Of a stretch of DNA of 64,000 nucleotides, positions 1-64,000 are shown piece by piece. The notes below the pieces were generated by a model. That model was not told the DNA's origin and made no database searches. It saw only the letters and a list, made by a program, of their open reading frames with translations. This DNA comes from Niallia sp. FSL W8-0635. Lineage in GTDB: Bacteria > Bacillota > Bacilli > Bacillales > Cytobacillaceae. Location of the stretch: the NCBI RefSeq assembly GCF_038007965.1, contig NZ_JBBOYD010000001.1:3698501-3762500 (forward strand), given 5' to 3'. The translations under genes were made by a program, and so were the position numbers. The stretch's first letter is position 1, and the number at the start of each line of letters is the position of its first letter.

Positions 1-398
1 TAGCATTCGGTGCAGACCATTACTATGCTACAAGTGCCCCAGAAACATTTGAGAAACTTGCTGGAACATTTGACTTGATTCTCAATACTGTAAGTGCAAA
101 AATCAACCTTGATGCATATTTTTCATTACTTACACTCGATGGTACGATGGTAAATGTGGGTGCACCTGGGGAACCATTATCTTTGAATGTACAATCACTA
201 ATCGGGCATCGTCGTTCCTTTGCTGGTTCCTTGATTGGAGGAATCCGTGAGACACAGGAAATGTTAAATTTCTGTGCTCAACATAATATCGTTCCAAAAA
301 TCGAAGTAATTTCAGCTGATCAAATTGATGAAGCATATGAACGTGTTTTAGCTTCAGATGTTAAATATCGATTCGTAATTGACACTAGTACAATATAA
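1..398 (+). CDS. NAD(P)-dependent zinc alcohol/aldehyde dehydrogenase, C-terminal part (YahK/AdhA type)
   Basis: The open frame enters from the left edge (first full codon at position 3) and ends at 396-398, so only the last 131 or so residues are present. The visible part covers the second half of the Rossmann domain and the C-terminal closure. The segments [26 protein letters not shown] and [23 protein letters not shown] match the cinnamyl-alcohol-dehydrogenase-like YahK/AdhA group, which reduces aldehydes with NADPH in the cytoplasm. The catalytic zinc ligands lie upstream of the window and cannot be checked. It is convergent with minJ and shares the hairpin at 412-455. Family is fairly sure; the substrate is unknown. 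Confidence 0.85.
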
Positions 399-411
399 AA
401 ATGATTAAATA

Positions 412-455
412 TAAAAAATCGAGTAAATCCTAGTAATGGATTACTCGATTTTTAT
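412..455. terminator. Bidirectional intrinsic terminator between the dehydrogenase and minJ
   Basis: An A-rich/T-rich hairpin has arms AAAAATCGAGTAAATCC and GGATTACTCGATTTTT with one bulged base. It has a U-run on both strands and sits between two convergent stop codons. Confidence 0.85.
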
Positions 456-461
456 TAACCT

Positions 462-1655
462 TTAGACGGCTTCATTTCCATGTACTTTCTCGTCAGGAAT
501 CAATAATAATCCTAATTCGTGATGATCCCCTTCATATAAAGCCCTTTGCACAAAACGAATTTCACCATTAGCATCAAATACTTCTAGTTTACAATGGGCT
601 GAATTTTTTTGTAATGCTTTATATAACTGGTTTTTATCTTGAACTGGAATACTATTTACCTTAGAAATCATCTCACCAATTTCCAACTCCATTTTATCAG
701 CTGGAGAATCTGGCACAATTCCTAATATTACTACCCCATTATTTTTTCTAGAAAAATAGAAAGATCTATTCTTTTCTTTGTTTTTCTGCTTGCTTGTAAT
801 CCACTCTCGGCCAAGAATTGCTACTACGATTAAACCAATAGATGCAAGTGGATAGAAATAAGCTGCAGCTCCCCCTACTATAATGATAGAACCAAGAATA
901 ATGATGTTTCTTCCCACATTTCTAATAGCAATAATAGGATGTTCCCCTTGAACTTCAATTTTTGATCCAATCAAGAAAGGAACCAAGAGAAGTGAATATG
1001 TTTGATTACCTACAGTAAACATTGGCCACCATTCAAACGGAATCGATAATACCCCTGAAGGAATAAATAAAAATACTGGTAAAATCCATGCTCTTTCTAA
1101 TAGATGGACACCAATAGCTTGACCACGTCTACTTTTCTTTAGCCTTGGTGAAGTTCCTTTCACTCCATTTTTACGAACGAATATTCCCTCGGAAATAATG
1201 AAAAATCCTAGTAGAATAACTGCAGTTGGAAATATATATTCGGATGAATTCAGATTACTTTTCGAAAACAAAAGATAATCCCAACCAAGGTAAAGAGAAA
1301 CACTACTAACAACTATTCCTAATCCAACTGAATATACAGGCGATAACATTCTCGTTTTTCCAATTAGCGCAAATACGATTGTAATAATCCCTGTAAAAAT
1401 TATAAATTCCATTGGAACTACTAAAACAAGTCCGATAGAAAGAACGGATACACAAAGTCCGACGATAATCCCCATTGGCAACAATTGTTTCAGTTCAAAA
1501 TAAGCGTTTTGTGCTCTTACCGTAAAATTTCTTCTTTCTTTTTTTACTCTAGCAACCCCTAAATAAGCAGCTAATAAAAACGATAAATAGAAAACAGGAT
1601 TCAAAAATAGCTTACCAAATCCTTTTAAAAGCTCGAGCAACCAATCTTGCCACAT
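462..1655 (-). CDS. minJ: MinJ, division topology membrane protein with C-terminal PDZ domain
   Basis: The 397-residue length equals that of B. subtilis MinJ (YvjD). The N-terminal two thirds carry about eight hydrophobic segments (for example LLPMGIIVGLCVSVLSIG and IIILGSIIIVGGAAAYFYP). The C-terminal ~90 residues read as a PDZ fold (GVVILGIVPDSPADKMELEIG, then KVNSIPVQDKNQLYKAL). In B. subtilis MinJ bridges DivIVA and MinD at the pole and septum so that FtsZ rings form only at mid-cell. In the B. subtilis chromosome it lies near ctpB; here about 16 kb of sugar genes separate them. Monocistronic in appearance. Identification rests on length, topology and synteny. Confidence 0.85.
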   Translation of the reverse strand: MWQDWLLELLKGFGKLFLNPVFYLSFLLAAYLGVARVKKERRNFTVRAQNAYFELKQLLPMGIIVGLCVSVLSIGLVLVVPMEFIIFTGIITIVFALIGKTRMLSPVYSVGLGIVVSSVSLYLGWDYLLFSKSNLNSSEYIFPTAVILLGFFIISEGIFVRKNGVKGTSPRLKKSRRGQAIGVHLLERAWILPVFLFIPSGVLSIPFEWWPMFTVGNQTYSLLLVPFLIGSKIEVQGEHPIIAIRNVGRNIIILGSIIIVGGAAAYFYPLASIGLIVVAILGREWITSKQKNKEKNRSFYFSRKNNGVVILGIVPDSPADKMELEIGEMISKVNSIPVQDKNQLYKALQKNSAHCKLEVFDANGEIRFVQRALYEGDHHELGLLLIPDEKVHGNEAV

Positions 1656-1830
1656 AAAACTTCCCCCATCCTTACATTAAGCTTCCCATCTATTTATTCC
1701 TTTTTTTAAGGAATTTAATCTTTTATAGTATAAATCTATTATATTCTACTAATATGGTAATAGAAAGACTATGTGGAAGAAATATTATCTCTTTTTGTAT
1801 CTATTAAATTTAGATTTTTATTTTTCATAA

Positions 1831-1870
1831 ATAAAGCCAACAACCTGATTTTTAAGGTCATTGGCTTTAT
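1831..1870 (-). terminator. Intrinsic terminator of the first transketolase operon
   Basis: Arms around AAAGCCAATGACCT and AGGTTGTTGGCTTT with an AT-rich loop, followed on the minus strand by a T-rich tract. It lies nine bases past the tkt stop codon. Confidence 0.85.
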
Positions 1871-1878
1871 ATTACTTT

Positions 1879-3894
1879 TTATTTTGTTTTTGCTATAGAA
1901 GCTTTAACTTTCGCTACTATATTGTCTACTGTAAATCCATATTCTTGGAATAGTTTATCCGCAGGTGCAGATGCTCCAAAATGATCAATTGTGATATGTT
2001 CACCTTTAGGTCCAATATATTCTCTCCACCCAAGAGAAGAACCAGCTTCAATACAAACGCGTGCATGAACGCTTTCTGGTAATACGCTCTCTTTATACTC
2101 AGCTGATTGTGTTTCAAAGCGATCCCAGCTTGGCATACTTACAACATTCACAGAAATTCCTTCTTCCTCTAAAGCTGCTTGTGCCTTGATTGCTAGCGAC
2201 ACTTCAGAACCTGATGCTAAGATTAATGCTTGAGCTGTATCTTTACCAGTTGAAACGGTGTAAGCACCTTTTCTCACTCCTTCGTATGCTTCCGCTTTTG
2301 TTAAATCTAATGTTGGTAAGTTTTGACGTGTCAATACTAACGCTGTTGGTGTATCTGTGCTCTCTAAAGCAAGTTGCCATGCTGCGACTGTTTCTTTCGC
2401 ATCTGCTGGACGAATAATGGATAGACCTGGCATTGCACGTAAGGAAGCAAGTTGTTCAACTGGCTCATGTGTTGGACCATCTTCTCCAACTGCGATACTG
2501 TCATGTGTGAATACATAAGTCACAGGTAATTTCATTAATGCTGCTAAGCGGATTGCCGGACGTAAATAATCAGAGAATACGAAGAATGTTGCTCCAAATA
2601 CCTTCACTCCACCATGTAGTGCTAAGCCGTTTAACGCTGCACCCATTGCAAATTCACGTACACCAAACCAAATATTTCTGCCTGCATAACCATCGATTGC
2701 AAAGTTTTTCTCAGCAGTCATTAAAGTCTTATTTGATCCTGCTAAGTCAGCCGACCCTCCGAATAGGAATGGAATTTCTTTTGCAGCCACTTGAATGGTT
2801 TTACCAGAAGAATCTCTTGTTGCCATTGCATCTCCAGCATTAAATTCTGGTAGACTTTCATGTAAATCTGCTGGTAGTTCTCCTTTGATTGCCGTTTCTA
2901 ATTGCGTTGCTAACTCCGGATAAGCTTCTTTATAGCCTTGATATAATTCATTCCAAGCTTGTTCTTTGTCTGCTCCCTCTTGCGCTAATGCTGCATAATG
3001 CTCAGAAACTTCTGTTGGAACATGGAATGCTTCTTCGTAAGACCAACCATACGTTTGTTTCGCTAATTGTGTTTCTGATGCTCCCAGTGGTGCACCATGT
3101 GATGCTGATTTTCCGCCTTTATTTGGTGAACCATATCCAATAACTGTTTTCACTTCGATTAACGTAGGGATATCCGATTGTTTTGCCGCTTTTATAGCAT
3201 TATGAATTTCCTCTATATTATTTCCATCCTCTACTCTGATTACTTCCCAACCATATGATTCAAAACGCTTTTGAACACTTTCAGAGAAAGATAGATGTAA
3301 ATCACCATCTAAAGAAATATCATTGGAATCATATAATACTACTAATCTTCCTAATTTTAAGTGACCTGCCAGTGATGCCGCTTCTGCAGATACACCTTCC
3401 ATTAAATCACCATCACCACAGATACTATATGTGTAATGATCTACTACTGAAAAATTGTCTTTATTATAGTTTTCTGCCAAGTGTCTTTCTGCCATTGCCA
3501 TCCCGACAGCCATCGCAATTCCTTGTCCAAGTGGACCGGTTGTAGCTTCTACACCTGGTGTATGCCCATACTCCGGATGACCAGGTGTTTTACTTTCCCA
3601 TTGGCGGAAATTTTTCAAATCATCAATGGTCACACCATATTGAAATAAGTGTAAAAGACTATAAAGAAGCATGGAACCATGTCCAGCTGATAAGACAAAA
3701 CGATCACGGTTGAACCAATTAGGATTAGCAGGATTATGATTCATTTCTTTTGCCCATAATGTGTAAGCCAGTGGAGCTGCCCCCATCGGCATTCCCGGAT
3801 GACCAGAATTCGATTTCTCAATGGCATCAATGGATAATGTACGAATTGTATTAATTGCTATTTTTTCAATATTTGTCGCAACTGTGTTACTCAT
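1879..3894 (-). CDS. tkt: Transketolase, copy A
   Basis: Thiamine-diphosphate enzyme moving two-carbon ketol units between pentose and triose/heptose phosphates. The 671-residue length is standard. The thiamine-diphosphate motif GDGDLMEG is at residues 160-167, the substrate-loop segment [11 protein letters not shown] is near residue 28, and the pyrimidine-domain segment [17 protein letters not shown] is present. It is last in a three-gene unit with rpiB and a phosphofructokinase-like gene; its ATG is four bases beyond the upstream stop, with GAAGGA as ribosome site. Copy B at 11632-13656 is over 90% identical in protein by eye and identical in DNA for stretches over 100 bases, although the neighbouring duplicated genes have diverged. 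Its likely job here is to drain xylulose/ribose phosphates made by the pentitol PTS. Confidence 0.97.
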
Positions 3895-3898
3895 AATA

Positions 3899-4777
3899 TC
3901 ATTCCTTCATTTTTTTATTTTGATACAGAACTCCATCTTTTTTAACAGTTATTTCCCCTGTAGGGTTGTTATTTCTTATCCATAATAAAATGATTTCTGC
4001 TATTTCGTTCGCTAATATACGGTCAATTGTTGTTGGATTTGTTCCCATACAAAGCGCCTCATCAATTTCTGTATATTTCCAATCTACATGTAAATGATCG
4101 ATTAGCTTCTCTTGCATACTTACTCTGTTTGCATGACTGTATACTAATATGGAAGAAGTATGTAAATTGGTAAAGCTACTCGCGATTTTACCGCTTAAAT
4201 GCTGTACTTCTTCTACCTCGTTAAAGTCTGATAAGTAATGGCCATCCACTGCCACTGAGATATCTTGCAGCATATTTATAGATGGTGTTCCTTTAATAGA
4301 AAAACCAAATAATCTTGGTTTCTCGTATTTCAATGAATGAATGGTATCTTTTACTTTTAATATCATTTGCGTCATACTATTAATGGCAGTATCATAGCCT
4401 AAAGACCAATCTGATCCATCTATATTATTATAAATAGAAACTGGTACATATAAGGAATGCATCGTTTCGCTTTTTACAAATGATTTCTCCCACTGCTCTT
4501 TTGCCTCGGCATCTCCAATAAAAATAATTCTATCCATTGAAGAACAAATTTCTTCCCACTTTACATTGTCTGATAAAAAAGATGGTCTTAGTACAGAATC
4601 ACTTAAGTAGGGAGAATCATTATTCACAATAATCTCAAGATAATCCGCTGTTTCCGTTTCTTTATTCACTTCAATCCCAAATAATTGATGACTTGGCACC
4701 AATTCATTACATAATTTATAGATAATTTGTTTTACTCCTGCAGGTAGTATCCCTGCAATCACGATGCCTACCTTCAA
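3899..4777 (-). CDS. Phosphofructokinase-like pseudoenzyme, copy A
   Basis: No standard annotation came to mind, but the whole 292-residue chain can be laid on bacterial Pfk[20 protein letters not shown] matches the N-terminal strand and glycine loop. [17 protein letters not shown] matches the ATP-site IGGDGS region. [21 protein letters not shown] matches [37 protein letters not shown] matches QRGGSPVPYDRILASRMG. The catalytic TIDND is SIYNN at residues 114-118, so the catalytic Asp is Tyr and the next Asp is Asn. The glycine-rich ATP loop and the substrate arginines are also degraded. I infer an inactive or re-purposed PFK fold, perhaps a metabolite sensor or partner of its neighbours. The same gene with the same replacements recurs at 13741. 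Confidence 0.65.
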
Positions 4778-4884
4778 AAAGATGCCCCCTGTTTCTCCTT
4801 ATTTTATAGGCTTTAGAGATAACAAACCTTCTATTATCCGTTGTCATTGTACATTACACGGATTGCTTTTATCATTCCAACTTT

Positions 4885-5331
4885 TCAACAAAGATATTTT
4901 TCTAATTCCCCAATAGCTTCTACTCTTCTTTCATGTCTACCGCCTAAAAATTCTGCTTGAAGCCATGCTTCTACTATTAATAATGCCAACCCTTCCCCTG
5001 TAACTCTTTCACCTAAACAAAGGATATTGCTATTATTATGTTCTCTAGTAGCCTTTGCGGAAAAAACATCTCCAACTACGGCCGCACGTATGCCATTTAT
5101 TTTATTCGCTGCTATGCTCATACCGATACCAGTTCCACAACAAAGAATGCCTAATTCACTTTGACCTGCTATAATGGACTCTCCTACTTTTTTGGCATAG
5201 TCTGGAAAATCAACACTTTCTCGACTGTAACAACCGAAATCCTCCACCTCTATTCCTTGTTCCAATAAATATTTTTTCACTCCTTCTTTTAAGGAAAATC
5301 CACCATGATCACAGGCAATGGCTAATTTCAT
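4885..5331 (-). CDS. rpiB: RpiB/LacAB-family sugar-phosphate isomerase, copy A
   Basis: Cytoplasmic isomerase of the RpiB/LacA/LacB family, which converts ribulose-5-phosphate and ribose-5-phosphate or related sugars. MKLAIACDHGGFSLKEGVK is the phosphate-binding N-terminus; GILCCGTGIGMSIAANKINGIRAA carries the active-site cysteine and the oxyanion glycine loop. I place the start at ATG 5331, with AAAGG nine bases upstream, rather than the ATG three codons earlier, which would overlap that site. It is first in the rpiB, PFK-like, tkt unit and has a cre site about 110 bp upstream. The second copy is at 14850. Substrate could also be an allose- or galactose-type phosphate, but transketolase linkage favours pentose phosphate. 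Confidence 0.92.
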   Translation of the reverse strand: MKLAIACDHGGFSLKEGVKKYLLEQGIEVEDFGCYSRESVDFPDYAKKVGESIIAGQSELGILCCGTGIGMSIAANKINGIRAAVVGDVFSAKATREHNNSNILCLGERVTGEGLALLIVEAWLQAEFLGGRHERRVEAIGELEKYLC

Positions 5332-5438
5332 GTTCCTCATCCTTTCTATAAATAAAATCTGAAAGATACTTCCATTTTTGTTATCATTCCATTTTTTCTT
5401 TTCAACATGTTCATTTTATCACAATACCCACAATTAAC

Positions 5439-5453
5439 TGTATACGTTTTCAT
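5439..5453. promoter_or_regulatory. cre (CcpA) site upstream of rpiB copy A
   Basis: The minus-strand sequence ATGAAAACGTATACA fits every position of the Bacillus consensus WTGNAANCGNWNNCW. Similar sites at 11293 and 15367 precede the other two units of the locus, which supports catabolite repression by CcpA. Confidence 0.7.
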
Positions 5454-5511
5454 CTTCAATATTGTTTAGTCTTTTGTATAATGTTGTGATTGAAAAATAC
5501 AGAGTAAACAA

Positions 5512-5553
5512 ATAAAAATACTCCACTTTAACTATAAAAGAGGAGTATTTTTA
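5512..5553 (-). terminator. Intrinsic terminator of the pentitol PTS operon
   Basis: Arms AAAAATACTCC and GGAGTATTTTT flank an AT-rich loop, just beyond the dehydrogenase stop at 5568. Confidence 0.85.
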
Positions 5554-5567
5554 TCTTCTAGCAATGT

Positions 5568-6599
5568 TTATGATTCAATTAATACTTTAATCTCGTCACC
5601 AGCCATTACTTTTTCAAAACCATTACGCCATTCGTCAAGAGATACTATTTTTGTAATCATTTTATCAGTATCAATTTTTCCATCCTCAAGTAATTGCAAT
5701 GCAATATCCCAAGAACTTGGTTTTTGAGAGCGACAGCCAATATAATTAATTTCTCTTTGAATAATAGATTCTTGGTCAATTTCATTCATTTTCTTCGCAA
5801 ATAGTCCTACTTGTACGAATGTTCCTTTTTTCTTTGTAAGTGCAAGACCCTGGTTTACAGCAGGAACAGCACCAGAGCAATCAAATACTTTATTCGCACC
5901 ATAACCATCAGTATACTTATTTACTACTTCACTTAAATCTTCTTGTAATAGGTCAACAACTACATCAATGCCTATGTCTTTCGCTAGATCTAATCTCTTT
6001 CTATCTTTTGTAATTCCAGCTAAAATGACGAATGCACCTTGAGATTTTACTACTTGACTTAGTAACAATCCAATTGGACCAGGACCAAATACTAATACTA
6101 CATCCTTTTCATCAATGGTCGTTTTTTCTAGTGCAGCATGAACACAACAAGCTAATGGCTCTGTTAAGGCTGCTGCTTCTAAACTAACATTCTCATTTAA
6201 TACATGCACGCTTTCTTCCCTAGCAATCACATACTCTGCCATACTACCATTTACTTGTGTGCCTAGTCCTGTTCGATTTGGACAAAGGTTATAGTCTTTT
6301 TCTTGGCAATAGATACATTCTCCACAAGTTGTAAAGGTTGTTTCACTTGTTACTCTGTCTCCAACTTTTATATTGGATACGTCTTTGCCTACCTCTACCA
6401 CTACACCAGAAAATTCATGCCCTAATACAACAGGTGTATTTTTGCTATTATACTGCCCTTTAAAGGTATGGATATCTGATCCACAAATACCTGTAAAGGC
6501 AACCTTTATTTTTACTTTATCATTATATGCAGAAGGCTCATCGATTTCGATTAGCTCCATTTCATCATAGCCAGATTTTAATTTTGTTATAGCTTTCAT
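5568..6599 (-). CDS. Zinc-dependent polyol(-phosphate) dehydrogenase
   Basis: Medium-chain dehydrogenase of 343 residues. Catalytic zinc ligands are visible in GICGSD (Cys39) and GHEFSG (His61, Glu62). The structural zinc lobe has cysteines at 92, 95, 98 and 106 (CGECIYCQEKDYNLC). The Rossmann loop is VLVFGPGPIGLL. Such enzymes oxidise sorbitol, threonine, galactitol-1-phosphate or arabitol/xylitol phosphate. As last gene of a galactitol-type PTS operon next to rpiB and transketolase, the best inference is a pentitol-phosphate dehydrogenase making ribulose- or xylulose-5-phosphate with NAD. Substrate not provable from sequence. Confidence 0.88.
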   Translation of the reverse strand: MKAITKLKSGYDEMELIEIDEPSAYNDKVKIKVAFTGICGSDIHTFKGQYNSKNTPVVLGHEFSGVVVEVGKDVSNIKVGDRVTSETTFTTCGECIYCQEKDYNLCPNRTGLGTQVNGSMAEYVIAREESVHVLNENVSLEAAALTEPLACCVHAALEKTTIDEKDVVLVFGPGPIGLLLSQVVKSQGAFVILAGITKDRKRLDLAKDIGIDVVVDLLQEDLSEVVNKYTDGYGANKVFDCSGAVPAVNQGLALTKKKGTFVQVGLFAKKMNEIDQESIIQREINYIGCRSQKPSSWDIALQLLEDGKIDTDKMITKIVSLDEWRNGFEKVMAGDEIKVLIES

Positions 6600-6640
6600 T
6601 GATTACATCCTCCTAAGTTTTTTTAATCAATTAATATGGA

Positions 6641-7912
6641 TTAAAATACTCCTTGGAAAAGCTGAGAAACCTTTAATACTAGCCAGTTCAACAAGTTTCC
6701 TCCAGTGTCTAAATTGGATACTTGAGTAGCTCCACCTGGCATTTCAAATGATCCACCTTCAAGCATTTGAGTAAATACTGGTGCAAAATCTGTTGCCATA
6801 TATAGAGAAAGCGCTATCATAATTGTACCCACAATAACAGAATGGATGATATTTCCTTTTCTAGAACCAACAATAAATGCTACTAAAAACGGAATTGTTG
6901 CAAGGTCACCAAAAGGAAGTACTTGGTTTCCTGGAAGAATAACTGCTAGGAACAATGTAATAGGAACTAAGATAAGTGCAGTTGACATAACAGCTGGATG
7001 CCCAACAGCTAATGCTGCATCTAAACCAATATATAATTCTCTACCAGCATAACGTTTTCTCAAGAAATCACGTGCAGCTTCAGAAATTGGTAGTAAACCT
7101 TCCATTAAAATCTTAACCATACGTGGTAATAAAAGCATAACTGCTCCCATTGAAATACCGACTTGGAATACATCTCCTACGTTGTATCCAGCTAGAATTC
7201 CGATGACAATCCCTAGGATAAAGCCCATCATCATAGGCTCTCCAAAAATCCCCATTCTCTTTTGAATAACGTCTGGATCTGCTTTAATCTTTTGTAAGCC
7301 AGGAATTTTTTCAATTAATAAACCAATTAAAATACCAAGCGGTGCGAATGCAGCTGTTGAAGCAGTTGGGAATGTAATACCTGGTAATCCATAAAACTTT
7401 TCAACCATTGGCTGTGTCTTATCTGCAATAATTAATACAATTACTTCATAAACAACCGCACAAAGGATTGCAAAAATCCAGCTATTTGTTAAAATATAAC
7501 CAGTTGCACCAGCGGCAATAAAATGCCAGTAATTCCAAATGTCTACATTTAATGTTTTTGTTAATTTTAAGAAAATCATTAATAAGTTTACGCCCAAACA
7601 AATCGGTAAAAGGATTGCTGCAACTGGTGATGCCCAAGCACCTGCTGCTGCCGCTGGCCAACCAGCATCAATTACATGTAAATTTAAACCAAATCTTTCA
7701 ACCATTGCTTGTGCAGCTGGCCCTAAGCTGCCTGTAAGTACGCCAATAACTAAGTTAATACCGACAAATCCAATTCCAATTGTTAAACCAGAACGAAATG
7801 CCTTTTTAAAGCCTGTTCGGAAAATAAGTCCAATAATAAGTATGGCAATAGGTAAGATAACGGTTGGTCCTAAACTAAGGACATATTGTACTCCATCTAA
7901 AAGTTGACTCAT
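6641..7912 (-). CDS. PTS EIIC, galactitol/pentitol family
   Basis: Membrane channel of 423 residues with about ten hydrophobic segments, close in size to GatC. Recognisable features are VIDAGWPAAAAGAWASPVAAILLPICLGVN near residue 80, GLPGITFPTASTAAFAPLGILIGLLIEKIPGLQ near 175, and GRELYIGLDAALAVGHPAVMSTALIL near 300. It carries the polyol across the membrane while the partner EIIB phosphorylates it. The start has a GAGAGGAGA ribosome site. It is the fifth gene of the PTS operon. The Listeria D-arabitol EIIC (lmo2665) belongs to this family, so a pentitol is the favoured substrate over galactitol because no tagatose-phosphate genes are present. Confidence 0.93.
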   Translation of the reverse strand: MSQLLDGVQYVLSLGPTVILPIAILIIGLIFRTGFKKAFRSGLTIGIGFVGINLVIGVLTGSLGPAAQAMVERFGLNLHVIDAGWPAAAAGAWASPVAAILLPICLGVNLLMIFLKLTKTLNVDIWNYWHFIAAGATGYILTNSWIFAILCAVVYEVIVLIIADKTQPMVEKFYGLPGITFPTASTAAFAPLGILIGLLIEKIPGLQKIKADPDVIQKRMGIFGEPMMMGFILGIVIGILAGYNVGDVFQVGISMGAVMLLLPRMVKILMEGLLPISEAARDFLRKRYAGRELYIGLDAALAVGHPAVMSTALILVPITLFLAVILPGNQVLPFGDLATIPFLVAFIVGSRKGNIIHSVIVGTIMIALSLYMATDFAPVFTQMLEGGSFEMPGGATQVSNLDTGGNLLNWLVLKVSQLFQGVF

Positions 7913-7950
7913 TTTGAATCTCCTCTCATTACATATTTTTTATATTTGTG

Positions 7951-7974
7951 TATCCTATACACCAGGGTAGGATA
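7951..7974. repeat. Small inverted repeat in the EIIB-EIIC spacer
   Basis: TATCCTA and TAGGATA flank a 10-base loop in the 122-base gap between the second EIIB and EIIC. It has no U-run, so mRNA processing or stability is more likely than termination. Weak evidence. Confidence 0.3.
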
Positions 7975-8034
7975 GTAGGCAGGTTCCCCCGCCTCTATTG
8001 TCTGACTGTGATTTTATTCTTGGATGATTTAAAA

Positions 8035-8319
8035 TTACTTCTTGAAATGATTAATAATTTGCTGATCAATTTGCTCCATGCCGATTCCACTAATATATCC
8101 AGTTGCTACAATAGCAGGAATATCATATTGTTTTGGAAGGATAGTCGTTGATACGATTAAATCAGCATCCCCTTGTAGAGAAGAAACCTCTGCAATTTTA
8201 CATTGAACCACTTCCGCATTAAGCTCGTTATCCTTCACCAAATTTTCTACACGGTTACATACTACTGTTGATGTTGCAATACCTGCTCCACAAGCTACAA
8301 GAATTTTACCTTTTTTCAT
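8035..8319 (-). CDS. PTS EIIB, galactitol family, second copy
   Basis: Cytoplasmic phosphocarrier of 94 residues. The loop VACGAGIATSTVV holds the phosphorylated Cys10, followed by QCKIAEVSSLQGDADLIVSTT, typical of GatB-type EIIB. It accepts phosphate from the EIIA and gives it to the sugar bound to EIIC. An homologous EIIB of identical length lies directly upstream (8392-8676) and is roughly 60% identical by eye. Two EIIBs for a single EIIC is unusual; one may serve the regulator or a different polyol. Confidence 0.93.
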   Translation of the reverse strand: MKKGKILVACGAGIATSTVVCNRVENLVKDNELNAEVVQCKIAEVSSLQGDADLIVSTTILPKQYDIPAIVATGYISGIGMEQIDQQIINHFKK

Positions 8320-8391
8320 TTTAATAATCTCCCTTCAATTTGTGTATTATCTATATAGAAGCAATTCATTTTTTGCTGTCTAACCATTTAA

Positions 8392-8676
8392 TTATTTTTT
8401 TAAATAACTTAATATTTCCTTGTCTAATTCCTCAATCCCTATTCCACTAATATAAGCAGTTGCACTAAGTGCTGGAATGGAGTATTTTGTTGGCAATATG
8501 GTACTTGCGACGATTAAATCTGCATTAGACTGTAAACCTGCAACTTCTGCTATTTTGCATTGAACAAGCTCAACCTGTAAATTCTCTCTTTCAATCAATT
8601 CTTCTAAATGATCAAGAACCACAGTTGATGTTGCAATTCCTGCACCACATGCAACTAAGACCGTTTGCCTGTTCAA
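8392..8676 (-). CDS. PTS EIIB, galactitol family, first copy
   Basis: 94 residues with the same P-loop VACGAGIATSTVV (Cys10) and QCKIAEVAGLQSNADLIVAST. The start is TTG at 8676, chosen because AAAGGTGGTGAGG lies just upstream and no ATG is available. It lies between the EIIA gene and the second EIIB, so the pair looks like a tandem duplication within the operon. Role as for the second copy. Confidence 0.93.
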   Translation of the reverse strand: MNRQTVLVACGAGIATSTVVLDHLEELIERENLQVELVQCKIAEVAGLQSNADLIVASTILPTKYSIPALSATAYISGIGIEELDKEILSYLKK

Positions 8677-8691
8677 TCACCTCACCACCTT

Positions 8692-9159
8692 TCATGAAAT
8701 GTTAATGCTTTGAAATAATGCTGTTATATCTGATTTATCTTTCGCATGGATAAGCTTTTCTAAATGGTCCTCTACTTGAATAACTTGCATTAATTCTTGT
8801 AGAACCTCAATCTGACTATGAGGCTGATTCAATCCAAGCATCAACACAGCTTGCACCTCAGTTGTTTTTGTATTATCTTCCATTAAATGAAAGGATACTG
8901 GTTTTTCTAAAACAGAAACGGCGATAAATTGCTCCACTACATGCTCCGGATCTGTATGAGGAATTGCGATACTATAATTATTGACATTAAGTCCTGTTGG
9001 AAATATCGATTCCCTCTCCTTAATTTTCGGTAGGAAGGTTTCTTTGACAAAACCTTGCTCGAATGCCTTTTCATACATTTCATTAAAAAGCTGATCTTGA
9101 TTTTCTACCTTTAATCCGACGTTAACTAGGCTTTCTTTAATAAACGAAGCAACTGCCAT
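8692..9159 (-). CDS. PTS EIIA, fructose/mannitol-galactitol family
   Basis: Phosphotransfer protein of the PTS_EIIA_2 fold. The phosphorylated His68 sits in YSIAIPHTDPEHV, with LNVNNYSIA and AVLMLGLNQPHSQIEVLQELMQ downstream. I choose the ATG at 9159 (155 residues, MAVASFIKES) because GGAGGAATTTAAA precedes it; the upstream in-frame GTG overlaps that ribosome site. It takes phosphate from HPr-His and passes it to the adjacent EIIBs. It starts 27 bases after the regulator stop, so the whole operon is probably one transcript. Confidence 0.92.
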   Translation of the reverse strand: MAVASFIKESLVNVGLKVENQDQLFNEMYEKAFEQGFVKETFLPKIKERESIFPTGLNVNNYSIAIPHTDPEHVVEQFIAVSVLEKPVSFHLMEDNTKTTEVQAVLMLGLNQPHSQIEVLQELMQVIQVEDHLEKLIHAKDKSDITALFQSINIS

Positions 9160-9186
9160 TTTAAATTCCTCCACTTTCACTTAACT

Positions 9187-11241
9187 TTAAGAATATTTTT
9201 TGATGATTTCATATAATTGATTTGCATCATTGCTATCATTTAGATTGCTGATATCTTCTCCATTTTTTGATAAACTCATAAGCTGTCTTAATGCGTAAAG
9301 ATGTTTATGCTTATCTGTAGATGCTAGCACTACAATAAAATGTACTTTTAAGTCATCTTTAAATGGGATACCATCTTCTATTTTTAATAAGCTCATGCCT
9401 ACTTTATTTACGCCAGCTTCCGGTCCAGCATGAGGAATTGCAATTACATTTCTTAGAACAATATGCTGTACCATCGCTGGATACTGTTTCATCATTTCTT
9501 CTACATACTGTTCTGTTATACTTCCACTTTTCAATAGCTGATTCGCTGCTATTTGTATTCCTTGCTGCCAATCTGCTACACTTTTTACTACTGTAATCAT
9601 TTCTGGTGTCAAAAGGGACGCTAGCGATAAATCCGTTTTTGTCATAGGCTCCTGAGACTCATCTGTCGTAACAATGGAAAAATGTTCTTGTAATGCATTT
9701 CGCAAGGATTCTTTATCCTTTATAGAAGCATATTTCTCAATTTTCCCCATTATTTGCTCAATGTTTATGACATTTGAATTTAAATCAAAAATTTCTCTTA
9801 ATACCCTTTGTCGAAGCTGAACTTTTTCAAAATCTGTTAATATACGATTTATGACAAATTGTTTTGTATTCGTTTGCAATGGTACGGGTGAAAAAATAAT
9901 ATCAACTGGATAATTTAATTGTTGAAATTCCCGAATTGATAAAGCTTGATGAAAATAAAATTCAGGAAATAATTCACGTAACGTACTTTCCATTAGACGT
10001 GAGATTGATACACCATTAGGACAAACAACTACTGCTTTCTTCTTCTTCTGAATGGTTTCCCCTGAGCTAATTAAATGTCCTCCAATGAAGATAGTAATGA
10101 ACATTAATTCATTTTCAGGTATAGAACATCCTATATATTCTTCTACTGGCGTGATGGAATCCTTTACAATAAAATGTATCGTTTCGAATTCCGCACTTAC
10201 CTTTTCCATCATCGTGTAATTCGTCGTTAGATTATACTTCATTCTGTAATATGCAGGCTTCATATGAAGTACTAGTCTTTCCAGCAATACTGCTTTTTCC
10301 TTAAATGAAATACACGCCTTATATTCAAAAGTATGAAGAAATAGTTCTAACGCTTTCGTCAACTCTGGGATTTGATGATCGGATAAAAACTGTGCTGATA
10401 GTATTTTCGATGTCAGCAACTGTAAGGTCATAAACAGATGTTCTTCTTTCGGAATTCTCTCAATATCTTTAATTAATATCTCTGCGGCAATATACTCTTT
10501 CGTATCGGACAAGGAACGAGAATCAATATGGTAAAAATCTTGAATGACTCTCCCTTTTTGTATCCGCTTTAAAATTACCGCTAAAATATATGGCAAAAGA
10601 TTTATCCGTTCATCAATGAACTGAAGATGTAGACTACTTTCAACTTCTTCTAGCCGTTTTTTGATAGTTGCTAGATTATCTTTAGATACATTAATAAACT
10701 TTTGAATATATACTTCGCCATTATAAATAGATAAGATATTTTCCAATACTTCCACTAATAATTTTCGAACATTCCATTCTTTCCCGTTTAATTCATATCC
10801 TTTCATTCTTGAATAATTAATCTCTAGTTCATAAGGTTCTATCATTTGCTGTACATTCTTCATATCCCGGAGGATTGTATTTTTACTAACCCCTAATGCA
10901 CTAGTAAAATGAAGCAAGGAAAGTTCTTCTTCGCTACTAATAATATACAATAGAATAAATTGAGCTCTTTCTGTTTCAGATGGAATATAATGCTTATCTG
11001 CTTGTTCATCTGTCTTTTCAGCGAATAATTCCATAATGACAGGACTAATGATGAACTTTCCACCATTGGTTCTTTTAATAGCTGGATAATTATTTGATTC
11101 TAGCCAGTCATTAATTTTCTGAAAACTATAACTGACTTGCCTTCGGGATAGCTGAAATTTTTTCTCTAGCTTAATGTTAGAGGTATCAGGATTACTTAAT
11201 ACTTCCTTCAACAAAATATTACTTCTTTCATCAAGGTACAT
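9187..11241 (-). CDS. MtlR/LicR-type PRD transcriptional activator with EIIB and EIIA domains
   Basis: 684-residue multidomain regulator. An N-terminal helix-turn-helix (KLEKKFQLSRRQVSYSFQKI, near residue 25) and a Mga-type HTH (LGVSKNTILRDMKNV, near 117) are followed by two PRD domains (about 190-400). Then comes an EIIB-like domain with Cys in VVVCPNGVSISRLME and a C-terminal EIIA_2 domain with His in VIAIPHAGPEAGV. Proteins of this design bind DNA and activate when PTS phosphorylation shows that sugar is being imported and glucose is absent. It heads the PTS operon, has a GAGGTGA ribosome site, and is preceded by a cre site and a 9-bp dyad. A BglG-type RNA antiterminator is unlikely, since the N-terminus is HTH. 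Confidence 0.93.
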   Translation of the reverse strand: MYLDERSNILLKEVLSNPDTSNIKLEKKFQLSRRQVSYSFQKINDWLESNNYPAIKRTNGGKFIISPVIMELFAEKTDEQADKHYIPSETERAQFILLYIISSEEELSLLHFTSALGVSKNTILRDMKNVQQMIEPYELEINYSRMKGYELNGKEWNVRKLLVEVLENILSIYNGEVYIQKFINVSKDNLATIKKRLEEVESSLHLQFIDERINLLPYILAVILKRIQKGRVIQDFYHIDSRSLSDTKEYIAAEILIKDIERIPKEEHLFMTLQLLTSKILSAQFLSDHQIPELTKALELFLHTFEYKACISFKEKAVLLERLVLHMKPAYYRMKYNLTTNYTMMEKVSAEFETIHFIVKDSITPVEEYIGCSIPENELMFITIFIGGHLISSGETIQKKKKAVVVCPNGVSISRLMESTLRELFPEFYFHQALSIREFQQLNYPVDIIFSPVPLQTNTKQFVINRILTDFEKVQLRQRVLREIFDLNSNVINIEQIMGKIEKYASIKDKESLRNALQEHFSIVTTDESQEPMTKTDLSLASLLTPEMITVVKSVADWQQGIQIAANQLLKSGSITEQYVEEMMKQYPAMVQHIVLRNVIAIPHAGPEAGVNKVGMSLLKIEDGIPFKDDLKVHFIVVLASTDKHKHLYALRQLMSLSKNGEDISNLNDSNDANQLYEIIKKYS

Positions 11242-11292
11242 TATCTATCACCTCTTAACTTGATTTTATTGTAGCATGAATGAAAGTATAAT

Positions 11293-11307
11293 TGTATTCG
11301 CTTTCAT
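11293..11307. promoter_or_regulatory. cre (CcpA) site upstream of the PTS regulator
   Basis: Minus strand ATGAAAGCGAATACA fits the full WTGNAANCGNWNNCW consensus, about 50 bases before the regulator start and next to a possible -10 (TACAAT). Confidence 0.7.
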
Positions 11308-11395
11308 TTCCATAACTAGTTTGTGAATTGTGTCACAAGCAATTTATCTGCACAAAATTATTGCTAATATTCTTATTGTAAAGTGGAGAAATAGT

Positions 11396-11427
11396 TGTCA
11401 ATGTTGAATAATTCTCATTTATTCAAC
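11396..11427 (-). promoter_or_regulatory. Candidate activator site and -35 for the pentitol PTS operon
   Basis: A perfect dyad GTTGAATAA-n7-TTATTCAAC lies at 11403-11427, directly upstream of a minus-strand TTGACA at 11401-11396. TACAAT follows with a short 15-base spacer. A poor promoter with a dyad at its -35 edge fits a site for the operon's own PRD activator. Inferred from position only. Confidence 0.45.
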
Positions 11428-11563
11428 AACTAAGCATATTCCTTATTTTGACTGTGTTTACATACTTTTACCACAAAAACTATCGATAAAATTGACAGCT
11501 ACTTCTATGACATTTTTTTATTTAATTATTATTTCACAACAATTTCTAAAATTTCACTTATAC

Positions 11564-11610
11564 AAAAAAGAAGCTAAAAACCATATTGCATGGTCATTAG
11601 CTTCTTTTTT
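11564..11610 (-). terminator. Intrinsic terminator of the second transketolase operon
   Basis: AAAAAAGAAGCTAA pairs with TTAGCTTCTTTTTT and CCAT with ATGG inside the stem. The minus-strand U-run follows the tkt copy B stop at 11632. The rest of the 390-base gap from 11242 holds the cre site and dyad described separately. Confidence 0.88.
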
Positions 11611-11631
11611 TGCTATTTCGTATTTATTTCC

Positions 11632-13650
11632 TTATTTTGTTTTTGCAAGAGAAGATTTAACTTTAGCCACTACATTTTCTACTGTAAATCCATACTCTTG
11701 GAATAGTTTATCCGCAGGTGCAGATGCTCCAAAATGATCAATAGTGATATGTTCGCCTTTAGGTCCAATATATTCTCTCCACCCAAGAGAAGAACCTGCT
11801 TCAATACCAACGCGTGCTTGAACACTTTCTGGTAATACGCTCTCTTTATACTCAGGTGATTGTTTTTCAAAACGATCCCAGCTTGGCATACTTACAACAT
11901 TCACAGAAATTCCTTCTTCTGCTAATGCTACTTGAGCTTTCATTGCAAGAGATACTTCTGAACCAGATGCTAAGATTAACGCTTGAGCTGCTTCTTTACC
12001 AGTTGAAACTGTATAAGCACCTTTTTTCACGCCTTCATACGCTTCTGTTTTTGTTAAATCTAATGTTGGCAAGTTTTGACGTGTCAATACTAGCGCTGTT
12101 GGTGTATCTGTGCTTTCTACAGCAAGTTGCCATGCAGCAGCTGTTTCTTTTGCATCTGCTGGACGAATAATGGATAGACCTGGCATTGCACGTAAGGAAG
12201 CAAGTTGTTCAACTGGCTCATGTGTTGGACCATCTTCTCCAACTGCGATACTGTCATGTGTGAATACATAAGTCACAGGTAATTTCATTAATGCTGCTAA
12301 GCGGATTGCTGGACGTAAATAATCAGAGAATACGAAGAATGTTGCTCCGAATACTTTCACTCCACCATGCAGTGCTAAGCCGTTTAACGCTGCACCCATT
12401 GCGAATTCACGTACACCAAACCAAATATTTCTGCCTGCATAACCGTCGATTGCAAAGTTTTTCTCAGTAGTCATTAATGTTTTATTTGAACCTGCAAGGT
12501 CTGCTGAACCACCAAAGAATGCAGGTACAGCACTAGCAATTGCTTGAATGGTTTTACCAGAAGAATCTCTTGTTGCCATTGCATCCCCAGCATTGAATTC
12601 AGGTAGTCTTTCTTGTAAATCAGCTGGTAGCTCTCCTTTGATCGCTGTCTCTAGTTGAGTTGCTAATTCTGGATGAGCTGCTTTATAGCTTTCATATAGT
12701 TCATTCCAAGCTTGTTCTTTGTCTGCACCCTCTTGCGCTAATGCTGCATAATGCTCGGAAACCTCTGTTGGAACATGGAATGCTTCTTCGTAAGACCAAC
12801 CATACGTTTGTTTCGCTAATTGTGTTTCTGATGCTCCTAGTGGTGCACCATGTGATGCTGATTTTCCGCCTTTATTTGGTGAACCATATCCAATAACTGT
12901 TTTCACTTCGATTAATGTCGGTGCATCTGATTTTTTCGCTTGTGCAATAGCTGCTTGAATTTCTGACAAGTCATTGCCATCCTCTACGCGAATTACTTCC
13001 CAACCGTATGCTTCAAAACGTTTTTGAACACTTTCAGAGAAAGATAGATGTAAGTCTCCATCTAGAGAAATATCATTAGAATCATATAATACTACTAATC
13101 TGTTTAATTTTAAGTGACCTGCAAGTGATGCTGCTTCTGCCGATACACCTTCCATTAAATCGCCATCGCCACAAATGCTATACGTATAATGGTCAACCAC
13201 TGGATAATTATCTTTGTTGTATGTGTCTGCCAAATGTCTTTCTGCCATTGCCATCCCAACTGCCATTGCAATTCCTTGTCCTAGTGGACCAGTAGTAGCT
13301 TCAACACCTGGTGTATGACCGAACTCTGGATGTCCTGGAGTTTTGCTTCCCCATTGACGGAAGTTCTTTAAGTCATCGATTGTTACGCCATAATTGAATA
13401 AGTGTAATAAGCTATAAAGAAGCATAGAACCATGTCCTGCTGATAAAACAAAGCGGTCACGGTTGAACCAATTTGGGTTAGCTGGATTATGATTCATTTC
13501 TTTTGCCCATAGTGTATATGCCATAGGAGCTGCGCCCATCGGCATTCCTGGATGACCAGAATTTGATTTTTCGATTGCATCAATTGATAAAGTACGAATC
13601 GTATTTACTGCTAATTGTTCAATATTTGTTTTTACTTGATTACTCATTTT
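11632..13650 (-). CDS. tkt: Transketolase, copy B
   Basis: Second complete transketolase, with the same thiamine-diphosphate motif (GDGDLMEG) and C-terminal [13 protein letters not shown] as copy A. The start is taken as the ATG at 13650 ([11 protein letters not shown]), matching copy A, rather than an ATG two codons upstream; GGATGAGGAAA lies before it. DNA identity with copy A is extreme in the middle (12170-12330 against 2400-2560), including synonymous sites, and lower at both ends. Divergent patches such as residues around [16 protein letters not shown] show that both copies still evolve. It closes the second rpiB, PFK-like, tkt unit. Which copy is the housekeeping one cannot be told. 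Confidence 0.97.
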
Positions 13651-13740
13651 CCTCATCCTTTTTTGTATATTTTAATGCTAAACACAAGCAGAATTCTATG
13701 CTAACTCATTTAGATAGCAATATCCTTATTTGGTTTAGCT

Positions 13741-14601
13741 TTATTTAAATTGAATTCCGTCTTTTTGAACGACAAGCTCACCTGTCAAACAATTACTTTT
13801 TATCCATCGCAATACTTCATCCGCCAGTTCATTTGCAAGGATTCGATCAATAGCTGTCGGATTTGTTCCCATACAAAGTGCTTCATTAATTTCTGTATAT
13901 TTCCAATCTACATCAAGCTTGCTGATGACTGAATCTTGAATTACTGCTTTTAAAGCATCGCTGTATATTAAGACACTAGATGTTTTTGTATATGTATAGC
14001 TCTTCGTTATTGTCTCACATAATGCGGTAATTTCTTCTTCCTCATAATCAACTGCTAAATAGTTTCCATCCACAGCAAGAGAAATATCCTGCAGCATATT
14101 GGTCGACGGGTTCCCTTCTATGGAAAAGCCAAATAATCTCGGTTTGTCATATTTTAGAGATTGAATGGTATCTTGAACCTTTAACACATTCTGCGTAATA
14201 CTATTAAGGGCTGAATCATACCCCAAAGTCCAATCATTTCCTCGAACATTATTGTAAATAGAAACTGGAACAAATAGTGTACGAATGGCTTCTTTTGTGG
14301 CAATAGAAGTTTGCCATAATTCTTTTGCCTCCGCATCACCAATTACTACGGTCATATCCATTGGAGCAAATGCTTGATCCCACTGATAATTTGACGATGC
14401 AGCGCTTACCTTTAAGATAGAATGGCTTAAATATGGTGCATCACTAACCTCTTTTAATTCTGTATAAGTGATTTCACTGGTCTCTCTGTCTATTTCGAGT
14501 CCAAATAATTGATGCGAAGGAGATACATTCTCATATAAACGATGAAGAATTTGTTTTACTCCCGAAGGCAAATAACCTAAGACAATCACTCCAACCTTCA
14601 A
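13741..14601 (-). CDS. Phosphofructokinase-like pseudoenzyme, copy B
   Basis: 286 residues, about 55% identical to copy A by eye and collinear with PfkA over its length. It has [52 protein letters not shown] and [20 protein letters not shown]. As in copy A the TIDND catalytic motif reads SIYNN (residues 114-118), while the structural residues around it are well kept. Retention of the same replacements in two diverged copies argues for a selected non-kinase role rather than decay. The start is TTG at 14601, seven bases after AGGGGG; the GTG one codon earlier is too close. It lies between rpiB and tkt, 91 bases before tkt. Confidence 0.65.
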   Translation of the reverse strand: MKVGVIVLGYLPSGVKQILHRLYENVSPSHQLFGLEIDRETSEITYTELKEVSDAPYLSHSILKVSAASSNYQWDQAFAPMDMTVVIGDAEAKELWQTSIATKEAIRTLFVPVSIYNNVRGNDWTLGYDSALNSITQNVLKVQDTIQSLKYDKPRLFGFSIEGNPSTNMLQDISLAVDGNYLAVDYEEEEITALCETITKSYTYTKTSSVLIYSDALKAVIQDSVISKLDVDWKYTEINEALCMGTNPTAIDRILANELADEVLRWIKSNCLTGELVVQKDGIQFK

Positions 14602-14849
14602 CACCTTACCCCCTTACTATTTTTGAGCTGTAAGTAACTAATAGCAATAAAAATATACAGAAAAACGCACATGCTATTGGAAGAAAAAGTATTTTTTCAT
14701 CTTTTCTTCTCTATGATATATTTTTCCAAAACCATTATACCATACAACTTCTCAAGAATAAACCATACCTATTTAGTATAACCTATTAATCGTACGTACA
14801 AGTTATAATATGTTTCATTTAATAATTTTGATGTTAATGGGTCCTACTA

Positions 14850-15296
14850 TTAACAATAATATGATTCTAATTCTTTGATTCCATTGATTCTATTTGCATG
14901 TCTTCCACCTAGAAATTCTGCACTTAACCACGTATCAACAATTAAGCATGCTAATCCTTCACCAGTAACTCTTTCTCCTAAACAAAGGATATTACTATTA
15001 TTATGTTCCCTTGTTGCCTTCGCAGAGAACACATCACCGACTACCGCTGCACGTATTCCAGTAATTTTATTGGCCGCAATACTCATGCCAATTCCTGTTC
15101 CACAACACAAAATACCTAATTGGTTCTCTCCATTAATAATAGATTGACCAACATTTTTTGCGTAATCTGGAAAATCAACACTTTCCCTACTATGACAACC
15201 AAAATCTACTACTTCTATATTAGAGTTTAGTAGATGTGCTTTTACTGCTTCTTTTAGTTGATAACCGCCATGATCACTAGCTATTGCTATTTTCAT
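14850..15296 (-). CDS. rpiB: RpiB/LacAB-family sugar-phosphate isomerase, copy B
   Basis: 148 residues: MKIAIASDHGGYQLKEAVK, the loop GILCCGTGIGMSIAANKITGIRAA and the C-terminal CLGERVTGEGLACLIVDTWL are nearly superimposable on copy A. It isomerises pentose 5-phosphates by family. It leads the second three-gene unit; a 245-base gap separates it from the PFK-like gene, so an internal promoter is possible. A cre-like site is about 70 bases upstream. Confidence 0.92.
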   Translation of the reverse strand: MKIAIASDHGGYQLKEAVKAHLLNSNIEVVDFGCHSRESVDFPDYAKNVGQSIINGENQLGILCCGTGIGMSIAANKITGIRAAVVGDVFSAKATREHNNSNILCLGERVTGEGLACLIVDTWLSAEFLGGRHANRINGIKELESYYC

Positions 15297-15366
15297 AAAC
15301 TTATGCTCATCCTTCCTAGTTAAGATGCTTGTTTATCAGATGTATTCTAACATAAAAGCTAGTATT

Positions 15367-15381
15367 TGTATTCGGTTTCAG
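15367..15381. promoter_or_regulatory. cre-like (CcpA) site upstream of rpiB copy B
   Basis: Minus strand CTGAAACCGAATACA fits the cre consensus except for its first base. It has the same position relative to rpiB as the site at 5439. Confidence 0.55.
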
Positions 15382-15434
15382 TTAAATTTTATAATTTTTT
15401 CACATTTCTAATTACTAGTTCATTCATTAATTCT

Positions 15435-15485
15435 GGAAAAAGGAAAGAGGAACAGAGCTCCTTCTCCATTCCTCTTTCCTTTTCC
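15435..15485 (-). terminator. Intrinsic terminator of the MFS/aldo-keto reductase operon
   Basis: GGAAAAAGGAAAGAGGA pairs with TCCTCTTTCCTTTTTCC across a 17-base loop, downstream of the reductase stop at 15503. Confidence 0.85.
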
Positions 15486-15502
15486 AAATGATAAACCCTC
15501 GA

Positions 15503-16342
15503 TTAAAAATCAAAATTATCAGGATCTGGCCCAACACGTTGATCCAAGTTTAAAGCATTGATTTTATCCATTTCTTCTTTTGTTAGTTCAAAATCAAAAA
15601 CATTTCCGTTTTCCATAATGCGATGTCCCTTTACAGATTTTGGAATAGTAACAATTCCATTTTGAAGATCCCAGCGAATGATGACTTGGGCAACTGATTT
15701 TTGATATTTCGATGCAATCTCCACTAACTCAGCTTGATCTAATAATTGACCTTGCATTAATGGAGACCATGCCTCCACTTGAATGCCTTTCTCCTGGCAA
15801 TACGCTATTAATTCTTTTTGTGTAAGTCTTGGATGTAATTCAATTTGATTTATCATTGGCTGTATTTCAGCCTCTTTCATTAATTCCTCTAAATGATGAA
15901 TTTGAAAATTACTCACACCAATTGTTTTTACTTTTCCTTCTTTATACAATGTTTCTAAAGCTTTCCATGCCTCTTTATACTTTCCTTCTTTTGGCCAATG
16001 AATAAGATATAAATCTAAATACTCTAGTCCTAATTTTTCTAGACTTATCTCATATGCCTTTATTGTTTCTTCATAGCCTAAATCTTCTGTCCATACTTTT
16101 GAAGTAATAAATAAATCTTCTCTAGCAATTCTTGTTTCTTTCATTCCTTTTTTTAAACCCTCACCAACACCAGCTTCATTCCCATAAATAGTAGCTGTGT
16201 CAATGCTACGATAACCATTTTTAATTGCAGAGCTTACAGCGTCTATCAACACTTGACCTTCTTCGACCTTAAATACACCTAGTCCTAACCAAGGCATTTT
16301 TACTCCATTTGATAAGTTAACAGTATCTTGTAAGTTTTTCAT
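15503..16342 (-). CDS. Aldo-keto reductase (YvgN/YtbE type)
   Basis: NADPH-dependent cytoplasmic reductase of 279 residues, AKR5 group. The catalytic tetrad is visible: Asp and Tyr in SIDTATIYGNE, Lys in ITSKVW and His in YLIHWPKEG. C-terminal IPKSVKGHRIMENGNVFDFEL binds the cofactor phosphate. B. subtilis relatives reduce methylglyoxal and other toxic aldehydes. Its ATG overlaps the MFS stop by four bases, so the two are translationally coupled and probably controlled by the divergent HxlR regulator. The physiological substrate is not evident. Confidence 0.94.
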   Translation of the reverse strand: MKNLQDTVNLSNGVKMPWLGLGVFKVEEGQVLIDAVSSAIKNGYRSIDTATIYGNEAGVGEGLKKGMKETRIAREDLFITSKVWTEDLGYEETIKAYEISLEKLGLEYLDLYLIHWPKEGKYKEAWKALETLYKEGKVKTIGVSNFQIHHLEELMKEAEIQPMINQIELHPRLTQKELIAYCQEKGIQVEAWSPLMQGQLLDQAELVEIASKYQKSVAQVIIRWDLQNGIVTIPKSVKGHRIMENGNVFDFELTKEEMDKINALNLDQRVGPDPDNFDF

Positions 16343-17535
16343 CGTGATAAAACTCCTTTTTCGAATGTATTTTTTTCTAAAATTAAACTAAAACCTGTAA
16401 GGAAGATAGCAGCCATAACCATTACTCCCCCAACCCAAGGAGTATGAATTAATCCAAGCGTATTAGTTACGACTCCTCCTAAATAGGAACCAATTGCTAT
16501 TCCAGCATTAAATGCTGCAATATTAACCGCAGATGCAACATCTACTGCACTTGGGACATATCGTTCTGCTAGTATAACGACATATACCTGTAATCCCGGT
16601 ACATTCATAAATGCCAATAATCCCATAAATAAAATGCTTATTAAGCCAATGACCTTAAATGGAAGTGTAAAGGATAGTACGAACAGAATAATTGCTTGAA
16701 TAATAAACATATAAAATAAAGCTTGAAGCGGATTTTTATTGGATAGCCTACCGCCGACCATGTTACCAATAGCAATGGCAACACCATATAATAATAAAAT
16801 TCCTGCGACTGTATTTTGATTAAAACCAGTCACTTCATGCAATAGTGGCGAAAGATAAGTGAATACTACAAAGGTACCTCCATATCCTAAAGCAGTAATT
16901 AAAAATAGCATTAAAAGACGTCCATTTGTGACTAAACGCAATTGATCCTTTAATGTCACTCGTCCACCCTTAGATAAATTACTTGGGACAAGCACACTAT
17001 TTGCGATAAATGCGATAATACCAATAATAACTATTGTAATAAATGCTAATCTCCATCCAAAGTGTTGTCCGATAAAGGTTCCAAAGGGAACTCCTGTAAC
17101 GGTTGCAACAGTTAATCCGGAGAACATAATAGAGATAGCACTTGCTCTTTTTTCTTTTGCTACTAAATCTGCTGCGATTGTTGAACCAATAGACATAAAT
17201 ATTCCGTGTGCAAAAGCAGATATGATTCGTGCAATAAGTAAAATCGTTATATTTGGTGCGATTGCAGCAATACTATTTCCTACAATAAACACAAACATAA
17301 TCCACAATAATAGTGATTTCCGCGAAATATTTGATGTAATAGCTGTTAAGACTGGTGCTCCTATTGTGACACCTAATGCATAAATAGAAACAGTTAATCC
17401 TGCTGTTGTAATACCTACGTGAAAATCTTCTGCAATTAAGGGGAGTAAACCGACACTTATGAATTCCGTTGTCCCGATTGCAAAAGCACTAATAGCCAAT
17501 GCTATTAAAGCGAGAGTATTCTTTTTTGACTTCAC
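16339..17535 (-). CDS. MFS drug/sugar efflux transporter (DHA1 family)
   Basis: Twelve hydrophobic segments across 398 residues. TTEFISVGLLPLIAEDFHV opens the first helix pair and APVLTAITSNISRKSLLLW is the loop 2-3 signature region, as in AraJ/YdhP-type exporters. I set the start at GTG 17535 because AGGAGG lies nine bases upstream; a longer frame from 17571 would place that ribosome site inside the gene. It is divergent from the HxlR regulator with a clear operator between them, which suggests export of a compound or aldehyde sensed by that regulator. Confidence 0.9.
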   Translation of the reverse strand: MKSKKNTLALIALAISAFAIGTTEFISVGLLPLIAEDFHVGITTAGLTVSIYALGVTIGAPVLTAITSNISRKSLLLWIMFVFIVGNSIAAIAPNITILLIARIISAFAHGIFMSIGSTIAADLVAKEKRASAISIMFSGLTVATVTGVPFGTFIGQHFGWRLAFITIVIIGIIAFIANSVLVPSNLSKGGRVTLKDQLRLVTNGRLLMLFLITALGYGGTFVVFTYLSPLLHEVTGFNQNTVAGILLLYGVAIAIGNMVGGRLSNKNPLQALFYMFIIQAIILFVLSFTLPFKVIGLISILFMGLLAFMNVPGLQVYVVILAERYVPSAVDVASAVNIAAFNAGIAIGSYLGGVVTNTLGLIHTPWVGGVMVMAAIFLTGFSLILEKNTFEKGVLSR

Positions 17536-17683
17536 TTTCCTTTTCCTCCTATAAAATATATCGATAACCACTAGTGGTGTTCATTTTTCTAGTCTTGCAT
17601 TTTAACCGGCAAGTGTTATTATGAATCATATAAGACAAATAGAAAAGTACGTACTTTTTTGTAATGTAGGAACCAAAAAGTGT

Positions 17684-17707
17684 TATAGGTACTAAAAAGT
17701 GCCTATA
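17684..17707. promoter_or_regulatory. HxlR-family operator in the divergent spacer
   Basis: Dyad TATAGGTACT-AAAA-AGTGCCTATA with one mismatch, 20 bases upstream of the regulator start. It resembles the GTAC-centred operators of HxlR proteins. A related half-site with GTACTTTTTTGTA is at 17648-17663. Confidence 0.6.
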
Positions 17708-17727
17708 AAACAGCTGGAGGATTGAGG

Positions 17728-18090
17728 ATGGAAAATAAAAAATACAATATATCTGTTGAAGCAACTTTAGAAGTAATCGGGGGCAAATGGAAATGTGTAA
17801 TATTATGTCACTTAACACATGGCAAAAAAAGAACGAGTGAACTAAAACGATTAATGCCGAATATTACGCAAAAAATGCTAACACAACAATTAAGAGAATT
17901 AGAAGAAGACGGCGTAATTAACCGTATTATCTATCAACAAATTCCCCCAAAGGTAGAATATGAATTAAGTGATTACGGGAGAAGTCTTGAGCCTATATTA
18001 AATGCTCTTTGCGCTTGGGGAGACACACATATAACCAAAATTTATGGGGATAAAAGCTTAGTGTTAGAAGATAGTGTGTTAAATCAATAA
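17728..18090 (+). CDS. HxlR-family winged-helix regulator
   Basis: 120-residue DNA-binding protein. The HxlR hallmarks are near the N-terminus (EATLEVIGGKWKCVILCHL), followed by the recognition region RTSELKRLMPNITQKMLTQQLRELEEDGVI and the wing ending in VEYELSDYGRSLEPIL. The cysteine in KCVILCHL could act as an aldehyde or redox sensor, as in HypR/YodB-type members, but this is inference. GGAGG lies seven bases before the ATG at 17728. It is divergent from the MFS/reductase operon, its presumed target. Confidence 0.9.
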   Translation: MENKKYNISVEATLEVIGGKWKCVILCHLTHGKKRTSELKRLMPNITQKMLTQQLRELEEDGVINRIIYQQIPPKVEYELSDYGRSLEPILNALCAWGDTHITKIYGDKSLVLEDSVLNQ

Positions 18091-18099
18091 ACCTTTTAA

Positions 18100-18136
18100 A
18101 AAAATCTCCTGCTCCATAAATGTGCAGGAGATTTTT
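18100..18136. terminator. Bidirectional terminator between the HxlR gene and ctpB
   Basis: AAAATCTCCTGC and GCAGGAGATTTT form a perfect stem, with A-rich and T-rich flanks serving both strands. Confidence 0.9.
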
Positions 18137-18144
18137 CCACCTTT

Positions 18145-19566
18145 TTAATGAACTAAATATCGTATTGCTGTTTGCAGCTGGATATCATTTTCATCTTTCA
18201 GTTTTTCTTGCCTTACTGATTCCTCCATCTTGGCTGCAGTTTTTTGATCAATAATACCTGTAACCTCTAATGCATTTTTTTCTTGAAATGCCCGAACGGC
18301 TACTTCTGTTTGCGGACTATAATAGCCATCCTGTCTATCAGTTGTAAACCCTAAACTTGTCAGAATTTCTTGTGCATATTGGACTTGATCATCGTTATCC
18401 TCTTGCTTTAATGAATCTGCAATTTGTAACGGATGAGTATGATACAAATTGGTTTGCTTTACTTCAATAGTAGGCTTTATTCCTTGTTTATGAATCCAAT
18501 TTCCATCAGGTGTCAACCATTTGGAAACAGTTAATTTAATTTCACTTCCATCATCCATCATGATTGGCTGTTGGACTGTTCCTTTCCCGAATGAATTCTC
18601 GCCAATTAGTGGATATTCTGCTCCTTCTTTTAATGCAGCAGCTAAAATTTCTGATGCAGAGGCACTTCCATTATCAATTAACACAACTACTGGATATTCT
18701 TTTTTCTTCGATAAATCGGAATAAAACTGTTCACGATCACCATTTCGATTCTCTATTTGAACATAGGGCTTATTGTCTGGTAAAAATTGCTCTACTATCG
18801 CGTTAACGCTAGTAAGTAACCCTCCTGGATTACCACGTACATCTAAGATGAGGCCCGAGATTCCATTTTTCTCTAAACTACTCAACGCTTTATCAAACTC
18901 ACTTGCTGTATCTTTAGAAAAAGACGTAATTTCTATATAACCTATCTTTTCTCCACCATCTTTTTTGATATCCGAATAGACAGTAATTTGAGGAACTTCG
19001 TCTCGAACAATCGTCACTTTTAACGGTTTATCCACCGTTTTTCGTTTAATCTCTAGTTCCACCTTTGTTCCCTTTTCCCCTCTAATCTTACCAATGACAT
19101 CATTTAAATCCTTTCCTTCAACGCTTTCCCCATCCACGGAAATAATTTGATCTTGTGGTTTGATGCCTGCTTTCTCTGCTGGAGAACCTTTAATCGGCGA
19201 AACAATGATCATTTTATCTTCTTCTATACTTATTTCCGCTCCGATTCCTTCAAACGAAGAATCCAATGCCTGTTCAAATTGCTTTGCCGCCTCTTGATCC
19301 ATATAGACAGAATATGGGTCCTCCAATGTAGCCAGCATCCCTCTAATTGCTCCATCTTCTAATTTCTGCTTGTCTACATTTTCCACATAGTTTTGAAGAA
19401 TTAACTGGTAAGCTTTATCTAGTTTATAAAGAGAATTCGTCTCCATTGTATGATCAGTTGATTGCTCCTCCTGTCTTTTTTCTAAAACGGTTATTCCCAT
19501 ATATGTCATTCCTGACCCCGCTAGTAAGGAGCCTGCCATATAAACAGCCAGCCATTTTCGATTCAT
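18145..19566 (-). CDS. ctpB: CtpB, S41 carboxy-terminal processing protease
   Basis: Secreted, membrane-anchored serine protease. Order: N-terminal anchor (WLAVYMAGSLLAGSGMTYMGI), helical N-domain, PDZ (EDKMIIVSPIKGSPAEKAGIK), S41 core with the nucleophile Ser in DNGSASASEI and the Lys in FGKGTVQQP, and a C-terminal peptidoglycan-binding-type domain (LTSLGFTTDRQDGYYSPQTEVAVRAFQEK). In B. subtilis CtpB cleaves SpoIVFA to fire sigma-K during sporulation. The ATG at 19566 has AAGGG nine bases upstream, so the GTG seven codons earlier is less likely. Synteny with ftsEX and minJ supports the name; here it is isolated between terminators. Confidence 0.93.
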   Translation of the reverse strand: MNRKWLAVYMAGSLLAGSGMTYMGITVLEKRQEEQSTDHTMETNSLYKLDKAYQLILQNYVENVDKQKLEDGAIRGMLATLEDPYSVYMDQEAAKQFEQALDSSFEGIGAEISIEEDKMIIVSPIKGSPAEKAGIKPQDQIISVDGESVEGKDLNDVIGKIRGEKGTKVELEIKRKTVDKPLKVTIVRDEVPQITVYSDIKKDGGEKIGYIEITSFSKDTASEFDKALSSLEKNGISGLILDVRGNPGGLLTSVNAIVEQFLPDNKPYVQIENRNGDREQFYSDLSKKKEYPVVVLIDNGSASASEILAAALKEGAEYPLIGENSFGKGTVQQPIMMDDGSEIKLTVSKWLTPDGNWIHKQGIKPTIEVKQTNLYHTHPLQIADSLKQEDNDDQVQYAQEILTSLGFTTDRQDGYYSPQTEVAVRAFQEKNALEVTGIIDQKTAAKMEESVRQEKLKDENDIQLQTAIRYLVH

Positions 19567-19734
19567 TTCAACCGTCCCTTCTTCCACATGCGATTGTATT
19601 AATAGGTACTTTTTCCATGTATATGAGGAATAGGGACAACTTATGATTGAATGAATCCACCTTTTATCTATTGGACACGAACCTAATACAGGTAACTACA
19701 TAGAATATAAAGTATTTTATGGGGAGGGGAAAGA

Positions 19735-20562
19735 ATGTTTTATCATATTAAAGAATTAGCTTACCAAGCAAAACCCGAAAGACCAGATCCAGTATTTGCT
19801 AAAAAAATACAGGAATTAATCGGTGGCCAATTCGGGGAAATGTCCGTAATGAATCAATACTTATTCCAAGCTTGGGGTACTAGAAAACATGATAAATATC
19901 GTGATTTATTATTAGATACTGGAACAGAGGAAATTGGGCATATTGAATTATTGGCAACAATGGTTGCAAGATTACTAGATGACGCACCAGTTACAGAACT
20001 TGAAACAGCAGCAGCTAGCAATCCTGCAATGGCTGCCATTATTGGTGGAATGAACCCACAGCATGCCATTGTCTCAGGACTTGGCGCAATGCCAAAAGAT
20101 AGTATGGGAGTTCCTTGGAATGCAGGATATGTTGCTGCAAGCGGCAATTTACTAGCTGATATGCGTGCAAATTTAAATGCAGAATCACAAGGGCGACTTC
20201 AAGCAGTTCGCTTATATGAACAAACGGATGATAGAGGAATTAAGGATATGCTGTCATTTTTAATTGCCCGTGACACGATGCATCAAAACCAATGGCTTGC
20301 TGCTATTTATGAACTGGAACAACAAGAAGGTGTAGTTGTACCAAGTACGTTCCCTAAGCATTTAGAAAAAACAGATGTATCCTATCTATTCCTTAATCAT
20401 TCGATGGGAGATGAAAGCAGCAAAGGAAGATGGGCATCTGGGCCGAGCATGGACGGCATGGGAACTTTCCAATATGTAAAAGATGTTCCACCATTTGGTC
20501 CAGCTCCAAGATTGAAACCAGCTCCTCCTGCCGTGCATGCTACCCCCCCTAATGTTCAATAA
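19735..20562 (+). CDS. Manganese (non-haem) catalase
   Basis: 275-residue di-manganese catalase converting hydrogen peroxide to water and oxygen. Metal ligands match the family positions: Glu35 (GGQFGEMS), Glu66 and His69 (TEEIGHIE), Glu150 (LNAESQGR) and His183 (RDTMHQNQW). The length agrees with the B. subtilis YdbD/YjqC group. A GGGGAGGGG ribosome site lies just before the ATG. It is a lone gene between ctpB and the metal pump, both on the other strand. Regulation is not apparent. Confidence 0.96.
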   Translation: MFYHIKELAYQAKPERPDPVFAKKIQELIGGQFGEMSVMNQYLFQAWGTRKHDKYRDLLLDTGTEEIGHIELLATMVARLLDDAPVTELETAAASNPAMAAIIGGMNPQHAIVSGLGAMPKDSMGVPWNAGYVAASGNLLADMRANLNAESQGRLQAVRLYEQTDDRGIKDMLSFLIARDTMHQNQWLAAIYELEQQEGVVVPSTFPKHLEKTDVSYLFLNHSMGDESSKGRWASGPSMDGMGTFQYVKDVPPFGPAPRLKPAPPAVHATPPNVQ

Positions 20563-20571
20563 GTGCTTATG

Positions 20572-20604
20572 AAAAAAAACGATGCTTTCGCACCGTTTTT
20601 TTTC
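20572..20604. terminator. Bidirectional terminator between catalase and the P-type ATPase
   Basis: AAAAAACGATGC-TTTC-GCACCGTTTTTT stem with poly-A/poly-T flanks, shared by convergent genes. Confidence 0.88.
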
Positions 20605-22795
20605 ATTCTACCCCTCTTACCTGCAATACTCGCATTGCATTTAAAACAGCAAGTAGAGTAACACCAACATCGGAGAAAACAGCTTCCCACATAGTCGCAA
20701 TCCCAAAGGCTCCTAGCAGTAAAAAGAGTACTTTTATGCCTAAGGCGAAAATAATATTCTGCCACACAATTCGTCTTGTGCGCTTTGCAATAGATAGAGC
20801 CGTTGCTATCTTAGAAGGTTCATCTGTCATAATTACAATATCAGCTGCCTCAATTGCTGCATCTGCACCTAATCCGCCCATGGCCATTCCAACATCCGCT
20901 CTTGCTAAAACAGGCGTATCATTAATCCCATCTCCAACAAAGAGAATTTTTTCTTTTGCCTGTTTTTGTTCATCAAGCTTCTCGATTTCCTCTACTTTAT
21001 GCTGGGGCAATAGTTCTGCATGCACTTCATCTATTTGCAGGAGAGAACCAATCTTATCGCCAACCTTTTTAGCATCACCTGTTAACATTACTGTTTTCTT
21101 AATACCTTGTTCTTTTAAAAGCTGAATCGCTTTCTGTGCATCCTCTTTTATTTGATCAGAAATAACGATAGAACCGATAAACTCTTGATTAACCGCTACA
21201 TAAATAACGGTGCCATTCTCTTCGTTTTGTACGTATTCTATCTGTTCTTTTACCATCAGTTTTTGATTCCCTGCCAACACATTTCTACCATCAAGCTTTA
21301 CACGAATTCCATGACCAGTTATTTCCTGATACTCCATAATACGTTCTTCTACTATTTTCCCAGGAAATGCCTTTCTAATGGAGTCCGCAATAGGATGATT
21401 AGAATGTGCTTCTGCATAAGCAGCATATCCAAGAACTTCCTCTTCTGAAAATCCAGGAACAGCATGGATAGAATCCACTTCAAATACTCCTTTTGTCAAC
21501 GTGCCTGTTTTATCAAAAACAACATATTTAACAGCATTTAAGGCTTCTAAATAATTGCTTCCTTTTACTAATATCCCTTTTTTTGAGGCTGCTCCTATCC
21601 CACCAAAGAAGCCTAAAGGAATGGAAACAACAAGGGCACATGGACAAGAAATAACAAGGAATACAAGGGCACGATATAGCCAATCGGAGAATGTTGCACC
21701 ACTAATTATTAATGGTGGCAAGATAGCTAATAAAGCAGCTGTAATTACTACTACTGGTGTATAGTATCTTGCAAATTTAGTAATAAAATTTTCAGTAGGA
21801 GCTTTTTTGCTACTTGCATTTTGGACAAGCTCTAATATCTTTGTTACCGTTGAATCTCCAAAATCCTTTGTTACTTCTATCGTTAATACACCATGATTAT
21901 TAATAAATCCACTGAGTACTTCATTGCCAATTTCGATGTCACGAGGAATGGATTCTCCTGTTAATGCGGATGTATCAACAGAGGAGCTTCCTTCTATTAC
22001 CCGCCCATCCAGAGGGATTTTTTCTCCAGGTTTGACAAAAATAATATCCCCTATTTCCACTTGCTCAGGACTTATTTTTTTATATTGGCCTCCATCCTTT
22101 ACATTTGCATAGTCAGGGCGAATATCCATTAAACTTGTGATCGACTTTCTCGAACGATTCACTGCTATTCCTTGAAACAGCTCCCCGATTTGATAGAAGA
22201 GCATAACCGCTACTCCTTCAGGATATTCTTGAATCGCAAATGCTCCCAGTGTAGCGATTGCCATAAGAAAATGCTCATCAAATACTTGCCCGCGTAAAAT
22301 ATTTTTTATGGCTCTATATAGAATATCTCCCCCTACAATTAAATAAGCCAAAAAGAAAAGAACAAATTCCATAATCCCAGTCAAAGGAGCTATAAGTCCA
22401 ACAGCTGCTACAATCGTTCCAACTGCTAATCTACCAATTAGTTTCTTTGTATTTTCCGCTCCATGGTCATGAGTATGACTATGTGTTTCATCATCGTGTT
22501 CGTGGTGATGTCCATGTGCATGATGATGGGGAGTGGAGTTTTTCATTCTTTTCCCCTTTTCCACCATTTTCACATGTGGTTCCAGTCTTGTTATGGTTTT
22601 TTCTGCTTTTGCTAAAATATTATCTCGTTCGTTTTCATTTAACTGTAGACTTAACGTTTGTGTTGCAAAATTAACATTACATTCACGAACGCCACTAATG
22701 GAGGCAATTCCATTTTCAATTTTCATTGCGCAATTAGCACAATCCAAGCCTTCTAATGTAAATTCTTTTTTAAGTAACTTTTTCTCTTCCTCCAT
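20603..22795 (-). CDS. cadA: Zinc/cadmium-exporting P1B-type ATPase (CadA/ZntA type)
   Basis: 730-residue membrane pump. An N-terminal HMA domain has CxxC (Cys19, Cys22). A histidine-rich stretch follows (about residues 88-112), then transmembrane helices, the actuator TGES, the metal site SCPCAL, phosphorylation site DKTGTLTKG and hinge GDGINDTPVL. The CPC plus C-terminal DVGVTLLAVLNAMR fits the Zn/Cd/Pb subgroup rather than copper. It lies downstream of an ArsR/CzrA repressor whose sensor site is of the zinc type, with an operator at 22855. An inserted element now separates repressor from pump, so the pump probably relies on its own promoter. Confidence 0.93.
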   Translation of the reverse strand: MEEEKKLLKKEFTLEGLDCANCAMKIENGIASISGVRECNVNFATQTLSLQLNENERDNILAKAEKTITRLEPHVKMVEKGKRMKNSTPHHHAHGHHHEHDDETHSHTHDHGAENTKKLIGRLAVGTIVAAVGLIAPLTGIMEFVLFFLAYLIVGGDILYRAIKNILRGQVFDEHFLMAIATLGAFAIQEYPEGVAVMLFYQIGELFQGIAVNRSRKSITSLMDIRPDYANVKDGGQYKKISPEQVEIGDIIFVKPGEKIPLDGRVIEGSSSVDTSALTGESIPRDIEIGNEVLSGFINNHGVLTIEVTKDFGDSTVTKILELVQNASSKKAPTENFITKFARYYTPVVVITAALLAILPPLIISGATFSDWLYRALVFLVISCPCALVVSIPLGFFGGIGAASKKGILVKGSNYLEALNAVKYVVFDKTGTLTKGVFEVDSIHAVPGFSEEEVLGYAAYAEAHSNHPIADSIRKAFPGKIVEERIMEYQEITGHGIRVKLDGRNVLAGNQKLMVKEQIEYVQNEENGTVIYVAVNQEFIGSIVISDQIKEDAQKAIQLLKEQGIKKTVMLTGDAKKVGDKIGSLLQIDEVHAELLPQHKVEEIEKLDEQKQAKEKILFVGDGINDTPVLARADVGMAMGGLGADAAIEAADIVIMTDEPSKIATALSIAKRTRRIVWQNIIFALGIKVLFLLLGAFGIATMWEAVFSDVGVTLLAVLNAMRVLQVRGVE

Positions 22796-22854
22796 CTAAT
22801 CCCTACTTTCTTATTATTCATCTATTAATCAATGGGTTTACACTCTCATATTCA

Positions 22855-22878
22855 ATATATGAACAAATACTCATATAT
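22855..22878. promoter_or_regulatory. CzrA/CadC-type operator upstream of the ATPase
   Basis: Perfect 8-bp arms ATATATGA and TCATATAT around an 8-base spacer, 60 bases before the ATPase start. This is the usual ArsR-family metal-sensor operator layout. A further ATATGAAC half-site follows at 22886. The rest of the gap up to 22946 shows nothing else. Confidence 0.75.
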
Positions 22879-22946
22879 ACATATTATATGAACAGGATGA
22901 TAAAAGTGTCAATCCATAATCTGTTTTTTCACTAAAAAAAACAGTT

Positions 22947-22955
22947 ATCAAAGGA
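22947..22955. repeat. Target-site duplication, left copy
   Basis: ATCAAAGGA, identical to 26174-26182 and directly bordering the two terminal inverted repeats. Confidence 0.85.
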
Positions 22956-23054
22956 TAACGGGTTCCGTTTTGGGAGAGAAAAATGCTAATAACAATGTAA
23001 ATAACATACTTATTAGTATTGGATTTAACAACTAATTATCAATATAAATGGCAA

Positions 23055-23091
23055 GCAAAAACGCTCAGAATTCTATTCTGAGCGTTTTTTG
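23055..23091. terminator. Terminator downstream of the deaminase gene inside the element
   Basis: CAAAAACGCTCAGAAT pairs with ATTCTGAGCGTTTTTTG. It could stop transcription on both strands near the left end of the element. Confidence 0.85.
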
Positions 23092-23148
23092 ACGTGTAAT
23101 TTACTATCTTTATTCAATTAATGTTACCCGTTACTTTAATATTAAAGA

Positions 23149-23550
23149 TTACTTGTCATAGGCTTTATACCAATGATATGGTTGTATTTCCTTTAATGTT
23201 TTATAATCCAGTTTACCATCTGGGTTAGTAATAGCCGCTTTTACATTTTCTCCCCAGTAAAAAAGTCTTTCTTGACATACGCCACAAGGAGTTAAAACTG
23301 TAAATTCAGCGTTTTCATCTTCTCTTACAACACAAATAGTATGTGTGACCTTTGAATTAAGTTTATGTGCTTCAAGAATTGCACCTGTTTCAATACATAA
23401 TTCAGTTGAAGCATTGATAACGTCTGGCGATACGCTCGTTAAGATTTGACCATCCTCTGTACACATCGCTGCGGCACCACCCCAACCAGAAGGGTATCTT
23501 TTTTTTATCAAATCTATTGCTACTTGATAAAGTTTTTGTTCAATGTTCAT
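23149..23550 (-). CDS. Cytidine/blasticidin-S-deaminase-like protein
   Basis: 133-residue zinc hydrolase of the cytidine deaminase superfamily. ELCIETGAI provides a Cys ligand (52) and the catalytic Glu54; TPCGVCQERL provides PCxxC (Cys89, Cys92). The Cys-x-Glu first motif is used by homotetrameric Cdd and blasticidin-S deaminase. The C-terminal DYKTLKEIQPYHWYKAYDK is not typical of housekeeping Cdd. It sits inside the transposable element downstream of the transposase and so is probably cargo. Possible roles are nucleoside salvage or inactivation of a nucleoside antibiotic; the sequence does not decide. Confidence 0.85.
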   Translation of the reverse strand: MNIEQKLYQVAIDLIKKRYPSGWGGAAAMCTEDGQILTSVSPDVINASTELCIETGAILEAHKLNSKVTHTICVVREDENAEFTVLTPCGVCQERLFYWGENVKAAITNPDGKLDYKTLKEIQPYHWYKAYDK

Positions 23551-23708
23551 TTTCTTATTCTCCTTAATTTTTGATACTTAAACACAATTAAGTTTTTTGC
23601 ACTAAATGCTTCTTAAGTTAAAGAACTATCCTTCACAAACACTATAATAATTTTAACATAAATTTTCCATTTACCTTCAAAAAAATAGGTTCGCTAATTT
23701 ATAGCGAA

Positions 23709-25664
23709 CTATCTCAAATAAATTATATCTTTTAAATCAAATTTTTTATCAGTAATGCCTAATCTTTGTGCAGGGGTCCGCTTTTCGCCATCAAGGTCTT
23801 TAGTAGCTTCACAAAAGTTAAAAAAGGTACGCAGTATGGTCAAAGCATACTGTGCATACTTTGGATTGAAATTTGCGTAGATATAGCTTTTTCCATCACC
23901 TCTTGCCGTCACAAGCGGTCTTTCTAAAATGGACAATCTTCTGCGAATTTGTTGCATAAAATTATTAGTCGCATAGTCACTAACATTTAAAACGATGTTT
24001 GCGATTTCCTCTGGTTCCAAAGAAGATAAATCCGTTTTACAATCAACATAAAAGAACCCTTTATCTCTTGTCGGTATCGGATGTTCGATAGGGGTCTCTG
24101 CCCACTTGTGATAGACTTGAGAACCAATCATCACTTCTTCGTGGAACTGTTTATGGTTAAACTCATCAATTAGATACAAATACGCCAGTTGCCAAATAGA
24201 ACGTGTATCGTGCATCATTGCATTGCCCCACTGCAACAAGTCCGCTCTTCCTTCTTTAAACTCTTGATTACATTGTTTCAATGATTTTTCTCTATCAACC
24301 ATACAAATAAAGTGATGTGCTTCAGTCAAGCGTATTTCTTTTGTAAACACACGAGAAAAAGCGGTCATCAACGAATTATCTTTATCGGTAACAAAACGCC
24401 ATTCTGAAGCCCTTATCATTTGTTTAATTAACCATAGGTGGGCAAAAGTTGTATAGGTGGAATTGACGTGCAACCCATCAATATAATTTTCCCTTCGTTC
24501 AAACTCTTGCAACGCTTGTTTATACTCCCATTCTGTTTGTGTATCATTATTTGATGGTGGCTGTGGATAAAAGGATTGTTTCCTAAATCTTCCGTGTTTT
24601 CGGCTAAACTCATTTAAGTGGTCTTCTTTTAATAAAACAGTGTCAAGTTTGATGTCATTAATATCAATATTCCAATCATAAGCAACATCCGAACGAAATA
24701 CATATTTCGAATGAACATCTGCGGTCACAACAATTTGTGTTGGAAATTGTGAATCTTCGACATCATCAAATCCTTTACCGCCTTGACCTTTCTTTCGGAC
24801 ATTATTAAGATTGTAAGTCATTTTATCCGTATTCAGCCACATCACAGGGAATTCCATTCTTTCGAATGCTGATTTTTCGTGTCGTTCTAAAAACTCCAAA
24901 CAGCGACGATAAACCCACTCTAATTTGTGATAGTAGGTACTGACACCGATGTCCAACTTTTCGCAGGTCCTGGTCACTGGTGTCTTGTTCAATAAATCCA
25001 AAACAAAGGATGGAAGGATGTCATTTCGCTTTTGATGATAAGTAGTTGATTGCTTTCTTGAAGGCATTAGACTTGTTTTCTTTTTACAGGTTTTACATTG
25101 CCACACTTGGGCGTTTGTTTTGCTCTTTCCTTGTTTATAGAATAAATGACTTTCTTCGAATGGCGTGGTTCCTTCCTGAATACATCCTTCTTTGTGAAAC
25201 TGATAATTTGGTTCCACATCCTTGATGGATTCAACTTGTACTAAGCGTTTAATTTCTTCTGCGACAGACCAGTTAGATACAGGGGAGGTGGTACATCCCC
25301 AAGTCATCCCCTTAATAGTCCCGATTGGGTCATCATTACAAATGATAGCCTGATTTTCACCTTTACCTCTTCCGCTAAGTCGATAACGACTCGGATTTCC
25401 CTTTATGCTTGTGAATTTCTCTTGAGAAAGACCGTGCCATTTACAATATGGATTGCCGCAAAAGTTATACTGGATTTTGTGTTCCGTTCCATTCAATAAA
25501 AATAATACTGGACGATACAAAAGTTCATTGTACCTTTTAGAAAATTTGCTTGGGTCTAATAAATCATATTGTTTTACTCGGTCAGCCACTTCTGAGGTGG
25601 TAACTGGTGTTTGAACTTTTACTATTTCTTCATCCTTTTCAGCTAATCGTTTCAGTCGAGCCAA
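23709..25664 (-). CDS. Putative transposase of an unplaced family
   Basis: 651 residues. I do not recognise the family, but the architecture is transposase-like. It has a first zinc-binding cluster (Cys69, Cys74, His77 in NFCGNPYCKWHG), a zinc ribbon near CKTCKKKTS (Cys190, Cys193) and a helix-turn-helix (TPVTRTCEKLDIGVSTYYHKL, about 228-248). A region with possible catalytic acids follows: Asp280 in WLNTDKM, Asp316 in VVTADVHSKYVF, Asp427 and Asp429 in FVTDKDNSLMTAF, with later glutamates. The start is TTG at 25664 with GGAGG inside the end of the preceding 81-codon gene, so the two are coupled. Its position within inverted repeats and a target duplication is the strongest evidence. Confidence 0.7.
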   Translation of the reverse strand: MARLKRLAEKDEEIVKVQTPVTTSEVADRVKQYDLLDPSKFSKRYNELLYRPVLFLLNGTEHKIQYNFCGNPYCKWHGLSQEKFTSIKGNPSRYRLSGRGKGENQAIICNDDPIGTIKGMTWGCTTSPVSNWSVAEEIKRLVQVESIKDVEPNYQFHKEGCIQEGTTPFEESHLFYKQGKSKTNAQVWQCKTCKKKTSLMPSRKQSTTYHQKRNDILPSFVLDLLNKTPVTRTCEKLDIGVSTYYHKLEWVYRRCLEFLERHEKSAFERMEFPVMWLNTDKMTYNLNNVRKKGQGGKGFDDVEDSQFPTQIVVTADVHSKYVFRSDVAYDWNIDINDIKLDTVLLKEDHLNEFSRKHGRFRKQSFYPQPPSNNDTQTEWEYKQALQEFERRENYIDGLHVNSTYTTFAHLWLIKQMIRASEWRFVTDKDNSLMTAFSRVFTKEIRLTEAHHFICMVDREKSLKQCNQEFKEGRADLLQWGNAMMHDTRSIWQLAYLYLIDEFNHKQFHEEVMIGSQVYHKWAETPIEHPIPTRDKGFFYVDCKTDLSSLEPEEIANIVLNVSDYATNNFMQQIRRRLSILERPLVTARGDGKSYIYANFNPKYAQYALTILRTFFNFCEATKDLDGEKRTPAQRLGITDKKFDLKDIIYLR

Positions 25665-25667
25665 CCG

Positions 25668-25913
25668 TTAAACCTCCAATTCTTCTAACCCAAGTTGTTT
25701 AAGCAATCGCTTATTATTTCGCTTTTTCATTACCCAATCAACAAAGTCTTTGTCAGTGAGAATGTTCTTTAAAAACTCATCCACAACCTCGCTTTCGGTA
25801 TATTCGCTATACTCCGTAAACGCAGTAACAATACTCCTTGTTTGTTCTGAAATAACCCAATTAACCCTCTCTGAGTTAAGGTTTTTGGGCTTTATATAAT
25901 TGAATTTCTGCAT
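25668..25913 (-). CDS. Small protein encoded upstream of and coupled to the putative transposase
   Basis: 81 residues, not recognised. Sequence is charged and helical (YTESEVVDEFLKNILTDKDFVDWVMKKRNNKRLLKQLG), with no membrane segment. The stop codon is three bases before the transposase start and its last codons carry the transposase ribosome site. It may be an accessory DNA-binding protein or a regulator of transposition, like the small first ORF of several IS families. Only context supports this. Confidence 0.6.
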   Translation of the reverse strand: MQKFNYIKPKNLNSERVNWVISEQTRSIVTAFTEYSEYTESEVVDEFLKNILTDKDFVDWVMKKRNNKRLLKQLGLEELEV

Positions 25914-26089
25914 TGAATTATCTCATTTCCTTTCAAATAAATATCCAACAGTTTCGTATATGATTTAGCAATCACTTTAGCATAACAATTTTCAATTGGA
26001 CAACAACCATTGTCCAATTGAAAATTAATGTGTTAATAGTATAGTTATTTCCAATATTGATTTGCTCTAAACGTTGATATAACAATAAA

Positions 26090-26126
26090 AAAGGCAGACC
26101 TAATCGCTATGCGAATTGGTCTGCCA
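26090..26126 (-). terminator. Terminator at the right end of the element, facing inward
   Basis: GGCAGACC-TAATCGC and GCGAATT-GGTCTGCC form a 15-bp stem followed on the minus strand by TTTTTTATTG. It would block read-through from arsR into the element. It sits in a 313-base gap (25914-26226) that otherwise holds the right inverted repeat. Confidence 0.8.
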
Positions 26127-26173
26127 ATTGATACTCTAACTATAATGTTTCTCTCCCTTATCGGAACCCGTTA

Positions 26174-26190
26174 ATCAAAGGATAACTGTT
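26174..26190 (-). terminator. Interrupted arsR terminator and right copy of the target duplication
   Basis: ATCAAAGGA (26174-26182) repeats 22947-22955. Joined to the left flank it completes an 11-bp-arm hairpin (AAACAGTTATC/GATAACTGTTT) with a minus-strand run of eight Ts, the natural terminator after arsR. The element split its loop. Confidence 0.7.
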
Positions 26191-26226
26191 TCTTTTTAAT
26201 GCGCTGTTAATACTATTTTTTACCTC

Positions 26227-26571
26227 TTAATGATGTCTTGCATGATCAATCATTTGTTTTAATACGCTCATTACATGTTCGTCATCACAAGAATAAATCA
26301 TTGTTGTTCCTTCTCGCTTATACTTGACTAAACGCAAATTTTTTAAAAATCGAAGTTGATGAGAAACAGTCGATTGAAGCATGTTCAGACTTTCGGCAAT
26401 TTCATTCACGGAATGCTGTTTTCTGGACAATAAATGAAGGATTTTTATCCTTGTTGGGTCAGAAAGTGCTTTAAACGTTTGAGAAACAATAAATAGTGTC
26501 TCTTCATCCAATTCATGCTTGTTTGTATCAAGTGGATCCATTGATTCCTTTTTATCATTCAATTCGCTCAT
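26227..26571 (-). CDS. czrA: ArsR/SmtB-family zinc-sensing repressor (CzrA type)
   Basis: 114-residue winged-helix repressor. The DNA-reading helices are in [25 protein letters not shown] and the wing in [13 protein letters not shown]. The alpha-5 metal site is complete: Asp97 and His99 (DEH), then His110 and His113 (HARH), with the spacing of the CzrA/SmtB zinc and cobalt sensors. There is no CadC-type Cys pair near the N-terminus. It should release the operator upstream of the adjacent P-type ATPase when zinc is high. It formerly ended at a terminator now split by the transposable element. Confidence 0.92.
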
Positions 26572-26824
26572 CTATATTCTTACCCCTTTATTATTACAAG
26601 CCTTTCCAACTATTATAGCATACAAATTATCGCTTTCTGTAGCAACTCGATTCCCCTTAAAATCTCCATTATTCTCACTTAAAGAAATAATGGCGCCCAT
26701 TTTCATAAAATGAACGCCACCAACACGGGTTTAGGAGAAAAAGGGAATTGATAATGAAAGATTTTAAATATCATTTCACGTTTAGTTCTCCTTTTTTCGG
26801 ATAAACTATTACTATCATAATCTA

Positions 26825-28219
26825 TTAGAAAGGAACAATACCAATTGGATTAATAGCATTTGATTTTGCTTGATTCCAAGGTCCTTTATGCAATTCGAAA
26901 TGCAAATGCTGCCCAGTAGAATCACCAGTGTTACCCATTGTTCCGATACGCTGTCCTTTTGAAACAACATCACCAGCGTTTACAAGACGGCTACCATCTC
27001 TCATATGAGCATAAACTGTTGTATATTGCTGTCCGTCAATGTAATGACTAATAAAAATAACTTGTCCATAACTACTTGAAAGATAAGATCTAATGACAAC
27101 ACCATCTGCAGCGGCATAAATTGGCACAGCTCCAGTTGCTGCAATATCAACACCTGCATGGAAAGTACCCCAACGTTGTCCAAGACCTGAAGATACATAG
27201 CCTGCTCCTGCTGGGCGAGTGAAATTGCCTGATGATACAGAAGTAGATGGCTTAGAAACACTTTGGGAAGTATTTCCGCTTGATGAGCTAGTTGAAGTTG
27301 CTGTTTTCGAACTAGATGATTTAGAGCTTGAAGCTTTTTGTGCTGCAGCTCTTTCAGCAGCAGCCTTTGCTTCCTCTGCTTTTCGTTGTTTTTCTGCTTC
27401 CGCCGCTTGTCTTGCTAACTCGGCTTGTCTTTCATTTTCTAATTGTATTGCTTTTTCCATCGCTACCTTTTGATCCTTAAGTAGCTGTTCTTCCTCTTCT
27501 AAAGAAAGCATTTCTGCATGTACATTTTTTTCTTCTTTCTTCAGTTGTGCCATTAGTTTATCTTTTTCTTTTTTCTCTGAATTCAACTGAGAATTTAACG
27601 ATTCTAAATCAGCAAGCATCGTTTCAAGAGAGCTTAATTTTGACTTTAGCTCTGCTTGAGATTGTTCCAATAATTTTTTATCCGCTTCTTGCTCTTTAAT
27701 TATCGTTTGATCCGCTTCGACGATTGTTGCCACAGCACCAACTCTATCAATAAAATCACTGAAGCTTTGTGACCCCATTAAAACATCCAGGTAATTAACC
27801 ATACCACCTGTTTGCTGATAAGATCTTGCTCTCTCCTTCAATAATTCATTTCGCTTTTCTATTCTTGCAGTTACTTCTTTAATTTGCTTTTCTAATTTTT
27901 TTACTTCTGTTTTCGTAGTGGAAATTTGTTCTTTTTTCTCTGTAATTTTTACCTGTGTACTAGAAATAGAAGTATTTATTCTTTGAAGCTCTGTTTCTAC
28001 TGATTCTTGTTCTGAATGAATATCACTCAATTTATTACTAGAATCATTTAGTTTTGATTTTACGTCGCTTTGTTTATTCTCAATATCACTTTTTTCCTTA
28101 TTCAACTCACTAAGAGATGTTTCGGCATATGCAGTTGATGTAGTAGAGGCTGTATAAGCTACGATACTGCTTATACTTAATGCAGATATAAGTGTTATTT
28201 TTGCTACTTTCTTTTTCAT
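26825..28219 (-). CDS. FtsEX-type murein hydrolase: coiled-coil plus M23 (LytM) endopeptidase
   Basis: 464 residues: a signal peptide (MKKKVAKITLISALSISSIV, cut near AYA-ETS), long coiled coil (about 35-255), an Ala/Glu/Lys- then Ser/Thr-rich linker (about 255-325) and a C-terminal M23 domain. The M23 zinc motifs are present (FHAGVDIAA and GQHLHFELHKG), so it should cut peptidoglycan stem peptides itself. The coiled coil is the part FtsX controls in EnvC, PcsB and CwlO. It lies just downstream of ftsEX on the same strand, 150 bases away, supporting that pairing. It is not CwlO itself, which has an NlpC/P60 domain. Confidence 0.92.
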   Translation of the reverse strand: MKKKVAKITLISALSISSIVAYTASTTSTAYAETSLSELNKEKSDIENKQSDVKSKLNDSSNKLSDIHSEQESVETELQRINTSISSTQVKITEKKEQISTTKTEVKKLEKQIKEVTARIEKRNELLKERARSYQQTGGMVNYLDVLMGSQSFSDFIDRVGAVATIVEADQTIIKEQEADKKLLEQSQAELKSKLSSLETMLADLESLNSQLNSEKKEKDKLMAQLKKEEKNVHAEMLSLEEEEQLLKDQKVAMEKAIQLENERQAELARQAAEAEKQRKAEEAKAAAERAAAQKASSSKSSSSKTATSTSSSSGNTSQSVSKPSTSVSSGNFTRPAGAGYVSSGLGQRWGTFHAGVDIAATGAVPIYAAADGVVIRSYLSSSYGQVIFISHYIDGQQYTTVYAHMRDGSRLVNAGDVVSKGQRIGTMGNTGDSTGQHLHFELHKGPWNQAKSNAINPIGIVPF

Positions 28220-28308
28220 CTAGTAGAAGCTCCTTCCCCGTATACCAATAAGCAAACTTGGTAAATTTGTTGCTTTCTCTCTGTTTTTTTCAAATAGAAT
28301 AGCTTGAA

Positions 28309-28335
28309 GCACTATAGTTCCCGTTCTCCAAGCTA
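28309..28335. repeat. Weak hairpin between ftsX and the M23 gene
   Basis: TAGCTTG and CAAGCTA arms with a 13-base loop and no good U-run. Possibly a partial terminator. Confidence 0.3.
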
Positions 28336-28371
28336 TTGACCATAAGACTAATTTTTTTATCGACGACTAAC

Positions 28372-29265
28372 TTACACTTTTAAAAACTTGCGAATACTCA
28401 TTACAGAACCCCAAATTCCAATTACTGCTCCCATTAGAAGAAGTAATCCACCAACTTGGTATACAAATGGAGTGAAATCTAAAATTTTAATATAGCTTCC
28501 TGCTAGCTTCGCAACTAAAAATTGATGCGCATAATAATAAACTGCACTAACCGCAGCTATCGGTATAATGGATCCAACTATGCCAAGCCACATACCTTCT
28601 AAGAAAAACGGCCAGCGGATAAACCAATTCGTTGCACCTACTAAACGCATGATTTCAATTTCTTTTCTTCTTGCAACAATTGTAATTTTAATGGTATTGG
28701 AAATAAGGAACATCGCTGTAAATAGTAATCCAATAATTAGCACAATCCCAACATTTCTACTCATATCAATTGCACTAAACAGTTTTTCAACTGTCCCTTG
28801 TCCATACCTAACCTTTGCAGCATGTTCAAATTTCTCGATCTTTTTAACTACTTCCAGTGTATCTTGTGGATCCTTCGTCTTTACAACAAAGACATCATTT
28901 AACGGATTATCCTGTTCAAAGAGTTTAAAGGCATCTCCATCTTCCCCAAGACTACTTATTAGGTTATCTAATTCTTCTCCTTTAGGAGAAAAATTCACAG
29001 TTCCCACTTCTGGTAAAGCCTTAATCTCTTCTTCTAGTGCTTTCTGTTCTTCATCAGTTGCCGCTACATCAATATGCACTCTAATTTCAACATTTTCTTC
29101 AATGGAAGTCGCTACATGATTTAAATTCATCATAATAACGAAAAATACACCAACAAGGATTAATGTGATGGTTACTGCACTGACAGAGGCAAATGTCATC
29201 CAACCGTTACGAAGAAGGCTTTTAAAACTTTCTTTTGTATGTCTAGCTACTGTTCTAGCCTTCAT
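28372..29265 (-). CDS. ftsX: FtsX, membrane partner of FtsE
   Basis: 297 residues with four transmembrane segments: one at the N-terminus (VSAVTITLILVGVFFVIMMN), then an extracellular domain of about 120 residues, and three at the C-terminus. The conserved segment ARRKEIEIMRLVGATNWFIRWPFFLEG is present. FtsEX passes ATP hydrolysis to a periplasmic hydrolase at the wall. I start at ATG 29265 (MKARTVARHTKES), with GAGGTGA eight bases upstream; this overlaps the ftsE end by 11 bases, the usual coupled arrangement, and gives nearly the same length as the B. subtilis protein. Confidence 0.96.
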   Translation of the reverse strand: MKARTVARHTKESFKSLLRNGWMTFASVSAVTITLILVGVFFVIMMNLNHVATSIEENVEIRVHIDVAATDEEQKALEEEIKALPEVGTVNFSPKGEELDNLISSLGEDGDAFKLFEQDNPLNDVFVVKTKDPQDTLEVVKKIEKFEHAAKVRYGQGTVEKLFSAIDMSRNVGIVLIIGLLFTAMFLISNTIKITIVARRKEIEIMRLVGATNWFIRWPFFLEGMWLGIVGSIIPIAAVSAVYYYAHQFLVAKLAGSYIKILDFTPFVYQVGGLLLLMGAVIGIWGSVMSIRKFLKV

Positions 29266-29941
29266 ATCCGTATTCACCTCTCGTTTCATCACGCACAATT
29301 CTTCCGCCCTCAATGGCAATAACACGATGCTTAATCGTATTTACAATTTCACGATTATGTGTTGCCATTACAATTGTAGTACCTCTATTATTAATCGTTT
29401 CAAAGATATTCATGATTTCCCATGACGTCTCAGGGTCTAAATTCCCTGTTGGTTCATCCGCAATCACTAGTTTAGGGGAATTGACAATCGAACGTGCAAG
29501 CGAAACACGCTGTTGCTCTCCACCAGATAATTCGGTTGGAAGCATCTTTGCTTTATGCTTTAGTCCAACTAATTCTAATGTCTCCAGCACTTTCTTCTTT
29601 ATATATTTAGGGTTTTCTTCAATAACCTCTAATGCAAAGGCAACATTTTCAAATACAGTTAACGTAGGAAGAAGCTTGAAATCCTGAAAGACAACTCCCA
29701 TATTTCTTCTTAACAATGGAACCTTTTTATCTTTTAATTTTTCTAAATTAATACCGTTAATTCGAATACTTCCTTGTGTAGGTTTTTCCTCACGATACAT
29801 CATTTTAATAAATGTTGATTTACCTGCACCACTTGGTCCTACCACATAAACAAATTCACCTTGATTAATCCTAACATTTATCCCATTAGCGGCTATTACA
29901 CCGTTAGCGTACTTCTTCATTACATTCTTCATTTCTATCAT
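29255..29941 (-). CDS. ftsE: FtsE, ATPase of the FtsEX complex
   Basis: 228-residue ABC ATPase with Walker A GPSGAGKST, signature LSGGEQQRV and Walker B/extension LVIADEPTGNLDP, all typical of FtsE. It drives FtsX, which activates the adjacent coiled-coil peptidase during elongation or sporulation. First gene of the ftsE-ftsX pair. Confidence 0.97.
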   Translation of the reverse strand: MIEMKNVMKKYANGVIAANGINVRINQGEFVYVVGPSGAGKSTFIKMMYREEKPTQGSIRINGINLEKLKDKKVPLLRRNMGVVFQDFKLLPTLTVFENVAFALEVIEENPKYIKKKVLETLELVGLKHKAKMLPTELSGGEQQRVSLARSIVNSPKLVIADEPTGNLDPETSWEIMNIFETINNRGTTIVMATHNREIVNTIKHRVIAIEGGRIVRDETRGEYGYEG

Positions 29942-30604
29942 CTATTATCACACCTGAATTATTTTTTGTATGGATTATGGAAAAGCGAAGAAATTACATT
30001 TGAGTTTTAAAACATAAACGAATCACAGAAGAGTATTATGGAAGTGATTTGGTTCATGAATTTATCCTCTGGCAATAAGTTTATTTTTCCCTAACCTATT
30101 CTTTCTATTTTTCCATATGATTCAAAAACCAAAATTCGACAACTTTCAACCGACTAAAAGTGACAATCTGAACTATTCTCAGGCTGTCCCCTTACTTACT
30201 TAAGCTATTATATCATCATAATACGGCAAATTAATGTAAAAAATTATTACATTTTCTTTTCAAACATAACATAAAGTACTATTGATTTCATCATATGCCA
30301 ACAATTCCTATTATTATAGTACTACAAATCGACCTAATTCCCCTTATTTTTCGTAATTTTTTTCGATAAATAGTATTATATGCCTAAAAAACAAAAATAT
30401 TATTGGAATTATTTACATAAAAGCAAACCGTTTTTAGCCTGACACAAAAAATTCACAAATTTACAAGCTTCTCTATAGAGAAAATTCGACAAAATCCTTC
30501 TAAAAGATTTCATATTAAAAAAGAGAATATCGACATTTAGTATGAATCCATTTTAAAAAATAGATGACTCAACACTAAAAAGATACTCTCTAAAAAAATC
30601 CTGT
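29942..30604. other. Intergenic region upstream of ftsE
   Basis: 663 bases without a credible gene; the cytochrome cccB found near here in B. subtilis is absent. An extended -10 (TGATATAAT on the minus strand, 30215-30207) could start ftsE transcription with a long leader, but no good -35 is seen. At 30521-30595 a loose inverted repeat (AGAGAATATC / GATACTCTCT) with a long loop follows the yvjA stop. Confidence 0.4.
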
Positions 30605-31423
30605 TTATTTAAAACCTCGTCCTAACACCTCTGAAGCATCCGTTACCACAACAAATGCCGCTTCATCGATAGACTTTACTAATTGCTTTAATTTCATAAA
30701 TTGTGATTGATCTACGACACACATCAGAATCGGTCTTTCTGAATCTGTATAACCACCATGCGCAGTTAACTTCGTTACACCACGATCAATTTTATTTAAA
30801 ATTCCTTCTCGTACTTCATCTTGTTTATCTGTAATAATTAAAGTCATCTTCGAGCTACCAAATCCTATTTGCACAAGATCAATGGTTTTGCTAGTCACAA
30901 ATAATGCAATCAAGGCATATAAACCTTGTTCAATACTAAATACGATAGAAGCAGTAATAACGATAACCCCATCAATTAATGCCACACATTTCCCTAACGA
31001 AATTCCCGTGTATTTGTTAATGATTTGTGCAGCTAAATCCGTTCCTCCTGTTGATGCTTTCCCTCTAAATACAATACCAATTCCTAAACCAATACCAATT
31101 CCGCCATAAAGAGCGGCTAATAATGGTTCATTTGTCCATGGCTCCAATCCTCTTGATAGGTAAACAACAAATGGCAAAAACACAGTGCCTACAAGCGTTT
31201 TTGCTCCAAAGTTTTTCCCTAATAATAGGACTCCTAATATAAATAATGGAATATTAAATGCCCATTGGACATATGCTGGCTCCCACTGAAACATCGCCTT
31301 TGTAATCGTGCTTATTCCACTAACTCCGCCAGATGCAATATTATTAGGTAATAAAAACAAATTAAAGGATAAAGCGACAATTGCCGACCCTATTAGCACG
31401 TATATATACTCGCGCATTTTCAT
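30605..31423 (-). CDS. yvjA: YitT/DUF2179-family membrane protein (YvjA)
   Basis: 272 residues: five or six hydrophobic segments in the first 180 residues (GSAIVALSFNLFLLPNNIASGG; GKASTGGTDLAAQIINKYTG, the YitT loop) and a cytoplasmic DUF2179 domain at the C-terminus (RGVTKLTAHGGYTDSERPILMCVV). The GGVSG and GGTD signatures place it in this family, whose biochemical function is unknown. Position between ftsE and prfB agrees with B. subtilis yvjA. Confidence 0.88.
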   Translation of the reverse strand: MKMREYIYVLIGSAIVALSFNLFLLPNNIASGGVSGISTITKAMFQWEPAYVQWAFNIPLFILGVLLLGKNFGAKTLVGTVFLPFVVYLSRGLEPWTNEPLLAALYGGIGIGLGIGIVFRGKASTGGTDLAAQIINKYTGISLGKCVALIDGVIVITASIVFSIEQGLYALIALFVTSKTIDLVQIGFGSSKMTLIITDKQDEVREGILNKIDRGVTKLTAHGGYTDSERPILMCVVDQSQFMKLKQLVKSIDEAAFVVVTDASEVLGRGFK

Positions 31424-31580
31424 TCTTCGACACCCCTATTTTCTTGTCAATTTCTGTCACATTTTTTTGGCGTTCTTTATTCGACAATCTTTTTTATTAT
31501 ATAGAAATCGCAAAGAGTATTATCAAAAAAATGACATCATTTTCATATTCAGCAATTTTTTTATAGAAAAAATACAGTCT

Positions 31581-31613
31581 AAATAGAGGGATTGTTTCTC
31601 ATTCCCTCTATTT
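31581..31613. repeat. Hairpin in the yvjA-uppP spacer
   Basis: Perfect 11-bp arms AAATAGAGGGA and TCCCTCTATTT around an 11-base loop. It has no immediate U-run, so it may be an mRNA structure in the yvjA leader. Confidence 0.4.
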
Positions 31614-31738
31614 ATTAATATTCCATAATCGTTCCATAAAAAAATGAAGTGATTCTTCTCAAGCAGTGAGTATATCACCTAATATTTGAAGTGTAAATAG
31701 TGACAAATTAGCGTGGTAAAGTGATGAAAAGCAATTTT

Positions 31739-31765
31739 TGACCTCGCAAAAATTGCGAGGTCTTT
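31739..31765 (+). terminator. Plus-strand hairpin with U-run beside uppP
   Basis: GACCTCGC-AAAAATT-GCGAGGTC followed on the plus strand by TTTTTAA. There is no plus-strand gene upstream. On the minus strand, where uppP ends, the T-run is lacking. It could terminate an unannotated short plus-strand RNA or act weakly for uppP. Confidence 0.6.
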
Positions 31766-31771
31766 TTAAGC

Positions 31772-32572
31772 TTATAAAATGAAAATCCAAAAGAGGATAG
31801 CAAGTCCGAATCGATAATAGGCAAAGGGAGCTAGCTTAATTTTATTAATTAACTGTAAGAAAAACCTAATAGCTATTAATGCAACGATAAAAGCCGTGAA
31901 AAAGCCAGTCAAGAAAAGAGGAAGATCTTCTAGAGATAAATAGTTCCAGCTTTCCAATAAGTCCTTTCCTGTCGCAGCGGCCATAATGGGAATCGCCATA
32001 ATAAAAGTAAACTCAGATGCTGTTTTGTGATTCATGCCAGCAAGCAATCCCCCAGATAAAGTGGCACCAGAACGGGAAAATCCTGGAACTAACGCAAAGC
32101 ATTGAAACATTCCTACTGCCAAAGCTTGTCTATAAGTAACCTGATCTAACGTTTCTGCTGTTGTTTTTTTTGGCTTCCATTTCTCGGCCGCAAGCATCAA
32201 TAGTCCACCAATGATAAGCGTAATCACAACTGTACCTGAACGAAAAAGAACTTCCTTTATAAAATCATAAAATAGAACGCCACCTATTCCAAATGGAATA
32301 ATTCCAATGGCAATATGAAAAATGCTTAATGTTCCTACATCTTCATCCTTTTGCCATTTCTTTATCCCAATAATACTTAAGATTCTTCTCCAAAACACAA
32401 AAACAACCGCAAGAATACTGCCTAATTGAATAATAATTTCAAAGGTTTTTGCTTTTTCACCGGTAAATTCAAGTAAATGCGCTACTAAAATAAGATGACC
32501 CGTTGAGGAAACTGGAGCAAACTCCGTTAATCCTTCTACTATTCCTAATATAATTGCAATGATTATCTCCAT
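31772..32572 (-). CDS. uppP: Undecaprenyl-diphosphatase UppP (BacA type)
   Basis: 266-residue integral membrane enzyme recycling undecaprenyl pyrophosphate to the monophosphate carrier for wall synthesis; confers bacitracin tolerance when abundant. The motif EFAPVSSTGHLIL (about 17-29) and PGFSRSGATLSGG (about 163-175) form the active site. Eight or so transmembrane helices. It is single and not part of the B. subtilis gene order here, so probably a local addition between prfB and yvjA. Confidence 0.96.
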   Translation of the reverse strand: MEIIIAIILGIVEGLTEFAPVSSTGHLILVAHLLEFTGEKAKTFEIIIQLGSILAVVFVFWRRILSIIGIKKWQKDEDVGTLSIFHIAIGIIPFGIGGVLFYDFIKEVLFRSGTVVITLIIGGLLMLAAEKWKPKKTTAETLDQVTYRQALAVGMFQCFALVPGFSRSGATLSGGLLAGMNHKTASEFTFIMAIPIMAAATGKDLLESWNYLSLEDLPLFLTGFFTAFIVALIAIRFFLQLINKIKLAPFAYYRFGLAILFWIFIL

Positions 32573-32730
32573 AAAGTACCTCCTTTTAGAAAGATTCTTG
32601 TTAGAAAATTTATCCCTTTCCCCTTTCCACGTTTTCCTTTTTGGGAATCACTCTTTAACCCCAACATCCAAAACGCCTGTCCTTTTAAAATATATTATGA
32701 AGAAGAGATTATAGACCGAACATTTTTCAA

Positions 32731-32760
32731 AAAAAATAGCCACCACTAAGTGATGACTAC
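32731..32760 (-). terminator. Intrinsic terminator of prfB
   Basis: TAGTCATCAC and GTGGTGGCTA pair fully (with G-U) around a three-base loop. Seven or more Ts follow on the minus strand. Confidence 0.88.
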
Positions 32761-32769
32761 ATCTATTCA

Positions 32770-33877
32770 TTAAGCATTATTAATCTTGGAACGAAGATAA
32801 GCATTAACAAAGATATCAAGGTCACCATCCATTACGGATTGTGTGTTTCCTACCTCTGTATTAGTTCGATGATCCTTTACCATGGAATATGGATGGAAAA
32901 CGTATGAACGGATTTGGCTTCCCCAACCAATTTCCTTTTGCTCACCACGGATTTCTGCAAGCTTTTCTTCTTGTTCTTCAATTTTACGTTGGTATAATTT
33001 CGCTTTTAACATTTTCATTGCTGTTTCTCTGTTTTTAATTTGAGAGCGCTCTGTTTGACAGGAAACAACAACACCTGTTGGTATATGTGTAATACGAACG
33101 GCAGAGTCGGTTGTATTAATATGCTGACCACCCGCTCCACTTGCACGATACGTATCAATTTTCAAGTCTTCTGTGCGCACTTCGATTTCAATTTCATCAT
33201 TAAACTCAGGCATTACATCGCAAGAAACGAAACTTGTATGTCTGCGGCCAGAGGAATCAAATGGGGAAATACGAACTAAACGATGAACCCCTTTTTCTGC
33301 TTTTAAGTATCCGTATGCGTTATGTCCTTTAATCGCTAACGTTACACTCTTAATTCCAGCTTCGTCGCCTGGTAAATAGTCCAAGGTCTCCACTTTAAAT
33401 CCTTTTTTCTCCGCATATCTAGTGTACATACGCAAAAGCATGCTGCCCCAGTCTTGAGACTCTGTCCCACCTGCACCTGGATGAAGTTCCAAGATAGCAT
33501 TATTTTTATCATATGGTCCACTTAATAATAAATTTAATTCAAACTGGCTTAAGCTACCAACTAATTCTGTAAGCTCTTCTTCCAACTCTGCGCGAAGCTC
33601 CGCATCATCTTCTTCTTTTACCAGTTCATACGTCAACTCAAGATTTTCAAATGTTTCCACTAATTTATAGAACTCATGCACCTGATCCTTTAATGCATTG
33701 CTTTCTGAAATGACTGTTTGTGCTGCCTGCTGATCATTCCAGAAATCAGGATGAAGCATGTCATCTTCTAACATAGCAATACGTGCCTCTTTATTTTCTA
33801 AGTCAAAGAGACCCCCTAAAGTTTTCTAGTGTTACATTTATCTTCTCTAACTCATTACGAATATCTGCTAATTCCAT
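32770..33877 (-). CDS. prfB: Peptide chain release factor 2, with programmed +1 frameshift
   Basis: Release factor for UGA and UAA stop codons. The zero frame begins at ATG 33877 (AAGGGTGA upstream) and reads 24 codons, [20 protein letters not shown] then RGSL, to an in-frame TGA at 33805-33803. Shifting +1 at CTT-TGA-C continues as [16 protein letters not shown] through the main body. An internal AGGGGG lies three bases before CTT, exactly as in the classic RF2 autoregulatory site. The joined product is 368 residues. GGQ is seen in [12 protein letters not shown] and the UGA-recognition SPF in [11 protein letters not shown]. Low RF2 causes a pause at UGA and favours the shift. Confidence 0.96.
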
Positions 33878-33989
33878 TAATGTCACCCTTTATATAAATT
33901 ATAGTTCTAAGTAGTTTTCTACTTCCTTTATGTATTATATGGCTTTTTGAAAAAAAATGCATGTTTTCCTGTTAATTTAATGGTGAAGA

Positions 33990-34345
33990 GTAGAATTAGC
34001 TTACTTGCGACTTCCTCACTCTTACTTGCAACTTCCTCTCTCTTACTTGCGACTTCCCCTCTTTTACTTGCGACTCCCTCCTTTGCTTGCGACTTCCTCC
34101 CCCTTACTTGCGACTTCCTCACTCTTACTTGCAACTTCCTCCCTCTTACTTGCGACTTCCCCTCTTTTACTTGCGACTCCCTCCTTTGCTTGCAACTTCC
34201 TCTCTCTTACTTGCAACTTCCTCTCTCTTACTTGCAACTTCCTCTCTCTTACTTGCAACTTTCTCGCTCTTACTTGCGACTTCTCCACCCTTACTTGCTA
34301 CTTCTCCACCCTTACTTGCGACTTTTCCTCTTTTACTTGCACCCC
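33990..34345. repeat. 21-bp minisatellite between prfB and secA
   Basis: About 16 degenerate tandem copies of a 21-base unit of the form CTTACTTGCRACTTCCTCTC. Because 21 is a multiple of three, all frames stay open and give artificial repeats (VASKREE on the minus strand). The unit is pyrimidine-rich on the plus strand, with a C-rich tail to 34400. No spacers, so not CRISPR. A weak hairpin (CTTTTCC / GGGAAGAG, 34445-34462) with AAAAAAA on the plus side may terminate secA. The whole 33878-34480 gap holds no convincing gene. Confidence 0.85.
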
Positions 34346-34480
34346 CCACACTCTTCCCCACGCCCCCCCCACACTCCAACTTCCCTCCCCACCATCAACC
34401 TCCTCCAACCCCCAATCACACCAAACAAAAAAAGCCCACCTCTTCCCAAAAGGAAAAGATAGACTCCTCACTATCATTTA

Positions 34481-37000
34481 TTAAAGATTTGCTCCATGGC
34501 AATTTTTATATTTCTTTCCGCTTCCACAGAAGCATGGTGCATTACGACCGATGTCTAGTTGTTTCACTGCTGGTTTTTTCTTTGGTTTCTTATCTCCGCC
34601 TTCTTCTTTCGGGTTTACTGCTTGGCCTTTTGCCACTTCTTCCCTTTCCAGATTGTTGCGGATTTCTGCTTTCATGATATATTTTGCGACATCTTCTTCA
34701 ATGGCAATAACCATTGCTTCAAACATAGCAAAGCCTTCTGATTGATATTCACGAAGCGGATCGATTTGTCCATATGCACGAAGGTGAATCCCTTGGCGTA
34801 ATTGATCCATTTGGTCAATATGGTCAATCCACTTGCTGTCTACTGCACGAAGCACGATAACTTTTTCAAATTCGCGCATTTGCTCAGGAGAAAGCTTCTC
34901 TTCTTTTTCATCATAGCTTTGTAGTACTTTCGCAAAAATGAATTCAATAATTTCATCGCTTTCTTTTCCACGAAGCTCACTTGCTTCTACATCGCCTTCA
35001 TTAAGAAGATTTCCATTTACATAATCCACAATTGCTTGAAGATTCCAGCTCTCTCTATCCCCGTTTTCTGGAGTATGTACTTGGACATTTCTCTCTAATG
35101 ATGCTTTAATCATTTTTTCTACAATAGAACGCAGATTTTCAGAAGTTAATACTTCATTACGTTGTGAGTAAATAATCTCACGTTGCTGTCGAAGAACATC
35201 ATCATATTGTAGTAATTGCTTACGTGAATCAAAGTTATTTCCTTCTACACGTTTTTGCGCAGATTCTACAGCACGAGATACCATCTTACTTTGAATAGGC
35301 TGGGAATCATCCATTCCTAGTCGTGACATCATATTTTTCATATTATCAGAGCCGAAGCGGCGCATTAATTCATCTTCCATGGATAGATAGAATTGTGTTA
35401 CCCCTGGATCGCCTTGACGACCAGAACGTCCACGAAGCTGATTATCAATACGTCTACTTTCATGACGTTCTGTACCAATAACTGCTAAACCGCCTAATTC
35501 TTTTACACCTTCGCCAAGTTTAATATCTGTACCACGACCAGCCATGTTAGTTGCAATTGTAACGGAGCCTTTTTCACCGGCCGTTGCAATAATTTCTGCT
35601 TCTCTTTCATGGTTTTTCGCGTTCAAGATATTATGGGGAATCCCTTTTTTCGATAAATACTTCGAAATGATTTCAGATGTTTCTATTGCAACTGTCCCAA
35701 CAAGTACTGGTTGTCCCTTTTTATGACGCTCTGCAATATCTTCTCCTACTGCTCTGAATTTCCCGTCCATAGAAGCATAGATTAAATCAGGGCGGTCATC
35801 ACGAACGATATCACGGTTTGTCGGAATAACAACAACGTTCATATTATAAATGTTGCGGAACTCTTCTTCTTCCGTTTTCGCCGTACCAGTCATCCCTGCA
35901 AGTTTTTCATACATACGGAAATAGTTTTGGAATGTGATAGTTGCAAGGGTCATGCTTTCATTTTGAATTTCTAAGCTTTCTTTTGCTTCAATTGCTTGAT
36001 GCAAGCCATCGCTATAGCGGCGGCCTTTCATTAGGCGGCCTGTAAATTGGTCAACAATGACAATCTCGCCATCTTGAACGACATAATCTACATCCTTATG
36101 CATGCTAGCATGGGCTTTTAATGCCTGGGTAATATGATGGTTAATTGCAACATTAGAAACGTCAAATAGGTTTTCAATTTGGAAAACACGCTCTGCTTTT
36201 GACATTCCTTCTTCTGTTAATTGAACACCTTTTGTTTTTTCATCATACGTGTAATCTTTTTCTGGTTTTAAGCTGCTTACAAATATATTAGCACGAACAT
36301 ACAACTGTGTTGATTTTTGGGCAGAACCAGAAATGATAAGTGGTGTACGTGCTTCATCAATTAAAATGGAGTCCACTTCATCGATTACTGCATAATACAA
36401 TGGTTTTTGTACCTTTTGCTCGTTATAAAGAACCATGTTATCACGCAAATAATCAAAACCAAATTCATTATTTGTTCCATATGTTATATCTGCATTATAG
36501 GCAGCTTGCTTGTCTTCTCTGGATAGACCGTTTAAATTAAGACCTACTGTTAGTCCTAGGAAATTATATAATTGCCCCATCTCAGCAGCATCACGTGTAG
36601 CAAGATATTCATTGACTGTAATAACGTGAACACCTTTACCTGATAATGCATTTAGATACACAGGCATTGTTGCAGTTAACGTTTTACCTTCCCCTGTTTT
36701 CATCTCGGAAATATTACCGTCATGCAGGGATGCTCCCCCCATTAGCTGTACTGGATATGGATATAGTCCAAGTACACGTTTTGCCGCTTCACGAACGACT
36801 GCAAAAGCTTCTACTAATAAGTCGTCTAATGTTTCCCCTTTTTGGAAACGCGCTTTGAATTCTTCTGTTTTTGCTTTTAATTGATCGTCTGACAGTGCTG
36901 CTGTTTCGTCTGCAAGCAATTCCACCTTATCAGCAATTTTAGCTAATTTCTTAATATCGCGTTTGTTTTGATCAAATACTTTATTTAAAATTCCAAGCAT
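34481..37000 (-). CDS. secA: SecA, preprotein translocase ATPase
   Basis: 839-residue motor that drives secretory proteins through SecYEG. Walker A is in [13 protein letters not shown], Walker B in [22 protein letters not shown], helicase motifs in [11 protein letters not shown] and [13 protein letters not shown], and the C-terminal zinc-binding tail in [16 protein letters not shown], which binds SecB or ribosomes. The length agrees with Bacillus SecA (841). It lies directly upstream of prfB, as in B. subtilis; hpf, its usual upstream neighbour, is now 24.8 kb away. A long inverted repeat occupies its leader. Confidence 0.98.
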
Positions 37001-37050
37001 TAAAAAACGCTCCTTTTTCTATTATAATGAGAAATCACAGTAGATACTGG

Positions 37051-37098
37051 GAAGACTATCTCTTTTTCATTAAAAAAAGATGAAAAAGAATTGTCTTC
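37051..37098 (-). promoter_or_regulatory. Long inverted repeat in the secA leader
   Basis: GAAGACTATCTCTTTTTCAT at 37051-37070 pairs with ATGAAAAAGAATTGTCTTC at 37080-37098 (about 17 pairs with small interruptions, 9-base loop), some 50 bases before the secA start. It might be an old hpf-secA terminator or a leader structure controlling secA. The remaining bases up to 37325 show no other signal. Confidence 0.55.
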
Positions 37099-37325
37099 TT
37101 TGTTAACTTTTACAGGATTCCATCCATCAAAATCATTTTTAAGACCAGTTTATCTTTGAACGTATACACACACTAAAGTGTATACTCTATATTATAGAAG
37201 AAAAATGATTGCTAAATACCCATTTCCCCTTAAATTTAAACTAGTATCATCTATACATCTTACCATTTCCATAATAGCGTGACAACTTATACCTAGTTAG
37301 AACCAGCCATTCTGCCAAATTCCGC

Positions 37326-37356
37326 AAAAAAACTCCCTATATTTAATAGGAAGTTT
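37326..37356 (-). terminator. Intrinsic terminator of the glucuronate operon
   Basis: On the minus strand ACTTCCTAT and ATAGGGAGT form the stem, followed by seven Ts. Almost the same sequence ends the next operon at 49513. Confidence 0.88.
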
Positions 37357-37459
37357 CGTTCGTTTTATTATCCTGATTTGATGAATATGCTTTTTTGGTC
37401 GTAACTACTTAGTAATATAACTTTAACTACATATAAAAATCTCGTGAAACTAGCTTTGT

Positions 37460-39471
37460 TTATTCAATTTTCATTGCTTTTTCCTGTGCTTCTACACAAA
37501 GTGCTGCAGCAGTAAACGCATGTTCCTGGGTCATCGCATTTTCTGTTCCATTCAAGCAATCTAAAATAAATGCTCCGAAGAACGGGTAGCCTACTTTTCC
37601 TGATAATTGAAAATGCTTCTCTCCTTCTCCATTCACTAAATACAAATGGTTTCCTTCGTTGCTACGAGCAATATCAATGTATTTACGAACTTCAATATAC
37701 CCTTCTGTTCCTAGAATCGTAACACGTCCATCTCCCCAAGTACCTAGTCCATCTGGCGTAAACCAATCGACACGGAAATAGAAGGTAGCACCATTATCAG
37801 CAACCAATGTCGCATCTCCATAATCCTGAAATTCTGGGTATTGCTTAAAATTATAGTTAGCAACCTTACTATGAAGTACTTTTGCACTCTTAGCATTAGC
37901 ATAATGTAAAAATTGCTCAATTTGGTGACTTCCGATATCTGTAAGAATCCCGCCATATTGCTCTGGGTCAAAAAACCAGTCAGGTCTACTTGCCGCATTG
38001 GCACGATGAGGCCCTGTTCCCATCACGGAAATCACTCGGCCAATCGCGCCTTCTTCAATTAATTGACCAGCAAAAACGGCGCTTTCCACATGCAATCTTT
38101 CACTGTAATAAATGCCCCATTTAAGACCAGTCTCTTCCACCTTTTGTTTTGCTTGTTCAATTTGCTCTAGCGTTGTAAAAGCAGGCTTATCAACAAAATA
38201 GTGCTTTCCAGCATCTAATACACGTAATCCTAACGGTCCACGCTGTACTGGGATATTGGCACTTGCCACAAGATTAATTGTTGAATCTTGGAGAATTTCT
38301 TCTTCCGATGCTGCTACACTTGCTTCTGGATATGCTTCTATAAATTTCTGTACTTTTTCAGGATATAGTGATAGGTAAGCCTTTGAATTTATCGCTAGCT
38401 TTTCCCCCACTTCACACCGTGCATGAGACTTTCACCTCACACGGCGTTCCATCGAAAAATTCCAAAATGAATCATAGACTGATGAAAATTTATGTATAAG
38501 CCGTTAACTTCAACTCTGTCTATTCCCCTAAGTTAATTAGGTAGAATTCAGAACTACAGTATAAGAAATTAGCTTTTTCAATAGTGCATATATAAGTCCT
38601 ATTCAAACGTCTATTCAATCAGCTTTTGAATTTTTCGACTAGAGCCTATCCCTCCACCATTTATTATCATGGTTTCATAGGTACTGTGACTCCACTCTCT
38701 CGAAAGGTAAATCAGTTTTAATAGACTAAAGTAAATCTTTTATATACTGAACTGCTTCTTCGGTTGGTTAATACCTCCACATCCTTCGATTTCCACGTTC
38801 CGATTTCTCTATCCTTCCATATATCCTTAGGTTTCTCCTATGGTCCTGTATGCTTGAACTTGCCTGTAACAAGCTATGGGCTTTCATAACGCCAGATTTT
38901 TACTTACCCACACATACGAATGGCGACTTGCCTGCCATCTACTGCATTTCTACAGCCTTTATGTCTAGAACCGTACATTCGGAGATTCGTCAGTGTATTG
39001 CTACACATTCTAACCATAGATACTTTATGGACTCCCGGCATATAGGATACACCATCTACCGCTAGACAGCTTTCGTGTTGATTATAAGGAAGTAAACGCT
39101 TCCCTTATCAGCTTACGGTATCTCTCTGCCGACTTCACCGAGCTTCATACCATTCTATTTAACCCTAGAATCAGCATGTCGGAGTATCAGAGTAGGCGTT
39201 TCAGAGTGTTACCTCCTCATTCCACCTATCGAGAAATCAGTTCTTTTAGGGGTAAGAAGAAGTCCCTAAAGTCTAACCTTTTCCGTTAGAAACGTGTCAC
39301 ACCTGGGTCATAAACGGCAACTAAACTTCCTCCTGCTTCTACCAAACCATTACACATTCCATAAATATGACCATGATCCAACCCAATCGCAGCAAATCGA
39401 AATTCCCCTTCTGCAACTACTTTGCTTACTTTCCCTTTTGGTGCATAATTCATACCATCATTTTTATTCAT
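37460..39471 (-). CDS. Gfo/Idh/MocA oxidoreductase interrupted by a group II intron
   Basis: Two exons: 39471-39303 (169 bases) and 38364-37460 (905 bases). Removing 39302-38365 joins CCAG to ATCCTGAA and yields VAVYDPDPEKVQKF, the normal second strand of a Gfo/Idh/MocA Rossmann fold, and a 357-residue protein in one frame. Exon 1 has FAAIGLDHGHIYGMCNGLVEAGG. Exon 2 has HYFVDKPAFTTLEQ (the family EKP-type Lys) and TDIGSHQIEQFLHY. Without splicing, exon 1 ends after GVTRF. Ribosome site AGGAGGAGA precedes the ATG. It is the last gene of the glucuronate operon, probably an NAD(P)-linked sugar-acid oxidoreductase; the substrate is unknown. Confidence 0.85.
38365..39302 (-). ncRNA. Group II intron without ORF
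   Basis: 938-nt ribozyme on the minus strand. The 5' end is GTGTGACACG (group II GUGYG). Domain V is at 38414-38449 with arms GCCGTGTGAG and CTCATGCACGG around a GTGAAAGT loop. Domain VI follows (AAGC...GGCTT stem), ending CCTATCACTAT, with the terminal AY expected. There is no reverse transcriptase, so mobility or splicing would need a protein in trans. A possible EBS1 is TGTGGGT near 38917, pairing with ACCCA of the 5' exon. The layout resembles bacterial class B introns, unlike the class C intron at 59131. Confidence 0.85.
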
Positions 39472-39491
39472 TTTGCTCTCCTCCTACAAAT

Positions 39492-40646
39492 TTACTCGTA
39501 TTTTCCACCTACCGTAATGTCATTGTCTTCAAAGTTTTCAATCACTGTTTTCTTTTCATAAAAATGGATAGCATTCTTTTGTGTGCCTTCTCTTGTATAA
39601 AATAAGTTATCTTTCGTTAATGGAAGTTTAATTGTTTTACCTGTGCTTGCAGATTCATAGATGGCGGAAATTAATTCTAGTGTTTGTCTTCCTTGTTTTC
39701 CATCGATTAAAATTGGAGTTCCGTTTTCCAATGCAGTTAGGACATCATCAATTTGACCAGTATGTCCCTCATACTGTACCTCATCTAGTTCATCATAATA
39801 TTGTTGAATTTGCGCTTCCAATTCTCCATCCTCTTCCGGGAATCCATTTCCCTTCGATTTAGAAGCCTTGACCTTCCATGGCACGGATACTCTAGCATTT
39901 TTCCCTTGAAAAATTAATTGCTGCTCTTCCCCGTGATGAATAACAGAGCTTGTTATTTGGGCAAGACTACCATCGTCATAACGGCAAATAGCAACGGAAA
40001 TATCTTCTACCTCTGCATTATCATGAGAAGCATTACTCATTACTGCCGTTACTTCGGATGGCATCCCGTTCATCCATTTAAAAATATCAATGTGATGAAC
40101 AGCATGGTTTAACGTACAGCCGCCACCTTCTTTTTCCCAAGTGCCACGCCACCATAAATCATAGTAGCTATGCCCACGCCACCAGAAGGAATCAACCTGT
40201 GTATGGACAATTGGCCCCATAAGTTTCGTATCAAGTACACTTTTTAGCTTCATCATTGGTGTGCGAAAACGATTTTGTGAAATGACAGATAACATTTTAT
40301 TATTTCTTTCAGCAGCTGCATTCATTGCATCACATTCCTCTAGTGAAGATGCCATCGGTTTTTCAACCAACACATTCTTACCAGAATCCAGAAAATTAAT
40401 AGTTATTTCTGAATGGGTATAAGGCGGTGTACAAACGGATACTAAATCAATATCCTCACGATTAAGCATTTTTGTATGGTCATCATAAATGGTAGCATCA
40501 AGGTTAAATTCTTTCGCCTTCTTTTCTGCCTTCTCCGGATAAATATCACATAATGCAACAATCTGACAGCGATCAGGAAATTGTAAATATGCTTCCATAT
40601 GAGCGGATGAAATTGCTCCTGCACCGATAATAGCAACTTTTAACAC
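39492..40646 (-). CDS. Gfo/Idh/MocA-family oxidoreductase
   Basis: 384 residues. The Rossmann start is VAIIGAGAISSAHMEAYLQF, followed by NVLVEKPMASSLEEC (catalytic-type Lys of EKP) and GGGCTLNHAVHHIDIFKWM (substrate-side His). Start GTG at 40646 is chosen because AAGGAGAGG precedes it; the longer frame lacks a site. These proteins oxidise or reduce sugars and sugar acids with NAD(P). The gene is downstream of mannonate dehydratase, with no fructuronate reductase (uxuB) in the window, so it may fill a redox step around glucuronate or a methylated glucuronate; this is inference. Confidence 0.92.
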   Translation of the reverse strand: MLKVAIIGAGAISSAHMEAYLQFPDRCQIVALCDIYPEKAEKKAKEFNLDATIYDDHTKMLNREDIDLVSVCTPPYTHSEITINFLDSGKNVLVEKPMASSLEECDAMNAAAERNNKMLSVISQNRFRTPMMKLKSVLDTKLMGPIVHTQVDSFWWRGHSYYDLWWRGTWEKEGGGCTLNHAVHHIDIFKWMNGMPSEVTAVMSNASHDNAEVEDISVAICRYDDGSLAQITSSVIHHGEEQQLIFQGKNARVSVPWKVKASKSKGNGFPEEDGELEAQIQQYYDELDEVQYEGHTGQIDDVLTALENGTPILIDGKQGRQTLELISAIYESASTGKTIKLPLTKDNLFYTREGTQKNAIHFYEKKTVIENFEDNDITVGGKYE

Positions 40647-40775
40647 AAAATCCTCTCCTTTATATATACTTCTCGGCATATACCGATAGTTTGTAACCTC
40701 TCTTATTAAAAAGGACTTAATATTTTCCCAAATGGAATTGATTCATAAATGTTACGACGACCTTATTATTCATTT

Positions 40776-41867
40776 TCATTTAGCCCCAGCATAGTTCTCT
40801 GTTTTCACTTTCGTTCTACACAAAGAATCCCAGATTCCCCAGAGATACATTATTCCTAAAGCCCGATCATAAAGCCCATATCCTGGTCTACATTTTTCAT
40901 CCCAAATATGTCTTCCATGATCTGGTCGTAAATAGCCTGTATACTGAGCGTTATATAGCGCTTCCATAATACCGTGAATATCGACTGACCCATCCGTCGT
41001 TCGGTGGGAGGTTTCAATAAAATCTCCATTTTCATATCGTTTTACATTACGGATATGTGCAAATGGAATTCGATCCGAAAATTTTCTTATGATTTCAGAA
41101 ATATTATTATCTGGATTTACTCCTAATGATCCACTACATAATGTTAAACCATTGGAAGGACTCTCAACTAAACCTAGCAACCTTTTTATATTTATTTCAT
41201 TCGTAATAATTCTAGGTAATCCAAATACAGAAAACGGTGGGTCATCTGGATGTATAGCCATTTTAATCCCATTTTTTTCAGCAACTGGAACAACACGCTC
41301 TAAAAAGTACTGTAGATGATCCCATAAGTCTTCTTCGGTTACATCCTTATACTGATCAAACAGTTTTGTTAAATACACCAGTCTTTCTGGTTCCCATCCT
41401 GGCATCGTAAAATCACTATTAAGGGAAATCGTCTGAACTAGTTCCTTTGGATCTATGTCTGCTATTTTGCTATTTTCAAAGAATAATGCAGTAGAACCAT
41501 CCTCGAGTTCTTTTGACAAGTTGGTTCGTACCCAATCAAATACTGGCATGAAATTATAACAGATTACCTTCACACCAACGGTTGCTAAGTTTTCAATTGT
41601 TTTAATGTAATTATCGATATACTTTTCTCTTGATGGAAGTCCTAATTTAATATCTTCATGAATATTTACACTCTCTACTACATCAATATGAAATCCCTGA
41701 CTTTCTACTTGTTGCTTCGCTTCGTTTATTTTTTCAATTGTCCACACTTCTCCTGCTGGAATATCGTGAAGTGCCCAAACAATTCCTTCGACTCCTGGTA
41801 TCTGTTTAACATGTTCTAAGGAAATAGAATCATTACCTACTCCAAACCATCGAAATACCATTTTCAC
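40776..41867 (-). CDS. uxuA: Mannonate dehydratase
   Basis: Converts D-mannonate to 2-keto-3-deoxygluconate in uronate catabolism. 363 residues with family landmarks MKMVFRWFGVGNDSISLEHVKQIPG, IEVVxS-like HIDVVESVNIHEDIKLG, YNFMPVFDWVRTNL, MAIHPDDPPFSVFGLPRI (metal-binding His/Asp), LCSGSLGV and RPDHGRHIWDE. The start GTG at 41867 with AAGGATG upstream gives the usual MKM N-terminus. It ties this locus to glucuronate; glucuronate isomerase (uxaC) and the kdg genes must lie elsewhere. Confidence 0.95.
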   Translation of the reverse strand: MKMVFRWFGVGNDSISLEHVKQIPGVEGIVWALHDIPAGEVWTIEKINEAKQQVESQGFHIDVVESVNIHEDIKLGLPSREKYIDNYIKTIENLATVGVKVICYNFMPVFDWVRTNLSKELEDGSTALFFENSKIADIDPKELVQTISLNSDFTMPGWEPERLVYLTKLFDQYKDVTEEDLWDHLQYFLERVVPVAEKNGIKMAIHPDDPPFSVFGLPRIITNEINIKRLLGLVESPSNGLTLCSGSLGVNPDNNISEIIRKFSDRIPFAHIRNVKRYENGDFIETSHRTTDGSVDIHGIMEALYNAQYTGYLRPDHGRHIWDEKCRPGYGLYDRALGIMYLWGIWDSLCRTKVKTENYAGAK

Positions 41868-42024
41868 TTCGCATCATCCTTCACCAATAAAGTAAACTGC
41901 ATATTATTAGAATATTCACCTTCTCTGCCCTTAATGTATCCTTTAAATCCTGTACTCGTACGCTGTTTTCTGCAATCGAACTAATCTTCCTAAAATTCCG
42001 TCCGTACATAAAACGAAGGTAAGT

Positions 42025-42924
42025 CTATTTTTTACCTAGCCTTCTTTGAGTGAAACTAGAAATCCATAAGCTTACAAACGCAAATAATAGTAATGGGAAC
42101 ATTAATGTTAGTGCTAACGAGTTAAGCATTGGCTGTGGTTGTGATCCTGCTCCTTGAAGAACACTAAATACCATAACACCTAATGTTTGGGTCTTCGGTC
42201 CAGAAATTAATAGGATAATCGTAAATGTACTAAACATTCGAATGAAAATATTAATCGCTGAAGCTGTTAACCCTGGTACTAATTGTGGGATGACAACTCT
42301 ACTAAATAATTTAAATTTAGTTGCCCCCAACGACTCAGCAGCCCATTCTAATCTCGGATCAAGTGATTCCATAAATGGAAGTAAAATGAATACAGAAAAC
42401 GGAATACCTACAATTAAATTAACTAAGATTAACCCAGGGATTGTTTCCGCTAATCCAGTAGAATAAAAAATGGAAGCTACTGGTATTGCATAAACAAGTT
42501 CTGGTAAAGTAAATGGCATTTGAAAGAAACTAATCAAGCCCTCTTTAAAAGGAAATGACTTACGCCCTAATACATATGCAGTCGGAATACTTAATAGTAA
42601 GGATATTACCGTTGCAGTCACCACAATTTGTAATGTTATTTTATAAAAATGACCTATATCATATGCCTGCCAAGCTTGAATAAACCAATCGACCGTATAT
42701 CCAGCTGGAAGAAACGTACCGTACCATTCTGTCCCGAACGCACTTAGTAACACAGCAATTGTCATGCCAACAATAGCGATAATAAATACAATAATTAAAA
42801 GCCAGGTTAGAAATTTATAAAGTAGTTTTAGAAATCCAGCCACTTTACTATTCTTAGGTACACTTGCTTCAGCCGGATTACTTATACTACTCTTCATGGT
42901 ATTTGTATTTTCCACAATTCTCAC
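42025..42924 (-). CDS. ABC transporter permease, spermidine/iron/phosphonate type (second subunit)
   Basis: 299 residues, about six transmembrane helices. The EAA loop is AAESLGATKFKLFSRVVIPQLVPGL, and the N-terminal region is polar. The family is PotC/AfuB/PhnV rather than the CUT1 sugar permeases. Together with the upstream permease it forms the channel of the transporter served by the lipoprotein at 45005. In a GH67/UxuA operon the cargo is likely a uronic acid or aldouronate. Confidence 0.9.
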   Translation of the reverse strand: MRIVENTNTMKSSISNPAEASVPKNSKVAGFLKLLYKFLTWLLIIVFIIAIVGMTIAVLLSAFGTEWYGTFLPAGYTVDWFIQAWQAYDIGHFYKITLQIVVTATVISLLLSIPTAYVLGRKSFPFKEGLISFFQMPFTLPELVYAIPVASIFYSTGLAETIPGLILVNLIVGIPFSVFILLPFMESLDPRLEWAAESLGATKFKLFSRVVIPQLVPGLTASAINIFIRMFSTFTIILLISGPKTQTLGVMVFSVLQGAGSQPQPMLNSLALTLMFPLLLFAFVSLWISSFTQRRLGKK

Positions 42925-42941
42925 TAGTTCTCACCTCTTTG

Positions 42942-43805
42942 TTATTTAAATGTACTTGCTGATCCTGTAAATCCTCGTTTACGTAAGGCAAATACAATGC
43001 CAAGGATTACTAATTGAGTAAGCGCCATTACTACTGCAACGGTATTTGCCATACTATAATTAAAGTTTCGCATTGCCTCTTCGAATGCTACTACCGCAAA
43101 TGTTCGTGTTGCTGATGCAGGGTTACCCACAATAACTGCAGAAGTATATACGCCAATCTGCATAATAATATTTAAAGCAAACACTCTTAGTACTCCACCG
43201 CGAATAAGTGGATAAAATACTCTTCTGAATGTCACCCATTCACTTGCTCCAAGGGATCTAGAAGCCTTTTCTAAATTAGGATCAATGGAATCCATCATCC
43301 CGATGAAGTTCGTAGCCAGAAACGCAACACCAAGAATAACACAGGCAATAAATGCACCCGTATAGTTATAGACAAGTCTGATTGGCTCTTCTATAAGACC
43401 AATTTGCATGAGAATCGTGTTAAACCAACCTGTTGGCTTAAAAAATGAAATAATCGCCATATCAATAATTAAGGATCCTAATGTAAGTGGGAAAATAATT
43501 AATCCGGCAATAATTCCTTTTCCTTTCATCTTTCCTCTTATATAATACGTAATCGCAAATGCAATAAACAACTCTAGGAATGCTGCTGGAATTACTAAAG
43601 CAAGTGTTCGAAAAATGGTTTCATAATAAGCTGGATTTGTAAAAAATTCAATATAGTTACCGAGTGTGAAATTCGATGTTCCATTTTCCTGGAACGTCAT
43701 CATGACACCTCTTATTAATGGGTAAACAAATATCAGAAGAACTGGGAGTAAACTCGGGAGAAGCATTAAATAATCACTTTTTTTGGGTTCAGCTTGATGA
43801 TTCAT
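42942..43805 (-). CDS. ABC transporter permease, spermidine/iron/phosphonate type (first subunit)
   Basis: PotB/AfuB-type permease with six helices (LLPSLLPVLLIFVYPLIRGV first) and the EAA loop KASRSLGASEWVTFRRVFYPLIRGG. The ATG at 43805 is preferred (GAGGAGTGAGAAA before it; 287 residues) over the frame start 15 bases upstream. It follows the ATPase gene closely, part of one operon. Confidence 0.9.
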   Translation of the reverse strand: MNHQAEPKKSDYLMLLPSLLPVLLIFVYPLIRGVMMTFQENGTSNFTLGNYIEFFTNPAYYETIFRTLALVIPAAFLELFIAFAITYYIRGKMKGKGIIAGLIIFPLTLGSLIIDMAIISFFKPTGWFNTILMQIGLIEEPIRLVYNYTGAFIACVILGVAFLATNFIGMMDSIDPNLEKASRSLGASEWVTFRRVFYPLIRGGVLRVFALNIIMQIGVYTSAVIVGNPASATRTFAVVAFEEAMRNFNYSMANTVAVVMALTQLVILGIVFALRKRGFTGSASTFK

Positions 43806-43809
43806 TTTC

Positions 43810-44946
43810 TCACTCCTCATCCAAAATAATAATGTTATCAGGATTCAAATAAAGCTTCACATTTTGATGTGCTGTATAAGGATCCAATCCTAAAACACTA
43901 GTCTTTAAAATGGAACCATCTTTGATTTTAATTTCATAACCAGTAGTGCTTCCTACATAATCCCCAACCAATATCTCCCCTTCTATCACATTGGATCCGA
44001 TTCGATCATTTGGGACAATTTCAATCATTTCTGGTTTGATGGTGAGGAGTACATCATCTCCAACCTGATGACGGCCATTTGCTTTTATTTCTAAACGAAG
44101 CTTTGTATCTGACTCAAAAATTAGGTTATTAGCATTTGCACTAACAATCTTCCCTTTGATAAAGTTAGCGTAGCCTAGGAAATTCGCAACAAAATGGTTT
44201 TTTGGCTTACCAAAAATTTCTTTAGGTGTACCAAGCTGCTGAATCTCCCCCTTAGACATTACTGCAATTTTTGTGGAAAGGGAAAGTGCTTCTTCCTGGT
44301 CATGTGTGACATAAATAGTGGTGATTGCAAGTTCATCATGAATTTTTTTAATTTGAATTCTCATATCTTTACGGAGTTTTGCATCTAGATTACTTAATGG
44401 TTCATCTAATAATAGAACCTTTGGACGAATAACTAATGCTCTTGCTAGTGCAACACGTTGCTGCTGCCCCCCACTTAACTCTTTAATAAATCTATTTTCC
44501 AGCCCATTAAGCTGAACCATTTCAACTGCTTCCTGTACTCTTCGTTTTTTTTCTTTCTTTTCTACTTTGCGCATATCTAACCCAAAGGCAATATTTTGAG
44601 AAACCGTCATATGTGGAAATAAGGCGTAGTTTTGAAATACCATTCCAATGTCTCGTCGATTCATCGCGATATGATTAATCGGATGACCATTAAATAGAAT
44701 ATCCCCTGAAGTTGGCTCGAGGGTTCCTAAAACCATGGACAAAATTGTCGTTTTGCCACAACCACTTGGCCCTAGGAACGTCATAAATTCGCCACTTTCA
44801 ATTGTTAAATTTGCATTATTCACGGCAGTTGATTCACCAAATTGTTTTGTTAAGTTCTTGATTTCAACCTTTGTACTTGTCGTATTCTTTTCCATATTAT
44901 CACTTGATGATACCGATTTGTTATTAGCCAATACAGATTGTTCCAT
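43810..44946 (-). CDS. ABC transporter ATPase (PotA/UgpC-like)
   Basis: 378 residues: nucleotide-binding domain with Walker A GPSGCGKTT, signature LSGGQQQRVALARAL, Walker B VLLLDEPLSNLDAKLR, then a C-terminal TOBE-type beta domain (IKPEMIEIVPNDRIGSNVIEGEILVGDYVGSTT). ATPases of this length energise spermidine/putrescine, Fe3+ or sugar importers; the adjoining permeases favour the first group. An 11-bp hairpin lies between its ribosome site and the upstream lipoprotein gene. Confidence 0.93.
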   Translation of the reverse strand: MEQSVLANNKSVSSSDNMEKNTTSTKVEIKNLTKQFGESTAVNNANLTIESGEFMTFLGPSGCGKTTILSMVLGTLEPTSGDILFNGHPINHIAMNRRDIGMVFQNYALFPHMTVSQNIAFGLDMRKVEKKEKKRRVQEAVEMVQLNGLENRFIKELSGGQQQRVALARALVIRPKVLLLDEPLSNLDAKLRKDMRIQIKKIHDELAITTIYVTHDQEEALSLSTKIAVMSKGEIQQLGTPKEIFGKPKNHFVANFLGYANFIKGKIVSANANNLIFESDTKLRLEIKANGRHQVGDDVLLTIKPEMIEIVPNDRIGSNVIEGEILVGDYVGSTTGYEIKIKDGSILKTSVLGLDPYTAHQNVKLYLNPDNIIILDEE

Positions 44947-44964
44947 CTCATTTCCTCCTTATCT

Positions 44965-44994
44965 CCCTGGTCTCTGTTAAACAAGAGACCAGGG
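44965..44994. repeat. Perfect hairpin after the binding-protein gene
   Basis: CCCTGGTCTCT and AGAGACCAGGG around an 8-base loop, ten bases past the lipoprotein stop and just before the next ribosome site. No U-run. Such intercistronic hairpins often protect or attenuate so that binding protein exceeds the membrane subunits. Confidence 0.75.
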
Positions 44995-45004
44995 ATAATA
45001 ATTA

Positions 45005-46174
45005 CTATTTAAGTGCTTGAATTTTTTCTTCCCATAGCCCATAAAGTTCATTTGTTGGTTGTAAGTCAGGGAATAACACCCAATCATCTTCTTGTACCTT
45101 CATTGTGTCGCCTTCTTTAAACTCTGGCATAACGGATTCTACTAGAGTTTTGTATGATTCTTGGTATTCAGGCTCTAACATATCTGGTGTTGCTAGACTA
45201 TTTGCAGGTAGGAATCCACGAACATATCCTTGTGCCTGGATTTCTTTAGAAGTAGCAAATTTTAAAAACTCTAATGCTGCATTTTTACGATCTTCTGGTA
45301 GATCTTTTACCATTACATAAAAATGTGAATCAATTACTTGCTTCGTATCTTCTAATTTCACTGCTTCAATATGTGGTGGGATTGTTTTTATCGCTTTATT
45401 ATCCGCATACCAGAATGGAGTATGTGGTACGATATCTACAGCACCCTCATAAAGGAGATCAAAGGAATCAGATGTTTTCGTTGGATAATATTCAATCGTT
45501 TCACCAATTTCTGTTAAATAATCCCATGTTTTATCTAATGAGCTTGGGTTATTAAAATCTTCTCCCATGGCTTGAACAAGACCAAAGAAGAATCCACGAG
45601 CTGGGCCACTAGATGGAACCGCAGGATATGTAAATTTCCCTGGATTTTCTTTAATCCATTCTCTTAGTTCCTCATATGTTTTTGGTGGGTTTTTCACTGT
45701 TTTTGTGTTATACATCAAGATAGGACCACCTGAACCAGTCGTTACTGGTGCACCATAACCTTCAAATTTATCAATATACGCCTGACCAATTTCATTCCAT
45801 TCCTCAGAATGTACCTCTTCTGAATAAGTAGGTAATAACTGTTCCCATAGCCCCTCCTCAATACCAAGCGGGAGACCATCTAAACCTGTTACAACTAAAT
45901 CAATCGTTCCATTTTTACCTTGAGACTTTATTTTGTTAATAACTTCTTGCGGTGTACCTCGACCATATTCCACTTTGTATTTTCCATCGGTTGCTTCTTC
46001 AAACATTGGAATTACGATATCGTTATAATACTCATCTCCACCAGCTGCAGAATATATGGTAAGTGTTATCTGCCCGTCTTTGCCACCTGAACTTTTTTGA
46101 GAACCTCCGCATGCCGAAAGTAATAAACTGATTGACATGATTATTGTTAAAAAGAGCCAATTACGCTTTTTCAA
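45005..46174 (-). CDS. Substrate-binding lipoprotein of the ABC transporter
   Basis: 389 residues with a lipobox LLLSACGG near residue 19-25, so anchored outside the membrane. The fold is of the PotD/iron-binding class (YGRGTPQEVINKI, GGPILMYNTKTVKNPPKTYEELREWI, VPSSGPARGFFFGLVQAMG, NKAIKTIPPHIEAV). It is the first gene after the operator at 46403 and the cre-like site at 46203. Given aguA and uxuA next door I infer binding of glucuronate or glucuronyl-xylo-oligosaccharides, which is atypical for this transporter class. Confidence 0.9.
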   Translation of the reverse strand: MKKRNWLFLTIIMSISLLLSACGGSQKSSGGKDGQITLTIYSAAGGDEYYNDIVIPMFEEATDGKYKVEYGRGTPQEVINKIKSQGKNGTIDLVVTGLDGLPLGIEEGLWEQLLPTYSEEVHSEEWNEIGQAYIDKFEGYGAPVTTGSGGPILMYNTKTVKNPPKTYEELREWIKENPGKFTYPAVPSSGPARGFFFGLVQAMGEDFNNPSSLDKTWDYLTEIGETIEYYPTKTSDSFDLLYEGAVDIVPHTPFWYADNKAIKTIPPHIEAVKLEDTKQVIDSHFYVMVKDLPEDRKNAALEFLKFATSKEIQAQGYVRGFLPANSLATPDMLEPEYQESYKTLVESVMPEFKEGDTMKVQEDDWVLFPDLQPTNELYGLWEEKIQALK

Positions 46175-46202
46175 AATAATACCTCCCTAAATCCTAATGT
46201 AT

Positions 46203-46217
46203 TGTTAACGTTCGCAA
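46203..46217. promoter_or_regulatory. cre-like site upstream of the transporter operon
   Basis: Minus strand TTGCGAACGTTAACA fits the CcpA cre consensus with one mismatch, 29 bases before the lipoprotein start. Confidence 0.5.
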
Positions 46218-46402
46218 ACAAAAATACAGAATAGTTACTGGACAAAGTTTTATGTTAAAAAAGGTTTTTTCCCTTCTTTCTAAAACCACCTCCTTTAATT
46301 AGTAACTACATCGCTTTTCTGTAAACGGTTGCACCTCAATAGAAAAAAATACTCCACTCCCAGATTTACGTTCCTTCCCTTTCTTTATAAGGAAGTGATT
46401 AT

Positions 46403-46417
46403 ACTAGTATGGTAGTT
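46403..46417. promoter_or_regulatory. Operator of the FadR-type regulator, transporter copy
   Basis: ACTAGTATGGTAGTT, identical over 15 bases to the site before the gntR gene (49385). It contains the dyad ACTA-n6-TAGT. The surrounding 342-base gap also has a perfect palindrome GAGTACTAGTACTC (46430-46443) and a hairpin AGAAGATAT/ATATCTTCT (46445-46479) after aguA. Confidence 0.75.
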
Positions 46418-46516
46418 AAAAGAATAAAAGAGTACTAGTACTCAGAAGATATAGGGACACAGCAGTTCCTCATATCTTCTGGCTTACTCCCATAACTCGG
46501 AGGAAAAGAAGTACTA

Positions 46517-48595
46517 TTAATATATCGTTCTATTTTTTTCGTCAGCGATTCCTGATTTTCTATAGAAATACGTATTAATGCGATCACGCCATTCCTTCGC
46601 ATTTTCTAATTGTAGCTGCAAACGGTCCTTCACATTTTCAAAAACCCAATCCTCTACTTTCCCCTCCATTTCATTCCATTTAGTAATAAAGGTCTCCACT
46701 TCTTCAACACCTTGAAAATGGGTATTGTAAATATGTTGGATTACTGTTTCTCCAGAATGAAGTTTATGTACGTATGGTACATGATGGAAAAATAGAAGCA
46801 GCTCATCTGGACAATCTTCTAATGAATTATATTGATCTGCATTTGGTCCAAAATATTGTCCCGCATAGCCAGTTCCTGTTTCAATTGTACGATCTACACC
46901 AATACCATCACGATCGGCAAAGTGATACGTTCCCCATTTTGAGTATTCATATCCATCAACATTTGGACCGTAATGATGATCAGGGTTTACCATCCAGCCC
47001 ACACCAAGTGGTGCCGTATAATTTTCATATGTTCTCCATGATTGGAGCAAAATATATCCAACTGTTTCAGCAACCGTTGAATCATCACCAAAAGTTAAAT
47101 GAATCCATTCATTCGTAATTGATTCTGTCGATAAATCAGGGTTCCAGGTTAATCTACCAAATCCATAAAGATTTGCCTGAGCTAATGTATTTCCAGTCCA
47201 ATTCCTATCATTACCAATATTGGATACAGCAGCAATACCGCTATGGCTATAGTTATAGCGTGAGCCATTTACAATGGATTTAACAGTCGATCCTTCTCCA
47301 TCCGCATACGTATCAAAATCTAGTACTTCTTTCCATTGTGGAACTAAATAACATACATCCTTTTGTTGACCGGTATATTCCTGTGCAATTTGAAATTCCA
47401 CTACTTGATTTGTTTCTTTCATTGCACCTAATAGTGGAGAAATTGGTTCGCGTACTTGGAAATCCATTGGTCCATTTTTAATTTGCAAAATAACATTATC
47501 AAGGAACTGCCCATCAAGCGGCTTAAAATTATCGTACGCTGCTCTTGCCCTGTCAGTCTTTCTATCACGCCAATCCTGTAAGCAATTATATACAAAGCAG
47601 CGCCATACTACTTTTCCATCAAAAGGCTGTAATGCGCGCGCTAAAACATTTGCACCTTCTACATGGCCTCTGCCATATGTGAAAGGTCCAGGTCTTCCCT
47701 CGGAATCTGCTTTAACAACAAAACCTCCAAAATCAGGGATATAGCGATAGATTTCTTCCACTTTGTTTGCCCACCATTTTTCTACCTCTTTATCAAGAGG
47801 ATCAGCTGTTGGAAGATTCCCCAATACGATCGGACTTGCATAATTAATACTCAGATAAGTAGTAATTGCATAAGATCTTAAAATATTTGCTACTTCCTTT
47901 ACTTTTGGTAAAAACTCTTCTGTAAGTAATTTTGTTTCTACATCCCACACATTGACATTATTAATCGAAATAGCATTAACACCTACAGAAGAAAGAAGAC
48001 GAGCATAATCTTTTATTCTTGTTAAATCTTTACTGAAATCGTTACCATTAAAAAAGATGGAATTCCCAGAATAACCCCTTTCAATCGAACCGTTCATGTT
48101 ATCCCATTGATTCATCATTCTCAGCTGATTTTTTGGCGCTTCTAATATTTCTAAGCCAATAAGAGACTCTTCTTTTTGTAAAATTTTTAGAAAGTGAAAA
48201 GCTGCATATAATGCCCCTCTATCTGTTTTTCCAATTAAAAGTACCTGTTTATTATCTTCAGTAACTTTTAATAAATAGCCTTCCTCATTTAAATCATCAA
48301 ATAATCTTGGAGAAATTCCAAATTCGTTTAAGTTAACGCTTTCATATGTACCCAAAATAATAGCATTTTCATTTGTTGTATATGGTTGAACAGCTGAAAC
48401 TACATCTAACATGGATTTAAGTGCATACTGGAGTTCTTTGACAGCTGAATCAATAATTTCTGTATTTGTTGCCACCGCAATAGTAGAAGTGATGTCACTG
48501 TATTGATTTGCATTTTCGATTTTACGATACTGCAACCAACAGTGATAACTATTGGTTACGAATCGTTCATTCCCTTTATCCATCATTTTTTCCAT
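46517..48595 (-). CDS. aguA: Alpha-glucuronidase, GH67
   Basis: 692-residue inverting glycosidase that removes (4-O-methyl-)glucuronic acid from the non-reducing end of xylo-oligosaccharides. Landmarks are [72 protein letters not shown] and [27 protein letters not shown]. The length is near the Geobacillus enzyme. No signal peptide, so it works in the cytoplasm on imported aldouronates. It is cotranscribed with the regulator upstream; released glucuronate would feed UxuA. Confidence 0.96.
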
Positions 48596-48673
48596 TTGTT
48601 TAATCCTCCTATAATTAACCTATTAAGCTTGATTAAAATTCTGTGAAAAATCTATGATAAGAGCCTACTACGT

Positions 48674-49360
48674 TTAACTAAAATAATCAGGATACGTCTT
48701 TTTCAGTTCCTTTTTCTCAAAATTAACTAAGTTTAAATGCATTCCTATTAATTGTTCGGCATCCTTTTCTTTCTTTTCCTTAATAAACTGAAAGATAGAT
48801 TTATGCTGAGAAACAAGCATATCCCATTCAAGGTTTGATTCTAATCGAAGAGCACGCAACCGATCAAAGTGGCTGTTCATTTGTCTAATCATCTTCCAAG
48901 TTCTAAGTTTATTACAACCCTCAAATAACAAGCGATGAAACTGATCATCTAATTCCAATAATTGATGGTAGGATTCATTTTTCAAGCATAATTCCTGCAT
49001 GGTAATATTGGATTCTAATTTAAATAACTGCTCTTGTTCAAATATTTGGCAAGCTTCTCTCACAACCGCTTTTTCCATATTTTCTCGAATAAATCTAGCT
49101 TCTTCCACAAGATCCAAGTCAATTAAAGAAACAATCGTACCAATTTGTGGATAGATACCGAGCAAATCTTCTTGTGAAAGTTTTAAAAATGCTTCTCTTA
49201 CTGGAGTGCGGCTTACATTTAACTCACTTGCTATTTCTTGCTCCGAAATCTTTTGCCCTGGTTTTAGCTCTAATTCTGTTATTCTATTTTTTAATGTTTC
49301 ATAAACAAAATCCCGCGTGGAAAGGTTTTCCCTTTTTCTGATTGAAACTATTATACTCAC
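48674..49360 (-). CDS. GntR-family (FadR subgroup) regulator of the glucuronate locus
   Basis: 228 residues: an N-terminal winged helix (KISEQEIASELNVSRTPVREAFLKLSQEDLL) and an all-helical FCD ligand domain (LVEEARFIRENMEKAVVREACQIFE; LDDQFHRLLFEG, whose Asp and His would bind a metal). FadR-type members such as UxuR/ExuR answer to uronates. An identical 15-base site upstream of itself and of the transporter operon suggests autoregulation and coordinated control. It precedes aguA on the same transcript. Confidence 0.92.
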   Translation of the reverse strand: MSIIVSIRKRENLSTRDFVYETLKNRITELELKPGQKISEQEIASELNVSRTPVREAFLKLSQEDLLGIYPQIGTIVSLIDLDLVEEARFIRENMEKAVVREACQIFEQEQLFKLESNITMQELCLKNESYHQLLELDDQFHRLLFEGCNKLRTWKMIRQMNSHFDRLRALRLESNLEWDMLVSQHKSIFQFIKEKKEKDAEQLIGMHLNLVNFEKKELKKTYPDYFS

Positions 49361-49384
49361 CCTATTTCTTGGTATTCTAATTAC

Positions 49385-49399
49385 ACTAGTATGGTAGTT
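49385..49399. promoter_or_regulatory. Operator of the FadR-type regulator, autoregulatory copy
   Basis: ACTAGTATGGTAGTT, the same 15 bases as at 46403, 25 bases upstream of the regulator start. Confidence 0.75.
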
Positions 49400-49512
49400 C
49401 GTATTTTCATTATAAAAGTTCTTAACTGGAATTTCAATCCTTTTTGTTAGATTAATTGGTTATTTTCGGATTATTTTAATTTTTTCGAATGGAGGGGAAA
49501 GCCAACATCATC

Positions 49513-49544
49513 AAAAAAAAACTCCCTATATAATAGGAAGTTTC
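49513..49544 (-). terminator. Intrinsic terminator of the gamma-glutamyl peptide operon
   Basis: AAAAACTCCCTATA/TAATAGGAAGTTTC hairpin with a long minus-strand T-run after the DUF1028 stop. It is nearly identical to the terminator at 37326. Confidence 0.87.
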
Positions 49545-49552
49545 TTGTTAGC

Positions 49553-50389
49553 TTATTTTTGTTTTTTCATATACTCGAGTACTTCTAAATCGATAAAGCC
49601 TGTTTTTTGTTCTCTTTCTTCAAAGTTCTCGGTATGAATATAGGTTGTGAGTGCTTCGGGTATTTCTGTGATTTTCTCGTTTAGATACCCCAATCTTTGT
49701 AAGTTAGTCGTTAATTCTTCTAACGTACCTCCATCAATCGGAATAACATTCTCTGGCTTTGATGGAGCGAAATATAGTTGCTGTAATTGATAGATGCGGG
49801 TTAGTTCTTTAATTGGTTCCTCGTGATCTTCTACACGCAAATCAATATAACGATCATTAAAGCCACCATAGCCTCCTCTATCCTTAACAACAAGCAGAGC
49901 TGCTGATTGCTGCCCTCTACTGTCACCACCTGCATTCTGTCCTGCCTGTAATGCTGTAAGTAAGCGTGCAGCCAGGCTTCCTTCTGTTTTTTGAAAAGAT
50001 TCAGCCATTGCCTTTACTGTATTTTCATCAACTAAAATATTTCCCTGTGCTACAAAATAAGGACCAGTTACTCCTCCAGCCCAGTCATAGCATTCTTTTC
50101 CAGTATAGGTTGCAGCATTCCCCTTTGCATCAACAAAGCCAACTTGTCTTTGCTCTCTGCCTGGGTCCTTATCTAATAATGCATGCAATGCTTCTTCTGC
50201 TGATTTTCCCTCTTCCATTAAACGTAAGCCTTCTGGACCAAAGGAAGTATTTGCATAAGATTGAGTAGCAACTGCTCCCACTCCTGCTTTTGCCCAAGGT
50301 ACTACTGCTCCAACGCCAAGAAATTTCGATTGGACAGCGATTCCCCATTCTTTTTCCTGTGGATCATAACCAACAATTGAGAATGTCAT
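49553..50389 (-). CDS. DUF1028 family protein (Ntn-hydrolase-like)
   Basis: 278 residues. MTFSIVGYDPQEKEWGIAVQSKFLGVGAVVPWAKAGVGAVATQ is the DUF1028 signature, which resembles an N-terminal-nucleophile hydrolase fold, with NAGGDSRGQQSAALLVV further on. A C-terminal extension (about 215-278) with a LQRLGYLNEKITEIPEALTTYI peptidoglycan-binding-like helix pattern follows. Biochemical function is not established. It is the last gene after ggt and the chromate-transporter pair, so an amidase or peptidase role on gamma-glutamyl or related peptides is plausible but unproven. Confidence 0.85.
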   Translation of the reverse strand: MTFSIVGYDPQEKEWGIAVQSKFLGVGAVVPWAKAGVGAVATQSYANTSFGPEGLRLMEEGKSAEEALHALLDKDPGREQRQVGFVDAKGNAATYTGKECYDWAGGVTGPYFVAQGNILVDENTVKAMAESFQKTEGSLAARLLTALQAGQNAGGDSRGQQSAALLVVKDRGGYGGFNDRYIDLRVEDHEEPIKELTRIYQLQQLYFAPSKPENVIPIDGGTLEELTTNLQRLGYLNEKITEIPEALTTYIHTENFEEREQKTGFIDLEVLEYMKKQK

Positions 50390-50407
50390 GGTTTACCCCC
50401 TCTTCCT

Positions 50408-50938
50408 CTATGCTAAGAAAATTGCCCCATACACAAGGGAACCTGCTATCACATAAGCAGGATGGACTTTTACTTTTTCTAATAAAAGTAAACTTATGAT
50501 ACCAATGAAAACGGTCTGAAAGATTCCGATTCCATTATAAGAATTCTGGAAAAAACTGATCGTCATCATTGCCAGTAAAACCGCAATCACTGGTCTAACT
50601 AAGTTTGTCAGTAGATTCACTTTAGGTGAATCTTTAAATTTCATTAACAAACGTAATAGGGCAATCATTAGAATTAAGGACGGGGCAACTGTTGCAAATA
50701 CACCAATGAATGCGCCAATTACTCCCCCCTCTTGAAACCCTATATAGCCTGCCATTTTCGTAGCAATTGGACCTGGCAAAGCATTTCCCATTGCTAACAT
50801 TTCACTAAATTCATTTTCCGTTACCCAGCCATATCGATCAACTACTTCTTTTTCCACTAAAGGAATCGAAGCAGGACCACCTCCATAGCCAAGAATTCCC
50901 GGAAGAAAAAAAGCCCAAAAGATGTGCCAATAAATCAC
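50408..50938 (-). CDS. Chromate transporter half-protein, YwrA/YwrB type (second)
   Basis: 176 residues, one CHR domain with about five helices. The signature FFLPGILGYGGGPASIPLVEKEVV and LAMGNALPGPIATKMAGYIGF is shared with its neighbour. Short-chain CHR proteins work as pairs, with opposite membrane topology, exporting chromate or an unknown anion. Its start overlaps the upstream partner's stop. Confidence 0.92.
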   Translation of the reverse strand: MIYWHIFWAFFLPGILGYGGGPASIPLVEKEVVDRYGWVTENEFSEMLAMGNALPGPIATKMAGYIGFQEGGVIGAFIGVFATVAPSLILMIALLRLLMKFKDSPKVNLLTNLVRPVIAVLLAMMTISFFQNSYNGIGIFQTVFIGIISLLLLEKVKVHPAYVIAGSLVYGAIFLA

Positions 50939-51498
50939 GAAGCCTTCACCTCTTTAACTTCCTGCTTCGCCTTCTTGCTAAGAAGGGAAACGACAATGAC
51001 AACGCCAATCACAATCGCAGGATGAATATTCAGAAGAACTAAAAGGATAACACTTACAACTAGTAACCCGATCGTTAGTTTTACACCAAAGCTAGTATTT
51101 ACTTTCTTTAGAAAGTCTACTGTCAATACACCAAGCATTACCCCAACTACTGGGACAACTGCCTTTGTCATTCCTAGTACCCAAGGCTTATCTTTAAAGG
51201 AATTTAAAAAGGTCAGGAGAACAACCATTAATAGAATAGTAGGAACAACTGATGCGATAATGGCGTTTATCATTCCGAAGACTCCCTTTACTTGCCAGCC
51301 AATATATCCTGCCATTTTTGTAGCAATCGGACCAGGTAAAGCATTTCCTAATGCTAAAACATCGGAAAACTCATCATCTGTCATCCATTTATATTTATCC
51401 ACTACTTCTTTTTTTACGAGAGGGATGGAAGATGGACCACCGCCATATCCTAATATCCCCACTCGGAAAAAAGCAAGGAATAAATGCCAATGTGTCAT
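50935..51498 (-). CDS. Chromate transporter half-protein, YwrA/YwrB type (first)
   Basis: 187 residues with FFRVGILGYGGGPSSIPLVKKEVV and LALGNALPGPIATKMAGYIGW. It is paired with the following gene (four-base overlap). Ggt and two CHR halves are also neighbours in B. subtilis ywrABCD, so its true substrate may relate to gamma-glutamyl peptide metabolism rather than chromate. Confidence 0.92.
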   Translation of the reverse strand: MTHWHLFLAFFRVGILGYGGGPSSIPLVKKEVVDKYKWMTDDEFSDVLALGNALPGPIATKMAGYIGWQVKGVFGMINAIIASVVPTILLMVVLLTFLNSFKDKPWVLGMTKAVVPVVGVMLGVLTVDFLKKVNTSFGVKLTIGLLVVSVILLVLLNIHPAIVIGVVIVVSLLSKKAKQEVKEVKAS

Positions 51499-51522
51499 AA
51501 AATCAACAACCTTTCTGAAGTC

Positions 51523-53133
51523 TTACCAGGATGCAATTGCTCCATCTGTTCTTGATTCCGTTCCTCCAATTAATGCACCTGTTTCTTCATCTCGCCAGAT
51601 GATTTGCCCTCTGCCAAAATGACCAAATTCTGTAGCCGTTTGAATTTCATGGCCGCGTCTAGCAAGTGCTTGAGCGAGATAGTTTGGAAAATGAGGCTCT
51701 ACTAAAATTTTCTTTCCTTCCGTCCACTGCCATCTTGGTGCATCTAAAGCTGCTTGTGGGTTCAAATGGAAGTCTATTGTATTAGTGACAACTTGGAAAT
51801 GTCCTTGTGGCTGCATATAACCACCCATTACGCCAAAAGGTCCGACTGGTTTATTATCCTTTGTAAGGAATCCAGGAATAATCGTATGATACGTTCTTTT
51901 CCCTGGTTTTAACGCATTGGGATGAGTAGGGTCAAGGGAGAAATCATGGCCACGATTTTGCAAGCCAATCCCTGTTCCTGGAATAACAATCCCAGAACCA
52001 AAGCCCATATAGTTACTTTGGATATACGAAATCATATTTCCTTCTTCATCTGCTGCTGCTAAGTAAACCGTTCCTCCCTTAGGAGGGGATAAAGGCTCTG
52101 GAGTAATCGCATGTTCACCGATTTTTTCTCTTCTTAAAGCCGCATATTCTTCACTTAATAACTCACTTACCGTATGTGGCATCTCTTTTTCTTCCGTAAT
52201 GAACGCTTTCCCATCTGTAAATGCTAGCTTCATTGCTTCAATATGTTTGTGGTATGTATCGACAGAATCCTTCTCTGTTAAATCAAAGCCTTTTGCAATA
52301 TTAAGTGCCATTAACGCCACTAAACCTTGGCCATTTGGCGGAATTTCCCAAACATCATAGCCTTTGTAAGAAACAGAAATTGGTTCTACCCATTCAGGAT
52401 AATAACGAGCTAAATCTTCTTTATGAAGATAGCCATTATGTTCTTCCATAAACCGGGAAATTTTATCTGCTAGCTCTCCACGGTAAAAGCTTTCTGCATT
52501 TGTTTCAGCAATAGAACGCAAAGTTGCTGCATGGCCTTCAGAAGACCACATCTCCCCAATTTTTGGTGCTCTTCCATTTGGTGCAAAGGTATCAAACCAA
52601 GGCTTATATTCATCACCGTGAAAAATTTCTTTAAAACGATTATATGCAAGGTTCCAATACTTTCCTAAAGTCGGACTAATTGGATAGCCTTCTTCTGCAA
52701 GGCGAATAGCAGGTGCCAACGTTTCTTTTAATGGTAGCTTTCCAAATTTTTCGGAAAGAGCTGCCCAAGCAGATGGAACTCCTGGTACAGTAACAGGGAT
52801 AACACCATGGGTTGGCATCTTCTCTAAGCCTTTCTCTTTTAACGCATCAATGGAGATAGAACTTGGTGAAGGACCACTTGCGTTTAGTCCATGAAGTTTG
52901 TCTTTCACCCATACAAGTGCAAATGCATCTCCACCGATTCCATTAGAGGTTGGTTCTACTACCGTTAATGCTGCTGCTGTTGCAATCGCTGCATCAATCG
53001 CATTGCCACCCTTTTGCAAAATTTCCAGACCTGCTTGAGCAGCTAAAGGCTGGGAAGTGGCAACCATTCCTTTTTTGGCAAAAACAGTGTTGCGCTGAGA
53101 TGGATAAGGATGGTATAAGTAATCTAATTTCAT
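51523..53133 (-). CDS. ggt: Gamma-glutamyltransferase-like hydrolase (YwrD type)
   Basis: 536 residues, an Ntn-hydrolase made as a proenzyme that cleaves itself before the nucleophile Thr355 (PKGGTVYLAAADEEGN). Family segments GGNAIDAAIATAAALTVVEP, GIGGDAFALV, GFGSGIVIPGTGIGLQNRG and GPFGVMGGYMQPQGHFQV are present. There is no signal peptide, so it is probably cytoplasmic, as YwrD. It lies two bases after the peptide ABC ATPase gene. It should split gamma-glutamyl peptides such as glutathione fragments imported by that transporter. Confidence 0.94.
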   Translation of the reverse strand: MKLDYLYHPYPSQRNTVFAKKGMVATSQPLAAQAGLEILQKGGNAIDAAIATAAALTVVEPTSNGIGGDAFALVWVKDKLHGLNASGPSPSSISIDALKEKGLEKMPTHGVIPVTVPGVPSAWAALSEKFGKLPLKETLAPAIRLAEEGYPISPTLGKYWNLAYNRFKEIFHGDEYKPWFDTFAPNGRAPKIGEMWSSEGHAATLRSIAETNAESFYRGELADKISRFMEEHNGYLHKEDLARYYPEWVEPISVSYKGYDVWEIPPNGQGLVALMALNIAKGFDLTEKDSVDTYHKHIEAMKLAFTDGKAFITEEKEMPHTVSELLSEEYAALRREKIGEHAITPEPLSPPKGGTVYLAAADEEGNMISYIQSNYMGFGSGIVIPGTGIGLQNRGHDFSLDPTHPNALKPGKRTYHTIIPGFLTKDNKPVGPFGVMGGYMQPQGHFQVVTNTIDFHLNPQAALDAPRWQWTEGKKILVEPHFPNYLAQALARRGHEIQTATEFGHFGRGQIIWRDEETGALIGGTESRTDGAIASW

Positions 53134-53134
53134 A

Positions 53135-54127
53135 TTAATTCAATTCCTTTCCGACATAATGACAGGCTACAAAATGATTCGTCTCTGCTTCTTTCCACTC
53201 CGGTTTCGATTGTTTACATAAGTCAGTTGCAATCGGACAGCGTGTATGGAATGGACAGCCAGATGGCGGGTTCGCAGGATTGGGAATCTCTCCCTGTAAG
53301 CGAATTCGTTCACCCTTCGCTCCCATTTTTGGGCGTGGAATCGAGGACAACAACGCTTTTGTGTAGGGATGAAGTGGATTTTCATATAATTTTTCAGAGG
53401 AAGCAAGTTCCACTGTATTCCCTAAATACATAACCAATACCCGATCGCAGAAATAGCGAACTACTCCTAAATCATGAGAGATAAATAGATACGTTAATTG
53501 GTATTTATCTTTTAAACCCTTCATTAATTTTAAAACCTGTGCTTGAACCGATACGTCTAATGCAGACACTGCCTCATCACAAATAATAAGGGAAGGATTA
53601 AGGGCAATCGCACGAGCAATCCCAATACGCTGACGTTGTCCACCACTAAATTCATGGGGATAGCGATCATAATGTTCTTCCTTTAAACCAACTTCTTGTA
53701 AAAGTCCTACTACCCTTTGTTTTCTTTCTTCTTTTGATAGATTCGTATGAATAACAAATGCTTCCTCTAATGCATTGCCAATTTTTTGACGAGGATTTAA
53801 GGAAGCATATGGATCCTGGAAAATCATCTGCATATCTTTTTTGATTGCTTTTCTTTCTTTATTGGAAAGCGCCTGTGTATCTTGGCTTTGGAAATACACC
53901 TTTCCATCGGTTATTTCCTCTAAACCAAGAACGGTTCTGCCGAGTGTGGATTTTCCACATCCAGATTCTCCTACTACGCCAACACTTTCGCCTTCAAAAA
54001 CTTCTAAACTAACATTTTCAACGGCTTTTACATGCCCCTGAACTCGCTGCAACAATCCGCCTTTAATCGGAAAGTACTTTTTAACCCCTTCTAATTTAAG
54101 AAGGGATTGTTTCTCGATTGTCTGCAT
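53135..54127 (-). CDS. Oligopeptide/dipeptide ABC transporter ATPase (DppF/OppF type)
   Basis: 330 residues: Walker A GESGCGKSTLGR, signature FSGGQRQRIGIARAI, Walker B LIICDEAVSALDVS, and the C-terminal Cys-rich NPPSGCPFHTRCPIA, the iron-sulfur-like tail of the Opp ATPases. It overlaps the end of the DppD-type gene by 32 bases. Works with that ATPase to power peptide import. Confidence 0.95.
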   Translation of the reverse strand: MQTIEKQSLLKLEGVKKYFPIKGGLLQRVQGHVKAVENVSLEVFEGESVGVVGESGCGKSTLGRTVLGLEEITDGKVYFQSQDTQALSNKERKAIKKDMQMIFQDPYASLNPRQKIGNALEEAFVIHTNLSKEERKQRVVGLLQEVGLKEEHYDRYPHEFSGGQRQRIGIARAIALNPSLIICDEAVSALDVSVQAQVLKLMKGLKDKYQLTYLFISHDLGVVRYFCDRVLVMYLGNTVELASSEKLYENPLHPYTKALLSSIPRPKMGAKGERIRLQGEIPNPANPPSGCPFHTRCPIATDLCKQSKPEWKEAETNHFVACHYVGKELN

Positions 54128-55106
54128 GTATTTCCACCTCCTCTTGCAACCAGCATTTTACACGATGAGCGGAATGAAGCTCATATTCATTCGGTGATGT
54201 TGCCCTACATCTATCTGTAGCAAATGGACAACGCGGATGAAAACGACATCCACTTATTTCTTCATTTAAGTTCGGCAATGAACCTGGAATTGCTTCTAGT
54301 TCAAAGGTTGGGTCATCAATATCTGGTACCGAATTTAGAAGGCCTTTTGTGTAAGGATGCTGTGGATTTGTAAATATACTCTCCACATCGCCTTCTTCCA
54401 CTTTTTCTCCAGCATACATAACCATGACGCGATCAGCGATTTCAGCTACTACTCCCATATCGTGGGTAACCATTATCACACCCATGCCTAGCTCCGTCTT
54501 TAAATCATTCATTAAATCTAATATTTGCGCCTGAATCGTTACATCTAAAGCAGTGGTTGGTTCATCTGCAATTAATAATTGCGGACGACAGGATAACGCA
54601 ATCGCAATCATGACACGTTGTCTCATTCCCCCACTTAATTCATGTGGGTATTGCTTCATTCTTTTTTCAGGATATGGAATTCCTACCTGTTTTAGTAATT
54701 CAATTCCTTTGGCATTTGCCTTTTGCTTTGACAGCTGCTGATGAAGCATAAGTGGCTCTCGAAGCTGATACCCTATTGTTAACACCGGATTTAACGCAGT
54801 CATCGGTTCCTGGAAAATCATCGAAATATCGCGACCTCTGATGGAACGTAATTGTTCCTTTGTGAGCTTTGATAAATCTGTTCCTTTAAAATCAATTGAT
54901 GATTCTTTGCTAATATAACCATTGCTCGGAAGAAGCCCCATAAGGGAAAGGGAGGTAATACTTTTCCCACAACCGGATTCTCCGACAATGCATAATGTTT
55001 CTCCCTTATCTAAGTCAAAAGAAATTCCTCGTACAGCTGACAGTTCCCCATCAGCTGTACGAAAATTTGTCCGTAAGTCTTTTACAGATAATAGCTTCTT
55101 CTCCAT
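54096..55106 (-). CDS. Oligopeptide/dipeptide ABC transporter ATPase (DppD/OppD type)
   Basis: 336 residues with Walker A GESGCGKSITSLSLMG, signature LSGGMRQRVMIAIAL, Walker B LLIADEPTTALDVT and the tail SGCRFHPRCPFATDRC. ATG 55106 with AGGGATTGAAT before it is preferred to the TTG two codons upstream. It follows the binding-protein gene by nine bases. Confidence 0.95.
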   Translation of the reverse strand: MEKKLLSVKDLRTNFRTADGELSAVRGISFDLDKGETLCIVGESGCGKSITSLSLMGLLPSNGYISKESSIDFKGTDLSKLTKEQLRSIRGRDISMIFQEPMTALNPVLTIGYQLREPLMLHQQLSKQKANAKGIELLKQVGIPYPEKRMKQYPHELSGGMRQRVMIAIALSCRPQLLIADEPTTALDVTIQAQILDLMNDLKTELGMGVIMVTHDMGVVAEIADRVMVMYAGEKVEEGDVESIFTNPQHPYTKGLLNSVPDIDDPTFELEAIPGSLPNLNEEISGCRFHPRCPFATDRCRATSPNEYELHSAHRVKCWLQEEVEIHADNRETIPS

Positions 55107-55115
55107 ATTCAATCC

Positions 55116-56648
55116 CTACTCTCTGTAAACTTTATATAGTGACCAAGATCCTGTTGGATCAATCTCTAAGCCTTTAACAGATTTATCATAAGCAAGTGTT
55201 ACTACACCATGGTTCATGACAATCGCAGGAGCATCTTTTACAAGAAATTCATTCGCTTCTTTTAATTTCGCTGCACGAACATCTTGGTCTACATTTTCAC
55301 GACTTTCTTCTACTAATTTATCAAATTCTTCATTACTATATTTCACCTTATTAGAGGACTCTACATTATCGGAATGGAAGTTTGGATATAATAGTTCGCT
55401 TCCATCAGCTGTTGAATTGGACCAGCTTAAGAAGCTCATTTCATAATCCCCAGTACGTGTAGTATCTAGATATGTTGCCCATTCCATTGATTCAATTTTG
55501 ATTTTGAAGCCTGCCTCTTGTAATTGAGATTGGCTAATTTCTGCCATTTTCATATAATTCGCTCTGTTTGCTACAAGTAATGTATACTCTTTGTCACCAA
55601 AGCCATTTTTTTCTACTAATTCTTTTGATTTTTCTAAGTTATATTCGTAACCAACATCATTGCTTGCTTCATCATAACCAAATACTTTTGGCCCGATTAC
55701 ACTATTGCCAGCAACGCCTAAACCGTTAAGTTGTTTAACATAAGCATCTCGATTTAATGCATATGCTACTGCTTGACGAAATTCTAGGTTGTTCATTGGT
55801 TCCTTTTGCATATTAAACCCGAACCAGTAAACAGGTGTTCCTTCTTCTTTCTGAATTTCTACATTTTTAAGCCCTTCAACACGAGACAATTGTTCTGTTG
55901 GAATAGCATCAATAAACTGAACATCTCCTGCTTGTAACATCGAAATAGCTGTTGTTACTTCAGGAACTACTTTAAATGTAACTTTGTCTAGTTTTGCTTC
56001 TCCTTGCCAGTAATCAGGATATTTTTCTAATACAATAGATTCACCTGGTGTCCAGCTTACAAATTTAAATGGACCAGTCCCTACAGGATTTTTCATTAAA
56101 TCACCATTTTTGTCTGCCTCTGGACTAACAATAGCAGCATTAGAATGAGAAAGTGCTGCAAGCAATGCACCGTATGCATACTTCGTTTTAATTTCTAATG
56201 TATACTCATCCTGTACATTGATTGATTCAATTGGTTCAAGCAGTGAAGCACGTGGGGCTGCAGTTGCTGGATCACGGAATTTATCAAATGTATACTTTAC
56301 TGCTTCTGCATTAAAGTCTGTACCATCTTGGAACTTAATTCCTTCTTTTAACTTGATAATCCATGTTAAATCATCTGGATTTTCATAGGATTCTGCTAAA
56401 AGCGGTTCAATTTCCATTGTTTCTGAATTTCGTTTGAACAATGTTTCATACACTTGATCATTTACAGCGGCAGAAACGGAATCATTTGTTAAAATTGGGG
56501 ATAGTCCTGCAACATCAGAAGTAGTCGCATACGTTAATTCCTGTGGTACATTTCCTCCATTTGAACTGGAACCTCCACTAGAGCTATTTGAACATCCTGC
56601 CGCAACAAGCAGCATTAATGCCATCATGGCAAAAACAATCTTTTTCAT
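55116..56648 (-). CDS. Peptide-binding lipoprotein (SBP family 5)
   Basis: 510 residues. The lipobox is in LLVAAGCSNSS. Family-5 features include LTYATTSDVAGLSPILTND, IEPLLAESYE, NPVGTGPFKFVSW and YWFGFNMQKEPMNNLEFRQAVAYALNRD. The start is ATG 56648 (MKKIVFAMM); an ATG six codons upstream overlaps the GAAGGGAAG ribosome site. Binds di/oligopeptides, or gamma-glutamyl peptides or glutathione as GsiB does; the adjacent ggt favours the latter. Confidence 0.94.
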   Translation of the reverse strand: MKKIVFAMMALMLLVAAGCSNSSSGGSSSNGGNVPQELTYATTSDVAGLSPILTNDSVSAAVNDQVYETLFKRNSETMEIEPLLAESYENPDDLTWIIKLKEGIKFQDGTDFNAEAVKYTFDKFRDPATAAPRASLLEPIESINVQDEYTLEIKTKYAYGALLAALSHSNAAIVSPEADKNGDLMKNPVGTGPFKFVSWTPGESIVLEKYPDYWQGEAKLDKVTFKVVPEVTTAISMLQAGDVQFIDAIPTEQLSRVEGLKNVEIQKEEGTPVYWFGFNMQKEPMNNLEFRQAVAYALNRDAYVKQLNGLGVAGNSVIGPKVFGYDEASNDVGYEYNLEKSKELVEKNGFGDKEYTLLVANRANYMKMAEISQSQLQEAGFKIKIESMEWATYLDTTRTGDYEMSFLSWSNSTADGSELLYPNFHSDNVESSNKVKYSNEEFDKLVEESRENVDQDVRAAKLKEANEFLVKDAPAIVMNHGVVTLAYDKSVKGLEIDPTGSWSLYKVYRE

Positions 56649-56678
56649 AAAGTAACTTCCCTTCATCTTATGTATTTA

Positions 56679-57578
56679 TTAATGATTGACTTTCATATTC
56701 GGATCGAGCGCATCTCTTAATCCATCTCCTACAACATTAAAAGCAAATACGGTTAGCATAATGGCAATACCAGGAATAATTGTCATATGTGGCGATGACC
56801 ACATATATGCCTGGCCTTGAGATATCATCGCTCCCCATTCAGGTGTTGGTGGCTGAGCACCTAATCCTAAATAACTTAGAGAAGCAGTGGATAAAATGGC
56901 TGTTGCCATCCGCATGGTTGCAAATACGATGATTGGTGCTGTACAGTTTGGCAAAATATGCTTAAACATTATGCGTAAATCGCTTGCTCCCAGTGATTTC
57001 ATTGCCATCACATATTCTTGTTTTTTAACCGATAAAACGGAACCTCTGACAATCCTCGCACAAGAAGGAATGGACCAAATACTTATTGCAATTGCCACAT
57101 TTACTAAACTAGTTCCAAGTACTGCAATGATAAGCATTGCAAGTAAAATACCAGGGAAAGAAAATAATAAATCTACTATTCTCATAATAATTCCATCTAA
57201 TTTACGATAATAGCCTGCAAGTAATCCTAATGTAATACCGCCTACTAAGCCAAGGACAACGGCAATACTACCAACTACAAGAGAAATCCTTGCCCCATAA
57301 GCGATTCTGCTCCACATGTCACGTCCATAATTATCGGTACCGAGCCAATGCCCTTCCGTGAACATCGGTAATTCAGTTGCTTCAAGGTTTTGAGTGGCAG
57401 GATTATAGCTTGTGATTAACGGTGCCGCTATCGCTATTACTACTTGTAAAATAATGATAATCAACCCAGCGACTGCTAAACGATTTCTAATTAATTTTTT
57501 CCAAGTGTCTAATAGAAAGGAATCTTTTTTCGCTTTCTTTACAGCTGGAGATAGTTGCGGATTTGTTACGGTTTCCAT
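56679..57578 (-). CDS. Peptide ABC transporter permease (DppC/OppC type)
   Basis: 299 residues, six helices, an N-terminal cytoplasmic tail, GTDNYGRDMWSRIAYGARISL after the first periplasmic loop (OppC signature) and the EAA loop MKSLGASDLRIMFKHILPN. Pairs with the permease at 57594. Confidence 0.95.
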   Translation of the reverse strand: METVTNPQLSPAVKKAKKDSFLLDTWKKLIRNRLAVAGLIIIILQVVIAIAAPLITSYNPATQNLEATELPMFTEGHWLGTDNYGRDMWSRIAYGARISLVVGSIAVVLGLVGGITLGLLAGYYRKLDGIIMRIVDLLFSFPGILLAMLIIAVLGTSLVNVAIAISIWSIPSCARIVRGSVLSVKKQEYVMAMKSLGASDLRIMFKHILPNCTAPIIVFATMRMATAILSTASLSYLGLGAQPPTPEWGAMISQGQAYMWSSPHMTIIPGIAIMLTVFAFNVVGDGLRDALDPNMKVNH

Positions 57579-57593
57579 TGGTTTCCTCCTTTC

Positions 57594-58538
57594 CTAATTG
57601 TCATAGCTAATTCTTGGATCTACAAAGACATAAATAATATCAACGATTAAGTTTACTAAAACAAAGAGAGAAGCTACCAATAATACGGAGCCTTGCACCA
57701 TCGGAAAATCTCTTGATGCAATTGCATTAATCATTAATCTCCCAACACCGTTTATCGCAAAAACTTGTTCCGTAATAATCGTTCCCCCTAATAATCCTCC
57801 AAAGTTAACGCCAATTACGGTAATGACTGGAATCATCGCATTTTTCATTGCATGAACACCAATAATGGAGCTTTCTTTTACCCCTTTAGCTCTAGCTGTT
57901 CGTACATAATCAGCTTGAATCACTTCTAGCATAGAAGAACGACTCATCCGTGCAATCATGGCAGCTGACCCTGTGCCTAATGTAATAGCAGGAAGTATCA
58001 ATTGCTTCATTCCTTCTATTGACCAAAACGGAGCATCCAACCCTCCAACCGGTAGCATCTGCAGGTTTACAGCGAATACGAGAATTAAGATGGAACCTAA
58101 CCAAAAGTTAGGAATCGAAATACCACCTAATGAAAATACGGTACTGAATACATCTAGCCATGAATTTTGTTTAAGTGCTGAGATAATACCAGCTACTAAT
58201 CCGATCACAACTGCGACAATAATACTTGCAATCGCCAAATTCAGTGTATTCGGAAATCTTAGTGCAATCGCTTCTGAAACGGACTGTTTCGTTTGATAGG
58301 AATAACCAAGATCGCCCTGTAAGACATTTTTTAAATAGTCCCAATACTGAACAAGAAAAGGCTTATTCAAACCTAGACTTTCTTGAATCGCGGCGATATC
58401 AGAATCAGTTGCGGTTGGTCCTGCTATGATTGAAGCTGGATCTCCCGGTGCCATATGCATACTAGCAAAAACTAAGAAAGATATTCCAATAAGTAATAAT
58501 ACAAGCTGAAATAGCCTTCTAATAATCATCGAGATCAA
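57594..58538 (-). CDS. Peptide ABC transporter permease (DppB/OppB type)
   Basis: About 314 residues. MIIRRLFQLVLLLIGISFLVFASMHMAPGDPA is the DppB N-terminus and the EAA region is RTARAKGVKESSIIGVHAMKNAMIPVI. The exact start is uncertain: TTG 58538 has AAGGTGA five bases upstream; ATG 58529 is three codons further in, and the frame is open to 58586. It is the first gene of a nine-gene operon running through ggt to DUF1028. Confidence 0.93.
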   Translation of the reverse strand: MISMIIRRLFQLVLLLIGISFLVFASMHMAPGDPASIIAGPTATDSDIAAIQESLGLNKPFLVQYWDYLKNVLQGDLGYSYQTKQSVSEAIALRFPNTLNLAIASIIVAVVIGLVAGIISALKQNSWLDVFSTVFSLGGISIPNFWLGSILILVFAVNLQMLPVGGLDAPFWSIEGMKQLILPAITLGTGSAAMIARMSRSSMLEVIQADYVRTARAKGVKESSIIGVHAMKNAMIPVITVIGVNFGGLLGGTIITEQVFAINGVGRLMINAIASRDFPMVQGSVLLVASLFVLVNLIVDIIYVFVDPRISYDN

Positions 58539-59130
58539 CCGTCTCACCTTCCCCTCTTTGTAAAAATAACCAATTTCCACTTTCAAAAGTTAACTAAATC
58601 TCTTCATTTAATTAACAAACGAAAGCAAATATTTAATATTCATGATTATAAGACAGTTACAAAAAGAATTCTAGTGATTTTTCAAAAAAATTTAATTATT
58701 TTATATATTCAATATTTATGGAATTTAAGAAAACCTTTTCGATTCTCTAGTATTTTGTTTTTCGAAATAATAATATATTTTTCACATAGATGGCTACTGA
58801 CAATCGAAAAAAGAATGAAATAGAAAAGGATTGAAGCTCTCACGCCTTAATATTCATACACAATTAGTTATTTTTATACATTATAATGCCGAATTTTAGG
58901 ATTAATTTATAATTGATGTTTTTTTAAAATTTGAAGGAGAAAGGGAAATGCTATTTTAGAAAAATAAATTATTCCATAATTTGGAGTTGGAGATTTTTGA
59001 AAAAAATTGTAGAATTTCGTAGAGAAATAGCTAGTTTGATGATTTCATTTCCTTTTTTTGAATAATATTTGTAAACACCCCTGTCAATTTTTTCCTTTTG
59101 AACAAGTACGATATCAAACATAATTTGAAA
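58539..59130 (-). promoter_or_regulatory. Upstream region of the peptide/ggt operon with a possible promoter
   Basis: AT-rich and without genes. On the minus strand TTGACA (59087-59082), a 17-base spacer and TATTCA (59064-59059) form a possible sigma-A promoter some 44 bases beyond the group II intron end. It gives a leader of over 500 bases in which I see no riboswitch-like structure. Confidence 0.35.
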
Positions 59131-61018
59131 ATCGAGTAGGAGGGAGTGATTAACTCCCGACCTCTCACACCACCGTACATACGGTCCCGTATACGGCGGT
59201 TCAATAACTTAAGTATCGACGTTCATATAAATAGTTAAGGTCTTTTAGACCCCATTTAATGAGCGTCTTTATTTTAATTGCCGTATGAAGCGTTTCACAG
59301 CCCGAAATCCTCCAATAACCCTTTCGGGTATTAGCTACTTTCAAAGCCTCTTCATGTTTGATGCCTAATCTCCTTAGTTGCGCATAACGTGTTTTGACCT
59401 TTTTCCATCTTTTCCATATAATCTGTCTTAATCGATGATTCAACCATTGTGCAATATCTTTAATAAACCTCTTCATCAAGCTAATCCCATAGTAATTTAT
59501 CCAACCAACAGTCGCTTGGTTAATTGCTTTGGCTATTTCCTCAAACTTACCTGGGCGATTTCGTCTGGTTAGGGATTTTAATTTAACTTTAAATCTCTTT
59601 TTGGCTGCCTGGTGCGGTCTACAACTAACACCTTTAGAAGTAGAGTGTATGCAAAAACCTAGAAATTTCAATTTTGTTGGACTTCCAATTTGGCTCTTAG
59701 TGCTGTTAACCGTCAGTTTCAAATCTTTCTCTAGAAAGTTAGAGATACTTTCTAGTACCCGTTGCCCAGCTCGATTGCTTTTAACATAAACGCAGAAGTC
59801 ATCCGCAAAGCGCACAAACTTGTGTCCACGTTTCTCTAATTCCTTATCTAGTTGATTTAAGTAGACGTTACTCAATATTGGCGAAAGAACGCCGCCTTGA
59901 GGAGCACCAGAATCCGTTGATTTTGTTAGTCCATTTTCAAGGATTCCACTCTTAAGAAATTTCCAAATTAGCTTCAGGACTATATTGTCTTGTATAAATA
60001 CCTTTAGGTATTCCATCAACTTCTGGTGATTTATGGTGTCGAAGTAACTCTTTAAGTCACAGTCTACAACCACTTTATATCCTTGTTCGTAATAGTTGAT
60101 GGATTGCTCAATGGCTTGATGTTGGTTTCTGTTGGGTCTAAATCCATAGCTCATTTCTGAGAAATGAGGGTCGATTATCCCACCGATTACTTGATAGATT
60201 GCTTGTTGGACCATACGATCCCTTACACATGGAATGCCTAACTTACGTTTAGACCCATCTGGTTTGGGAATTTCAACACGTTTAACAGGTAAAGGTTTAT
60301 AAGTGCCATCCTTCAATTTTCTTTTCAATTGTTTGTGGTATTTACTTACATGACCAAAAAGTTCATATACTGTCATCCCATCAATACCGGGTGCACCTTT
60401 ATTTGCCTTGACCTTCTCACATGCTCTAAGTAGATTATTATCATCAATTATTCTGTCAATTAAGTCGATACCATCTTTTCGTCTTGCTTCTTTAAGGACA
60501 GTACTGCACACTTTTGCATACTCTTCAGTTTCCAACTTATCTCTTTGCAAATAGCCATTTTCCAATGCATTCTGTGGTCTTTGCACTGTCTTCACCTCCG
60601 CATTTCTTCAAGATTGTTATTGTTCAGCCCTTCATTCCAAAGGAACTACTATGGCTTCTGCTGACTTCTTACAATTCAGTTTGTCATCACTGACCAACTT
60701 GTTCCTGTGAGATATTCCATCTCTCTTGTCGGGAACCCTTGTAAGACCTCCCCGGGTAAGAGCTATAACCTTCCTCCCATGTAACTGCTATATTTACTGT
60801 ATGGGACTCGTGCAGTATTGGACTTTGTTTTGTTGTGCAAACTCGTCCATCCCAATTCAGCCTTATATATAGTTTCTGTCCGTCAGTTCGGGATTTTGCC
60901 TCCGGCTTCCTTCAGATTCCACCTCACGATGGACACCCTTGCCATTAGCTAACAGTTCCTACTGCCAAGCCTGTAGTGGACTTTCACCACCAAGTTATAG
61001 CCCATGCCGGGCGCACAC
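59131..61018 (-). mobile_element. Group IIC intron with its own maturase
   Basis: About 1,888 bases on the minus strand. The 5' end GTGTGCGCCCGGCATGGG and later segments (GCAAGGGTGTCC, ACCCGGGGAGGTCT, GAAGTCAGCAGAAG) recall the Oceanobacillus iheyensis class C intron. Domain V lies at 59169-59202 (CCGCCGTATAC / GTATGTACGGTGG). Domain VI and the end CTCCTACTCGAT are at 59131-59168. The 5' exon is the U-tract of the Lrp gene's terminator, the usual target of class C introns. The first 430 bases (60587-61018) are ribozyme domains, not a gene gap. Confidence 0.92.
59201..60586 (-). CDS. ltrA: Group II intron reverse transcriptase/maturase
   Basis: 461 residues. RT motifs include PKPDGSKRKLGIPCVRDRMVQQAI, MSYGFRPNRNQHQAIE, VVDCDLKSYFDTINH, GAPQGGVLSPILSNVYLN and the catalytic FVRFADDFCVY. 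The maturase X domain follows (LTRRNRPGKFEEIAKAINQATVGWINYYG), with no C-terminal HNH endonuclease, as in class C proteins. It assists splicing and target-primed insertion. Start GTG 60586 is preferred (GGAGG eight bases before); an earlier GTG overlaps that site. The stop codon touches domain V. Confidence 0.95.
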   Translation of the reverse strand: MQRPQNALENGYLQRDKLETEEYAKVCSTVLKEARRKDGIDLIDRIIDDNNLLRACEKVKANKGAPGIDGMTVYELFGHVSKYHKQLKRKLKDGTYKPLPVKRVEIPKPDGSKRKLGIPCVRDRMVQQAIYQVIGGIIDPHFSEMSYGFRPNRNQHQAIEQSINYYEQGYKVVVDCDLKSYFDTINHQKLMEYLKVFIQDNIVLKLIWKFLKSGILENGLTKSTDSGAPQGGVLSPILSNVYLNQLDKELEKRGHKFVRFADDFCVYVKSNRAGQRVLESISNFLEKDLKLTVNSTKSQIGSPTKLKFLGFCIHSTSKGVSCRPHQAAKKRFKVKLKSLTRRNRPGKFEEIAKAINQATVGWINYYGISLMKRFIKDIAQWLNHRLRQIIWKRWKKVKTRYAQLRRLGIKHEEALKVANTRKGYWRISGCETLHTAIKIKTLIKWGLKDLNYLYERRYLSY

Positions 61019-61022
61019 AAAC

Positions 61023-61052
61023 AAAAAATCAAACCGACTGATTTGATTTTTC
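61023..61052 (-). terminator. Intrinsic terminator of the Lrp gene, adjoining the intron
   Basis: AAAAATCAAA and TTTGATTTTT with an 8-base loop. The group IIC intron begins five bases beyond its T-tract on the minus strand. Confidence 0.85.
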
Positions 61053-61063
61053 TTTGTTATGCA

Positions 61064-61513
61064 TCAAATTTTTAATCCATTTCTACTTTTAAATCTTCTT
61101 AGAAGAATATGGCTTTCTACTCGTGTTATGCCTTCTAAGGAATATAGTTCGTTGTTTGTGAAGCTTTCTAATGCTTCAAAGTCTTCCACTAGGACATGCA
61201 TATGCAATGTACTTGGTCCTGTCATTTGATAGCAGCTTGCTACAACTGGGTTTTCTGCAAGTGTTTGCGCTACTTGAATAAGGGAAGCTGGCTCACAATC
61301 CACTTCAAAAAAAGCCGAAACCGTCTTGCCTACCTTTTCCGAATTGATGACGGCGCTGAACTTTTCAATAATTCCATTTTCAATTAGTTGGCTGACTCTT
61401 TCTCGGATTGCTACTCTTGATAAATTCAGTTCTTTTCCGATTTCTACATAAGATAGCCTGCCATTTGCTGTAAGCAATTCTAATATCTTTTTATCTGTTT
61501 CATCTAATTTCAT
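61064..61513 (-). CDS. ywrC: Lrp/AsnC-family regulator (YwrC type)
   Basis: 149 residues: an N-terminal HTH (LDETDKKILELLTANGRLSYVEIGKELNLSRVAIRERVSQL) and a C-terminal RAM ligand domain (VVASCYQMTGPSTLHMHVLVEDFEALESF). It probably senses an amino acid. In B. subtilis ywrC lies with the ywrA/ywrB chromate-type genes and ywrD; here a group II intron and a promoter separate it from the ggt operon it likely controls. Confidence 0.9.
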   Translation of the reverse strand: MKLDETDKKILELLTANGRLSYVEIGKELNLSRVAIRERVSQLIENGIIEKFSAVINSEKVGKTVSAFFEVDCEPASLIQVAQTLAENPVVASCYQMTGPSTLHMHVLVEDFEALESFTNNELYSLEGITRVESHILLRRFKSRNGLKI

Positions 61514-61726
61514 TTAACCACCACGCATCTTCTGTTTTAAATTATGTCTCATTATAGCCTTTCCTTTAAAAATTAGGAAGTATTTTTTAGAATTTTCAAA
61601 CTTTCTGATGCGGATTACAAATGTAATGGAAAAATTTAGAGAGTTCGTCTATTGACTTATTTACGAGATATACGAAGGAGTGTGTATTTACTGTTATTTT
61701 TATATTTCACTATATCTTACTCACTT

Positions 61727-61769
61727 AATAAGAAAAACCTGCAGCTTATCACTGCAGGTTTTTCTTATT
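61727..61769 (-). terminator. Intrinsic terminator of hpf
   Basis: Perfect 18-bp arms AATAAGAAAAACCTGCAG and CTGCAGGTTTTTCTTATT around a 7-base loop, overlapping the hpf stop codon. Confidence 0.92.
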
Positions 61770-62316
61770 ATTGTGCTTCTATTAATCCGTATTTTCCATC
61801 TTTACGCTTGTAGACGATATTGGTATTGTTTGTTTCAGCATCTGTGTAGACGAAGAAATTATGGCCTAATAAGTCCATTTGCAGGATTGCTTCCTCGCTG
61901 TCCATCGGTTTTAGATTGAAACGTTTTTGACGGACAATCTCTTGATCCTGTTCTTCATCCTCCGCATTTGGTGCGTTTTCGTAAGAACCTAATAATTCAT
62001 TAAGATTTCCTTTTTCTCTATGCTTACGATTTACTTTCGTTTTATGTTTTCTTATTTGTCTTTCTAATTTATCAGAGATTAAATCTATTGCTGCATACAT
62101 ATCCATATGATTTTCTTCTGCACGCAACAGCAATTGGGACATTGGAATCGTAACTTCTACCTTAGACATTTTGTCATTATACGTTTTTAGATTAACGTTA
62201 ACTTGTGCATCTGGTGTTTCAGAAAAGTATCTTTCTAATTTGGATATTTTCTTTTCGACATACTCTCTAATTGCTGGAGTTACCTCAATGTTTTCTCCTC
62301 TAATGTTGAAATTCAT
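61768..62316 (-). CDS. hpf: Ribosome hibernation promoting factor, long form
   Basis: 182 residues: an N-terminal S30AE domain (MNFNIRGENIEVTPAIREYVEKKISKLERYF to about residue 100) that sits in the decoding centre, a variable linker and a C-terminal dimerisation domain (VRQKRFNLKPMDSEEAILQMDLLGHNFFVY) that joins two 70S into 100S particles. GGAGGAG precedes the ATG. The promoter region matches sigma-B and partly sigma-H, as known for B. subtilis yvyD. Normally next to secA; here displaced. Confidence 0.97.
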   Translation of the reverse strand: MNFNIRGENIEVTPAIREYVEKKISKLERYFSETPDAQVNVNLKTYNDKMSKVEVTIPMSQLLLRAEENHMDMYAAIDLISDKLERQIRKHKTKVNRKHREKGNLNELLGSYENAPNAEDEEQDQEIVRQKRFNLKPMDSEEAILQMDLLGHNFFVYTDAETNNTNIVYKRKDGKYGLIEAQ

Positions 62317-62422
62317 AAGTTACTCCTCCTTTATAGTTTCCAGTGCAAGTCTTATTTTTTCCTAATGGTAATTAGAAATATACCTATAAGGAATCATTTT
62401 GACTATACTATATATTTCTAGC

Positions 62423-62448
62423 ATACCCTATCAAAATCCTGCTAAAAC
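62423..62448 (-). promoter_or_regulatory. Sigma-B-type promoter of hpf, with an overlapping sigma-H-like element
   Basis: Minus strand GTTTTA, a 14-base spacer and GGGTAT fit the sigma-B consensus. Inside the spacer GCAGGATTT fits the sigma-H -35 (RnAGGAWWW), with CTAGAAA 12 bases on as a weak -10. TTGATA-n16-TATAGT nearby could serve sigma-A. Confidence 0.65.
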
Positions 62449-62925
62449 GATATGAAATTTCGACAAAGTTGTGAACATTCCTAATTAATTTTTTCATAAT
62501 AATTTCTAGTATAATAATTCCAGCAATTTTTTATGTCAGAAAATGTTTCAAATTAATGTGTACAGGATATATATACAGCATAATTAAATACATGCCGTTC
62601 CTTGAAAATAAAATGCCCGTTTCTACTAAAAGAACTAGTTCTTCCAATAAATCAGATAGGCAAAAGACAGGCATGAATAGTATTTTTCTAAATAAAGTTT
62701 AATCCTATTGTTGTTAAATATCTAGACAATTATTTGCTCTATTTAAAAACATTTCGACATAATCTATTAGGAGAAGCCTATATTCCTAACAATAGATGGA
62801 ATTGTGAGTATCACATACTGTTATTGTGTCGAGATTTATCGAAATTAATCAAAATATTTTTACAATTCAATGATTTATATTTGCTACAATGAACACAACA
62901 AAGAAATTAACTTGGAGGTAAATGA
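62449..62925. other. Intergenic region between hpf and the small ORF
   Basis: Divergent spacer, AT-rich. Around 62612-62675 a loose inverted repeat (TGCCCGTTTCTACT / GACAGGCA) encloses an AGAACTAGTTCT palindrome at 62623-62634. I see no gene; a possible plus-strand -10 (TACAAT, 62885-62890) precedes the small ORF. Confidence 0.35.
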
Positions 62926-63024
62926 ATGAGTGAAAAGATTTTACAAAATCAGCATGAAGCAGAATTAAAAGAATTGGAAGAGGAAGAGTATTTTTATAAG
63001 CTTTGGGAAGACGACCGTTTATAA
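62926..63024 (+). CDS. Small acidic protein of 32 residues
   Basis: ATG 62926 is preceded by an excellent GGAGGT six bases upstream and runs to TAA at 63022. The product is helical and very acidic (ELKELEEEEYFYKLWEDD). Not recognised. It lies 160 bases before glgC on the same strand and may share its transcript. The strong ribosome site and codon pattern favour a real gene; its role is unknown. Confidence 0.55.
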   Translation: MSEKILQNQHEAELKELEEEEYFYKLWEDDRL

Positions 63025-63183
63025 CCAAAATAGATCTACTTATTAATAGAAACAGGAGGAACATTTGCTTTTTAAGAGATGTTCTTAAAATTTGAAAACT
63101 TTCTGGAAAAATAAGGAGTATCTTACTTTATCTTGAAATTCTAACAAATAAAGATTTGATAACGCATACTGGAGGGATCTATT

Positions 63184-64000
63184 TTGAATAAAAAATGTAT
63201 CGCAATGCTTTTAGCTGGAGGAAGAGGGACAAGACTTAAGAAATTGACAGAAGAATTAGCAAAACCAGCTGTACCTTTTGGAGGAAAATATCGTATCGTT
63301 GATTTCACTTTAAGCAATTGCCGTAATTCAGGAATAGATACCGTTGGTGTATTAACACAATACCAGCCACATGTACTGCAAAATTACATTAAAGACGGGA
63401 AAGATTGGGATCTAGACAGCAGAGATGGCGGACTTAGCATCCTTCCACCATACCAATGTGGCACTGAAGAACGCTGGTATGATGGTACAGCTCATGCTAT
63501 CTATCAAAATATATCCTATATTGACCAGTATAACCCTGAAAATGTTCTTGTTATTTCTGGTGACCATATCTATAAAATGGATTATAATCTGATGTTACAA
63601 CAGCATATAAAAACAGGTGCAGATGCAACGATTTCTGTGACAGAAGTTCCATGGGTAGAAGCTAGCCGCTTCGGCATCATGAATACAGATAGCACGAATA
63701 ATCGTATTGTTGATTTCGAGGAGAAGCCAGCTAACCCACAGTCGAACCTTGCTTCGATGGGTGTCTATATTTTCAAATGGAAAACACTTAAAAACTATTT
63801 ACAAAAAGAAGAAAAAAATGAACTATCTTCGAAAGATTTTGGGAAAGACATTATTCCTGCCATGCTTTTAGATAACCGCAAATTACATGCCTATACGTTT
63901 AAAGGGTATTGGAAGGACGTTGGGACAATTGACAGCTTCTGGGAAGCAAACATGGATTTATTATCGAGAGAAAGCAATATCTTTCTAAATGACAAAGACT
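63184..64000 (+). CDS. glgC: Glucose-1-phosphate adenylyltransferase GlgC, N-terminal part
   Basis: First 272 codons of the ADP-glucose pyrophosphorylase for glycogen synthesis; the gene runs off the right edge. The start is TTG 63184 with GGAGGG seven bases upstream. Motifs: nucleotide loop [39 protein letters not shown]-like [12 protein letters not shown], catalytic Asp in [14 protein letters not shown] and sugar-binding [10 protein letters not shown]. No glgB precedes it here, so the glycogen operon begins with glgC or with the small ORF. Confidence 0.97.

Follow-up and report, generated by a model that had tools for sequence, protein, structure and literature searches.

The closest described system is C.te.I1 of Clostridium tetani, a group II intron that, in the accessible portion of its description, splices in vivo, resides in a genome with no IEP gene and has no close relatives by BLAST (PMC3919590). 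The excerpted text of a 2015 review describes ORF-less introns of bacteria as rare and says that their host genomes almost always encode related IEPs too, C.te.I1 being the only exception known; it also places bacterial group II introns mostly outside housekeeping genes and takes the low numbers of ORF-less introns to suggest short persistence (PMC4424553). In a 2022 survey, again as excerpted, 888 of 13,041 introns were without IEPs (PMC8919778). The lack of an ORF is therefore not in itself novel, and some of the 888 may have RT-free hosts.

The intron described here interrupts an oxidoreductase gene in a 64,000-nt stretch of Niallia sp. FSL W8-0635 (GCF_038007965.1, contig NZ_JBBOYD010000001.1, positions 3,698,501 to 3,762,500), hereafter the window. 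The genome of the window is denoted G000, and the carriers of the same-site intron are G000, G008, G009 and G012. Like C.te.I1, it is a bacterial group II intron that lacks an ORF and interrupts a coding gene, and in one carrier genome (G008) no IEP gene was detected. In C.te.I1 there are four repeats of domain V/VI, alternative 3′ splice sites are available and the 5′ site is displaced by 8 nt, whereas the oxidoreductase intron has canonical structure and ends. For C.te.I1 no close relatives were known and splicing was shown in vivo, whereas the oxidoreductase intron has same-site copies in four genomes and is known from sequence. The ORF-less introns of Thermosynechococcus are also maturase-less and bacterial; there, to follow the review excerpts, related IEPs of the same genome act in trans (PMC4424553), whereas no such gene was found in G008. 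What sets the oxidoreductase intron apart is that several features coincide: its structure is canonical, the gene that it interrupts encodes a conserved enzyme, four genomes retain it with silent sites close to saturation, and one carrier has no detectable RT. A search by title or abstract, with most subscription journals outside its coverage, found no published report of this intron. Within the same coverage, no papers were found on a group II intron in Niallia, nor, by title, on a Bacillus polC intron.

The interrupted oxidoreductase gene and its predicted splice junction

The gene and its insert occupy the following positions of the window:

39303..39471 (-): exon 1 of the oxidoreductase gene, from ATG at 39471 to base 1 of the split Asp codon (sequence; in frame and intact in 4/4 carriers)
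38365..39302 (-): ORF-less group II intron, 938 nt, GTGTGAC...CACTAT (Rfam; same-site copies)
37460..38364 (-): exon 2 of the oxidoreductase gene plus stop codon (Gfo/Idh/MocA domains; best solved structure 2p2s, E 3e-108)

Exon 1 (39471-39303, 169 nt) and exon 2 (38364-37463, 902 nt) together make 357 codons. As the original prediction had described, naive ORF calling yields instead a 61-aa frame at 39286-39471 (-) and a separate 316-aa frame with a GTG start at 37460-38410 (-). This GTG (38410) is misleading, as it sits within domain VI of the intron. A second oxidoreductase gene and the mannonate dehydratase gene uxuA lie 5′ of the interrupted gene on the same strand, and the interrupted gene is likely the last gene of an operon. 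The gene had been called conserved and was placed among essential frames. The former agrees with its wide occurrence in Bacillales; the latter does not hold for the genus, because only 5 of the 13 genus genomes sampled have a close homologue (exon match at E 1e-60 or better). Four of these five carry the intron at the same base, and the fifth, G001, is intron-free.

Removal of the intron joins GAC-CCA-G/AT, that is, DP|D. For comparison, the named genomes were scanned with the downstream exon and the best 80 loci were kept; two (L028 and L029), in which the intron is present, were set aside, leaving 78 intron-free homologues among those best loci. The 21 codons preceding the site were open in all 78, the junction residue was D in 76 (N and E in one each) and the two residues ahead of the junction were DP in 66. 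When both intron ends were shifted equally by -6 to +6 (n=13), D was restored only at shift 0. The intron-free genome G001 reads YDPDAQK at this site. The exact in-frame join of 357 codons that had been predicted is thus borne out, and the intact homologues, a mismatch of which had been named as grounds for rejecting it, agree with the join in 76 of 78 cases. A displaced 5′ splice site, as in C.te.I1, was considered and rejected: the other equal shifts lose D, and a 2-nt shift of one end breaks the frame.

Anatomy and conservation of the intron

The covariance-model search that had been suggested gave two matches above the Rfam gathering threshold, to RF02004 (D1-D4-5) at 39245-39024 (-), with 170.1 bits and E 1.9e-38, and to RF00029 (D5/D6) at 38449-38365 (-), with 58.2 bits and E 7.7e-9. 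Each spans the full length of its model, and the matches are therefore beyond chance. With these matches and the ends as predicted, the insert was confirmed as an ORF-less group II intron. The group II end rule GUGYG / AY is followed in all four same-site copies (GUGUG or GUGCG, and AU). Introns of the RF02004 type are presumably class B bacterial group II introns. Helices obtained by RNAalifold from the four copies fall into six domains in order, the domains being our own assignment:

38794..39296 (-): domain I, own assignment of consensus helices (Rfam RF02004 match, RNAalifold)
38700..38789 (-): domain II, own assignment (RNAalifold, four copies)
38640..38694 (-): domain III, own assignment; 1/55 sites differ between G000 and G008 (RNAalifold, four copies)
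38451..38639 (-): domain IV, own assignment; conserved basal stem and variable, ORF-less distal part (RNAalifold, tblastn)
38414..38447 (-): domain V, with a CGC triad at 38446-38444; 1/34 sites differ between G000 and G008 (RF00029 alignment)
38367..38411 (-): domain VI, with an unpaired A at 38372 (Rfam, RNAalifold)

The unpaired A38372, the eighth base from the 3′ end, is the likely branch point. Domain IV is the usual site of the maturase ORF in group II introns; tblastn with 23 RT ORFs at E 0.01 gave no match to an IEP or relic within this intron. The CGC triad of domain V is one of the two types, AGC or CGC, given for group II introns in the accessible part of a further study (PMC12350094).

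For the EBS/IBS pairing, each of 19 introns was scanned for stretches of at least 6 bases in which 330 bases of the intron are complementary to the final 16 bases of the exon, and the six best of each were kept. A candidate EBS1 was picked by eye: the GGGUUA loop of G000 and G009 could base-pair with the exon bases UGACCC at -8 to -3, with 2 nt remaining before the splice site. In the scan, which had no chance control, longer chance-like stretches outrank this candidate, and it is absent from the six-best list. The C271 and radC introns (see below) do not fit this pairing, and in G008 a change in the loop introduces a mismatch. A CAUAAA/UUUAUG complementarity at -12 to -7 appears in the six-best lists of G000 and G009 only, likewise with no chance control.

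Seven related introns were compared for conservation of the RNA structure. For D5/D6, 100% of 133 alignment cells are paired as modelled, and 6/19 pairs show change at both positions. For D1, pairing holds in 93.0% of 370 cells; 15/53 pairs show change at both positions, and one modelled pair is never formed. For D5/D6 and D1 alike, four of five covariation measures exceeded all 500 shuffles; the fifth, further pair types, was reached by 13/500 shuffles for D5/D6 and by 83/500 for D1. Among the 221 pairs predicted by RNAalifold for the four same-site copies, 10 have changes on both sides and five have one broken cell.

Exon selection and maturase content of the carriers

The same-site introns measure 938 nt in G000, 858 nt in G009 and 801 nt in both G008 and G012; their ends are identical and the length difference lies mostly in domain IV. 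No stop or frameshift was found in exon 1 or exon 2 of the four carriers. NG86 values are quoted because YN00 returned no value for 5/6 exon-1 pairs. For the four wide pairs, in which one of G000 and G009 is compared with one of G008 and G012, dN was 0.04-0.07 and dS 1.0-1.4 in each exon. The exon changes between G000 and G008 comprise 135.5 synonymous and 46.5 nonsynonymous, against a random expectation of 23% synonymous, and those between G008 and G012 comprise 13 and 3, respectively (p 1e-6). Exon 1 alone is uninformative for the latter pair (0 synonymous, 1 nonsynonymous); in the five wider pairs it shows 11-23 synonymous versus 3-7.5 nonsynonymous changes.

By these substitution counts, both exons are under purifying selection, which should not be expected in a gene cut by a non-splicing insert. 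We infer that the intron almost certainly splices in the cell, and a splicing-only group II intron very probably suffices as the whole explanation of the locus. The original prediction had spoken of living, trans-assisted splicing. Its first half is well supported by the same-site copies in four genomes, the selected exons and the RNA covariation; trans assistance as a requirement fits poorly with G008, in which no RT was detectable.

The leading alternative is that splicing needs the maturase of another intron in the cell, so that the intron is retained only in hosts that supply one. Such dependence is stated as the rule for bacterial ORF-less introns in the review excerpts (PMC4424553), and the contents of two carriers would allow it. 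G000 gave 7 RVT_1 matches and is thus not an RT-free host of the C.te.I1 kind. With an IEP profile (A4) built from 7 RT ORFs of RF02004-type introns, chosen from those fetched, G000 gave two nearly full-length matches (980 and 422 bits), both on contig C2, which encodes a 606-aa maturase, and G009 gave six (786-1038 bits). Trans help is therefore possibly available in G000. The G000 IEPs are not close to the intron's own kin, however: the maturase relics in the recJ intron of G009, the nearest relative found, are 38% identical to them.

The other two carriers weigh against a required helper. G008 is a single contig rated 100% complete, and four kinds of search detected no RT in it; in this assembly there were 0 RVT_1, 0 GIIM and 0 IEP-profile matches at E up to 1. 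Its one domain V match and one domain I match both belong to the oxidoreductase intron (150/271 and 92/151 first-look candidates scored). G012 has one RT only, located between domain I and domain V of another Rfam intron type (RF02001, RF01998). These two RT-poor carriers count as one lineage rather than two because their exon 2 dS is 0.07. As far as the assemblies go, a trans maturase appears not to be needed in the G008/G012 lineage, and we favour, with some reserve, splicing there without a group II maturase, either alone or with general host RNA proteins. A required maturase elsewhere in the cell is accordingly the less probable reading, if still a serious one.

A helper plasmid missing from the G008 assembly is possible, as are helper IEPs on Niallia plasmids. 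In a plasmid search, 368 records matched the intron, none over 80% of it, and four of them, with partial matches, were from Niallia; among phages, 12 records matched, again none over 80%. A PADLOC scan of two RTs gave nothing informative. Among 111 family genomes, 44 had RF02004 matches and three of those (G007, G008 and G019) were without RVT_1, the RVT_1 status of the 44 having been compared with the list by eye. G007 and G019 were not counted as further RT-free cases: both have C-terminal maturase scraps, and a brief look showed no interrupted gene.

Related introns and the proposed history

The nearest relative found is an intron in recJ (named by NCBIfam) of G009 (L157, contig C273). It is 2309 nt long, of the RF02004 type (D1-D4-5), 83% identical to the oxidoreductase intron over the first 685 bases, and joins exactly in frame (GDYDA|DGVTS). 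From -12 to +2, its target shares 11/14 bases with the oxidoreductase site of G000 and 10/14 with that of G008, with no chance control. A related intron with a maturase, which had been proposed as something to look for, was therefore found in part: the relationship holds, but the maturase ORF is broken into three pieces, with profile positions 174-314 (part of the RT) missing.

A tree of 16 introns unites the four oxidoreductase copies (92/96) and places the recJ and C271 introns next to them (94/96, drawn open); of its 13 inner branches, one reaches the double threshold of the program, and five are drawn open. Within the group, G000 pairs with G009 and G008 with G012, as the exons do.

This pairing bears on a second alternative, repeated homing into the same site in each lineage, in which the low divergence of the intron would reflect recent arrival. 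Group II introns home to intron-free alleles, and domain I differs between G000 and G008 at only 59/493 sites although exon dS is >1. The divergence is uneven, however. Three loops differ at 7/11, 12/20 and 8/12 sites and distal domain IV is barely alignable, whereas domains III and V are nearly unchanged (see the domain list); this pattern is, on the alignment, one of constraint and not of youth. Since the intron also has no ORF for mobility and its tree pairing agrees with the exons, repeated homing is improbable.

Conditional splicing that gates expression of the enzyme is very doubtful: a position at the end of what is probably an operon merely allows it, and a constitutive intron accounts for all the sequence data. 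A dead intron in a pseudogene, or separate use of the two ORFs, is scarcely credible, for although naive calling gives two ORFs and the gene is absent from 8/13 genus genomes at E 1e-60, the exons are intact in all carriers, exon 1 has an excess of synonymous changes in the five wider pairs and the RNA structure is conserved.

For the preferred reading, a splicing-only intron, the following history is proposed. An RF02004-type retroelement would have entered the gene after base 1 of an aspartate codon, movement between recJ-like sites being the likely route, as the nearest relative has a similar target. The maturase ORF of domain IV would then have been lost, while selection continued to maintain the ribozyme and exons as at least four genomes diverged. 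The transcribed RNA would fold into a six-domain ribozyme and splice at GUGYG/AU to give one 357-codon mRNA; in the G008/G012 lineage this would be done by the ribozyme alone or with general host RNA proteins. In its fullest form, on which we are evenly divided, the Niallia circulans lineage would hold a solitary, vertically inherited intron that splices maturase-free from a selected mRNA, a bacterial counterpart of splicing-only organellar introns. On that same reading, the open, frameshifted, scrap and lost maturase ORFs found in the genus would represent intermediate stages.

The ORF-less intron has apparently outlasted near-saturation of the silent sites of its exons, with one carrier in which no helper gene was detected. 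It may thus offer a testable system for the passage from a mobile intron to a host-dependent, splicing-only one, a step proposed toward organellar and spliceosomal introns, and could reveal whether host factors take over from the maturase and which ones do so. Gene calling splits intron-bearing genes, polC among them.

RF02004-type introns interrupt polC in six genus genomes (L230, L226, L227, L231, L232 and L233), all with the join VPDIDL|NFSGEYQP. That of G000 (L230) lies on contig C1 near 1953439-1954859 and joins in frame. The polC introns are 757-2676 nt long and form a tree branch separate from the oxidoreductase intron. Their maturase ORFs range from an open 607-aa RT frame in G010 through broken frames in G004 and scraps in G000 and G009 to the absence of any match (G003, G005). 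Because PolC is an essential protein of Bacillus subtilis, the polC introns, that of G000 included, ought to splice. A group II intron is reportedly present in another Bacillales housekeeping gene, recA of Geobacillus kaustophilus. In G029 (L229, contig C16), radC is interrupted by an 845-nt RF02004-type intron with the join HNH|PSGD, in which no RT relic was detected.

Four further RF02004-type introns (L171, L174, L175 and L190 near base 1450) contain long RT frames and lie 3′ of a DEYQD motif. Of these interrupted genes the 5′ exons were read, and the upstream exon of L171 matches the pcrA model. Three RF02004 and three RF00029 matches lie within about 4 kb on one strand of G064 (L237, contig C16, 3900000-3909000), and perhaps represent tandem or nested introns.

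Within the window, short repeats at 33930-34480, LLLATS-like in translation, are open in several frames on both strands and adjoin an ORF resembling secA (named by eye). At 59131-60933 (-) lies a further group II intron with a 468-aa RT frame; it belongs to a different Rfam type (RF02001, RF01998 and RF00029).
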